From the NCBI GenBank assembly GCA_013289145.1, contig JABDAM010000011.1, forward strand, positions 1-41,264: a stretch of 41,264 nucleotides of DNA. Reading direction: 5' to 3'. How positions within the stretch are numbered: position 1 is the stretch's first letter; each line of letters begins with the position of its first letter. Below, piece after piece: positions 1 to 41,264 of the stretch. The notes under the pieces are model-generated. The model made no database searches. It was not told the origin of the DNA and was given only the letters and a program-made list of their open reading frames with translations. Source of the stretch: Alphaproteobacteria bacterium (GTDB lineage: Bacteria; Pseudomonadota; Alphaproteobacteria; UBA11073). The translations under genes were made by a program, and so were the position numbers.

Positions 1-95
1 ACCCCTTCCCGGGACGAGCAAAAAATCCTTGATAAAGTTTTATTCCCTATGCCATATAGAAGTTTGTAATTTAATAACTGCGAGAAAACACCACC

Positions 96-299
96 ATGAC
101 AGATAATGCAAATGAGCCTCCATACGAAAATCCAAATACAGGTAAAGATGGCCAATTCCTTTCACCACGCAAGCATCCGGGGGAAAAAGATTTACCGAAT
201 TCCAAATCACGCAGCCGTCATGGCGTGAAAATTGAGGGAAAGTATATCGAAGTTACACCAGAGGAAATGGATAGAATATACTTCGGACCTCACCCCTAA
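96..299 (+). CDS. Small hypothetical protein, 67 aa
   Basis: I do not recognise this protein. It is hydrophilic, rich in Asn, Pro, Lys and Glu, and has no membrane segment or signal peptide. The first half looks disordered. The second half could form a short strand-helix unit (GVKIEGKYIEVTPEEMDRIY, residues 43-62). No convincing ribosome binding site precedes the ATG. It is convergent with hdaA, whose stop lies 15 bp beyond this stop, so the two genes share a short terminator-free gap. Codon use is less GC-biased than in the neighbouring housekeeping genes. It could be a real small gene or a chance reading frame. Confidence 0.45.
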   Translation: MTDNANEPPYENPNTGKDGQFLSPRKHPGEKDLPNSKSRSRHGVKIEGKYIEVTPEEMDRIYFGPHP

Positions 300-314
300 A
301 CGAAAAAACAAGCT

Positions 315-998
315 TTACTCCTCGCTTTCCTCTCCCGCCCCCAACGACCGCCGCGCCAGCCACACCGACACCGGTTTTTGCAGTTCCAAGGCGGTTTGAT
401 CAATCGCCGCCACGGCCTGTTGCGCCGCCACGGCAGATCTTTCCAAGTGCGTCATCAACCAATCAATCACCGCTTGCGGCACGTTCAATTGCCGGTCGGC
501 GAAAAGTTTTAAATATAATTGCTGCATCAGGATTTCATCCGGTTCCGCCACCTCAACCGCCACCACGCCGCGCAGGCGGGAGGCCAGATCCGGCAGCAGC
601 AATCCCCACTGTTGCGGATAACTCGACGCCGTCATCAAAATTGTCTGCTTGTTTTGCAGCGCCAGATTATACAAATGCAACAACGCCCGTTCGCGCCCGA
701 TTTGGCCTGTGACCTGATCCGCATCGTCAATCGCGACGGGCCGCAGCGCATAACGCGTCGGGTTAAAATCCTCGCGCAAGTCCGATACGCGGCATTGCGC
801 GGCAGCGGTATGCAAGCTCCACAGTTCCAGCAAATGCGTTTTCCCAACGCCCTTTGGCCCCACCAAAATCACCGCGGGCGCGGGCCAATCCGGCCAGGCA
901 TGCACCGCGTCATAAGCCGCCCGGTTGCTGCCCGCGACGATAAAATTATCGCCCGAATAATTCGGCGCGGGATCGAATTGAAACGTCATTTGCGCCAT
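315..998 (-). CDS. hdaA: HdaA-type DnaA regulatory ATPase
   Basis: This is a DnaA-like AAA+ protein without the DnaA C-terminal DNA-binding domain; at 227 aa it has the usual size of HdaA/Hda. In known members it acts with the DNA clamp to stimulate ATP hydrolysis by DnaA and so limits re-initiation of replication. Visible motifs are Walker A GPKGVGKT (47-54), Walker B VAIDDAD (88-94), a sensor-1 region TASS (123-126) and the box VII arginine motif LASRL (138-142). The N-terminal MTFQFD stretch resembles the clamp-binding peptide of the family. It lies 11 bp downstream of the DUF2066 gene on the same strand, an arrangement common in alphaproteobacteria near purM/purN. A second ATG three codons in is an alternative start. 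Confidence 0.9.
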   Translation of the reverse strand: MAQMTFQFDPAPNYSGDNFIVAGSNRAAYDAVHAWPDWPAPAVILVGPKGVGKTHLLELWSLHTAAAQCRVSDLREDFNPTRYALRPVAIDDADQVTGQIGRERALLHLYNLALQNKQTILMTASSYPQQWGLLLPDLASRLRGVVAVEVAEPDEILMQQLYLKLFADRQLNVPQAVIDWLMTHLERSAVAAQQAVAAIDQTALELQKPVSVWLARRSLGAGEESEE

Positions 999-1009
999 GG
1001 CGGGCGCTC

Positions 1010-1801
1010 TTAAGGCAGTAGCGTATAAAGCGGCGGCACCGTCGGCGCTTTGCTTTGCAATTTCACGCCGTGCGCTGTCAGGCTTTGTAAAACCTGCGGC
1101 AATTCGCCCTGATAACTCACCAGCATTACGGCATTCGCCGCGCTCACGGAACGCAATTCCGTCTTCGTGACGCCCGGCGCGCGCGCGATCTGATTTTGCG
1201 CCATATCCAGTTCACGCGGACTATAAGCGGAAATTTCAACCAGAATACTTTTCGCATCCGCCAACACGCCCATTTTGCCCGGTGGAGTCAGCGTGGCAGG
1301 CGTAACCACCGGTTCCGCCGCCGTCACCGGCAAGGGTTGCGCCGCGACATTACTGATCACACTGCCGCCGATATCTCCCTTGCCGTCAGGCACCGCCTGT
1401 GCCGCAGCCAGGGGTTGTTGCACGTTACGCTGTGCCAATTCATGCGGCGTTGGAATAGCCGCCGCGCCGAAAGCCGCGCGCACTGGATTCTGCCGGAACC
1501 GAAACGTAAAAGTTCCCGTATATTCGTTGGTATTGAATTTTTCCTGCTCCACATGAAAATCGCTGACCATATCGCCGATGGCCTTGTCAGACACATTCGG
1601 GATTGGCCCGCCCGGCACCAACTGCGTCGCCAAATTCATAAAGGCTTTGCGCTGGGCATCCACAATCGCCTGATCCTTAGCCGCCGAGGCGCTGTCCGCC
1701 GTCACATCCACGCTGACGCCCGGAACCACATAAGGCTCCGCCGCCCGCGCGGGGAGGGCCAGCAAAATCACCATACAAAAAAGGCAAAATAATCGGCGCA
1801 T
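1010..1801 (-). CDS. DUF2066 family exported protein
   Basis: This is a secreted protein of the DUF2066 family, whose function is unknown. I chose the ATG at 1801 because it opens a clean signal peptide (MRRLFCLFCMVILLALPARA, cleavage before AEP). The frame remains open a further 20 codons upstream, but those residues would spoil the signal. After the signal comes the family's typical opening, with VDVTADSASAAKDQAIVDAQ giving way to a helix, and then a Pro/Ala-rich middle and a C-terminal domain predicted to be alpha/beta. The protein would be periplasmic. It is transcribed into hdaA, 11 bp downstream; this pairing recurs in alphaproteobacteria beside purM. The family name is well supported by pattern; the role is not. 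Confidence 0.75.
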   Translation of the reverse strand: MRRLFCLFCMVILLALPARAAEPYVVPGVSVDVTADSASAAKDQAIVDAQRKAFMNLATQLVPGGPIPNVSDKAIGDMVSDFHVEQEKFNTNEYTGTFTFRFRQNPVRAAFGAAAIPTPHELAQRNVQQPLAAAQAVPDGKGDIGGSVISNVAAQPLPVTAAEPVVTPATLTPPGKMGVLADAKSILVEISAYSPRELDMAQNQIARAPGVTKTELRSVSAANAVMLVSYQGELPQVLQSLTAHGVKLQSKAPTVPPLYTLLP

Positions 1802-1886
1802 CGCGATTCCATTATAAATCATTCCTTGCCAAAGCATAGGTAATATGCGGCTTGCCGACACAAATTGTTCCTTGAGTAAGGGAAAA

Positions 1887-2810
1887 TTAGGGGCTTAATC
1901 CAGCTCCGCGCGGCACAGTCCGCTCGACCAGTTTACGTTCGCCGTTTTGTATTTCCGGCTTTATGATCATCGCTTCCGTGACCATTACTATTTCCAGCGA
2001 GCCTTTAAATCCATCCATAATATCCAGCAAATGCCCACCGGCCGTGCCGGCTTTTGCCCGATCATCCGGATGCACCATGAGATGCAAATGCAGCATATCC
2101 TGTTTAATATCATCTCCTTGCAGCGCATCGGGCAAGATATAGGTTCCCGCCACATTAACACGGCAGGCCCCGGTATCATCAAAAACCTTCTGCTTAACTT
2201 CTTTTAACGTGGGGTAATGCCCCAATGCATCATGTTCCGAACCAGGCACCGAACGCGTTATTGCATGATCAACCTCGCCCTGAAGACGGACCGCACAGCC
2301 AATGGCTTTTTGCTTATGAGACCGATTATATTTTTTTATCTCTTTGACCAGCATGGCTTTCAGATCTTCAAACGTATTTGCTTCAATCTGCTGTGCAACA
2401 TTTATCCGGTCAGGCGCGAATTGAGCCAGCGAATAAAATCCATCAGGCGTGATGGGAACGGCCTCTCGTTCTACGGTCAAAGAATAAGCCTTGTTTTCAC
2501 CATCAGATTGCAAACCCAATCCAATGGCTTCATCCTTTAATCCGGGACGTGAACCGATTAACAGGGCGCTTCCGGCCAATGCCTCAACTTCTGCCTGGGA
2601 AATGCTTGGCCCCAAACTGTCTGCCGTCCCGGCAGCAAGTTCCGGCAAAGTGGGCGCTTGCCTCAGACTATTATGGATGGCTTCTTTTGTAACTTGATTA
2701 CGCCATTCAACGCCATGGCTGAAACGCACTTTCCGGCGAGAAAGCGGCTCCGGCCAGGTTCTTTCTGCTTTATACCATATATCTTTTGTTTCATCGTTAT
2801 CCATAATCAT
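1887..2810 (-). CDS. Hypothetical protein with a C-terminal PPC (DUF296)-like stretch
   Basis: I do not recognise the 307-aa protein as a whole. Residues 239-284 contain a His-rich strand (HLHLMVHPDD, 241-250), then GGHLLDIMDGFKGSLEIVMV (258-277). This order, an HxH strand followed by GGHL and a strand ending in E-hydrophobic, resembles the PPC/DUF296 fold, but the match is by eye and weak. No signal peptide or membrane segment is visible. The start has AAGGA six bases upstream; the third codon is also ATG and has AGGG six bases before it. The next gene upstream (127 aa) has nearly the same leader, GGGATGATT before its ATG, so the two may be translated in a common way. Both are less GC-rich than their neighbours and sit between the DUF2066 gene and purM. 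Confidence 0.6.
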   Translation of the reverse strand: MIMDNDETKDIWYKAERTWPEPLSRRKVRFSHGVEWRNQVTKEAIHNSLRQAPTLPELAAGTADSLGPSISQAEVEALAGSALLIGSRPGLKDEAIGLGLQSDGENKAYSLTVEREAVPITPDGFYSLAQFAPDRINVAQQIEANTFEDLKAMLVKEIKKYNRSHKQKAIGCAVRLQGEVDHAITRSVPGSEHDALGHYPTLKEVKQKVFDDTGACRVNVAGTYILPDALQGDDIKQDMLHLHLMVHPDDRAKAGTAGGHLLDIMDGFKGSLEIVMVTEAMIIKPEIQNGERKLVERTVPRGAGLSP

Positions 2811-2871
2811 CCCTATTCCTTGTGCTATTGTCTAACATTATTCCATACAAACATGACGAAAATGTTACAAA

Positions 2872-3255
2872 TCACAAAGCCGGCCCGCCTGGTGGTGGGG
2901 ATGGATTTTTAACAACCTTCCGCAATTTTTCCGGCGGCGTGCGCAAAACGCTTAATACATTCTTAAATTCATCGTCTGATAAAGGCTGGCGTAATTTTGA
3001 TCCCGGCCGCGTCAAACTTGAAATCTTTTGAACCGTCCCCGCATCCATGCCCAATTCCCGCAACGCCTGTGACGCGTTTCTGCCGCAATAATTCGATGCG
3101 GTATTATATATATTGCATAATGCCAGAGATTCTCCCGCAATTAATTGCGGCTTTTGTTCATCCCTTGCAAAGGTATGATAAGCACGGACCAGATCCTCAA
3201 CATAATCCAGCAATTTCTGGTGAAAATCTACAGCCGGATCATTTAAATATGGCAT
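2872..3255 (-). CDS. Hypothetical protein, 127 aa
   Basis: I do not recognise this protein. It looks mostly alpha-helical: residues 1-62 are helix-forming with three Cys (two near NIYNTASNYCGRNA), followed by a shorter helical part and a Pro-rich tail (PSPPPGGP). There is no signal peptide. A GGGATG stretch lies shortly before the ATG and can serve as ribosome binding site. The downstream unknown gene (307 aa) starts 61 bp after its stop on the same strand with a nearly identical leader, so the two are probably co-transcribed. The region up to purM, 99 bp, is AT-rich and must hold divergent promoters, though I cannot pick clear -35/-10 boxes. Confidence 0.6.
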   Translation of the reverse strand: MPYLNDPAVDFHQKLLDYVEDLVRAYHTFARDEQKPQLIAGESLALCNIYNTASNYCGRNASQALRELGMDAGTVQKISSLTRPGSKLRQPLSDDEFKNVLSVLRTPPEKLRKVVKNPSPPPGGPAL

Positions 3256-3354
3256 AAATCATCCCTTATGTTACCTGCCCATAATACAATTAATTTCACT
3301 GGAAATCAATAAAATCAATGGCGAAAAATTACTTTCATAGCTATGTAATCAGGC

Positions 3355-4419
3355 ATGAATAACCATGGCGCCAAAAACACCCTCACCTACCGCGACGCGG
3401 GCGTGGATATTGACGCGGGCAATGCGCTGGTTGAGGCGATCAAACCGCTGGCAAAATCAACGTCGCGGGCGGGCGGGAATGTGTCACTCGGCGGCTTCGG
3501 CGGTTTTTTTGATGTGAAGGCGGCGGGGTTCAAAGACCCCCTGCTCGTCGCCGCGACGGACGGCGTGGGCACGAAATTGAAAATCGCGATTGATTGCGGG
3601 CGGCATGATACGGTCGGCATCGACCTAGTCGCCATGTGCGTGAATGATTTGATCGTCCAGGGCGCGGAACCGCTGTTCTTCCTGGACTACTACGCCAGCG
3701 GCAAACTCGAAATCGAAGCCGCGCGCGATGTTGTCGCAGGCATCGCCGAGGGCTGCCGCCAGGCGGGATGTGCCTTGGTCGGCGGCGAAACGGCGGAGCT
3801 GCCGGGGTTATACGCGCGCGGCGATTATGATCTGGCAGGCTTCACCGTCGGCGCGGTGGAACGCGACGCGGTGATTACCGGCGCGGATATCGCACCTGGC
3901 GACGCTATCATCGGCCTCGCGAGCAGCGGCGTGCATTCCAACGGTTATTCTCTCGTGCGCAAAGTCGTTGAAATGTCCGGCGCGCAATACGACGCGCCTG
4001 CGCCGTTTGATGCAACGCAAAAACTCAGGGATGCACTGTTGACGCCGACGAAGATTTACATCAAATCCCTCCTCCCCTCCGTCCGCGCCGGAAAAGTTAA
4101 AGGCATGGCGCATATCACCGGCGGCGGCCTGTTGGAAAATATCCCGCGCGTTTTGCCGGAAGGCACGGGTGTTCGGCTCGACGCGGCGAAATGGGAATTC
4201 CTGCCCGTCTTCAAATGGCTGTCGCGCACGGCGGGCATCAATAACCACGAAATGTCGCGCACGTTTAATTGCGGTATCGGCATGATTGTGATTTGCGCGC
4301 AGGCAAATAAAAAAGATTTACTGGCCGCCCTGAACGCCGCCGGCGAAACCGCCACCGAAATCGGCGAAGTCACCGTGGGCGAAGGGGTTGAGATTTTGAA
4401 TATGGAGAGCGCGTGGTAG
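3355..4419 (+). CDS. purM: Phosphoribosylformylglycinamidine cyclo-ligase (AIR synthetase)
   Basis: PurM closes the ring of formylglycinamidine ribonucleotide with ATP to give aminoimidazole ribonucleotide, the fifth step of purine synthesis, in the cytosol. The 354-aa length is normal. Family signatures are clear: [19 protein letters not shown] at the N terminus, the GGFGG glycine-rich stretch (residues 47-51), [12 protein letters not shown] for substrate and metal binding, [23 protein letters not shown], and [15 protein letters not shown]. The C-terminal half holds [16 protein letters not shown] and FNCGIGM. The ribosome binding site is poor (AGGC next to the ATG). purN follows after a 123-bp gap filled by a perfect inverted repeat, so the two may be one operon with a processing or attenuation site between them. 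Confidence 0.97.
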
Positions 4420-4430
4420 CCACCTCATAT

Positions 4431-4531
4431 TGTCACCCCGGCCTCGTGCCGGGGTCTGCGGTGACGCTAATACGCATTCTGGAACATTATGATTGCCTCA
4501 CGGCAGACCCCGGCACGAGGCCGGGGTGACA
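4431..4531. repeat. Perfect 29-bp inverted repeat between purM and purN
   Basis: The arms at 4431-4459 and 4503-4531 are exact reverse complements, separated by 43 bp. Each arm itself contains a smaller hairpin, CCCCGGC-CTCGT-GCCGGGG. Either the arms pair with each other into one long stem, or each folds alone. The GTCA(C/T)CCCGG edge is shared with the palindrome after argJ at 28352-28395. This looks like an intergenic palindromic (REP-like) element common in alphaproteobacterial genomes, not a simple terminator: no T-run follows. It ends 11 bp before the purN ATG. Confidence 0.85.
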
Positions 4532-4542
4532 GTGGAGTAAAA

Positions 4543-5157
4543 ATGATAACAAAACTCAAAGTCGGCGTCCTTATCTCCGGCCGGGGCTCAAACCTCCAAG
4601 CCCTGATTGACGCAACCGCCGCCCCGGATTTCCCGGCGGAAATTGTTTTGGTGATTTCGAATAAAGCCGACGCCTACGGCCTCACCCGCGCGCAAAATGC
4701 TGGCATCAAAACCGCTGTCATTAATCACAAAGATTTCACCACGCGCGAAGATTTTGACCGCGCGATGGATCAGAAATTGAAACAGGAAAACGTGCAGCTT
4801 GTTTGCCTCGCCGGGTTCATGCGCCTGCTCTCACCCTGGTTCGCCGAAGAATGGCGCGACCGCCTGATCAACATCCACCCTTCCCTATTACCTAAACACA
4901 AAGGCCTGAACACGCACGAAGCAGCTATCGCGGCAGGTGACACCGAACACGGCGCGACCGTCCATTTCGTCCGTCCTGCGCTCGATGACGGCCCGATTAT
5001 TTTACAAGCCAGCGTGCCCATCATGCCCGGCGATACCCCCGACACCCTCGCCGCGCGCGTCCTTGAACAAGAACACATCATCTACCCCCGCGCCGTGCGC
5101 CTCTACGCCGAAGGCCGCGTGAATGTGATTGAGGAGAAGGTTTTTATTGTAAACTAG
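4543..5157 (+). CDS. purN: Phosphoribosylglycinamide formyltransferase (GART)
   Basis: PurN transfers a formyl group from 10-formyl-tetrahydrofolate to glycinamide ribonucleotide, the third step of purine synthesis. The ATG at 4543 is chosen because GGAG lies six bases upstream and the protein then begins at the conserved KVGVLISGRGSNLQALID; a longer reading frame from 4489 would translate the inverted repeat. The resulting 204 aa is normal. The phosphate loop SGRGSN (about 12-17), the LAGFMRLLSPWF stretch, the catalytic region INIHPSLLPKHKGLNTHEAA with its Asn-His pair, and GATVHFV...LDDGPII are all present. It lies directly after purM. Confidence 0.96.
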   Translation: MITKLKVGVLISGRGSNLQALIDATAAPDFPAEIVLVISNKADAYGLTRAQNAGIKTAVINHKDFTTREDFDRAMDQKLKQENVQLVCLAGFMRLLSPWFAEEWRDRLINIHPSLLPKHKGLNTHEAAIAAGDTEHGATVHFVRPALDDGPIILQASVPIMPGDTPDTLAARVLEQEHIIYPRAVRLYAEGRVNVIEEKVFIVN

Positions 5158-5160
5158 GCT

Positions 5161-5208
5161 GGGGAACAAAGGGAGCATGCGATAGCGATCGTACTCCCTT
5201 TGCTCCCC
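5161..5208. terminator. Palindrome after purN, possible terminator
   Basis: Arms 5161-5175 and 5194-5208 pair at 14 of 15 positions (GGGGAACAAAGGGAG against its near reverse complement), enclosing an 18-base loop that contains GCATGC. It begins three bases after the purN stop, where a terminator would be expected, but no T-run follows on either strand. It may be a factor-dependent 3' end stabiliser or a member of a palindromic repeat family. Confidence 0.45.
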
Positions 5209-5250
5209 GGACTCTCTTGATAACTGTTATGAATCTTATAAAATCGCGCC

Positions 5251-5385
5251 ATGAGCCACGACCACACCGCCCCCGCTGAAGAATACAACCCCGAACGCGA
5301 CTACCACCGCGTCATGAACTGGATTAAATATGGCGTCGGGATTTGTATTATAACGATCCTCGCCCTGCGCTTTGCGATTGGGTGA
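5251..5385 (+). CDS. Small aa3-type cytochrome c oxidase subunit IV-like protein, 44 aa
   Basis: This 44-codon gene reads MSHDHTAPAEEYNPERDYHR, then VMNWIKYGVGICIITILALRFAIG. A charged, acidic N-terminal half precedes one C-terminal membrane span (about residues 26-43). Size, layout and the W-x-K-Y-G entry into the span match the tiny subunit IV of alphaproteobacterial aa3-type cytochrome c oxidases, which is often encoded away from the other subunits. The identification is by pattern only and the family is poorly conserved. No strong ribosome binding site is visible. Its TGA ends at 5385 and the stop codon of ndk on the other strand starts at 5386, so the genes meet tail to tail with no spacer. 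Confidence 0.65.
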   Translation: MSHDHTAPAEEYNPERDYHRVMNWIKYGVGICIITILALRFAIG

Positions 5386-5808
5386 TTAACCAACAATCTC
5401 TTCCGGTTTAAAGAAAAACGGGATTTCGATCGCGGCGTTTTCCGGGCTGTCGGAACCGTGGACGGAGTTCGCCTCAATCGATTCCGCGAATTCCTTGCGG
5501 ATCGTGCCGGCATCGGCGTTGGCGGGGTTGGTTGCGCCCATCACGTCGCGGTAATGACCGACGGCATTCGCGCCTTCCAGAACCTGCACCACGACAGGGC
5601 CGGAAACCATGAAACCGACCAGATCATTGAAAAACGGCCGTTCGCGGTGGATGGCGTAAAACTCTTCCGCCTGGGCGCGCGTGAGTTTCATGCGCTTTTG
5701 CGCGACGATGCGCAGGCCGGATTCCTCAATCAGTTTATTGATCGCGCCCGTCAGATTGCGGCGCGTGGCATCAGGCTTAATAATCGAAAAAGTGCGTTCG
5801 GTGGCCAT
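5386..5808 (-). CDS. ndk: Nucleoside diphosphate kinase
   Basis: Ndk moves the gamma phosphate of ATP to nucleoside diphosphates through a phospho-histidine, keeping NTP and dNTP pools balanced. I start it at the ATG at 5808 ([14 protein letters not shown]), giving 140 aa, the family's usual length; 17 more codons are open upstream but do not fit the family. The catalytic histidine is His117 in [12 protein letters not shown], and the nucleotide-binding KPDATRRN (11-18) and [11 protein letters not shown] (57-67) stretches are intact. AGGGAAA lies just before the start. The gene is divergent from mazG, 51 bp away, so both nucleotide-pool enzymes share one promoter region. Confidence 0.97.
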
Positions 5809-5859
5809 TTGTTTCCCTATTTGGCTTGTTTTTAGCGTGGCGGCGGTTATAGCAGGCAA

Positions 5860-6672
5860 ATGCCGAATGACAAGATTAACAATTTGCCATCTTCACCAAT
5901 GGCGCGGCTTGTGGCCATCATGGCACAGTTGCGTAGCCCCGATGGCGGCTGCCCGTGGGATTTAGAGCAGGATTTCGCCTCGATTGCCCCTTGCACGATT
6001 GAGGAAGCTTATGAAGTCGCCGATGCAGCCGCGCGCGGCGATATGGCGGATTTGAAAGGCGAATTGGGCGATCTGCTGTTTCAGGTGGTTTTTTACGCCC
6101 AACTGGCGGCGGAGCGCGGGCATTTTGATTTTGACGGCGTGGCCGCCGCAATCGGCGATAAAATGATCAAACGCCACCCGCACGTTTTCGGCGATGCGGA
6201 TATCAAGACTTCGGCAGACCAAATGGCCGCCTGGGAAGCGCAAAAGGCCGAGGAACGCACGGCGGCGGGCGCGGAATCGGCCCTGGACGGCGTGGCGCTG
6301 GGGCTGCCTGCCCTGATGCGCGCGCAAAAACTGCAATCGCGGGCGGCCAAAACCGGCTTTGAATGGCAAAATGTGGAACACGTCCTGGCCAAGCTGGACG
6401 AGGAAATCGGTGAGGTTAAGGAAGCCATCGCCCACCAACCCCAGGACCAGGATCACATCGCCGAGGAAATCGGCGACGTCCTGTTCGTCACCACCGTCCT
6501 GGCCCGGAAACTGGGATTTGACGCCGAAACCCTGATGCGCGCGGCGAATGAAAAATTCATCCGTCGCTTTAAAAATATGGAAAAGCTGTCGAGTGATGAA
6601 AATAGCATTTTCAACGACTTATCACCAGAATCTAAACTAAGCCTTTGGCAAAAAGCTAAGAAAATAGTTTAA
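5860..6672 (+). CDS. mazG: Nucleoside triphosphate pyrophosphohydrolase MazG
   Basis: MazG hydrolyses nucleoside triphosphates to monophosphates and pyrophosphate and is thought to clear non-canonical nucleotides and lower ppGpp pools. The 270 aa contain two MazG helical domains. The first carries the metal-binding EExxE...ExxD pattern at Glu48, Glu49, Glu52, Glu68 and Asp71 after the hallmark [11 protein letters not shown] (24-34). The second holds [13 protein letters not shown] and EEIGDVLF. It shares its promoter region with ndk on the opposite strand, and its last 17 bp overlap the 3' end of the convergent prepilin peptidase gene. Confidence 0.96.
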
Positions 6673-7438
6673 GAACCCACTGCTCCAACAGAACACAAGC
6701 CAGCATCGCCGCACAGATAGCGGGACCATAGGGGAAAGCGCCAAACGGCACATCAGCGGACTGTTTTGCAGGCAGGTTGATCTTTCGCCACAACAGATAG
6801 AACAAAATGCCGAACACTCCGGATAAAATCAGCAACAGCGGCAAAATCTGAAACCCCACCCACGGCCCGGCGGCGAATAACAACTTCAAATCCCCGCCGC
6901 CTAGAGATTCCGTTTCATTAATCCGCTCCACGATAAAAGCAGCCAGAAAAGCGGTTAAAAACAACATCACCCCCGCCCCCAACCCTAGCAATGGAGCCAG
7001 CCACGTACCCTCAACCTGCCAGCGCCAAACCAAGCCGACCAAAAATAAAATGATAACCAGCTTGTCCGGAATAATGAAATTTTCCCAATCAATGACAATG
7101 ATCAGCATCACTAAAACCACTAAAACCACCGCCAGCGCGCCCGCGATCGTCCAGCCGAATTCCGCCAGCACCAGGGCGGATAATAATGCCGTTGCCGCCT
7201 CAATCACCGGATAACGCGCGGAAATCGGCGCGCCGCATGTGCATTTCGCGCGCGCAAAAAACCAGGAAACAATCGGCACCAAATCCGCCACGCCCAGCGT
7301 CCGCCCGCAAGTCGGACATTTCGACCGCCCGCCCCACGATTCTTTGCGCGGCCAGCGGTAGCTCGCCATGCCGATAAAACTGCCTAAAATCGCGCCGAGC
7401 AAAAAGCCGATGCCTAATAAAACCGGAAACTGATTCAT
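6656..7438 (-). CDS. Prepilin peptidase (A24 family, PilD/GspO-like)
   Basis: A bifunctional membrane aspartyl protease that cuts the leader from type IV prepilins, and in most members also N-methylates the new N terminus. The ATG at 7438 begins MNQFPVLLGIGFLLGAILGS; this gives 260 aa. The N-terminal domain keeps the zinc site CPTC (41-44) and CTC (66-68), which marks the bifunctional type. The catalytic aspartates are Asp117 in IDWENFIIPD and Asp183 in GGGDLK. Seven to eight membrane spans are evident. It is convergent with mazG and divergent from an unknown gene that leads into the pilN-R cluster, so it very probably processes the pilins of that system; no pilin is encoded in this window. 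Confidence 0.92.
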   Translation of the reverse strand: MNQFPVLLGIGFLLGAILGSFIGMASYRWPRKESWGGRSKCPTCGRTLGVADLVPIVSWFFARAKCTCGAPISARYPVIEAATALLSALVLAEFGWTIAGALAVVLVVLVMLIIVIDWENFIIPDKLVIILFLVGLVWRWQVEGTWLAPLLGLGAGVMLFLTAFLAAFIVERINETESLGGGDLKLLFAAGPWVGFQILPLLLILSGVFGILFYLLWRKINLPAKQSADVPFGAFPYGPAICAAMLACVLLEQWVLKLFS

Positions 7439-7543
7439 GGCTGAGTTTAACCCAAAAATAACCCGGCAAGCCATCTTTTTGCTTGTCCCCGCGCACCGGC
7501 CACATTAGGATGCGCGCATAAACTTACCGCCAGGAGAAATATT

Positions 7544-8152
7544 ATGTCGGATATCAAACCATCCCCGCTCGATTTCAGCTCTTTAGACGCGTTCAAAACA
7601 TCGCTTGAAGGCAAAACATCCGCGCAAATCCGAGACGGCATGTCGCACCCGGAACATTACTGCTATTCTGCGGTGTATGAGTATGCCACCTGGAACGAAG
7701 TCCTCGCCGGCGTGCCCGAACACGAAGTGATCGCCGCCTTGGCAAAATCCGCCTTGACGCCTGCGGATTTTGAAGCGGTGCTGGACATAACCGCAACAGA
7801 TGTGTGCGTGCGCGAACAGGCATCATGGGGCGATCTGATTGCCGAAAAAGCCGACCGTAATCCCACCCCGGGAAATTTAACAACATTCACACTGCTCATC
7901 GAAAAGCTTAAACCGGATAGAATTGAACAAATTGCAGATGAACGCACGCAAAGCGGTCAGCATCAAAAGGCCGTGCATTGGGCCCGGGCCTATGAAAATG
8001 AACTGTTCCAAAATTTAAGCCCCCGTGAACGGCTAGCGCAGGCGCGCAGAACGTACAAATACCGGATGGAATTGGACGCGATAGACGATGTTAAAAAATC
8101 CACGTTGCCTAGATCGATAGAAATACGCAACAACCCCGTTCTCCGCCCCTAA
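7544..8152 (+). CDS. Hypothetical protein upstream of the pilus cluster, 202 aa
   Basis: I do not recognise this protein. It is soluble, without signal peptide or membrane span, and looks largely helical. Residues 30-80 contain paired aromatic motifs (HPEHYCYSAVYEYATWNEVL) and the C-terminal third is basic (RERLAQARRTYKYRMELD). A good ribosome binding site, CAGGAGA, lies seven bases before the ATG. It sits between the prepilin peptidase (divergent) and pilN (same strand, 180 bp on). Position suggests a link with the pilus, but nothing in the sequence proves it. Confidence 0.7.
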   Translation: MSDIKPSPLDFSSLDAFKTSLEGKTSAQIRDGMSHPEHYCYSAVYEYATWNEVLAGVPEHEVIAALAKSALTPADFEAVLDITATDVCVREQASWGDLIAEKADRNPTPGNLTTFTLLIEKLKPDRIEQIADERTQSGQHQKAVHWARAYENELFQNLSPRERLAQARRTYKYRMELDAIDDVKKSTLPRSIEIRNNPVLRP

Positions 8153-8332
8153 ATCCATTAATCCCACAGCGGCAAAAAAAGCTGTCATCAAATTGCAACC
8201 GTTTTGATATTATCCTAACTAAACTGCGGGCTAAGCATTGACGGAAATTAATAAAACCGTCATTGTTTCGGCAGGATCTTGTCGTCGATTCGACGATGGC
8301 CATTCTTAACTGCTATCCGGGGTAAGCGCCTT

Positions 8333-10006
8333 ATGTCTGCAAGCTTTCGCACGCGCAATTTTTTTCTCGCCACTGCTGCCTTGACCGTTCTTTTGTCGGG
8401 ATGTGACGAAATTAACGGCGTAATGAATGAAAAAGCCATTCATAAAGTAGCCAATGAAAACGAAAGCCGTTTGGATCAGGCCGAGGGCAAAACGTCGGCC
8501 AATAAAACCAGCAGCGATCCGCTGACGATCAGCAGCGATGTTTGGGTTGGCAATCAATCCGTCCGCATGCGCCGCGGCCAGCCCCTGCCGACGAAATTTG
8601 AAAATGATTCCGGTTTCACCCTGGTTTCCACCGCGCCGATGAGCTTACAGGGCATCGCCACGCAAATCGCCAATACAACCGGCCTGCCCGTACGCCTGGG
8701 CGACATGAGCTTAACCGCAGCGAGCGGCGGCGGATCAGACATCGATCCCTCAACGCCGACGAGCATGAGTCTTTCCTACGAAGGCCCGCTTTCAACCTTC
8801 CTGGATCAGGTGGCGAGCCAGTTTGATGTTTCCTGGCGCTATGACGGTCAAAGCGTTTATCTTTACCGCTATGATACGCGCACCTTTATGGTTGAATCCA
8901 TGCCTGGCAAGGTATCGGTGAGCGATGGCTTCGACACCAGTAGCAGTAGTAGCAGTAGCAGCTCTTCTTCATCAGGCTCTTCCGGCCAGACCGCCCAATC
9001 CGCAGGACAAGATGTTAAACAGAAAAATGATCTGACGACTGATTTGGATTACTGGAAAGACCTGGAAGCCGCGGTCAAAGGCATTCTGGGCAGTCAGGGT
9101 ATTGAAACCATGATGGCGTCATCCGGCACGATTACCGTCAGCGCGCGCCCAGCCAAACTGGCGCAGATCGCCGAATTCTTGAACAAAGAAAATATGCGCC
9201 TGGGCAAACAGGTCGCCATTGATCTGGTGGTTTACAGCGTCACCCTGGATAAAAGCAACAATTACGGCCTGAATTTGCAAAAAGTTTTCGGCTCCGGCAA
9301 TTTGTTCGGCGATACCGTCAGCTTTAATGGCGTTGGCCCTTCAGTTCCCAGCGCAAGCTCATTCACCACCGCAACATCAGGCTCTGTCAGCATTGCGTTG
9401 CTCTCGCCGCACTATAATATCAACCTTGTGCCTTCCGCGCTTTCCGCGGTTGGGAATGTGGCGGAGGTTACGCGTTCGCCTGTCGTAACACTGAACAACC
9501 GTCCCGCATCGCGCGAGATTACGGTGGATACGGCCTATCTCGCCTCCATCAGTTCAACAACGCTTGCAACCGGAACCGGCACCACCGGTTTAGGTGAGAT
9601 CACAAGCAGCCTGACACCAGGCGTGGTTACAACAGGTTTGGCTTTGCAAATGCTGCCGCGCATCCTGGATGATGGCCGCATTTTGTTGCAATATTCAATT
9701 AAACTGAGCGACTTGGTATCTATCACAACCGCCTCCGCAACCGGTGAAACAGGTTCGGATCAGATCCAAACGCCTGAAACCAGCAATAAAATCTTTGTTC
9801 AGCAGGCGATCATGCAAAACGGCGCGACACTGGTTCTGGCCGGATTTGACCGTGACACGAATACCAATAACTCCGACGGCGTCGCGTCGGCCAGCAATTG
9901 GATTTTGGGCGGCGGGACCGCGAACGACCACAAACGTGAAGAAATCGTGATTACTATTACACCGCATGAAATTACACCTGAGCGCGGGAGCACATTCGGT
10001 TCATGA
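8333..10006 (+). CDS. pilN: Type IVB pilus secretin lipoprotein PilN
   Basis: An outer-membrane secretin of the PilN family, which forms the ring through which a type IVB pilus exits. The ATG at 8333 gives a lipoprotein signal with lipobox LSGC, lipidated Cys24; an upstream in-frame extension would mask it. N-terminal periplasmic domains span about residues 60-190. A run of twelve serines (203-214) links them to the secretin part. The C-terminal half (about 310-550) contains GKQVAIDLVVYSVTLDKSNN, VAEVTRSPVVTLNNRPASRE and HKREEIVITITP, typical of secretin cores. Upstream 180 bp include a 6-bp stem TGACGG/CCGTCA (8239-8262), a possible operator. The stop overlaps the pilO start as ATGA, so the genes are translationally coupled. 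Confidence 0.93.
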   Translation: MSASFRTRNFFLATAALTVLLSGCDEINGVMNEKAIHKVANENESRLDQAEGKTSANKTSSDPLTISSDVWVGNQSVRMRRGQPLPTKFENDSGFTLVSTAPMSLQGIATQIANTTGLPVRLGDMSLTAASGGGSDIDPSTPTSMSLSYEGPLSTFLDQVASQFDVSWRYDGQSVYLYRYDTRTFMVESMPGKVSVSDGFDTSSSSSSSSSSSSGSSGQTAQSAGQDVKQKNDLTTDLDYWKDLEAAVKGILGSQGIETMMASSGTITVSARPAKLAQIAEFLNKENMRLGKQVAIDLVVYSVTLDKSNNYGLNLQKVFGSGNLFGDTVSFNGVGPSVPSASSFTTATSGSVSIALLSPHYNINLVPSALSAVGNVAEVTRSPVVTLNNRPASREITVDTAYLASISSTTLATGTGTTGLGEITSSLTPGVVTTGLALQMLPRILDDGRILLQYSIKLSDLVSITTASATGETGSDQIQTPETSNKIFVQQAIMQNGATLVLAGFDRDTNTNNSDGVASASNWILGGGTANDHKREEIVITITPHEITPERGSTFGS

Positions 10007-11226
10007 CTGCCGGTGTTATCACAGTTGCCGGGACGAAGTACGCGGCCGGTTTATACTGGCAGCCTAGCCCAGAGCCTAATATCGCCCGTGCAGCCCGCGC
10101 GGCGGCGCAGCAGCCTGGTTTCCAGGCGGACTTTTATTGCATCCGTCCGCCGACAAAATCCCAACCGATCGGTCAATTCGGCCTAGGGATCGAAGCCGCC
10201 AATCACAAAGCCGGCATGCCCTCTATCGCCGCATGTATGGCGAACCAGATGCCCGGTTCATGGGCTGGCGCTTTCCGGGTCAATGAAGGAATCTTTTTCG
10301 TCGCCGTGCGCGACGATTTGGTTGATGCGGACGGCGATGCCTGGTTCGCGCATGACGATGACGCCCAATCCCGCCTGGAACAGGAAATCGCGCGTGGTGG
10401 TCTGCAACATATCTATGCGCCGCCCGAATGGGGTGTTCACGGCACCGAAATCGGCAGCATCACGACGATCCTCACCGGCCGCCGCGACATTACTTTAAAA
10501 GCCGTGGGGGTTTCCCGTAAGTCTTTGTATATCGCGCTCGGCGTGGTTATTGCAGCGGGCCTCCTGTACGGTTCTTATGCCTATATCCAGGCGCAGGAAG
10601 AAAAACGCGCCGCTGACGAAGCCGCCGCTCTTGCCGCACAACAAAACGCGCAGCGCGCGCTCTCTTCCAACGTAGAATATCCTAAGGTCTGGCAAGATTC
10701 CCCGCACGCCATTGACTATATTAATGCTTGCGAAAAAGCGCTGGAAAAAATTCAAGCGCGCTATTTGGGCTGGACCGCGAATGCCATTCAATGTTCCGGC
10801 AGCAGCCTGTCCGTCGCATGGTCGCGTTCAGGCGGCAGTTACGCCGAAGTCCCGCAAGGCGGCAAAGCGGTAATGGACCCAAGCTTAGCCAACGCAAATG
10901 CTTCCGTTCCCCTGGAAAATCTGAAACCGCGCGGGACTGAGGCGCTGGCTTATTACGGCTTGATCGATCAGGCGGTCTTGTATCACAACTGGCCGGTTCA
11001 CCTGACCTCCCTATCCGATGACATCGTCACCGTGCCCAAGGACAGCCCGCCACCGCCACCGCCCAAATGGCGCAAACGCGCGGTTGTCTATACGGTTACC
11101 GGCGCGCCATGGCTGCAACCTGAATTATTCGATAACATTCCTGGATTGATTCTGACGTCAATTAAGGAAAACAGTGACGGCAACTTTACGATTGAGGGGA
11201 CGATCTATGAAAACAAACAACCTTAA
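10003..11226 (+). CDS. pilO: Type IVB pilus inner-membrane protein PilO
   Basis: A bitopic inner-membrane protein of the PilO2 type that assembles with the PilQ ATPase and the PilP protein of type IVB systems. It has a cytoplasmic N-terminal domain (about 1-170), one membrane span (174-194), an Ala/Glu/Gln-rich coiled coil (195-222), and a periplasmic domain (about 225-407). A six-proline run (SPPPPPPKWRKR) interrupts the C-terminal part. Overlaps by four bases with pilN and by 20 with pilP, showing a tight operon. The family is recognised from size, topology and order; sequence conservation in PilO is low. Confidence 0.82.
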   Translation: MTAGVITVAGTKYAAGLYWQPSPEPNIARAARAAAQQPGFQADFYCIRPPTKSQPIGQFGLGIEAANHKAGMPSIAACMANQMPGSWAGAFRVNEGIFFVAVRDDLVDADGDAWFAHDDDAQSRLEQEIARGGLQHIYAPPEWGVHGTEIGSITTILTGRRDITLKAVGVSRKSLYIALGVVIAAGLLYGSYAYIQAQEEKRAADEAAALAAQQNAQRALSSNVEYPKVWQDSPHAIDYINACEKALEKIQARYLGWTANAIQCSGSSLSVAWSRSGGSYAEVPQGGKAVMDPSLANANASVPLENLKPRGTEALAYYGLIDQAVLYHNWPVHLTSLSDDIVTVPKDSPPPPPPKWRKRAVVYTVTGAPWLQPELFDNIPGLILTSIKENSDGNFTIEGTIYENKQP

Positions 11227-12010
11227 AACCGCTCTGCTGCTCGGCGCCACCTTTTTGCTGGCCCTGCCTGCCCTGTCGTGGTCACAGACGGCTGTCACCT
11301 CTCCAACAACCGCGCCGATTACCAGCGCGCCTGCATCCGTGCCGACCGCTTTGCCTGTGACGTCTCCGCCGGCTGCGGCCCCTGTTATGCCGGCGACGCC
11401 AACCGCCGGTGTTAATCCTGATGCGGCAGGCAGCGATCCCGCCGTAACCGCCGTGCTTGACCGCTTGAAACAAGATACGACGCCGCTTTCGATCAGTGAT
11501 ATGTCATCAGCGCAAGATGCATTAGCGCGCCTGAATTTGATGAATGAGATCGAACAGAAACTCTCCCAGATCGAAGAAACGCGCGCGAAACGCCTTGGCC
11601 TTGAGGGCATGGCGGATTTAGGCGGCGCAGGCTCCCTGGGCGCGCAGCAAGTCTTCAATGATGCTTCCGGTATAGGCGGCAGCGTCAGCCACCGCCGCAG
11701 CGCGCCACTGGAACCCCAAGCTAAAATCCAATCCATCAGCGGCGCTTCCGGCCGTTATAACGCCACCGTGAATTTTGAAGGCCGTCAGATCATTGTTAAA
11801 AACGGCAGCTTCCTGCCCGACGGCAGCAGAATAGCCCGCATCACCGCGACTGGCGTCACCATTTCGCGGAATGGCAAAAAATCAACGCTGTCCTTTGCGG
11901 ATGCGGATGGCGCGCCTTTGCCGGCGACAAGTTCGCAAACGCCGACGATCACAACCGTCTCTGCAACTCAGCAACCTGAGCCGTCTCCAGCTCCATCGGC
12001 GCAGCACTAA
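11207..12010 (+). CDS. pilP: Type IVB pilus biogenesis protein PilP
   Basis: A periplasmic protein of 267 aa, equivalent by position to PilP of R64-type type IVB pili, which bridges inner-membrane parts and the secretin. The ATG at 11207 has GAGGGG eight bases upstream and opens a signal peptide (MKTNNLKTALLLGATFLLAL, cut near residue 26). A Pro/Thr/Ala-rich linker (27-75) follows, then a helix with NLMNEIEQKLSQIEETRAKR, and a beta-rich C-terminal domain (about 165-230) with YNATVNFEGRQIIVKNGSFL, the part that resembles PilP. The tail is again Pro/Ser-rich. It starts inside the end of pilO. Assigned mainly from position and layout. Confidence 0.78.
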   Translation: MKTNNLKTALLLGATFLLALPALSWSQTAVTSPTTAPITSAPASVPTALPVTSPPAAAPVMPATPTAGVNPDAAGSDPAVTAVLDRLKQDTTPLSISDMSSAQDALARLNLMNEIEQKLSQIEETRAKRLGLEGMADLGGAGSLGAQQVFNDASGIGGSVSHRRSAPLEPQAKIQSISGASGRYNATVNFEGRQIIVKNGSFLPDGSRIARITATGVTISRNGKKSTLSFADADGAPLPATSSQTPTITTVSATQQPEPSPAPSAQH

Positions 12011-12068
12011 TCCAACGACTAGAATTACCTCTTCTAGTTTGCTAATTTTTCGATAGGAGGCGTATGGC

Positions 12069-14102
12069 GTGAGTGATTCACCCATCGACAATTTATTAAA
12101 CAGCTTTGGCAAACCGCGAGCAATTTCTGCGCCCGCGTCTGCCGGTGGAGGATCTGCGTCGGCAAACCGCCCCACGAATAACGCGACTAAACCTTCAGAC
12201 TCCAAACCGCGCCCCAAACATTCGCCTACTTTGAATGTGACAACGGCGAATATTGAAGAAATGAATATCCCCCCCGCGACCCCCGCGCCCGAAGGTTTAT
12301 TCGAACTTCCTAGCATTGAGACAGATGAAAAAAGCAAATCATCCCCCGGCAACGCTTCCGGATCCGGCGCCCCCAAAATCAGCGTTCCAGCCAAAACAGA
12401 CGACAAAAGCCTTCAAGATAAACAAACCGGCGCCGTTGATAATTTCGCTTCCTTCGCCAAGGCCGGCGACCTCCTCACCGTGCGCGGCGGCCCATTACAG
12501 ATCCCGGATGAAACGCGGAAAATCTGTGCGCTGTTCAGCAGCGGTTTATTCCTGGTCAGCGAAAGCCACCGTAATTCGCCGCTGGTGCGTTCGGTTGTTT
12601 CCCTGGCGCGCCGCCAAAATTATATCGTCAGCGAACCGCCGCAATTCGTCACGCCCGGCATCATCCAGCGCGCCTATATGCAGGCCGAGCGCAATGCCAC
12701 TGCGACCAAATATGACGACAATGCCATGCGTCGGCGGATCAATTACGTCCTGCACGAAGCTTGCAAGCTGAACGCCAACGACATCCACGTTGAAACCAGC
12801 GACGGCCAATGTAAAATTCAACTCCGCATCGACGGCTCTCTGCGTGTCTGGGAAGTCTGGACACAGCAGGAAGGCGAACAATTCGTCGCCGCCGTTTATT
12901 CTCACGCGGATGTCGCGTCGGGCTCCAGCGCGAACTGGAATGAACCCCTCGCCGCAACGCTCAGCCATAAATCCGGCCCGGATGCCCTGACGCTGCCCGA
13001 GGAAGTCGGCGGCGTGCGTTGCCAATGGATGCCGCTAGTCACCGGGCGTTATTTAAATATGCGCCTCAACTACGACGGCGGAAAAATGCTCGGCTCAAGT
13101 ATTGAGGAAGCCGATGTGGACACGCTGGGCTTTAACGCCGAACAAGTCGCGCTGACGAAACACTTGCGTCAAATCCCAGGCACGATGCGCATGATCGCGG
13201 GTCCGGTGAACCAGGGTAAAACCACCACGCTGCGCATTATGCTCAACCGCCGCATGGCGGAAACCAATTTCCGCCTGAACTGTCTGCTGGTCGAAGACCC
13301 GCCCGAGGGCGGCGTAAAAGGCGCGCGCCAAATCGGCGTCAGTTCCTCCACCGATGAAAAAGTTCGCGCGCGCCTGTTGTCTGAAGTAATGCGCGCCTCC
13401 CTGCGCCTTGACCCGGATATCGTGATGCTTGGCGAGATCCGCGATTTTGAAACTGCGACGATGGCATTCCGCCTCGCTCTCACCGGCCGTCAGGTTTACA
13501 CGACGCTGCACGTTTACGCCGCGTTGGCGATCCCGCAACGTATTCGCGATTTGGGCATTGAGCCTTATCTGGTTTACGACCATCACCTGCTTCGCGGATT
13601 ATTCTCACAGCGCCTGGCGCGCAAATTATGCTCGCATTGCAAAATTCCCGCCAGCGAAGCGGCGAAATCTTATCCGGCTGAATATACCGGCGCGATGGAA
13701 CGCGTGCGCGCCGGCTTCGCAATGATGAAATATAATCGCAAATTCGGTTTTGAGCCGAATGAGCATAAACATCTGGATGAGCCTGATTTATCCAATGTTT
13801 TCTTCGCCAATCTGGATGGTTGCGAACATTGCTTCCAAGGCCGCAGCGGCCGTACCATCGTGGTGGAAATCGTCGATGCCGACAGCAAGGTCATGGGCTT
13901 TCTGAGCCGCGCGGAAATGGATCAGGCGCGCGAATACTGGCTGTCGCCGTTCGGATTAAACGGCGTGTCGATGCTATGGCACGGCATTGAAAAGGTGGTG
14001 GAGGGACTGTTATCACCGCTGGATGCCGAATTTGAATTGGGCCCGTTGGCCACGCCGCAAGAAGTAAATGAAACTGCGAAGTTTATAGGAGCTTATCAAT
14101 GA
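12069..14102 (+). CDS. pilQ: Type IVB pilus assembly ATPase PilQ (GspE/PulE family)
   Basis: A cytoplasmic hexameric ATPase that powers pilus assembly. GTG at 12069 is the start: AGGAGG (12055-12060) lies eight bases before it, while the ATG at 12064 is too close and gives only Met-Ala-stop. Residues 1-150 are Pro/Ser-rich and probably disordered. The ATPase core shows Walker A GPVNQGKT (378-385), Walker B-type LGEIRD (454-459) and a His-box TTLHVY soon after. Two cysteine pairs, CSHC (521-524) and CEHC (585-588), would bind zinc as in other GspE/PulE members. Overlaps pilR by four bases (ATGA). The name follows the R64 nomenclature, where PilQ is the ATPase, not the secretin of type IVA systems. 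Confidence 0.93.
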   Translation: MSDSPIDNLLNSFGKPRAISAPASAGGGSASANRPTNNATKPSDSKPRPKHSPTLNVTTANIEEMNIPPATPAPEGLFELPSIETDEKSKSSPGNASGSGAPKISVPAKTDDKSLQDKQTGAVDNFASFAKAGDLLTVRGGPLQIPDETRKICALFSSGLFLVSESHRNSPLVRSVVSLARRQNYIVSEPPQFVTPGIIQRAYMQAERNATATKYDDNAMRRRINYVLHEACKLNANDIHVETSDGQCKIQLRIDGSLRVWEVWTQQEGEQFVAAVYSHADVASGSSANWNEPLAATLSHKSGPDALTLPEEVGGVRCQWMPLVTGRYLNMRLNYDGGKMLGSSIEEADVDTLGFNAEQVALTKHLRQIPGTMRMIAGPVNQGKTTTLRIMLNRRMAETNFRLNCLLVEDPPEGGVKGARQIGVSSSTDEKVRARLLSEVMRASLRLDPDIVMLGEIRDFETATMAFRLALTGRQVYTTLHVYAALAIPQRIRDLGIEPYLVYDHHLLRGLFSQRLARKLCSHCKIPASEAAKSYPAEYTGAMERVRAGFAMMKYNRKFGFEPNEHKHLDEPDLSNVFFANLDGCEHCFQGRSGRTIVVEIVDADSKVMGFLSRAEMDQAREYWLSPFGLNGVSMLWHGIEKVVEGLLSPLDAEFELGPLATPQEVNETAKFIGAYQ

Positions 14103-15196
14103 CCCTGGATGATATTCAATATGAATTGAATAAAGTACTTTTCAAAGGCAATTTAAAAGCGCAACTGCGGCTTTACCGCAAACTGGCTGGGATGTTGAAT
14201 ATGAACGAGGCGCTGCCGCGCGCTTTGGAACGTCTATGGGTAACCTCCAGCTATAATGGCAAAAAACCCAACGCGCCTGAGGCCGTCGCGCTGCGCGAAT
14301 GGCGCGAGGGATTGCAAAGCGGCCGTAACCTGACGGACACCATGTCGGGCTGGGTGCCGGACCGCCACATTATGATTTTGCGTTCGGGCGAAGAATCGGG
14401 CGCCATCGGGCGTGGTTTGCAATCCATTGAGTTTATCGAAAAAGCCACCTCGCGCATGCGCAGCGCGATTTCCAACGCAATTGGTTATCCGTCTTTCATC
14501 TTCATCGTTTTATTCGCGGTTCTTTGGATGTTCGGCAACAACCTGGTCACACCCATGCGCCAGTTCGCGCCCGAAGCGGTCAAAGAAAAAATCGCCGGCC
14601 TAGGCATGGTGACGGACTTTGTTCAGGAATATGGTTTTTTGATCTTCGTTATTATAGGGATTATTGTCAGCATCGTTGTCGTCAGCCTGCCGCGCTGGAC
14701 GGGAAAAATCCGCGTTCAATTCGATAAATATCCGCCCTATGCCTGGTACCGGATTTGGAACGGCAGCGCGTTTTTAATGTCGATGTCGGCGCTGCTCGCT
14801 GCGCAAACGCCGCTGTCGCGCGCGCTATCGATTTTGGAAAGCCGCGCCAGCCCGTGGCTTAAGGAGCGTGTTTTCTCTGCGCGTCAGGAAGTCATGCGGG
14901 GGAAAAACCTGGGCGAGGCCTTGCAAACAGACAATTTCGGTTTTCCCGATGAAATCATTGTCTTGGATATGATCATTCTGGCGGAACGTGCGGACGTGTC
15001 CACGATTTTGGACATGGTCAGCCGCGAATGGCTGGACGAACAAATTTTGGCGCTTGAAGCGCAAAGCGCGGTGGTGCGCAGCGCGGGGATGATGCTGATG
15101 GGCGGCGTGATCGCCTGGGCTTTTATGTCGATCATCGGCATCGCTCAGGGTACGGCGGACATGAGCAATCCGACCAGCGGCGGCAAAGGTTTTTAA
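14099..15196 (+). CDS. pilR: Type IVB pilus platform protein PilR (GspF family)
   Basis: The inner-membrane platform protein that works with the PilQ ATPase to lift pilins into the fibre. It has two T2SF domains: a cytoplasmic one at about 20-125, with LRSGEESGAIGRGL (94-107), and a second at about 215-335, with LAERADVSTILDMVSREWLD. Three membrane spans are seen at about 129-150, 178-198 and 337-357. At 365 aa it is of normal size. It is the last gene of the pilN-O-P-Q-R run and converges with ppdK, only 10 bp away. No pilin (pilS), pilT, pilU or pilV gene follows. Confidence 0.92.
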   Translation: MTLDDIQYELNKVLFKGNLKAQLRLYRKLAGMLNMNEALPRALERLWVTSSYNGKKPNAPEAVALREWREGLQSGRNLTDTMSGWVPDRHIMILRSGEESGAIGRGLQSIEFIEKATSRMRSAISNAIGYPSFIFIVLFAVLWMFGNNLVTPMRQFAPEAVKEKIAGLGMVTDFVQEYGFLIFVIIGIIVSIVVVSLPRWTGKIRVQFDKYPPYAWYRIWNGSAFLMSMSALLAAQTPLSRALSILESRASPWLKERVFSARQEVMRGKNLGEALQTDNFGFPDEIIVLDMIILAERADVSTILDMVSREWLDEQILALEAQSAVVRSAGMMLMGGVIAWAFMSIIGIAQGTADMSNPTSGGKGF

Positions 15197-15206
15197 TTAA
15201 ACTGAG

Positions 15207-17891
15207 TTATGCCGCCGCGGCTTTGCTAAACGCCTTGCCCTTGCCGCTCGCGGCGATGCTCGCCTGTGCGGCGGCCAGGCGCGCGATCGGCACGCGGTAG
15301 GGCGAACAGGAAACATAATCCAACCCGACTTTTTCAAAAAACTGTATCGAATCCGGATCGCCGCCGTGTTCGCCGCAAACGCCGAGTTTCAGGTCCTTGC
15401 GCGCTTTGCGGCCGCGATCCACCGCGATTTGCACCAGCTCACCCACGCCAGCCTGATCGATGCTGACAAACGGATCTTTGGGATAAATATTCATGCGCTG
15501 ATAATCCGGCAGGAACCGTCCCGCGTCATCGCGCGACAGGCCCAGTGTGGTTTGCGTCAAATCATTCGTGCCAAATGAAAAGAACTGCGCCTCCGCCGCG
15601 ATTTCACCCGCTGCCAATGCCGCGCGCGGCAGTTCAATCATCACACCGATTAAATGCGGCAAATCCGGCGCAAGGCGCGCGCCGATGGCAACAATTCTTT
15701 CTTTCAATAAAACCGTTTCACGCTGTGTCGCCACGAGCGGGATCATGATTTCCAATTTCACCTTCACGCCCGCGCGCACCGCATCTGCTGCCGCGCCGTA
15801 AATTGCCTCTACCTGCATTTCATAAATTTCAGGATAAGTAATCCCCAATCGGCAACCGCGATGCCCCAGCATCGGGTTCGCCTCATGCAATTGCATCAGG
15901 CGTTGTTCGAGCGCCGGGCGATCAATCCCCAGCGCCGCCGCGACCTCGGTAATTTCTTTTTCGCTATGCGGCAAAAATTCATGCAGCGGCGGATCGAGCA
16001 AACGGATCGTTACCGGCAGGCCATCCATAATATCAAACAACGCGCGGAAATCCTGCTGCTGCATCGGCCGCAGTTTATCGAGCGCGCGGCGGCGCCCTTT
16101 TTCATCCTCCGCTACGATCATCTCGCGCACCGCGTTGATGCGCAGCGGATCAAAAAACATATGTTCGGTGCGGCACAATCCAATCCCCTCCGCGCCCAAA
16201 CGGCGTGCGGTTTCGGCGTCCACCGGTGTTTCCGCATTGGCGCGCACGCGCATGCGGCGCGCGCCGTCCGCCCATTCCATCAGTGTCGCGAAATCGCCCG
16301 ACAAGGTCGGCTCCAGCGTCGGGATTTGTCCCGCCATAATTTCGCCGCTCGCGCCGTCTATCGTCAGCCAGTCACCCGCGCGGAATGTCTGCCCCGCAAC
16401 CTTTAACGTGCCCGCCGCGTAATCCAGATGCAATTCCCCCGCGCCCGCCACGCATGGCCGCCCCATGCCCCGCGCCACCACCGCCGCGTGCGACGTCATG
16501 CCGCCGCGCGCCGTGATAATTCCTTTGGCCGCATACATGCCGTGAATATCTTCGGGCGAAGTTTCGATGCGGCATAAAATCACCGGCTCACCCACGTTCG
16601 CGTGATGTTCGGCATCGTCCGCTGAAAAATAAATCCGCCCCACCGCCGCGCCGGGCGAAGCCGGCAAACCACGCGTCAATAATTCCCGCGGCGCCGCAGG
16701 GTCCAGCCGCGGGTGCAATAATTGATCCAGCGATGTCGGATTAATCCGTGTAATCGCTTCTTCCCGCGCAATCGTGCCATCCTGCGCCATTTCAACTGCG
16801 ATACGCACTGCCGCCTGTGCCGTGCGTTTGCCGTTACGCGTTTGCAGCAAATACAATTTGCCCTGCTGCACCGTAAATTCGATGTCCTGCATATCGCGGT
16901 AATGTTTTTCCAAAGTTTTGCGCACACGGTCGAGTTCCGCGAAAACATCCGGCATCACTTCTTCCATCGCGGGTGCGTTGGATTTTTGCGCCGTCTTGCC
17001 CGCCACCGTAATTTGCTGCGGCGTACGGATTCCCGCGACAACATCTTCGCCCTGCGCGTTCACCAAAAATTCGCCGTAAAACGTATTCTCACCTGTCGAG
17101 GGATCGCGCGTAAAGGCTACGCCCGTCGCGCAATCGCCCCCCAGATTGCCAAACACCATCGCCTGCACCGTCACCGCCGTGCCCCATTCGGCGGGAATAT
17201 CATTCAATTTCCGGTACGTAATCGCGCGTGGGTTCATCCAGGATTTAAACACCGCGCCAATCGCGCCCCATAACTGTTCCTGCACGTCTTGCGGAAACGG
17301 TTTTTTGGTTTCGGCTTGCACCATATCCTTGTAACGCGCGCAAATGGTTTGCCAGTCCGCCGCTGTTAATTCGCCGTCCTGAAACCGCCCGAATTCGCGT
17401 TTCGCGCTGTCCAGAATATCCTCGAATTGATGATGCGCGATATCTAGTACGACTGAGCCGTACATCTGCATAAAGCGCCGGTAACTGTCATAGGCAAAAC
17501 GCGCGTCGCCGCTGCGCTCCGCCAGGCCCGCAACAGTCGCGTCATTCAAACCCAAATTCAAAATCGTATCCATCATCCCCGGCATCGACGCACGCGCGCC
17601 CGACCGCACCGAAAACAACAACGGATTTTTCGCATCGCCAAATTTCGGCCCGACGATTTTTTCTATTTTCTGCACGCCTTCCGCGACCTGTTTTTGCAGT
17701 TCGTTTGGATAGTTCTGCCCATGCGCATAAAAATGCGTGCAAACTTCGGTCGTAATCGTCAAACCCGGCGGCACCGGCAGGCCTAGGCTCGTCATCTCCG
17801 CGAGATTTGCCCCCTTGCCGCCAAGCAATTCGCGCATCGACGCATTACCGTCCGCTTTGCCTTTGCCGAAACTGTAAACCCAACGTGCCAT
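15207..17891 (-). CDS. ppdK: Pyruvate, phosphate dikinase
   Basis: PPDK interconverts pyruvate, ATP and phosphate with phosphoenolpyruvate, AMP and pyrophosphate, a gluconeogenic or glycolytic step. The 894 aa hold all three domains: an ATP-grasp-like N-terminal nucleotide domain (KGANLAEMTSLGLPVPPGLT near residue 25; GDCATGVAFTRDPSTGE), the swivelling phosphohistidine domain with catalytic His468 in ARGGMTSHAAVVARGMGRPC, and the C-terminal PEP/pyruvate TIM barrel with GVCGEHGGDPDSIQFF, the cysteine of which is the catalytic acid. It starts three bases after the glyS stop, with AGGGATAAACA before the ATG. The glyQ-glyS-ppdK order is widespread in alphaproteobacteria. Confidence 0.97.
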   Translation of the reverse strand: MARWVYSFGKGKADGNASMRELLGGKGANLAEMTSLGLPVPPGLTITTEVCTHFYAHGQNYPNELQKQVAEGVQKIEKIVGPKFGDAKNPLLFSVRSGARASMPGMMDTILNLGLNDATVAGLAERSGDARFAYDSYRRFMQMYGSVVLDIAHHQFEDILDSAKREFGRFQDGELTAADWQTICARYKDMVQAETKKPFPQDVQEQLWGAIGAVFKSWMNPRAITYRKLNDIPAEWGTAVTVQAMVFGNLGGDCATGVAFTRDPSTGENTFYGEFLVNAQGEDVVAGIRTPQQITVAGKTAQKSNAPAMEEVMPDVFAELDRVRKTLEKHYRDMQDIEFTVQQGKLYLLQTRNGKRTAQAAVRIAVEMAQDGTIAREEAITRINPTSLDQLLHPRLDPAAPRELLTRGLPASPGAAVGRIYFSADDAEHHANVGEPVILCRIETSPEDIHGMYAAKGIITARGGMTSHAAVVARGMGRPCVAGAGELHLDYAAGTLKVAGQTFRAGDWLTIDGASGEIMAGQIPTLEPTLSGDFATLMEWADGARRMRVRANAETPVDAETARRLGAEGIGLCRTEHMFFDPLRINAVREMIVAEDEKGRRRALDKLRPMQQQDFRALFDIMDGLPVTIRLLDPPLHEFLPHSEKEITEVAAALGIDRPALEQRLMQLHEANPMLGHRGCRLGITYPEIYEMQVEAIYGAAADAVRAGVKVKLEIMIPLVATQRETVLLKERIVAIGARLAPDLPHLIGVMIELPRAALAAGEIAAEAQFFSFGTNDLTQTTLGLSRDDAGRFLPDYQRMNIYPKDPFVSIDQAGVGELVQIAVDRGRKARKDLKLGVCGEHGGDPDSIQFFEKVGLDYVSCSPYRVPIARLAAAQASIAASGKGKAFSKAAAA

Positions 17892-17894
17892 TGT

Positions 17895-19880
17895 TTATCC
17901 CTCGATCTGACTGAAATCCGCAAATTGCTGAAAGACGTTACGAATTTGCCCGAGCAAATTCAAGCGGTTGACGCGGATTTCCGGGTCAACCGCGTTCACC
18001 ATGACGTCGTTGAAAAAGGTATCTATCGGCCCGCGCAAATTAATCAAAAGTGTCATAGCGCCCGAGAAATTCTGCGCCCTCATGCACTCAGCCAAGGCCG
18101 GTTCCGCCCGTGTTAAATGCTCGTAAAGCGCTTGCTCCGCAGCTTCTTTCAATAATGCAGTTTGCACGGAGGCATCAAAGGCCGAACCTTTCTTTTCTTC
18201 TGCTTTCAAAATATTTGCCGCGCGGCGATAGCCCTCAAGAAGTTGCTTGCCGGATTCGCCGCTGAGCAAATCACGCAAATCTCGTGCGCGGTTAGCAATC
18301 AGAGCGATATCATCACCAATATTCAAACACGCCTTTACCTGGTCATGCGCGATGCCCTGATCACGCAGCGCAACTTGCAAACGGTCTTTGATGAATTCCA
18401 GCACATCCGGCGCCGTGAATTGCGACAGCGGCAGCATAATTTTATTTTCCAGAATAATCCGGATCACCCCCAGCGCCGCCCGGCGCAGCGCGTATGGATC
18501 TTTTGATCCCGTCGGTTTTTCGCCAATCCGGAAAAATTCAGTCAGCGTATCAAGTTTATCCGCCAGCGCGACCGCAATCGAAACCGGCGCACGCGGCACT
18601 TCCGCCGCCGGGCCGAGCGGCTGGTAATGATCGCGGACAGCATCCGCCACCGCGGCATCTTCACCGTCATGCAGCGCGTAATAGCGCCCCATAATACCCT
18701 GTAGTTCCGGGAATTCGCCCACCATGCCGGAAACCAGATCAGCCTTGCATAATTGCGCGGCGCGCGCGGCGAGTGTTTCGTCCGCACCGATCACCGCCGC
18801 CAATTTTTTCGCGATACCGGTTACGCGCGAAGTTTTATCAAACAGCGTGCCCAGCTTTTCGTGGAACTGAATGGTTTTTAATTTTTCCAATCGGTCGGAC
18901 AGGCGTGTTTTCAAATCCTGCTCATAAAAAAACTTTGCATCAGACAAACGCGCGCGCAAAACGCGTTCATTCCCGTGGACAATCGGCCCTTCGCCTTTGC
19001 TGCCCGGCACATTCGCGATCAAAATAAAATAATTGGCCAGCTTACCCGCCGCATCAAACAGCGGAAAATATTTCTGGTTCGCGCGCATCGTGGCGATTAA
19101 ACATTCCTGCGGCACGGCCAGAAATTCTTTTTCAAACGCGCCAAGCATCGCGGTGGGCCATTCAACTAACCCCGTAACCTCATTCAGCAATCCTTCATCC
19201 GCGCGCAAAACCAGCCCCTGTTTCGCCGCCAGTTTTTCCGCCTGCGCCCAAATTTCCGCGCGGCGTTCGGATTGATCCAGAATAACGTGATGTTTACGCA
19301 GTTCGGATTTATACTGCTCAAAACTGTTCGCCTTAAACGGTTTCGGCGATAAAAAGCGGTGGCCGTAAAATTCTGGCTCGTGATGTATATAACCATTGTC
19401 GAAAACAGCATTGATCTTAATGAGCGGCCTCACCCATGCACCTTTTTTATCACCCCAACGCATCGATTTTGGCCAAGAAAAATTAGTATAAATTTGATGA
19501 ATGATTGGCAGTAGTATTAATGCCGTTTTTTCTCCTTTTATTTGTCTAGAAATAAAATAATGCGTCGCCTTCCCCACCGCGCGCTGTTCAACGCCGTCCA
19601 AACTTTTCAGCCCGTTCGCCTGCATAAAACCATTCAACGCCTGTTCCGGCGCATCAATGCGCGGTCCTTTGATTTCCTCACTGCGGTCGGGCTGTTCGAG
19701 GGGCAGATTATGCGCCACCAAAACCAGCCGCCGTGGCGTGACATAAGAATCCATTTTCACATCCGCAAACCCGGCGGCGGAAAAATACTCACCCGCCAAA
19801 GTTTTCAAATCCTCCGCCCCACGCGATTGCATCCGCGCCGGAATTTCTTCAGAGAAAAATTCGATGAATAGCTCAGGCAT
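17895..19880 (-). CDS. glyS: Glycine-tRNA ligase beta subunit
   Basis: The beta chain of the bacterial alpha2beta2 glycyl-tRNA synthetase, which recognises tRNA-Gly and supports charging. The ATG at 19880 is chosen because the family starts [18 protein letters not shown], and because it overlaps the glyQ stop by eight bases, a coupling typical for this pair. The 661 aa are slightly short for the family but complete: [69 protein letters not shown], and the HD-like part [26 protein letters not shown] are present. The C-terminal anticodon-binding region ends in [15 protein letters not shown]. Confidence 0.97.
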
Positions 19881-20757
19881 GGCTCGCCTCTCGCTTCCCG
19901 CTTCTCGCTTCTTCAACCCACATTTCACAGCACGCCTTCGCCAGCGCACGCACACGGCCGATATAACTCGCGCGCTCCGCCACCGCGATTACGCCGCGCG
20001 CATCCAATAAATTGAACAGGTGGCTCGCCTTGATACAATAATCATAAGCAGGCAGCGCGAGTTTTTTCTCCAGCAGCATGCCGCATGTCTCCTCCGCGTC
20101 CCGGAAATGCTGCTGCAATTTTTCCACCGGCGCAAATTCGAAATTAAACGCGGAAAATTCCTGCTCGGCGCGCAAAAACACATCGCCGTACGTCATGCCG
20201 TCATTATTGAATGCCAGATCATACACGTTCTCAACACCCTGAATATACATCGCCAGACGCTCAAGCCCATACGTCAATTCCCCCGACACCGGCGCGCATT
20301 CAATGCCGCCGACTTGTTGGAAATAGGTGAACTGCGTCACCTCCATGCCGTCGCACCACACTTCCCACCCGAGGCCCCAGGCGCCCAGCGTCGGGCTTTC
20401 CCAATCGTCCTCAACAAACCGGATATCATGCGCCGTCAAATCCACGCCGATTTCGCTTAAGCTGCGCAAATACAAATCCTGCATATCATCCGGCGAAGGT
20501 TTTAAAATCACCTGATATTGATAATAATGCTGCAAGCGGTTCGGATTTTCACCATACCGCCCATCCGCCGGGCGGCGCGACGGCTGCACATAAGCCGCAC
20601 GCCAAGGCTGCGGCCCCAGCGCGCGCAAAGTCGTCGCCGGATGAAACGTCCCCGCGCCCATTTCAACATCATAAGGCTGCAAAATCGCGCAGCCCTGCAC
20701 CGACCAGAAACGGTGCAGCGTGAGGATTATATCCTGGAACGAAAGCGGCTTAGTCAC
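19873..20757 (-). CDS. glyQ: Glycine-tRNA ligase alpha subunit
   Basis: The catalytic alpha chain of glycyl-tRNA synthetase, activating glycine with ATP. The 294-aa protein carries [20 protein letters not shown] at the N terminus, [20 protein letters not shown] (29-48), [20 protein letters not shown] and [25 protein letters not shown], variants of the class II catalytic motifs. The start codon is GTG; no ATG fits. The last dozen residues ([13 protein letters not shown]) are encoded by a short purine-rich quasi-repeat and are not part of the conserved fold. It is first in the glyQ-glyS-ppdK operon and divergent from an unknown gene 144 bp away. Confidence 0.97.
19881..19914. repeat. Short quasi-tandem repeat at the glyQ/glyS junction
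   Basis: On the minus strand this stretch repeats the element GAAGCG(A/G)GAA in imperfect tandem, in the last codons of glyQ and just before the glyS ATG. It is low-complexity, purine-rich, and encodes the non-conserved C-terminal tail of GlyQ. It resembles in kind, though not in sequence, the purine-rich repeats before gatC and at the start of the sugar dehydrogenase. Confidence 0.4.
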
Positions 20758-20821
20758 GCGCTGATTATATGCTGTGATTTGAGGTTTTCGGCAAGCATTT
20801 TAGGGAAAAGTAATAAAAATC

Positions 20822-20850
20822 TTGATGTTCAGCATAAAAATCGATATTTT
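20822..20850 (+). promoter_or_regulatory. Possible sigma-70 promoter for the 120-aa gene
   Basis: TTGATG (20822-20827) and TATTTT (20845-20850) are spaced by 17 bp, upstream of the unknown gene at 20902. Both boxes are moderate matches and the region is AT-rich, so this may be chance. Confidence 0.3.
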
Positions 20851-20901
20851 GACCTTCATCATGGCAAACTTTGCATATGGATTGGATAAGGAGAAACTAA
20901 T

Positions 20902-21264
20902 ATGAAAAAAGACTTTCCGACAGACCTTGTTCTGTCTTTTGTTACCGGCAAAGTAATCGGTGAATTCGCTACCAAGGATATGCTCACTTTAATTGCCAGC
21001 GTTTCAGGTGATGCGTTTACCTGCCTTGATGTTGGATCTTATGACAAATCCAAAGCCGAAGCCAAAAAGCTTTTCTCTCAAAATCATCCGGAATTGAACA
21101 GTATTAAACTTCCCAAAGAAGCCAAAACACCAGAACAAATTCTTCAATGGCGCAAGGATATTTATAAAAAATACAAACTAAAAGAAACGTTTAGCGTCAT
21201 AATCAAACAAGATTTAAGCATTCTCATACCTTTGAACCAGCTGAATTTCGGACCTCCCAATTAA
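20902..21264 (+). CDS. Hypothetical protein, 120 aa
   Basis: I do not recognise this protein. It is a soluble, Lys-rich 120-aa protein. Residues 5-45 look like an alpha/beta start (LVLSFVTGKVIGEFATKDML), the middle is a charged helix rich in Lys and Glu, and the C-terminal part alternates hydrophobic residues (FSVIIKQDLSILIPLNQLNF). A strong ribosome binding site, AAGGAG, lies nine bases before the ATG, so it is very likely translated. The base composition is clearly lower in GC than glyQ and the sugar dehydrogenase on either side, suggesting later acquisition. It converges with the sugar dehydrogenase, 28 bp away, where a terminator hairpin sits. Confidence 0.7.
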   Translation: MKKDFPTDLVLSFVTGKVIGEFATKDMLTLIASVSGDAFTCLDVGSYDKSKAEAKKLFSQNHPELNSIKLPKEAKTPEQILQWRKDIYKKYKLKETFSVIIKQDLSILIPLNQLNFGPPN

Positions 21265-21276
21265 TCATAGGCCTGT

Positions 21277-21302
21277 AAAACCGCGCGATTTATTATGCGC
21301 GG
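21277..21302 (-). terminator. Rho-independent terminator of the sugar dehydrogenase
   Basis: CCGCGC (21281-21286) and GCGCGG (21297-21302) form a 6-bp GC stem with a 10-base loop. On the minus strand it is followed by TTTT (21277-21280). The stem overlaps the last codons and the stop of the dehydrogenase gene. It would end the secA-dehydrogenase transcript. Confidence 0.6.
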
Positions 21303-22642
21303 ATTATAATATCCGATTTGACGTTCCGGCAAGCGTTGCGCGTGTCGATTATCAACTTTGCGTGCGCGGCCAGCGCCGCGTAATCCACCTTGTCGTGGTC
21401 AGTTAAAATCATTACCGCGTCGTATTGCCGGATCGCATCCGGCGTCAGGGCGACCGACGCGCCGTTTAACTTTCCGTCCGCTTTTTTGGTTTTCAACACC
21501 GGCACATGCGGATCGTGAAAATCCACTTTGCACCCGCGCGCGGCGAGTTTCGCCATGATATCGAGCGACGGGCTTTCCCGCACATCATCCACATTCTTTT
21601 TATAGGCAACACCCAAAACCAGAATCTTCGCGCGCGACAGCGCCAAACCCGCGCGCACGTCCAACGCCTCCGCCGTTTTCGCGATCACATAATCCGGCAT
21701 GGCGGTATTCACATCGCCCGCCAGTTCGATAAAACGCGTATTCAACCCATGCGCCCGCGCGGCCCAGGTCAGATAAAACGGATCGATTGGAATGCAATGC
21801 CCGCCCAAACCGGGGCCGGGATAAAATGGCATGAAACCAAATGGTTTCGTTTTCGCGGCGTCGATGACTTCCCACACATCAATGCCCATTTTGTCATAAA
21901 TGATTTTGAGTTCATTCACAAAAGCGATGTTAACCGAGCGAAAAATATTTTCCGTCAACTTCACCGCCTCCGCCGTGCGCGTTGATGATACCGGCACGAC
22001 TTTCGGCACGATTTGCGAATACAATTGCACCGCGAGCGCCGCCGAAGCGGCATCATCCGCCCCGACAACTTTGGGAATGGAATTCGTTGTGAAATTCGGA
22101 TTACCTGGATCTTCGCGTTCAGGCGAGAAAGCCAGGAAAAAATCCACCCCCGCCACCAGGCCGCCCGCCGACAAAATCGGCTGCATCAAATCCGCCGTCG
22201 TGCCGGGATAGGTTGTGCTTTCCAAAACCACCAATTGCCCCGCACGCAGCACCGCCGCGATATCGCGCGTCGCGGCCTCGACATAGCGCATATCAGGCTC
22301 GCGGTTGGCGGTGAGCGGCGTGGGCACGCAGATTAAAATCGCATCGGCTTCGGCCAGGCGCGCGAAATCCGTCGTCGCCTCAAACTTTTTTGCGTTGCGC
22401 ATGCCCGCAACCCAAGCGGCGGGAATATGCTCAATATAACTTTCGCCGCGATTCAATTTGGCGACAAATTCCGCATTGATATCAAAACCCAGAACATTAA
22501 ATCCGGCATCCGCAAAAGTTTTCGCCAGCGGCAAGCCGACGTAGCCGAGGCCGATGATGCCAATCAGCGCCGCGCGACCATCAATTTTCTCAGCTAATAA
22601 TTTCTCTGGTCTGCTGGTCTGCTGGTCTGCTGGTCTGCTCAT
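21293..22642 (-). CDS. Nucleotide-sugar dehydrogenase (UDP-GlcNAc 6-dehydrogenase type)
   Basis: An NAD-dependent enzyme that oxidises C6 of a UDP-sugar to a uronic acid for surface polysaccharide. The 449 aa show the Rossmann motif GLGYVG (31-36), SPEREDPGN (173-181), which is typical of WbpA-like UDP-N-acetylglucosamine dehydrogenases, and the catalytic Cys283 in [15 protein letters not shown]. The C-terminal UDP-binding domain includes [17 protein letters not shown] start at 22642 because this ATG overlaps the secA stop as ATGA; an in-frame start at 22657 is possible. The codons after the ATG are four copies of an 8-bp repeat, giving the odd opening [13 protein letters not shown]. Pairing with secA is unusual, since no other polysaccharide genes are nearby. 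Confidence 0.92.
22608..22639 (-). repeat. Four perfect copies of an 8-bp tandem repeat in the dehydrogenase 5' end
   Basis: Read on the minus strand, AGCAGACC occurs four times without a mismatch (32 bp), beginning with the base right after the dehydrogenase ATG. Because eight is not a multiple of three, gain or loss of one or two units shifts the reading frame; three units restore it. No alternative start lies between the repeat and the Rossmann fold. The first two bases of the repeat region also form the end of the secA stop codon, so secA itself is not altered by copy changes. Confidence 0.9.
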
Positions 22643-25341
22643 AGAGCCCCATGACACTGCTTATACTTCTTCCCTGACCCGCACGGGCACGGCGCGTTGC
22701 GCGGCGTGTTGACCCACGTCGCCGGATCGTTCGCCTTGAATTCATTCACGACCGTGCGCGCTGCCGGAGCAACGGTTTCATCCGCATCCCCCGCCATCGC
22801 CAGCGCCGGATCGACGCGCGTTTCCTGAATATTCCGCACCTGAATTTGCAATTCCGGCAACGGCTGATCCATCGTCAGCGTGACATGCGACAGCGCGCTC
22901 GTGACCTGTTCGCGTACCTGCGCCAGCATGCCTTCAAACAACAAAAATGCCTCGCGTTTATATTCATTCAGTGGATCTTTCTGGCCGTAAGCGCGCAAAT
23001 TAATCCCGCTGCGCATGTGATCCATTTGCAGCAAGTGTTCGCGCCATTGTTGATCGAGCATTTGCAGCAATACATTGCGCTGAAAATCCAATGCGTATTC
23101 CGGGCCGAGAATGGCAAACTTCGCGCCCACCGCATCATCGCTCATGCTAATCAAACGGTCGGTGATTTCTTTTTCCGTCACGCCTTCTTCCGTGCGCCAG
23201 GCGGCAGGCATTTCAAAATTCAAAATGCGCTGCACATTATGCGCCAGGCCGTCCCAATCCCACTGCTCGGCATAACTGCCGTGCGGAATCGCGGCGCCGA
23301 CGATTTCCTCAATCCATTCATGGCGCAGATCACGCACGATGTCCGCCACGCCATCGCCCGACATAATCGTGCGGCGCTGTTCGTAAATGACCTTCCGCTG
23401 ATCGTTCATCACGTCGTCGTATTTCAACAGGTTTTTACGGATGTCAAAGTTATGCGCCTCAACACGTTTTTGCGCGTTCATCAACGCCTTTGAAATCCAT
23501 GGATGCCAGATCGCCTCGCCGTCTTTCAGGCCCAAGTTTTTCAGCATATCCTGCATCCGGTTCGCACCGAAAATGCGCATCAGATCATCATCCAACGCGA
23601 CGAAAAATTTCGACGCGCCCGGATCGCCCTGGCGGCCCGAACGGCCGCGCAGCTGGTTATCAATCCGGCGGCTCTCATGCCGTTCAGCGCCAATCACATA
23701 CAGCCCGCCCGACTCCTTCACCTTCGCCTCAGCCTTGCCATGACGCGCGCGCACCATCTCCGCGATCTCTTCGCGCTCGCGGTCGTTCGCGGCCTGCGCC
23801 GCCGCCTCATCAATCATCGCGTCCAGATTGCCGCCGAGCTTAATGTCCGTCCCGCGCCCCGCCATGTTCGTCGCCACTGTCACCGCGCCGGGCTGGCCGG
23901 CATTGGCAATCGTATGCGCTTCACGTTCATGCTGACGCGCGTTTAAAACATTGTGTTTGATTTTCCGCTTATCCAACAAGCTCGAAACCAATTCCGATTT
24001 TTCAATCGAAGTCGTCCCCACCAACACCGGCTGTTGCCGCGCGACACACTCCTCAATCACCGCGATGATCGCTTCGTATTTTTCATTTTCCGTGCGGTAA
24101 ATCAAATCATCATGGTCCGCGCGCGCGATGGGCATGTTGGTGGGAATTTCCACTACGTCCAGATTATAAATCTGCGAAAACTCCGCCGCCTCGGTCATCG
24201 CGGTTCCTGTCATGCCCGCCAGCTTTGGAAACAAACGGAAATAATTCTGATAGGTGATCGACGCCAGCGTCTGATTTTCCTGTTCGATCTTCACGCCTTC
24301 CTTGGCTTCCAGCGCCTGGTGCAGGCCTTCGGAATAGCGGTTGCTCATGCGCGCGCGGCCCGTGAATTCGTCGATGATAATCACCTTGCCGTCGCGCACC
24401 ATGTAATCCACGTCGCGCTTGAAAACCACATGCGCCTTTAATGCCTGCGCGACGTGATGGTTGACGTTCACATTCTGTAAATCATACAGATTGCCTGTTT
24501 CCATCATACCGCGCTCGCGCAGCGCCGCTTCGATTTTATCCACGCCGCCTTCGGTCAACACAACGCTGCGGTGTTTTTCGTCCTTGTCGTAATCGCCCTC
24601 GCCCAGCAAACGCATCAGCGCGTCGATCCGCTTATACAACTCCGAACTATCCTGCGCCGCGCCGGAAATGATTAAGGGCGTGCGCGCCTCATCCACCAGA
24701 ATACTGTCCACCTCATCCACAATCGCGTAATAAAACGGCCGCTGCACCATGTCCTGCAAACGGAATTTCATATTGTCGCGCAGGTAATCAAAACCAAATT
24801 CGTTATTCGTGCCATAGGTAATATCACACGCATAAGCCGCGCGGCGTTCATCATCATCCATGCCATGCACGATCACGCCCACGGACAAACCCAGGAAGTT
24901 ATACAACCGCCCCATCCATTCGCTGTCGCGTTTCGCCAGGTAATCATTCACCGTCACCACGTGCACGCCTTTTTCCGGCAGCGCATTCAGATAGGCCGCG
25001 AGCGTCGCAACGAGCGTTTTCCCCTCGCCCGTTCGCATCTCCGCAATCTTGCCCTGATGCAACACCATGCCGCCGATCAGCTGCACATCGAAATGGCGCA
25101 TGCCGAGCACACGCCGCGACGCTTCGCGCACCGTCGCGAAAGCTTCGGGCAAAATGTCATCCAGTGTCTTGCCGCTATGCAGCCATTCGCGGAACATGCC
25201 GGTGCGAGACCGCAGCGCCTCATCCGACAATTGCGCGCAGACTTTCTCAATTTCATTAATCGCGGCAACCTGAGGCGACAGGCGGCGGATATAGCGTTCA
25301 TTGGCGGAGCCAAAGAGAGTTTTGGCCAGATTGGCGAGCAT
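22639..25341 (-). CDS. secA: Preprotein translocase ATPase SecA
   Basis: SecA drives secretory proteins through SecYEG with ATP. All regions are seen in the 900 aa: Walker A in MRTGEGKTL (102-110), [14 protein letters not shown], the DEVD-type Walker [17 protein letters not shown], the preprotein-binding part, [38 protein letters not shown] in the second motor domain, and the helical wing and scaffold. The C-terminal zinc site [13 protein letters not shown] (Cys885, Cys887, Cys896, His897), which binds SecB or lipid, is intact. Its stop overlaps the start of the sugar dehydrogenase, implying co-translation. Upstream lies a LysE-type gene on the same strand, 78 bp away. Confidence 0.98.
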
Positions 25342-25419
25342 CGTTCTTCCGTGTTGATTTTGTGGCTTTTTACTAATGTAAACAGCCTGAAATGCAAGTC
25401 CAAATCGCGGCCCGGGCCA

Positions 25420-26064
25420 TTAATGGCCCGCTTTCGCCGTCACCAGGCGCAAGCCCAGCATAATGAAAACCGCCCCGCACATGCGATCCACCCATTTTGA
25501 AAAACGCAAAAACACATCACGGATTTTGGGTTGGGTTAAAACCGTCGCGACAATACTGAACCACGAAACCGTAATCGTAACGCATACCACCGAATAAACG
25601 AATTTTAACTCCGCCGCGACATTGGGCGACAGGATCTGCGTGAACAGCGCCAGAAAGAACAAGGTCGCCTTTGGGTTTAAAACATTCGTCAAAAACCCAT
25701 CCGCCAACGCGCGCTTGACGGGATACGGCGTTTTCAATTCATGCATTTCCGCCGCTTGCAATTTCATGCCCTTGGACCTGATCGCCTTGATGCCGATCCA
25801 AAACAGATAAGCCGCGCCGAACCATTTCAATAAATTAAATAACAAAATCGATTGAGAAATGATCACGCCCAACCCCAGCATGATATAAGTCAGATGCACC
25901 ATAACGCCCAAGCCTAAACCCACAGCCGTCATCAAACCGGCAGCGCGCCCGTGCCTCACCGAATTACGCACCGCCATCACAAAATCCGGCCCCGGCGACA
26001 TCACGCCTAACAGCATAACCGCCGCCAGGATCAAAAGTTCATTCAGATGAGAAGCAATTTCCAT
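25420..26064 (-). CDS. LysE/RhtB family amino-acid exporter
   Basis: An inner-membrane exporter of the LysE/RhtB superfamily, which moves amino acids or related small molecules out of the cell; the substrate cannot be read from the sequence. The 214 aa have about six membrane spans. The family signature lies near the N terminus, GVMSPGPDFVMAVRNSVRHGRAAGLMTAVGLGLG, with the PGPD motif at 24-27. KATLFFLALFTQ in the middle is also typical. It is divergent from the parvulin gene (98 bp between starts) and sits upstream of secA on the same strand. In many alphaproteobacteria secA and the parvulin gene are direct neighbours, so this gene may be an insertion. Confidence 0.9.
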   Translation of the reverse strand: MEIASHLNELLILAAVMLLGVMSPGPDFVMAVRNSVRHGRAAGLMTAVGLGLGVMVHLTYIMLGLGVIISQSILLFNLLKWFGAAYLFWIGIKAIRSKGMKLQAAEMHELKTPYPVKRALADGFLTNVLNPKATLFFLALFTQILSPNVAAELKFVYSVVCVTITVSWFSIVATVLTQPKIRDVFLRFSKWVDRMCGAVFIMLGLRLVTAKAGH

Positions 26065-26162
26065 TACCTGTTATTTTGGGATTAATACGGGCAATGTCAA
26101 GTTTGACCTTGCGCCCTTGTGCCATTCATGTTTGATAAGCCTCACAACAGGGAGAATTTCAC

Positions 26163-27083
26163 ATGCGTCAATTGTTTTTGGCTGGATTTATTGCGGCAAC
26201 GCTTGCCATTCCGGCTTTTGCGGCGGATCAGGCTGATAAACCTGCTGCGGATCAAACCGCCGCCGCGCCAACTGACAAGGCCGCCGACGCAGCGCCTGCG
26301 CCAAAGGCGCCGAATAAAGAAACCCTCGCCCGCGTTGACGGCAAGGACATCACGAAAAAAGACCTCGATGTATTCCTGGCAAAACTCCCGCCCGGGGTGC
26401 AAATGCTGCCGAAAGCAGTTTTGGAGCCGATGGCGCTAGACCAACTCATCAACGATCAGGTTTTGCTCAAAGCCGCGCAGGACAACCACACCGCCGACAC
26501 GCCGGAATACAAAAAACGCCTGGCGGAAATTCAGGATCAATTGCTGCGCGAAACATTCTTGAAAAGCAAAGTTGAAAAAGAAGTCACCGATTCCGCCGTG
26601 CGCGAAGAATTCGACAAAGTCAAAAAGGATAATCCTGCACAGCCGGAATATCAGGTGCGCCATATGCTGGTGGATACCCAGGACCAGGCCAAGGATTTGA
26701 TCAAACAACTGGACGGCGGCGCGGACTTTGCCAAACTGGCCAGCGAAAATAACAAAGGACCGGAAAAAGCCAAAGCCGGCGAACTCGGCTTCATCACGGC
26801 CAAGGAAGTCGTGCCGGAATTCGGCGAAGCCATTTCCAAAATGAAGGTCGGGAAATATACCGAAGAGCCGGTAAAAACCCAGTTCGGCTGGCACGTGATT
26901 AAACTTGAGGACAAACGCACCCGCGCCGCGCCGAAATTCGCCGACGTGAAAGACCAAATGCGCCAGCGCGCGGAACAAAACCTGGTCAAGGATGAAATCA
27001 CCAACCTGCGCAAAGACGCGAAGGTTGAGGTTTACTCCGACAACCTGGATAAAATGCCCTCCCCAAAAGACAGCGGCAATTAG
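26163..27083 (+). CDS. Periplasmic parvulin-type peptidyl-prolyl isomerase
   Basis: A secreted PpiC/SurA-like folding factor that isomerises Xaa-Pro bonds in the periplasm. The signal peptide is MRQLFLAGFIAATLAIPAFA, cleaved before ADQ. A Pro/Ala/Lys-rich linker follows, then a SurA N-like helical region (about 55-150) and the rotamase domain (about 155-250) with YQVRHMLVDTQDQAKDL, GELGFITAKEVVPEFGEAI and FGWHVIKLEDKR. The C-terminal helix is basic and acidic. AGGGAG lies eight bases before the ATG. argJ begins 21 bp after the stop, a pairing seen in many alphaproteobacteria together with secA. Confidence 0.93.
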   Translation: MRQLFLAGFIAATLAIPAFAADQADKPAADQTAAAPTDKAADAAPAPKAPNKETLARVDGKDITKKDLDVFLAKLPPGVQMLPKAVLEPMALDQLINDQVLLKAAQDNHTADTPEYKKRLAEIQDQLLRETFLKSKVEKEVTDSAVREEFDKVKKDNPAQPEYQVRHMLVDTQDQAKDLIKQLDGGADFAKLASENNKGPEKAKAGELGFITAKEVVPEFGEAISKMKVGKYTEEPVKTQFGWHVIKLEDKRTRAAPKFADVKDQMRQRAEQNLVKDEITNLRKDAKVEVYSDNLDKMPSPKDSGN

Positions 27084-27104
27084 TCCGTTGTTGTAAAATT
27101 GGGG

Positions 27105-28349
27105 ATGTCTAAATCACTGCCCGTCTCTCCGCTCGCACCTGTGGCGCCTGACGCTCTGCCGCCCATTCGCGGCGTGCGTTTGGGCATCGGCAAGGCTGGC
27201 ATTAAATACGCAAACCACGCTGATGTTTTGCTGATCGAATTGGCCAAAGGCGCCACGGCGGCGGGCGTTTTCACCAAATCGCTTACCCGCGCCGCGCCGG
27301 TGGATTGGTCGGAACTGGCGCTTACCCATTCACGCGGCGGCGCGCGCGCGATTATCGTCAATTCCGGCAATGCGAATGCTTTCACGGGCCGCGCGGGCAT
27401 TCAAACCGTGCGTGATACCGTTACCGGCGCGGCGAAAACGCTGGGCATTCACACGCGCGAAGTTTTGGTCGCCTCCACCGGCGTGATCGGCCAGCCGCTG
27501 GACGCGCGCAAAATCACCGCCGCCCTGCCCGGCATGAAAAAATCCCTGACCGAAAACGCCTGGCCCGCCGCCGCGCGCGCGATTATGACGACGGATACTT
27601 TTCCAAAGCTTTGCACGCGCCGCGCGAAAATCGGCGATAAAACCGTCACCATCAACGGCATTGCAAAGGGTTCCGGCATGATCGCGCCCGACATGGCGAC
27701 GATGCTGGGTTTCATTTGCACCGATGCGGCTATTCCCGCTCCACTGCTGCAAAAACTGCTGCGCGAAATTAATGATGTGACGTTCAACGCCATCACCGTC
27801 GACGGCGATACTTCGACCAATGATTGCATTATCCTCGCCGCCACCGGCGCGGCGAAAAATCGCGCACCGAAAAACATCAACGATCCTCTGCTGCGTGATT
27901 TCAAACGCGCCTTAGCAGACGCCATGCTCGACCTCGCGCACCAGGTCGTGCGCGACGGCGAAGGCGCACAAAAATTCATCGCCATCACCGTCACCGGCGC
28001 GCACAACAACGCCGAAGCGAAAAAAGTCGCCATGGCTATCGGCAATTCGCCGCTGATTAAAACCGCCATCGCGGGCGGCGATGCAAACTGGGGCCGTATC
28101 GTCATGGCCGTGGGCAAATCCGGCGCCTACGCCGAACGCGATAAATTAAAAATCTCCATCGGCGGCACGCTGATCGCGGCAAACGGCATGGCCGTTTCGG
28201 GTTACGACGAAGCCCCCGTCACCAAACACATCAACGGCCGCAACATCGACATCGCCGTCGATCTCGGCCTAGCCCGCGGCCAATTCACCGCCTGGACCTG
28301 CGACCTCACGCACGGCTACATCGCGATCAACGCGGATTATCGGAGCTAA
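27105..28349 (+). CDS. argJ: Bifunctional ornithine acetyltransferase / N-acetylglutamate synthase
   Basis: ArgJ moves the acetyl group from N-acetylornithine to glutamate, recycling it in arginine synthesis; bifunctional forms also use acetyl-CoA. The protein cleaves itself: the nucleophile is Thr199 in APDMATMLGF, after KGSGMI, and the Ala-Thr bond divides alpha and beta chains. IIVNSGNANAFTG and ITVDGDTSTND are further family signatures, and the end NADYRS is typical. I start at the ATG at 27105; a TTG two codons earlier is the only extension. No good ribosome binding site is seen, in line with coupling to the parvulin gene 21 bp upstream. A palindrome lies just after the stop. Confidence 0.96.
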   Translation: MSKSLPVSPLAPVAPDALPPIRGVRLGIGKAGIKYANHADVLLIELAKGATAAGVFTKSLTRAAPVDWSELALTHSRGGARAIIVNSGNANAFTGRAGIQTVRDTVTGAAKTLGIHTREVLVASTGVIGQPLDARKITAALPGMKKSLTENAWPAAARAIMTTDTFPKLCTRRAKIGDKTVTINGIAKGSGMIAPDMATMLGFICTDAAIPAPLLQKLLREINDVTFNAITVDGDTSTNDCIILAATGAAKNRAPKNINDPLLRDFKRALADAMLDLAHQVVRDGEGAQKFIAITVTGAHNNAEAKKVAMAIGNSPLIKTAIAGGDANWGRIVMAVGKSGAYAERDKLKISIGGTLIAANGMAVSGYDEAPVTKHINGRNIDIAVDLGLARGQFTAWTCDLTHGYIAINADYRS

Positions 28350-28351
28350 AC

Positions 28352-28395
28352 GTCATCCCGGCCAAGCGCCGTAAGGCACGCAGAGCCGGGATGAC
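28352..28395. repeat. GTCATCCCGGC palindrome after argJ
   Basis: GTCATCCCGGC (28352-28362) and its exact reverse complement (28385-28395) bound a 22-base loop. It begins two bases after the argJ stop. The edge is almost the same as that of the element between purM and purN (GTCACCCCGG), so both probably belong to one family of intergenic palindromes. It may also act as a weak terminator or mRNA stabiliser for argJ. Confidence 0.7.
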
Positions 28396-28438
28396 AATTA
28401 TTATTGTGAAAAAGAGAATCTCACAGCAGGATAATTAA

Positions 28439-29686
28439 ATGCCACTCTCCTTTAACGTCCTAAAAAGCTCTGATTTCCGTTTCCTCGCGCTCAGCCGCAT
28501 GTTCACCAACATGGCGCTTCAGGCGCAGGCGATCATTGTCGGCTGGCAGGTTTATTCCATTACGCATGACCCGTGGATGCTAGGCCTGACCGGCCTGGCC
28601 GAGGCCCTGCCCGCCCTCACCTGCGCATTATTTTCCGGTCACGTCGTCGACCGCAACCGCCCGCAACTCGTACTCTTTTCCAGCCAGGCCGTGCTTGTCA
28701 TCAATACGCTCATGCTTTTCCTCGTCGGCGGCGGCATCGTAACGCATCAGGGTTTTCACATTCTGCCCTTCCTCTACGCGGGCGTTTTCATTTCCGGCAT
28801 CGCGCGGAGTTTTATGATGCCGTCCGCCTTTGCGCTGATGTCCAAAGTCGTGACGAAAAACCAATTGCCCGCCGCATCAGCCTGGATGAACAGCGGCTTT
28901 CAATTCGGCGTCATCACCGCGCCCGCGCTGGCGGGATTGCTTTACGGCGGCTACGGCGCGCGCGTCGCATGGATTTTGCCTTTGTCATTCATCCTCATCT
29001 CTCTCACCTGCAACTGGCAATTCAGCCCCGCCGCCAAGGCCGCGCGCAGCGACCATCAGCGCGAACCCGCATGGCAAAGCATCCTGGGCGGCTGGAAATT
29101 CATTTTGCACAATCGGATTATGTTATCCGTCATGGCGCTGGATATGTTTTCGGTGCTGTTCGGCGGCGCGGTTGCGATGCTGCCCGCCTATGCTGACCAG
29201 ATTCTGCACGTCGGTTCGCAAGGTCTGGGTATTTTACGCGCCGCGCCCGCGATCGGTTCTATCATCGTCGCCATCGCCCTGGCGATGCAACCGATGCAAA
29301 AAGTCAAAACCCGCAATCTGCTCCTCGTCATCTGCGGCTTTGGCCTCTGTATGGTTTGTTTCGGTTTGTCGCGTTCTTTTACCCTCTCGATTTTCCTGCT
29401 CGCCCTGTCAGGCGCATTCGATAGCGTCAGCGTCATCACGCGTTCCACGATTTTCCAATTGTTGACGCCTGACGATATGCGCGGGCGCGTCGCAGCGGTG
29501 AACAGCATGTTTATTATCTCCTCCAATGAAATCGGCGCCTTTGAATCCGGCCTGGCCGCACGCCTTCTCGGCCTGGTGCCCTCCGTCGTCATCGGCGGCC
29601 TCGCCTGCCTCGGCGTCGTCGGAGCCACCGCCCTGCTCTCGCCCAAAATGCGGAGTTTGGTGATTGATGCGGATGAAAATAGATAG
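28439..29686 (+). CDS. MFS transporter (EntS-like exporter)
   Basis: A 415-aa major facilitator superfamily permease with about twelve membrane spans. It opens with FRFLALSRMFTNMALQAQAIIVGWQVY, and carries the loop signature SGHVVDRNRPQ (about 65-75) after the second span and TPDDMRGRVAAVNSMFIISSNEIGAFESG in the second half. This arrangement matches the exporter subfamily that includes the enterobactin exporter EntS and many uncharacterised drug or siderophore exporters. Substrate unknown. AGGA precedes the ATG by six bases. It stands alone between the argJ palindrome and tRNA-Arg. Confidence 0.88.
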   Translation: MPLSFNVLKSSDFRFLALSRMFTNMALQAQAIIVGWQVYSITHDPWMLGLTGLAEALPALTCALFSGHVVDRNRPQLVLFSSQAVLVINTLMLFLVGGGIVTHQGFHILPFLYAGVFISGIARSFMMPSAFALMSKVVTKNQLPAASAWMNSGFQFGVITAPALAGLLYGGYGARVAWILPLSFILISLTCNWQFSPAAKAARSDHQREPAWQSILGGWKFILHNRIMLSVMALDMFSVLFGGAVAMLPAYADQILHVGSQGLGILRAAPAIGSIIVAIALAMQPMQKVKTRNLLLVICGFGLCMVCFGLSRSFTLSIFLLALSGAFDSVSVITRSTIFQLLTPDDMRGRVAAVNSMFIISSNEIGAFESGLAARLLGLVPSVVIGGLACLGVVGATALLSPKMRSLVIDADENR

Positions 29687-29722
29687 AACTTGTTAACCAA
29701 ATCATGTAATTCTGGCAGGAAC

Positions 29723-29799
29723 GGTCCCGTAGCTCAACCGGATAGAGCAACTGCCTTCTAAGCAGTAGGTTGCAAGTTCGAGTCTTGCCGGGATCGCCA
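29723..29799 (+). tRNA. tRNA-Arg, anticodon TCT
   Basis: A complete cloverleaf can be drawn. The acceptor arms GGTCCCG and CGGGATC pair with one G-U; the D stem is GCTC/GAGC; the anticodon stem is ACTGC/GCAGT with loop CTTCTAA, so the anticodon at 29757-29759 is TCT, reading AGA; the T arm is GCAAG-TTCGAGT-CTTGC. The discriminator is G and CCA is encoded (29797-29799). It follows the MFS gene; the 3' end lies inside the end of an opposite-strand reading frame. Confidence 0.96.
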
Positions 29800-30150
29800 A
29801 ACCGACAAATTTGCCAAATAGTTCAAAGGCGCGCTGGCATGGGGCGGCTGCTTCACCATTTTCGTCAGCGTTTCCAAAGACGTTCTCCCTGCACTGATCG
29901 CCGACTGTACCAGCTGAACGCAAGCATCTGGATGATAATGCAGCGCATGTTCCGGCGTTTGTTTCGCCAACTGCAAAGCCAGGCTTTTAATTTCCTCCTC
30001 CCTTTTTTGTTTTTGCTCATATTCAGCGCGAATACGGTTATTGGCCGCCATCCGCTCAGCCACGTGACCGTCGAAAAAAGTTCCGGGAGGTGATGGACGC
30101 CGCGCAACGCCGTTCACAGCACGACGTTCAAATAAAGAAGGGGTAGACAT
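29758..30150 (-). CDS. Hypothetical protein whose 3' end runs into tRNA-Arg
   Basis: I do not recognise this 130-aa protein. From the ATG at 30150 it has a basic N terminus, a strongly charged helix (EYEQKQKREEEIKSLALQLAKQ, given here in part as residues 41-62) and a helical C-terminal half. GAGG lies five bases before the ATG. The last 13 or so codons, encoding SRQDSNLQP, are antisense to the 3' half of tRNA-Arg; this tail is a known artefact of reading frames running into tRNA genes. The body may be a real gene whose original stop was lost, or that was placed here by insertion next to the tRNA. No integrase is found nearby. Confidence 0.45.
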   Translation of the reverse strand: MSTPSLFERRAVNGVARRPSPPGTFFDGHVAERMAANNRIRAEYEQKQKREEEIKSLALQLAKQTPEHALHYHPDACVQLVQSAISAGRTSLETLTKMVKQPPHASAPLNYLANLSVWRSRQDSNLQPTA

Positions 30151-30344
30151 TAAAGCCTCACAACAAATGGGTTGAGGGACCCACAGTTGCGGCGGAAACA
30201 TTCAGCATCCACCATGGCCGTAGCGCTTTAGCTTTTTTACGCGGTGCAAGCTGCCCCATCAAATTCCGCGCGGCGCGCCAGGATAAACCAAACACGACCG
30301 ATACCCGTATTATTATAGATAATGGCCGCTTTGGGCAAGCAAAA

Positions 30345-30878
30345 TCAGAGCCCTGGCGAAAAAATACGGTCGCGCAAATACTGGATTTGTTTGCCGGTAT
30401 CCTTGCCATCCGTCGCCTGGTGATAAGAGGTGTTGTATACGTTTTCGGCATAAAACAATAAATTCTGCAAACGGTTGGGCTTATCCTGCCACATTGTCTC
30501 AAGATTTCTTATCGCCTGATTAAAAAGTTCTTCGCCTTTTGGGCCGCACTGACTAAGTTTTCCAAACACAAAATTGTATAATTGCATTTCCAGTTTATCC
30601 ACGCCTAATGGTTTTCTGATCGTTTCACTGACAACATCAGGCTGCCGTATCGCCCATGAAAATGCTTCCAGTCCGCCCAGGATGCTTTCCAGGATTTCGA
30701 GATCTGGCGCAATATCGGATCTCATAAATTCCGCGGCCGACCGGGAACCATATTCATCGCATACCAATGCATGAATAACGCCCTTGCTGGCTGATGCCTT
30801 TTCAACCCTCAAGATGCTTTCAACCCACATTTTTGGATCTGTATATGTGAGCGTAGATTTCGTTTGAACTGTATTCAT
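30345..30878 (-). CDS. Hypothetical protein, 177 aa
   Basis: I do not recognise this protein. It is soluble and mainly helical, without signal peptide. Notable stretches are YTDPKMWVESILRVEKASA (residues 12-30), DIAPDLEILESILGGLEAFSWAIRQ and a Gln/Asn-rich C-terminal third. I start at the ATG at 30878; a GTG four codons upstream is possible. GAG-TGG sequences precede the ATG by about eight bases. It lies between the unknown gene at the tRNA and a long leader region on the other strand. About 195 bp follow to the next minus-strand gene, in which I see nothing I can name. Confidence 0.6.
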   Translation of the reverse strand: MNTVQTKSTLTYTDPKMWVESILRVEKASASKGVIHALVCDEYGSRSAAEFMRSDIAPDLEILESILGGLEAFSWAIRQPDVVSETIRKPLGVDKLEMQLYNFVFGKLSQCGPKGEELFNQAIRNLETMWQDKPNRLQNLLFYAENVYNTSYHQATDGKDTGKQIQYLRDRIFSPGL

Positions 30879-30972
30879 AAATTTTTCCACTCATTAAAAT
30901 TCCCCGGTAATAATACCTATAACGGTCAAGCAATGCAAACTTTTTCATCCGGACAAGATATGAAAATATTCC

Positions 30973-31002
30973 TTGACAGACGCCCCATAATAGGCTTATA
31001 AT
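30973..31002 (+). promoter_or_regulatory. Near-perfect sigma-70 promoter
   Basis: TTGACA (30973-30978) and TATAAT (30997-31002) are both full consensus boxes, with an 18-bp spacer. Transcription would start near 31009, at or next to an ATG. The first clear structural gene downstream is the CHAP lipoprotein, about 350 bp away, so the transcript has an unusually long leader. This is the best promoter match I see in the window. Confidence 0.8.
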
Positions 31003-31125
31003 CCTGTTATGGCTATTAGGCTCGAGACTAATTTTCATCGTTGCGGCAAGATATGTTCGGCCCGGTCTGGTTCGGCATCACTGTCCCCGCTCGCCATTCG
31101 TGGCCTCTCTGGCAAGGAGGTTCCC

Positions 31126-31284
31126 GTGAGCGGAAAAGTACAGCTGCAATGTATTGATCAAGGTAACCCCGGGGATACTTTTTCCCATCAAATCCCATGC
31201 CATCCCATAAGAAAACAGCCCTATCCCATCCGGGAGGGGAAAAATCCCATGAAATCCCAAGACACTATTGAGGTTTATCAATGA
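31126..31284 (+). CDS. Possible 52-aa leader peptide with a perfect ribosome binding site
   Basis: A GTG at 31126 is preceded by AAGGAGGT (31114-31121) at five bases, one of the best ribosome binding sites in the window. The frame runs 52 codons to TGA, with five prolines and no recognisable domain; its second half is encoded by a CCCAT-repeat array. The frame is also open back to an ATG at 31009, at the expected transcript start. It lies between a consensus promoter and the CHAP lipoprotein. It could be a real small protein, a leader peptide, or a false frame in an untranslated leader. Confidence 0.35.
   Translation: MSGKVQLQCIDQGNPGDTFSHQIPCHPIRKQPYPIREGKNPMKSQDTIEVYQ
31184..31259. promoter_or_regulatory. 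Array of six CCCA (TGGG) boxes in helical phase, MraZ-like
   Basis: CCCA begins at 31184, 31194, 31204, 31225, 31246 and 31256, five of them as CCCAT. Steps are 10, 10, 21, 21 and 10 bp, all close to whole turns of the helix, so every box faces the same side. On the minus strand each reads TGGG; three in a row give TGGG boxes separated so that one repeat unit is 10 bp, the arrangement bound by the MraZ repressor in Escherichia coli. The array lies about 100 bp before the CHAP lipoprotein start. Confidence 0.6.
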
Positions 31285-31360
31285 CTTAGCACAATTCGCC
31301 AACTTTGGGTTGCCAATCGACGCCCGAGCCGCTAAAAAACCCGTTATGAGAGGATCCGAC

Positions 31361-31876
31361 GTGCGTAAAGGCGCCATAACCACTCTTGCCGCTTTGGTCA
31401 TCAGTCTGTCCGCCTGTTCGGCGCAGGCCGGTGGTTGGCAATGCGCGACCTATGCGCGCGAAATCGCGCCCGTGGAATTGCGCGGCAACGCCTGGACCTG
31501 GTGGCAGCAAGCCGCCGGACGCTACGACCGCGGCCAAACTCCAAAAATCGGCGCGGTTTTGGTTTTCAAACGCACGCCCGCCATGCCTGCGGGCCACGTC
31601 GCTGTGGTGCGCCGCGTGATCTCCCCGCGCGAAGTTCTGGTTGAACAAGCCAATTGGGCCACCCGCGCCGGCGGCCGCGGCAAAGTCACGGCAGGCGACC
31701 GCGTGATCGACATCTCCCCGAAAAATGACTGGACGGACGTGCGCGTCTGGTACGCGCCGGTGAATGATTTCGGCCGCAATAATCCCAGCTATGGTTTCAT
31801 CTACGCTCCGGATTATGACCCCAAGACCGGCATCCAGTGGAACGCCGAAGAAACTCCGCCGGGCAGCCCCGGTTGA
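31361..31876 (+). CDS. CHAP-domain lipoprotein, putative peptidoglycan hydrolase
   Basis: A CHAP (NlpC/P60-like) cysteine amidase predicted to cut peptidoglycan peptides. I favour GTG at 31361, because AGAGGA lies six bases before it; an ATG at 31346 is in frame but has no ribosome binding site. From the GTG the protein has 171 aa and a lipobox LSAC with Cys19, though AQA just after could be a signal peptidase I site. Catalytic Cys28 lies in QCATYAR, His79 in GHVAVV, and a third polar residue in VEQANW (94-99). A C-terminal 50-residue tail has no known domain. Upstream sit a consensus promoter and an MraZ-like box array, fitting a cell-wall role. It converges with a GNAT gene. Confidence 0.85.
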   Translation: MRKGAITTLAALVISLSACSAQAGGWQCATYAREIAPVELRGNAWTWWQQAAGRYDRGQTPKIGAVLVFKRTPAMPAGHVAVVRRVISPREVLVEQANWATRAGGRGKVTAGDRVIDISPKNDWTDVRVWYAPVNDFGRNNPSYGFIYAPDYDPKTGIQWNAEETPPGSPG

Positions 31877-31877
31877 T

Positions 31878-32420
31878 TTAACGCCAGCCTTGCAATTGAT
31901 TTAACAGCACACTCTCATCATTCCGCATGATGCCCGCGTAATCTGTTGCCGCGCCGGGCGTCAGTTCCAAACCCAAGACCAATTTACCCTCTTCCAGATC
32001 GTTGATTTTCACCTGCGCGGCCCTGGTCGCCGTAAAGCCAAACTCGCCGTAATAATTCGGATCGCCGACCAGATAGATCATGTCAAAACCCTGCGCCGTC
32101 GCGGTTTCAATCGTATGGCGGATCAGGCGCGCGGCCAGACCAAGCTTCTCGTGACTCTGCGCTACCGCGATGGGCCCCAGCAATAATGCCGCCCGCGGAT
32201 TATCGCCAACACATACGCGGTAATTCCGCACCACGCCCAAAACCAGATCATGTTTATTCAGCATCACGAAACACAGCGCCGGATCCGGCGGCGTGCCTTC
32301 GCGCAGCCGGTAAATCGCGCGCATCATGCGCCCCGGCCCGAACGCCTTTTCCAGCAGCGTGCGCACGCCGCCTTGATGGCGTTGCTCCTCAATCGCGATA
32401 TGATAAACGTGTTCAGTCAT
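31878..32420 (-). CDS. GNAT family N-acetyltransferase
   Basis: A 180-aa acetyl-CoA-dependent acetyltransferase of the YhbS-like group (COG3153 type). The acetyl-CoA-binding core is LLLGPIAVAQSHEKLGLAARLIRHTIETATAQGF (about 79-112), with the pattern LGPIAV...GLAARLI, a form of the Q/R-x-x-G-x-G/A loop in which the middle glycine stays. DMIYLVGDPNYYGEFGF (113-129) is the signature of this subgroup. Substrate unknown. It converges with the CHAP gene with one base between stops, and is followed upstream by the Fic gene on the same strand. Confidence 0.85.
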   Translation of the reverse strand: MTEHVYHIAIEEQRHQGGVRTLLEKAFGPGRMMRAIYRLREGTPPDPALCFVMLNKHDLVLGVVRNYRVCVGDNPRAALLLGPIAVAQSHEKLGLAARLIRHTIETATAQGFDMIYLVGDPNYYGEFGFTATRAAQVKINDLEEGKLVLGLELTPGAATDYAGIMRNDESVLLNQLQGWR

Positions 32421-32487
32421 AGAAACTGAATTACCTATTCCGCAGGCCAGAACAAGATGGAATTAATAAAAATTTCGCAAAGACCCC

Positions 32488-33615
32488 TTACGGCCCATCG
32501 GGCCGCGGGCCTATTTGCCTGTTCTTTTTGGGACCGGCTGACAAATAATACCAAGGAATTGCGATGAACGCGTCCATAAACGTGCGGTAAGTAACAATCG
32601 CATTACCGTCCTCTTTGTTAGGAAAAATCTTTAATCTTATAAGACTCTTATCATGCAGCGTCCGGCAATAATTTTCATTGACGCCTTGCACGCTGGCTTC
32701 CAGACTAGCCAAACTTGTGACTGGATAGTTAGCCAAGTAATTTATAACATCCAGAGCTTTATTTTCTCCTTTATATTGCAGCCGATCCATTTCAAGTTCC
32801 TGATTAACCGCTTCAATAACTTTCGGCACCAGTTCGGCAGTAGCCTGCATGCCGGTCAAAGCAAAGTTCAGCCAGTTCGCCCATGCGGCCACACCATCAC
32901 GCGGAATTTGTTTTAGGCATTCGTAATAAGCCGCTTTATTTTGTGAAATATAAGCGCTGAGGGGAAAAACCCAGGTGTCCGGAAATTCATCTTGCATGGC
33001 GAGCGGAATTAACAATCTCCCTGTCCTGCCATTGCCGTCCCGAAAAGGATGCGTGCATTCAAATCCGGCATGCGCGATGATGCTGCGCATAAAGGCATCG
33101 GCAAAATCGCGATCCGGCTGGTTCACATAATGCAATAGATCTTCAATGAAATCCGGAACGTGATCCGGCGGCGGCGGAGAATATTGAACCCAGCCCGTCC
33201 TCGGGTCGCCGATACTGATATCCCTATACCGAAACTGTCCGGGCAAAGCTTCGGGCTCCCTTTTAAACATGATTTTATGCAGATCTAAAATCGTATCGGC
33301 GGAAATATCTTCCGGATTCATTTTCGCCGCCAGGCCATAGGCAACCCGCATATTACTTGATTGCGGATTATACAGGGCGATATCCCTGCCCCCGATGGTA
33401 ATATTCTCCAGAAACAGATTTTCAAGCGTTAAATTAACATGCTCAATACTCGCGGAAGAAATAATTTCAGAACACAATAACAATTCGCGCAAAGCCGCAT
33501 GATTAGGCTGATCGTCCAATAACTTGCGGGCCTTTTGCAATTTAGCAAACACCTCAGCCGTGCGTTCCGCGAACTGGGAGTATAACTGATCATGAATATC
33601 TTGGTAATCAAACAT
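32488..33615 (-). CDS. Fic family protein (putative AMP transferase)
   Basis: A 375-aa Fic-domain protein. Fic enzymes usually move AMP from ATP onto a hydroxyl group of a target. The active-site motif HPFRDGNGRTGR (189-200) is complete, including the catalytic His and both Arg. An N-terminal inhibitory helix, as in class II Fic proteins, is suggested by SSASIEH (53-59), where Glu58 would block ATP; the usual Gly or Asn after the Glu is His here. N-terminal helices (1-60) match the Fic_N region. The C terminus (about 285-345) looks like a winged helix (YPVTSLASLEASVQGVNENY). It has no obvious partner gene. Target unknown; it may be a self-regulated toxin-like enzyme. Confidence 0.9.
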   Translation of the reverse strand: MFDYQDIHDQLYSQFAERTAEVFAKLQKARKLLDDQPNHAALRELLLCSEIISSASIEHVNLTLENLFLENITIGGRDIALYNPQSSNMRVAYGLAAKMNPEDISADTILDLHKIMFKREPEALPGQFRYRDISIGDPRTGWVQYSPPPPDHVPDFIEDLLHYVNQPDRDFADAFMRSIIAHAGFECTHPFRDGNGRTGRLLIPLAMQDEFPDTWVFPLSAYISQNKAAYYECLKQIPRDGVAAWANWLNFALTGMQATAELVPKVIEAVNQELEMDRLQYKGENKALDVINYLANYPVTSLASLEASVQGVNENYCRTLHDKSLIRLKIFPNKEDGNAIVTYRTFMDAFIAIPWYYLSAGPKKNRQIGPRPDGP

Positions 33616-33702
33616 CGCGGATTGTTACCACATCCGGTATTGGAAACCAAGGAATATTGCCGGAATATCAGCCGCCCAACGAGCAAAACTCTTCATTTCC
33701 GC

Positions 33703-33731
33703 TTGAATTGCGCAAAATGGATAATTAGAAT
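33703..33731 (+). promoter_or_regulatory. Likely sigma-70 promoter for the 63-aa gene
   Basis: TTGAAT (33703-33708) and TAGAAT (33726-33731) are 17 bp apart, matching consensus at four and five of six positions. The expected start of transcription, near 33738, is just before the ribosome binding site of the gene at 33753. Confidence 0.45.
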
Positions 33732-33752
33732 AACAGCTTAGGGGGAGAAGAT

Positions 33753-33944
33753 ATGGTTATATTTAATGAAAGAAAATCTTATGCGGCCGCGCCTTTATCT
33801 CAACCACTCAATACTGAGTTGAGAGTAAGTATAATCGCCCTTTATAACGCACGGGCGCGTAAAACGCGCGCAGAACTTCGGCTCAACCAGAAGGCTGAAG
33901 GTGAACAATCCTCTCAAAAACCAACTGGCACGAGAGAGCCGTAA
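33753..33944 (+). CDS. Small basic hypothetical protein, 63 aa
   Basis: I do not recognise it. The protein is basic, with a helical middle (LRVSIIALYNARARKTRAEL, residues 23-42) and a polar, probably disordered tail (EGEQSSQKPTG). A strong ribosome binding site, GGGGGAGA, lies about six bases before the ATG, and a plausible promoter is 20 bp further upstream, so expression is credible despite the size. It converges with gatB, three bases away. It could be a small DNA- or RNA-binding protein. Confidence 0.5.
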   Translation: MVIFNERKSYAAAPLSQPLNTELRVSIIALYNARARKTRAELRLNQKAEGEQSSQKPTGTREP

Positions 33945-33947
33945 TTA

Positions 33948-35399
33948 CTAAGCCAACCGTTCCTTCAAAATCTGATTAACCAAATCCGGATTGGCCTTAC
34001 CGCCAGATGCCTTTAACACCTGCCCAACGAAAAAGCCGAACAGTTTGTCCTTGCCGCTGCGGTACTCCGCAACCTTATCTGCATTCGCCGCCATGACTTC
34101 GGCAATGATTTTTTCTATCAAGGCGGGATCGGTGATCTGCTGCAGGCCTTTTTCGGCGACGATGGCCTTGGCACCCTTCCCACTTTCCAGCATCTCCGCA
34201 AACACATCCTTCGCGATTTTACCGGAAATCGTTTGATCCGAAATCAAATCAATCAACTCCCCCAGCGCAGCGGGTGCGACGGGGGACTGATCCAATTCAA
34301 CACCTTTTTTATTCAGCGCGCCCAACAATTCATTGATCACCCATGTCGCGGTCAAAACCGGATCGCGGTCGTGGCACGCTGCCTCAAAATAATCCGCGCG
34401 TTCTTTTTCCGCCGTCAAAACACCCGCGTCATATACCGATAAACCAAGCACATCCTGATACCGCGCGCGTTTCGCGTCCGGCAGTTCGATCAAATCGCGG
34501 CGGATATTTTCCACATATTCATGCGAAAGCGTCAGCGGCAATAAATCCGGATCAGGGAAATAGCGGTAATCGTGCGCCTCTTCCTTGCTGCGCAGGCTCC
34601 GCGTTTCGCCCTTGGCCGCGTCGTACAAGCGCGTTTCCTGACTAATCACGCCGCCGCCCTCCAGAATTTCCACCTGCCGCGCCGCTTCATATTCAATCGC
34701 CTGAGTAATGAAACGCACCGAATTCACGTTCTTAATCTCACACCGCGTGCCCAGCGGCCCGCCGGGTTTTCGCACCGACACGTTCACATCCGCGCGCAGA
34801 TTGCCCTCCTCCATATTCCCGTCACAGGTGCCGAGGTAACGCAGAATAGAACGGATCTTTTTCACATAGGCAGCCGCCTCTTCCGGCGCGGATAAATCCG
34901 GTTCGGAAACAATTTCCATCAACGCCACGCCGCTACGGTTCAAATCCACAAATGTCTTTTGCGGATGCTGGTCGTGCAGCGATTTCCCCGCATCCTGTTC
35001 AAGGTGCAAACGCGTAATGCCGATTTCCTTGCTGCTGCCGTCCGGCAGGTCAATTTTGATTTTGCCCTTGCCCACAATCGGATGCGCGAATTGCGAAATC
35101 TGATAACCCTGCGGCAGATCGGGATAGAAATAATTCTTGCGCTCAAACACCGACGTCAAATTGATTTCCGCGTTCAACCCCAAACCCGTCCGCACCGCCT
35201 GGCGCACGACCGCCTCATTCAGCACCGGCAACATCCCCGGCATCGCCGCATCCACCAGCGACACATGATCATTCGGCGCCGCGCCGAACCCCGTGGCCGC
35301 ACCTGAAAACAATTTGGAATCCGAAATCACCTGGGCGTGGATTTCAAGACCCATCACCAATTCCCAATCGCCGGTTTGGCCTTTAACGCGATACGCCAT
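33948..35399 (-). CDS. gatB: Asp/Glu-tRNA amidotransferase subunit B
   Basis: GatB is the tRNA-binding kinase subunit of the GatCAB amidotransferase, which turns Glu-tRNA-Gln and Asp-tRNA-Asn into the amide forms. The 483 aa contain the N-terminal cradle with [18 protein letters not shown] (16-33), [30 protein letters not shown] and [20 protein letters not shown], followed by the helical part and the YqeY-type C-terminal tail ([20 protein letters not shown]). The ATG at 35399 is preceded in frame by a TTG only. The start overlaps the small protein upstream by 17 bp. In the standard operon gatB follows gatA; here a toxin-like pair lies between them. Confidence 0.97.
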
Positions 35400-35589
35400 C
35401 AATGGACTCTTTCTTATTTATTTGCTTCGCTTGATATGCTTGCCATTCATCCGGCGTCATTTCGACAACCTTATTATCCAGCCAAACTGCGAGCTTGGTA
35501 TTGGTTTCACGCGCAAGGTCTACCGCTTTCGCGCTTGCTTTCACCATGCCAAGCATAATCTGTTCATACCAGGGGTGCTGCTCTTCCAT
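35383..35589 (-). CDS. Small partner protein of the zeta-toxin-like kinase
   Basis: A 68-aa soluble protein with a helical N-terminal half ([20 protein letters not shown]) and a short strand part [21 protein letters not shown] (residues 32-52). This ending, an (A/V)W-x-(D/N)-x-K-V-V strand followed by a Pro-x-Glu turn, resembles the small genes often coupled to chromosomal zeta-like kinases. It may be the antitoxin, but this is inference. Its ATG follows the stop of the zeta gene without a gap, and its own end overlaps the start of gatB by 17 bp, so all three are translated in series. Confidence 0.7.
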
Positions 35590-36201
35590 CTATTCCTTCC
35601 TCGCCGCCTCTACCAGACTAAGAACAGACGGCCACATCTTGTCATTGAAGTATACCTTACTCTCATCCTTACGGGCAAGAACCTTAATCCCTATCCCCTG
35701 TTTATCTTGTAAAATTTCCAGCGGATATCTCGCATCAATGATCAACGCGCGGTCAACCAGAGGCAGGTATAAATCCACCAGATTCACCAATCCTCTTCCA
35801 AAACGGCGGCGAATGTCTTGTTCTGGAATATTATGTCCTCCCTGTGCAACACGAATGGCGACACGATCGACTGCCAGATCAGCCGATGGCAACCATAGAA
35901 AGATAAGCGTTGCCCTGTACCCAACCTTCTGTGCTCGCTGAATGGATTGGGCATGCCCCTTCCCTGCCGCGGTGCTTTCAAATGCAAAATTCTTGCGCTT
36001 TGAAATGAGTGAACTGATGCGTGATAACATTACCTTTCCCGCGTCTACAGCGGCCTCATCCGCATTAAACGGGCTGATGCCTTTTGCAATCTCATCGGCA
36101 TTCACGAATTCATTGGTTTGCAAAAAATCACGCAACATCGCTTTCGCCGCCGTCGTTTTCCCCGCACCATTCGGCCCTGCGATCATATAAACGTCAGGCA
36201 T
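35590..36201 (-). CDS. Zeta-toxin family P-loop kinase
   Basis: A 203-aa P-loop protein of the zeta/PezT-like group. In known toxins this fold phosphorylates UDP-N-acetylglucosamine and stops wall synthesis; the substrate here is unknown. The ATG at 36201 starts MPDVYMIAGPNGAGKTT, Walker A at 9-16. EFVNADEIAKGISPFNADEA and FAFESTAAGKGHA (after the KRKN strand) are typical of the family; VDRVAIRVAQGGHNIPEQDI and RRRFGRGLVNLVDLYLPLVD form the lid and C-terminal helices. It starts four bases after the gatA stop and is followed directly by the small partner gene, then gatB. The pair is thus lodged within the gatA-gatB operon on the same strand. Confidence 0.88.
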   Translation of the reverse strand: MPDVYMIAGPNGAGKTTAAKAMLRDFLQTNEFVNADEIAKGISPFNADEAAVDAGKVMLSRISSLISKRKNFAFESTAAGKGHAQSIQRAQKVGYRATLIFLWLPSADLAVDRVAIRVAQGGHNIPEQDIRRRFGRGLVNLVDLYLPLVDRALIIDARYPLEILQDKQGIGIKVLARKDESKVYFNDKMWPSVLSLVEAARKE

Positions 36202-36205
36202 GGGC

Positions 36206-37699
36206 CTACGCCGCCATGATCGTTGGAGTTGCCGTGAAACCAGCGGCGGCCTCAAGCGCGGCGGCGGCGCGGATCATCGTGATTTCGTCAAACGATTTGC
36301 CGATCAATTGCAGCCCGAGCGGCAAACCGTTCGCGGCCAGGCCCGCGGGCACCGACATGGCGGGCAAACCGGCCATGGATGCGGGAATGGTAAAGGCGTC
36401 GTTCAAATACATTTCGACCGGATCGGTTGGTTTTTCTTCCCAGCCGAATGCAGTCGAAGGCGCGGTGGGCGCGAGCAAGACGTCGCACTTTTTAAACGCC
36501 TCATCAAAATCGCGCGCAATCAGGGCGCGCACGCGCTGCGCCTTGCGGTAATAAGCGTCGTAATAACCCGCGCTCAAAACATACGTGCCGATCATAATCC
36601 GGCGCTTCACCTCACGGCCAAAACCTTGCGCGCGGGTGTTTTCGTACACCGCCGTTAAATCTTTACCCTCCGCGCGGAGGCCGTAACGCATGCCGTCATA
36701 ACGCGCGAGGTTCGATGAACATTCCGCCGGCGCGATGATGTAATAAGTCGGCAGGGCGTATTCCGTATGTGGCAAAGACACCTCAATAATTTCCGCGCCC
36801 GCGTCGCGCAGCCATGCCGCGCCCTTGTCCCACAGCGCTGAGATTTCCGAATTCAAACCGGACGGGCGGTATTCACGCGGAATGCCGATGCGCAGGCCTT
36901 TGATATCCTGGCCCAAACCACGCGTGAAATCCGGCGTTTCGATGCGCGCGGAAGTGCTGTCTTTCGGATCTTCACCCGCCATGGTGTTCAACATCAACGC
37001 GCAATCTTCGACCGTGCGCGCGAACGGCCCCGGTTGGTCGAGCGACGAAGCGAACGCCACCACGCCCCAACGCGAACAGCGGCCATAGGTGGGTTTAATG
37101 CCGACAATACCCGTGAATGACGCTGGCTGACGAATGGAACCGCCGGTATCCGTTCCCGTCGCGCCCATCGCGCCGCGCGCCGCGACGATCGCCGCCGACC
37201 CGCCAGATGAACCGCCAGGCACGAGTTTCGGACTGTTATGCCCTGCACCTTCCGCTCCAGTACGTTTCCATGGGCTTTCGACGTAACCGTAAGCCGACGT
37301 AATATTCGCCGAACCCATGGCGAATTCATCGAGATTTAACTTGCCTAAAAACGCCACGCCGGCATCCAGCAAATTTTGCCCTACCGTACTTTCATACGTC
37401 GGCACAAAGTTTTCCAAAATCTTACTGCCCGCCGTCGTGCGGATGCCTTTCGAACAAAACAAATCTTTATTCGCCAGCGGAATTCCATCGAGCGGCAATG
37501 CCGTGCCCGCCGCATAACGCGCATCCGAAGCCTTCGCCGCCGCCAAAGCCTGTTCCGGCGTTTCGGTGATGTAACAATTCAGCGGGCGCAATTGTTCAGT
37601 GGCCTTGATATGATCGGCCACAACTTCGGACGGTTTGAAATCCTTGTTGCGGTAGCCTTTTAGAGCTTGCGCGATAGTGAGATGGGTAAAAGTTGTCAT
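36206..37699 (-). CDS. gatA: Asp/Glu-tRNA amidotransferase subunit A
   Basis: GatA is the amidase subunit that frees ammonia from glutamine for the GatB site. The 497 aa belong to the amidase-signature family: the Ser-cisSer-Lys triad is Lys78 in NKDLF, Ser164 in [10 protein letters not shown] and Ser188 in [11 protein letters not shown]. Typical GatA regions also include [25 protein letters not shown] and NEAFKK-like [20 protein letters not shown] near the end. The zeta-like kinase starts four bases after its stop. Upstream, a DUF559 element of 440 bp separates it from gatC, so it may need its own promoter in the 54 bp left. Confidence 0.97.
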
Positions 37700-37752
37700 C
37701 GCGGTACCTTAGCCAAACCAAGGCTTTTCGCAAGAAATAATTTTAAAAATTC

Positions 37753-37803
37753 AACCTCCCCCTTGTGGGGAGGTCAAAACGCGGCACGCGTTTTGGGTGG
37801 GGG
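37753..37803. repeat. Left inverted repeat of the DUF559 element
   Basis: It contains an outer hairpin (ACCTCCCC-cttgt-GGGGAGGT, approximate loop) and an inner hairpin AAAACGCG-gca-CGCGTTTT (37776-37794), then GGGTGGGGG. The DUF559 stop codon (37774-37776) and its last ten codons lie within this repeat. Confidence 0.85.
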
Positions 37804-38148
37804 GATATGCGCCAGAACATCATCGATCACGGCACTTAAGTTTTGGTTAATGTCCCGATTGCTATAGCGCAAAACCTGATAACCTTCTGATCGCAAAAAT
37901 TCATCGCGCGGCGCATCTATATCCATGTCATGATGGCTGCCATCAATTTCAACAATCAGGCGATGCTCGTGGCAGCAAAAATCAGCAATATATTTTCCAA
38001 ACAGAGCTTGCCTGCGCCATCGACCATAAATTCTTCTATCCTGTACTTTAATCGCCAACCAGAATTTTCGCTCTTCCGGCGTCATGTGCTGGCGCATACT
38101 TCGCGCGAAGAAAAACTGCGGTGAACGATTCACGTGTGTTACCCCCAC
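37774..38148 (-). CDS. DUF559 endonuclease-domain protein
   Basis: A small protein of the DUF559 family, related in fold to Vsr-type (very short patch repair) and PD-(D/E)XK endonucleases. MTPEERKFWLAIK (residues 22-34), GRWRRQALFGKYIADFCCHEHRLIVEIDGSHHD (about 42-74) and LRSEGYQVLRYSNRDI (86-101) are the family's core; the IADF...IVEIDG pair is the likely metal site. The longest frame starts at GTG 38148 inside the right repeat; a GTG at 38133 or the ATG at 38097 (MRQHMTPEE) may be the real start. The stop lies inside the left repeat. It separates gatC from gatA. DNA target and activity are unknown; a role in moving the element is inference. Confidence 0.85.
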   Translation of the reverse strand: MGVTHVNRSPQFFFARSMRQHMTPEERKFWLAIKVQDRRIYGRWRRQALFGKYIADFCCHEHRLIVEIDGSHHDMDIDAPRDEFLRSEGYQVLRYSNRDINQNLSAVIDDVLAHIPPPKTRAAF

Positions 38149-38192
38149 CCAAAATTGCTATGCAATTTTGACCTCCCCACAAGGGGGAGGTT
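38142..38192. repeat. Right inverted repeat of the DUF559 element
   Basis: The reverse complement of the left repeat in its outer 27 and inner 13 bp. The inner hairpin is AAAATTGC-tat-GCAATTTT (38151-38169), with four stem positions changed on both sides relative to the left copy, so pairing is kept. It ends six bases before the gatC stop codon region. Confidence 0.85.
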
Positions 38193-38197
38193 GCTTT

Positions 38198-38485
38198 CTA
38201 TTCCACCACCTTCGGCACGACAAAATAATTCTCCATCGTCTCCGGCGCGTTCGACACGATATCCGCCGCGCATCCGCCTGCCGTCACGACATCTTCGCGC
38301 AGCGGCAAGGTCATCCCGCTCACCGATACCAGCGGTTCCACGCCGTCGGTATTCACGGCTTGGAGTTTTTCAATCCAGCCTAAAATACCGTTCACCTCCG
38401 CCGTCATGGCGGGCAGTTCATCAGGCGGAATGGCGATACGCGCGAGGCGCGCGACCTTGGCAACTTCGGGTTCGGACAGGGACAT
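38198..38485 (-). CDS. gatC: Asp/Glu-tRNA amidotransferase subunit C
   Basis: GatC is the small subunit that wraps around GatA and GatB and stabilises the complex. The 95 aa fit the family: LSEPEVAKVARLARIAI at the N terminus, an interface helix (ELPAMTAEVNGILGWIEKLQ), VNTDGVEPLVSV, and the C-terminal PLREDVV...NAPETMENYFVVPKVVE. The ATG at 38485 is used; three further codons upstream start only with TTG. It is divergent from ruvX. A DUF559 element begins six bases after its stop, separating it from gatA. Confidence 0.96.
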   Translation of the reverse strand: MSLSEPEVAKVARLARIAIPPDELPAMTAEVNGILGWIEKLQAVNTDGVEPLVSVSGMTLPLREDVVTAGGCAADIVSNAPETMENYFVVPKVVE

Positions 38486-38519
38486 GTTTTTCAACCTTTT
38501 TAATAGATTTACTGAAAAA

Positions 38520-38602
38520 GAGGCTGGAAGCTAGAGGCTGGAAGCTAGAAATTATACTTTTCTTTCCTAAACCTAGCCTCTAGCATCCAGCCTCCAACTT
38601 CC
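38520..38602. repeat. Direct and inverted GAGGCTGGAAGCTA repeats between gatC and ruvX
   Basis: GAGGCTGGAAGCTA occurs twice in tandem (38520-38547), and an imperfect inverted copy of the same unit lies at 38573-38602, touching the ruvX start. The whole can fold into a long imperfect stem. It occupies the divergent promoter region of gatC and ruvX. The unit looks like part of a dispersed family, but I see no further exact copy in this window. Confidence 0.7.
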
Positions 38603-38603
38603 G

Positions 38604-39068
38604 ATGCGCCATCCCCCCAAAACCTTCCTCGACGCCGCTGCGCCCGGAACCGCCCTCCTCGCGCTGGACGTCAGCGCGAAACGGATCGGACTGGCCGTGA
38701 CAAATCCGGAACGCACGCTGGCGCTGCCGGTGGAAACGCTGCGCCGCCGCAAGTGGGCGGATGACGCGGCGGCGCTGGTTCAAATTATCCGGGAGAGGAA
38801 TATCGGCGGCCTAGTGATCGGGATGCCGTTGCGCGCGGACGGCACCACGGGCCCCGAGGCGCAAAGCCGCCTGACCTTTGCCCGCAACCTGGATATCGCG
38901 TTGACTGCGGCGGGCATCACCCTGCCCTATGTCATGCTGGATGAAAGTCTGACGACACATGCCGCGCGCGAAACTCTGGCCGGGCGCGGCGCGGCGCATG
39001 CGGCGGAAGACCAGATCGCCGCGCAAATGTTATTGAACCATTTTATGGCTCAAGACTTTGGGAAATAG
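38604..39068 (+). CDS. ruvX: Putative Holliday junction resolvase / pre-16S rRNA nuclease RuvX (YqgF)
   Basis: A 154-aa RNase H-fold nuclease. YqgF matures the 5' end of 16S rRNA in Escherichia coli and was first described as a Holliday junction resolvase candidate. Visible are ALDVSAKRIGLAVT with catalytic Asp22, LVIGMPLRADGTTGPEAQ, VMLDESLTTHAARE with a Glu, and AAEDQIAAQMLL with the last acid. It is divergent from gatC, as in many alphaproteobacteria. Its last 26 bp overlap a small gene on the other strand. The region just before the start is part of an inverted repeat, and no good ribosome binding site is visible. Confidence 0.93.
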   Translation: MRHPPKTFLDAAAPGTALLALDVSAKRIGLAVTNPERTLALPVETLRRRKWADDAAALVQIIRERNIGGLVIGMPLRADGTTGPEAQSRLTFARNLDIALTAAGITLPYVMLDESLTTHAARETLAGRGAAHAAEDQIAAQMLLNHFMAQDFGK

Positions 39069-39294
39069 CCTGCTTTGGCGCTACGCCCGTGTCGGCGAAA
39101 CGATCGGGCAAAGCGGAAATATAATCAACAAGGACATTCGTATTTTGTATCGGCGGCTGCGCCGGAACTTCGATCAGATCGATCATGGCGGCGCCCAATA
39201 AAATAGCCTTGCCTTCACGGCTAATAAACCGGGTCAGTTTTTCATCCGCCCGTATAATGCTCTCAGCCAGCACTCTATAAAATTTCTTTAACAT
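39043..39294 (-). CDS. Small hypothetical protein, 83 aa
   Basis: I do not recognise this protein. It begins with a basic amphipathic helix (MLKKFYRVLAESIIRADEKL), a middle part with ILLGAAMIDLIEVPAQPPIQ, and a polar C-terminal end. There is no full membrane span. GAGGGA lies five bases before the ATG, so translation is likely. Its end overlaps the ruvX end by 26 bp. It is divergent from the gene at 39434; its own promoter must lie in the shared 139-bp gap that also holds a Pho-box-like site. Confidence 0.6.
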   Translation of the reverse strand: MLKKFYRVLAESIIRADEKLTRFISREGKAILLGAAMIDLIEVPAQPPIQNTNVLVDYISALPDRFADTGVAPKQAISQSLEP

Positions 39295-39375
39295 ATATCC
39301 CTCTTTTTATGTTATTATGGGCATAAGTGGATCTGAAAGTAAAGAAATTTACGATTTACCGCAAATTTTAGGGGG

Positions 39376-39410
39376 CAGTCACAAAACTGTCATAATTCGC
39401 AGGTTATACT
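39376..39410 (+). promoter_or_regulatory. Pho-box-like operator with -10 box
   Basis: CAGTCACAAAA and CTGTCATAATT are two direct 11-bp units (39376-39397), matching the PhoB consensus of CTGTCAT repeats at nearly all conserved positions. TATACT (39405-39410) follows 11 bp after the second CTGTCAT, the same spacing as in known PhoB-activated promoters, where the box replaces a -35. The expected transcript start is near 39417, and the gene starts at 39434. Confidence 0.65.
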
Positions 39411-39433
39411 AAAGGAGTAATTAGGGGTGATTC

Positions 39434-40036
39434 ATGGTGGATCAAAAAGCCGTTGAAAAGATTAAAGGTTTAAAAGAACCCAGCCGGATCAGGCTGCCCG
39501 CATGGGCGCTCGCCATCTCCATCGCATTCACCGCCGCAACCCTTCCCAGCCAAGCGAAAGCCGCAGAAGTTCCAACCGCCGCCGCCATCACCCGTCGGGC
39601 CGGATCTTTTGCCAATAATCGCAGCATGTCAGGCCGCCTGGGAATTTTGGATAATACGTCCGCCGCAGCAAGCGCGGATATTGCCCCTGCCGAACCTAAA
39701 CAGACTGAAAAACCCGCCGCCGACGCCTCCACCGTCAACCTGTCCGCTACCGAATTCCACCACCGCATGGCGGCTGGGAATATTAGCGCCAAAACGCTGC
39801 TCGGCACCGACCTGACCCGCGATCAACGCATGGCGGCGGAAGTGCAAGCCAACCAGGAAGCGTTTTTGGACTCTATGAAATTGGATGTAGAAGCATTGGG
39901 CGCTTATCAATTCTGGACGGGTTTCCGCCCTTCGACCAAAGGTTTGTCACACTTCATTTTAACCAAAGACGGCGCCATCGGCCGCGCCCACAGCAAAACG
40001 CCGCAAGTCGGCCAAACGGTGGGCAATACTCTATAA
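39434..40036 (+). CDS. Hypothetical exported or membrane-anchored protein, 200 aa
   Basis: I do not recognise it. A 20-residue basic N terminus (VEKIKGLKEPSRIR) precedes one hydrophobic segment (about 21-40, LPAWALAISIAFTAATLPSQ) and an AKA-A site, so it is either cleaved by signal peptidase or anchored. The remainder is Ala/Pro/Thr-rich up to residue 100, then a folded part of about 95 residues with ATEFHHRMAAGNISAKTLLG and YQFWTGFRPSTKGLSHFIL. AGGGG is six bases before the ATG. A Pho-box-like promoter lies just upstream, suggesting induction when phosphate is scarce. No known phosphate enzyme motif is seen. Confidence 0.7.
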   Translation: MVDQKAVEKIKGLKEPSRIRLPAWALAISIAFTAATLPSQAKAAEVPTAAAITRRAGSFANNRSMSGRLGILDNTSAAASADIAPAEPKQTEKPAADASTVNLSATEFHHRMAAGNISAKTLLGTDLTRDQRMAAEVQANQEAFLDSMKLDVEALGAYQFWTGFRPSTKGLSHFILTKDGAIGRAHSKTPQVGQTVGNTL

Positions 40037-40047
40037 ATGTTTGAAAA

Positions 40048-40563
40048 TTAAGCCGGCTGCAAACCCGCACCGCGCCAACCCGTGCGGAATGCGCGGAAGC
40101 CAGCCTTTAGTTTTGACACAAAGCCGACTTTTTTGGGACGCTCAACCGCCGCGTGAAACATACGGGCGGCAGCCGGTGAAATCTTGTTCGTGGTTTCGGC
40201 TGCTATAATCCGGCCTTTAACCGCGATCACAAATTCTTCCTTATCCGTTTCGGTCGCGCTCGGAACGGCTACCAGCTTTTTATCCCGGTAAGCGCTGCAG
40301 ATCAGCGATAAATCCCGCTGGCTCAGGGTATTTGAAGAGTAAATCGCCCGCGTCGCCTTTTCAACATCAAGCAAGAACACGCCTTTTTCCACCGTGCCGA
40401 ATTTGGATGCCTCGGCAAATACGGCCTGGGGCGGAACCATTAAATCCGGCATTTTTAACGGGTCGTAAAATTGGTTACCCAAATCAATAGAAGGCAAGCA
40501 GCCTGTATATTCAGCCCGGCTGGAATAAGCTCGGCGGGGTTTGAAAAGATTTAATCTAGCCAT
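40048..40563 (-). CDS. Hypothetical protein, 171 aa
   Basis: I do not recognise this protein. It is soluble and basic at both ends. The middle (about 35-125) may form an alpha/beta domain: FLLDVEKATRAIYSSNTLSQ, DLSLICSAYRDKKLVAVPSA, EEFVIAVKGRIIAAETTNKI. The last 30 residues are very basic (KKVGFVSKLKAGFRAFRTGW). There is no signal peptide. It converges with the 200-aa protein (11 bp between stops) and lies after a DUF218 gene on the same strand, 48 bp away, with no obvious functional tie. Confidence 0.65.
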   Translation of the reverse strand: MARLNLFKPRRAYSSRAEYTGCLPSIDLGNQFYDPLKMPDLMVPPQAVFAEASKFGTVEKGVFLLDVEKATRAIYSSNTLSQRDLSLICSAYRDKKLVAVPSATETDKEEFVIAVKGRIIAAETTNKISPAAARMFHAAVERPKKVGFVSKLKAGFRAFRTGWRGAGLQPA

Positions 40564-40611
40564 ATCGGATCATAACCTCAGTTAGAGTGAAAAACAACGA
40601 ATTTAATACTT

Positions 40612-41241
40612 TCATACCGCTTTATACTTTGAATTTAAATAGGGGAATAAGTGATTGATTTCTCTAGGAATATACCGCCCCATGACCCACAGGGTTTTCA
40701 AATATTCTCCAATCATCAGCTCCATGGTCCAGCGCTGTTGCCACCAGTGGGAGGTGGTTTGGGTATCGGTGGGAAACAGCGTGACCTTCACATCCGGCGC
40801 GGCCATGGCCAGTTCCAGACTGGCGCGCGGCAGGTGGTAATTGGAGCTGACCAATATAATGTCATGGATATTGTGCGCCTTTAGCCAGGCGGCGATCTCG
40901 CTGCCGTTTTCAAAGGTATTGGTCGCCTGGTGGCCGAGCGCGATGCAGCATTCCATCAATTCCAGCCGGTGCAACCCGCCCGCGCCGCGCACGAGGTCGC
41001 GAACCCCAACATTCGGGCCGACGCCCGAAACGAACATCTGCGGCGCCCGCCCGGCATCGAGCAGCGCCAGCGCCGTTGCGATGCGCCCTGAACCGCCTGT
41101 GACAACGACAATCGCGCTGGCGGAAACATTCGCCGCCGGAACAGGCGCGGGCAAAGTAATCCAGAAAATTCCAAAGCCAACCGCCAGGACGGTCAAAACC
41201 AAAACCGCCAGGCGAACCAGGAACATGAATAATCCGATCAC
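40612..41241 (-). CDS. DUF218 (YdcF/SanA-like) membrane protein
   Basis: A 209-aa inner-membrane protein with one N-terminal span (about 5-30) and a periplasmic DUF218 domain. IVVVTGGSGRIATALALLDAGRAPQMFVSG (about 44-73) and the later NTFENGSEIAAWL and DIILVSSNYHLPRASLEL carry the family's Gly-, Glu- and His-containing motifs. Family members such as ElyC and SanA are linked to envelope integrity; the reaction is unknown. The start is GTG with GAGGAG six bases upstream. In many alphaproteobacteria this gene follows ftsE-ftsX, which would lie beyond the window's right edge. Confidence 0.85.
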   Translation of the reverse strand: MIGLFMFLVRLAVLVLTVLAVGFGIFWITLPAPVPAANVSASAIVVVTGGSGRIATALALLDAGRAPQMFVSGVGPNVGVRDLVRGAGGLHRLELMECCIALGHQATNTFENGSEIAAWLKAHNIHDIILVSSNYHLPRASLELAMAAPDVKVTLFPTDTQTTSHWWQQRWTMELMIGEYLKTLWVMGRYIPREINHLFPYLNSKYKAV

Positions 41242-41264
41242 GTCAGTCTCCTCATATTAATTTT

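Follow-up and report, generated by a model that had tools for sequence, protein, structure and literature searches.

BoxC repeats have been on record since the 1990s. More than 260 genomes contain triplex repeats of the BoxC/PIT/TM type, and how these spread is unexplained (PMC4666352). These repeats are common in bacteria and partly arranged in inverted pairs, and no explanation of their origin has been given (PMC4666352). Intrastrand triplex formation in vitro was shown for the E. coli motif only, and in vivo footprinting of this motif gave no stable triplex (PMC4666352). Promoter or terminator activity of PIT elements was not seen (reported in PMC4666352). The E. coli pairs combine one type A and one type B motif in five cases out of five (PMC4666352). 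The words nuclease and endonuclease are absent from the text of that study, and the 36-nt sequence that it lists for E. coli as motif no. 9 (1,351,204-1,351,239; PMC4666352) is identical to a motif beside ycjD, a gene of the DUF559 family. VsrA of Caulobacter crescentus belongs to the same DUF559 family as YcjD of E. coli, and studies and annotations treat the two as repair proteins or as hypothetical ones; the literature passages that we found on them do not mention flanking repeats.

We analyzed a stretch of 41,264 nucleotides from an alphaproteobacterial draft genome, hereafter the window, in which a small unit lies between gatC and gatA. Its parts and neighbors are listed below.

36206..37699, minus strand: gatA (PF01425), the host gene flanking the unit on one side
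37752..38193, no strand: the complete unit, in which a single DUF559 gene is enclosed by two inward-facing end modules; located between gatC and gatA
37752..37803, plus strand: left end module, defined by inverted-repeat and triplex-module analysis
37755-37761, then 37767-37773: left pyrimidine arm (CCTCCCC) and, after a loop, left purine arm (GGGGAGG)
37775-37795, then 37796-37802: left linker hairpin and left third strand (GGTGGGG, the mirror of the purine arm)
37774..38148 (longest frame), minus strand: DUF559 gene (PF04480) for a PD-(D/E)XK / Vsr-fold nuclease, profile match E = 5e-30
38142..38193, minus strand: right end module, with the same architecture as the left one
38190-38184, then 38178-38172: right pyrimidine arm and right purine arm
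38170-38150, then 38149-38143: right linker hairpin and right third strand
38198..38494, minus strand: gatC (PF02686), the host gene flanking the unit on the other side

The outer arms of the unit (37752-37779 and 38166-38193) are 28 nt long and 100% complementary, and so are the inner arms of 13 nt (37791-37803 and 38142-38154). Between outer and inner arms lie centres of 11 nt, CGCGGCACGCG on the left and, as reverse complement, TTGCATAGCAA on the right. With 28, 11 and 13 nt, the total arm is therefore 52 bp rather than 51. The linker hairpin of the right module has a sequence unlike that of the left one, yet it is self-complementary: four of four stem pairs are changed on both sides, and a stem of 9 bp folds in both copies. 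To look beyond two copies, we considered the end family to which the window's unit belongs, in three genomes (the window's own, G000, and G005 and G086). Its 16 distinct centres have a mean contiguous stem of 8.1 bp, compared with 3.5 bp in shuffled sequences; the centre thus varies freely in sequence while its pairing is preserved. No perfect triplex-type end modules occur in the 41-kb window other than the unit's two ends. At 38519-38600, between gatC and the next plus-strand gene (38604-39068), there is a further repeat that has inverted parts (GAGGCTGGAAGCTAGAGGCTGGAAGCTAG ... CTAGCCTCTAGCATCCAGCCTCC) and is not related to the unit. An open reading frame adjoining gatA (35590-36255, minus strand) encodes a P-loop (AGPNGAGKTT) and resembles zeta-toxin-type ATPases.

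A preliminary description of the window, made from the sequence alone, had recognized a unit with inverted-repeat ends splitting gatC from gatA, a hairpin in both copies with four matched changes, and selection on structure. These claims held, with a 9-bp stem in each copy and support for selection that now rests on the 16 centres (8.1 against 3.5 bp). It had also placed the stop and possibly the start of the nuclease gene inside the repeats, and both are there: the gene is intact, its stop lies in the left end, and the GTG start of the longest frame lies in the right end. The arm length of 51 bp (27 outer and 13 inner identical positions) had to be corrected to 52 bp (28 and 13 nt). Two points had been missed, namely a third element, since the inner GGTGGGG mirrors the hairpin's purine arm GGGGAGG and is a potential third strand, and the closer repeat class, the BoxC/PIT/TM intrastrand triplex motifs.

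In an end module, a pyrimidine arm is followed in turn by a loop, a purine arm, a linker and a G-rich strand that mirrors the purine arm. We scored this last strand by the third-strand rule of the purine-motif triplex (G facing G, A or T facing A), and it was perfect in 73 of 102 ends of DUF559 units. Among ends with asymmetric arms, the mirror fitted better than a direct copy (48:5, p = 7e-9). Each third strand also fitted the arm of its own end better than it fitted swapped ones (p = 1e-14). Both ends in the window satisfy the mirror rule of the BoxC/PIT/TM triplex motif. The published consensus, CCCTCNCCC-N3-6-GGGNGAGGG-N3-GGGNGAGGG, is not matched by these ends, which read CCTCCCC..GGGGAGG, a 22-nt linker and then GGTGGGG. 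Because the consensus is unmatched and the linker is longer and filled by a hairpin, we class the window ends as triplex modules of BoxC/PIT/TM architecture and not as BoxC in the narrow sense.

In the active-site region, four residues (D, E, D and H) are each conserved in ≥99% of 89 DUF559 proteins, and the window protein has all of them (D58, E69, D71 and H75 in one aligned-fragment numbering; D55, E66, D68 and H72 in another). An AlphaFold model of this protein (pLDDT 88) matched the Neisseria DUF559 structure 3hrl, the homing endonuclease I-Bth0305I and PvuRts1I, and Vsr weakly. The fold match to I-Bth0305I (3r3p) had E = 1e-4, a probability of 1.0 and a TM-score of 0.68-0.75 on the target. 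At a DUF559 locus of N. gonorrhoeae, whose protein belongs to the family of the solved structure 3hrl (NGO0050), the flanking triplex-type repeats look direct rather than inverted. No PADLOC model matched the window protein or E. coli YcjD; the DUF559 protein of S. meliloti gave weak domain matches. An anti-phage defense system was considered as the identity of the unit and rejected, the window protein being without a PADLOC match.

To determine how general this arrangement is, we compared the two flanks of 69 alphaproteobacterial DUF559 loci, sampled as the 30 best-scoring matches and 40 chosen at lower ranks, from which a few at contig ends were left out. Control positions (294) were taken inside the DUF559 loci themselves. 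An inverted-repeat score of at least 16 was reached between the flanks of 71% of the loci and at 0.7% of the controls (p = 6e-24), and a score of at least 18 at 44 of 69 genes compared with none of 294 control positions. About 29% of the DUF559 loci are without a clear inverted pair. The matched ends vary from locus to locus, yet agree on both sides of each DUF559 gene, and the similarity of the nucleases tracks that of the ends over all loci (Mantel p = 3e-4). Outside Alphaproteobacteria, scores of at least 16 were found in Deinococcota (four loci, L175, L176, L180 and L181), Cyanobacteriota (L179), Omnitrophota (L023), Bacteroidota (L026) and Armatimonadota (L028). The genomes reached through such non-alphaproteobacterial loci contained 4-90 modules in five of six cases. 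We conclude that genes and ends are associated in several phyla and that the family of DUF559 genes with such ends spans at least six bacterial phyla. Some DUF559 genes on cyanobacterial plasmids (L177, L178 and L182) adjoin genes for DUF1156 or BREX PglX methyltransferases and lack matched ends; they represent a second context of the family, possibly related to defense.

We then asked whether end modules and DUF559 occur together at the scale of whole genomes, counting modules with one end-module pattern and scoring DUF559 as present at an E of 1e-10 or better; the counts over 289 genomes were transcribed by hand from the search output. At least five end modules were found in 64 of 76 genomes with DUF559 compared with 15 of 213 without (odds ratio 70, p = 6e-37), and the association persisted when labels were permuted within families over 30 mixed families (p = 1e-5). 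The reversed control pattern was near zero in most genomes. Y1_Tnp/RAYT showed no such association with the repeats (odds ratio 1.1, p = 0.75): they were present in 48 of 57 genomes with DUF559 and no Y1, and in 1 of 40 with Y1 and no DUF559. The Y1 HUH transposase of RAYTs (PF01797) had no match in G000, a draft that is 70% complete. These data show that nuclease and repeats co-occur genome-wide, independently of Y1/RAYT.

The DUF559-negative calls are not fully reliable, because the PF04480 genome search missed the E. coli control although strain K-12 has ycjD. In two nominally DUF559-free genomes (G006 and G041), a profile search revealed decayed DUF559 fragments abutting end modules. Missed DUF559 genes as the full explanation of the repeat-rich negatives had to be rejected, since the profile search remained negative in several of them, among them G244, in which it found no DUF559 beside 105 end modules. 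Given this genome and a total of 15 repeat-rich genomes without a confident match, repeats can outlive the gene or be moved otherwise.

The relation between gene-bearing and gene-less copies was studied in G013, a complete genome of 3.38 Mb with 10 DUF559 matches, of which 1.6 Mb were read for modules. This part contained 239 modules compared with 4 in the reversed sequence. Inward-facing neighbors within 1.5 kb numbered 84, of which 77 had spacers of 0-100 nt, and the spacers of gene-less pairs clustered near 30, 41, 60 and 88 nt. Three inward pairs were 100-600 bp apart, and each of them encloses DUF559. Across the eight well-formed DUF559 copies of this genome, protein similarity correlated with end similarity (rho = 0.64, exact Mantel p = 0.011), which shows that nuclease type and end type co-vary inside one genome. 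A scan of the 77 gene-less units of G013 found no target-site duplication. Many outward-facing modules in G013 overlap by ~20-24 nt, with one hairpin in common and a third strand on each side.

In the gene-less short-linker pairs of G013 the two linkers differ in 44 of 45 cases, in 36 of them by C/T or A/G transitions only (for example CTG/TCG, CCG/TTG and CTA/TCG; pairs among L149-L168 and L197-L256). Identical linkers were found in 5 of 19 gene-bearing units compared with 1 of 45 gene-less ones. It is inferred, from sequence alone, that gene-less units of G013 would create T:G or C:A mismatches in the linker when folded back. Since the linkers of gene-less units almost always differ, folding back would put T opposite G, the type of substrate recognized by Vsr.

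Further copies were sought in G000, a draft of 1.42 Mb. The outer repeat has one further copy there (contig C31, position 3826; L003), a gene-less unit with two inward-facing ends and a short spacer, and it is also present in other families of the class. A second DUF559 gene of the same genome (contig C24) is flanked by inverted repeats of a sequence different from that of the gatC-gatA unit. In the only genome of the same genus that was compared (G001), the gatC-gatA spacer is 2 bp long and the unit is absent. The two genomes thus show a presence/absence difference at a conserved site, in which gain is not distinguished from loss. Three Deinococcus plasmids (L175, 1099-3994; L176, 382-4333; L181, 1-4299) carry a DUF559 unit at different gene junctions of the hpa operon; in D. 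proteolyticus, the junction interrupted in Deinococcus strain NW-56 is intact, with the two genes overlapping by 4 bp. On a fourth Deinococcus plasmid (L180), a DUF559 unit lies inside the paa operon. The units in hpa (4-hydroxyphenylacetate) and paa operons may reflect a target preference or repeated insertion into aromatic-degradation operons, a possibility that we raise tentatively. In E. coli, the interval between sapF and fabI (L108, L112 and L113) holds either the efflux operon eefRABCD or ycjD with BoxC-type repeats (PMC12817139), a variation that offers a natural presence/absence system for the DUF559 element. The close strain pairs examined gave no exact empty site with identical flanks, and no useful presence/absence pair was found among the plasmids of S. 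meliloti and Azospirillum.

The preliminary description had proposed a mobile nuclease-repeat unit, to be abandoned if the repeats were confined to the gatC-gatA site, or if they were widespread without a link to DUF559 genes and all close relatives shared the spacer. None of this was observed: there is a gene-less pair elsewhere in G000 and there are copies in other families, the link to DUF559 is strong both locally and genome-wide, and the same-genus genome lacks the unit. The proposal is supported and generalizes beyond the window; transposition itself is not shown. Its comparison of a single-gene nuclease element with structured ends to REP/RAYT holds as an analogy only: no Y1 transposase was found in G000 and Y1 does not track the repeats.

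Our preferred reading, to which we give a probability of about 0.7, is that the unit belongs to a family of very small, single-gene selfish mobile elements, whose nuclease acts on the triplex ends and spreads gene-less copies; the mobility mechanism is inferred. That nuclease and ends form one unit is well supported. That the nuclease causes the spread of the repeats is inferred from co-occurrence, co-variation and anatomy, no transposition event having been followed in real time. An autonomous copy would consist of one DUF559 gene (~115 aa, Vsr / I-Bth0305I fold) between inward-facing end modules ~340-480 bp apart, and the single-stranded DNA of an end would fold into an intrastrand triplex. 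Its non-autonomous derivatives would be single modules and gene-less copies, in which ~28-97 nt separate two modules, and the classical BoxC/PIT/TM repeats may be derivatives of this kind. The nuclease is predicted to recognize folded ends and to nick or cut them in cis and in trans, an inference without biochemical data, and would do so when the DNA is single-stranded during replication or repair. Host functions may then copy the cut strand into a new site or join it there, without duplicating the target. A PD-(D/E)XK nuclease alone cannot join DNA, and host replication or repair must therefore take part. The exact cut site and the joining are the least certain steps. A bolder reading, possible at best, is that this is a new kind of mobile element in which a Vsr-fold nuclease reads triplex ends with T:G mismatches as the signal, and of which hundreds of BoxC/PIT/TM families would be the non-autonomous progeny.

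The main rival to this reading is that DUF559 is a homing nuclease parasitizing existing triplex repeats: the repeats would spread otherwise, and the gene would insert between two of them and cut pairs that lack it. In its favor, I-Bth0305I, a homing endonuclease, is among the closest solved folds, pairs without the gene are more numerous than pairs with it, some genomes are rich in repeats and have no DUF559, and identical linkers are commoner in units with the gene (5/19) than in those without (1/45). However, where there is no DUF559 there are hardly any repeats, and this holds inside bacterial families as well; within a single genome, the type of nuclease varies together with the type of end; and copies occupy unrelated sites instead of one cognate site. 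We consider homing unlikely and cannot exclude it. DUF559 could also be an ordinary Vsr-like host gene linked to repair or restriction, flanked by chance by repeats that are recombination hot spots or terminators. Caulobacter VsrA, a DUF559 protein, indeed has a DNA-damage phenotype tied to a cytosine methyltransferase (PMC12907096), Vsr is a weak fold match, and some cyanobacterial copies adjoin methyltransferase genes. This explanation is nevertheless very unlikely: matched ends lie on both sides and are specific to each copy, a genome can contain up to 10 different DUF559 copies, unit size is uniform, repeats and DUF559 co-occur genome-wide, and PIT elements were reported to be without promoter or terminator activity (PMC4666352).

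Still less probable is a REPIN origin of the repeats, in which a RAYT/Y1 transposase would move them and DUF559 would be cargo. The paired inverted palindromes do look like REPINs, and target duplication is lacking, but Y1_Tnp was not found in G000 and is not associated with the repeats over the 289 genomes; RAYT as their driver was rejected (Y1 odds ratio 1.1, p = 0.75). Chance or a composition artefact could be suspected because the ends are C- and G-rich. This is all but excluded, as reversed-sequence and reversed-pattern controls were near zero, same-locus controls were negative, and a mirror third strand beats a direct copy.

Under the single-gene element reading, the BoxC/PIT repeats found in E. 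coli and hundreds of other bacteria have a candidate source for the first time, the DUF559 element, and pairing triplex repeats with a widespread family of unknown function gives both a role. The question is directly testable, for example in E. coli K-12, where ycjD adjoins BoxC-type copies. If the mechanism is true, it would represent a mobile-element strategy in which the nuclease is unable to join DNA and the ends are defined as triplexes instead of by a specific sequence.

In the open-access literature that we searched, we found no paper linking DUF559 to repeats, subscription journals and most preprints being outside its scope. The repeats and the DUF559 family are each known; a description uniting them in a single type of element was not found in that literature. 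With BoxC/PIT/TM (Holder et al. 2015, PMC4666352), the elements share the order of the module, the intergenic position and the inverted pairs; those motifs are known only as repeats of unexplained origin, and have a 3-nt linker where the window has a hairpin-filled one of 22 nt, as well as a different sequence. REP/REPIN with RAYT (TnpA-REP) resembles our elements in its small, structured inverted pairs, high copy number, single type of flanked gene and lack of target duplication, and the many-copy paired inverted palindromes of REPINs are present here (the gene-less pair of G000; 77 pairs in 1.6 Mb of G013). It relies on an HUH/Y1 transposase, whereas DUF559 elements combine a PD-(D/E)XK nuclease with triplex ends and have no link to Y1_Tnp. 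Free-standing Vsr-like homing endonucleases such as I-Bth0305I are likewise single-gene selfish nucleases and match in fold. Unlike them, DUF559 elements bring inverted structured ends of their own, occupy many unrelated sites and have numerous gene-less derivatives; the single conserved cognate site of homing genes is lacking, with copies at many unrelated sites in one genome and at several hpa junctions in Deinococcus. An autonomous copy accompanied by gene-less derivatives with common ends recalls a MITE and its parent insertion sequence, but the DUF559 element is without a DDE or other transposase, no target duplication was detected, and its ends are under selection for structure and not for sequence. 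Tested against the features that define REPIN/RAYT, MITEs and homing endonuclease genes, the DUF559 element does not satisfy all of them, and within the limits of the open-access search we rate it as a new kind.
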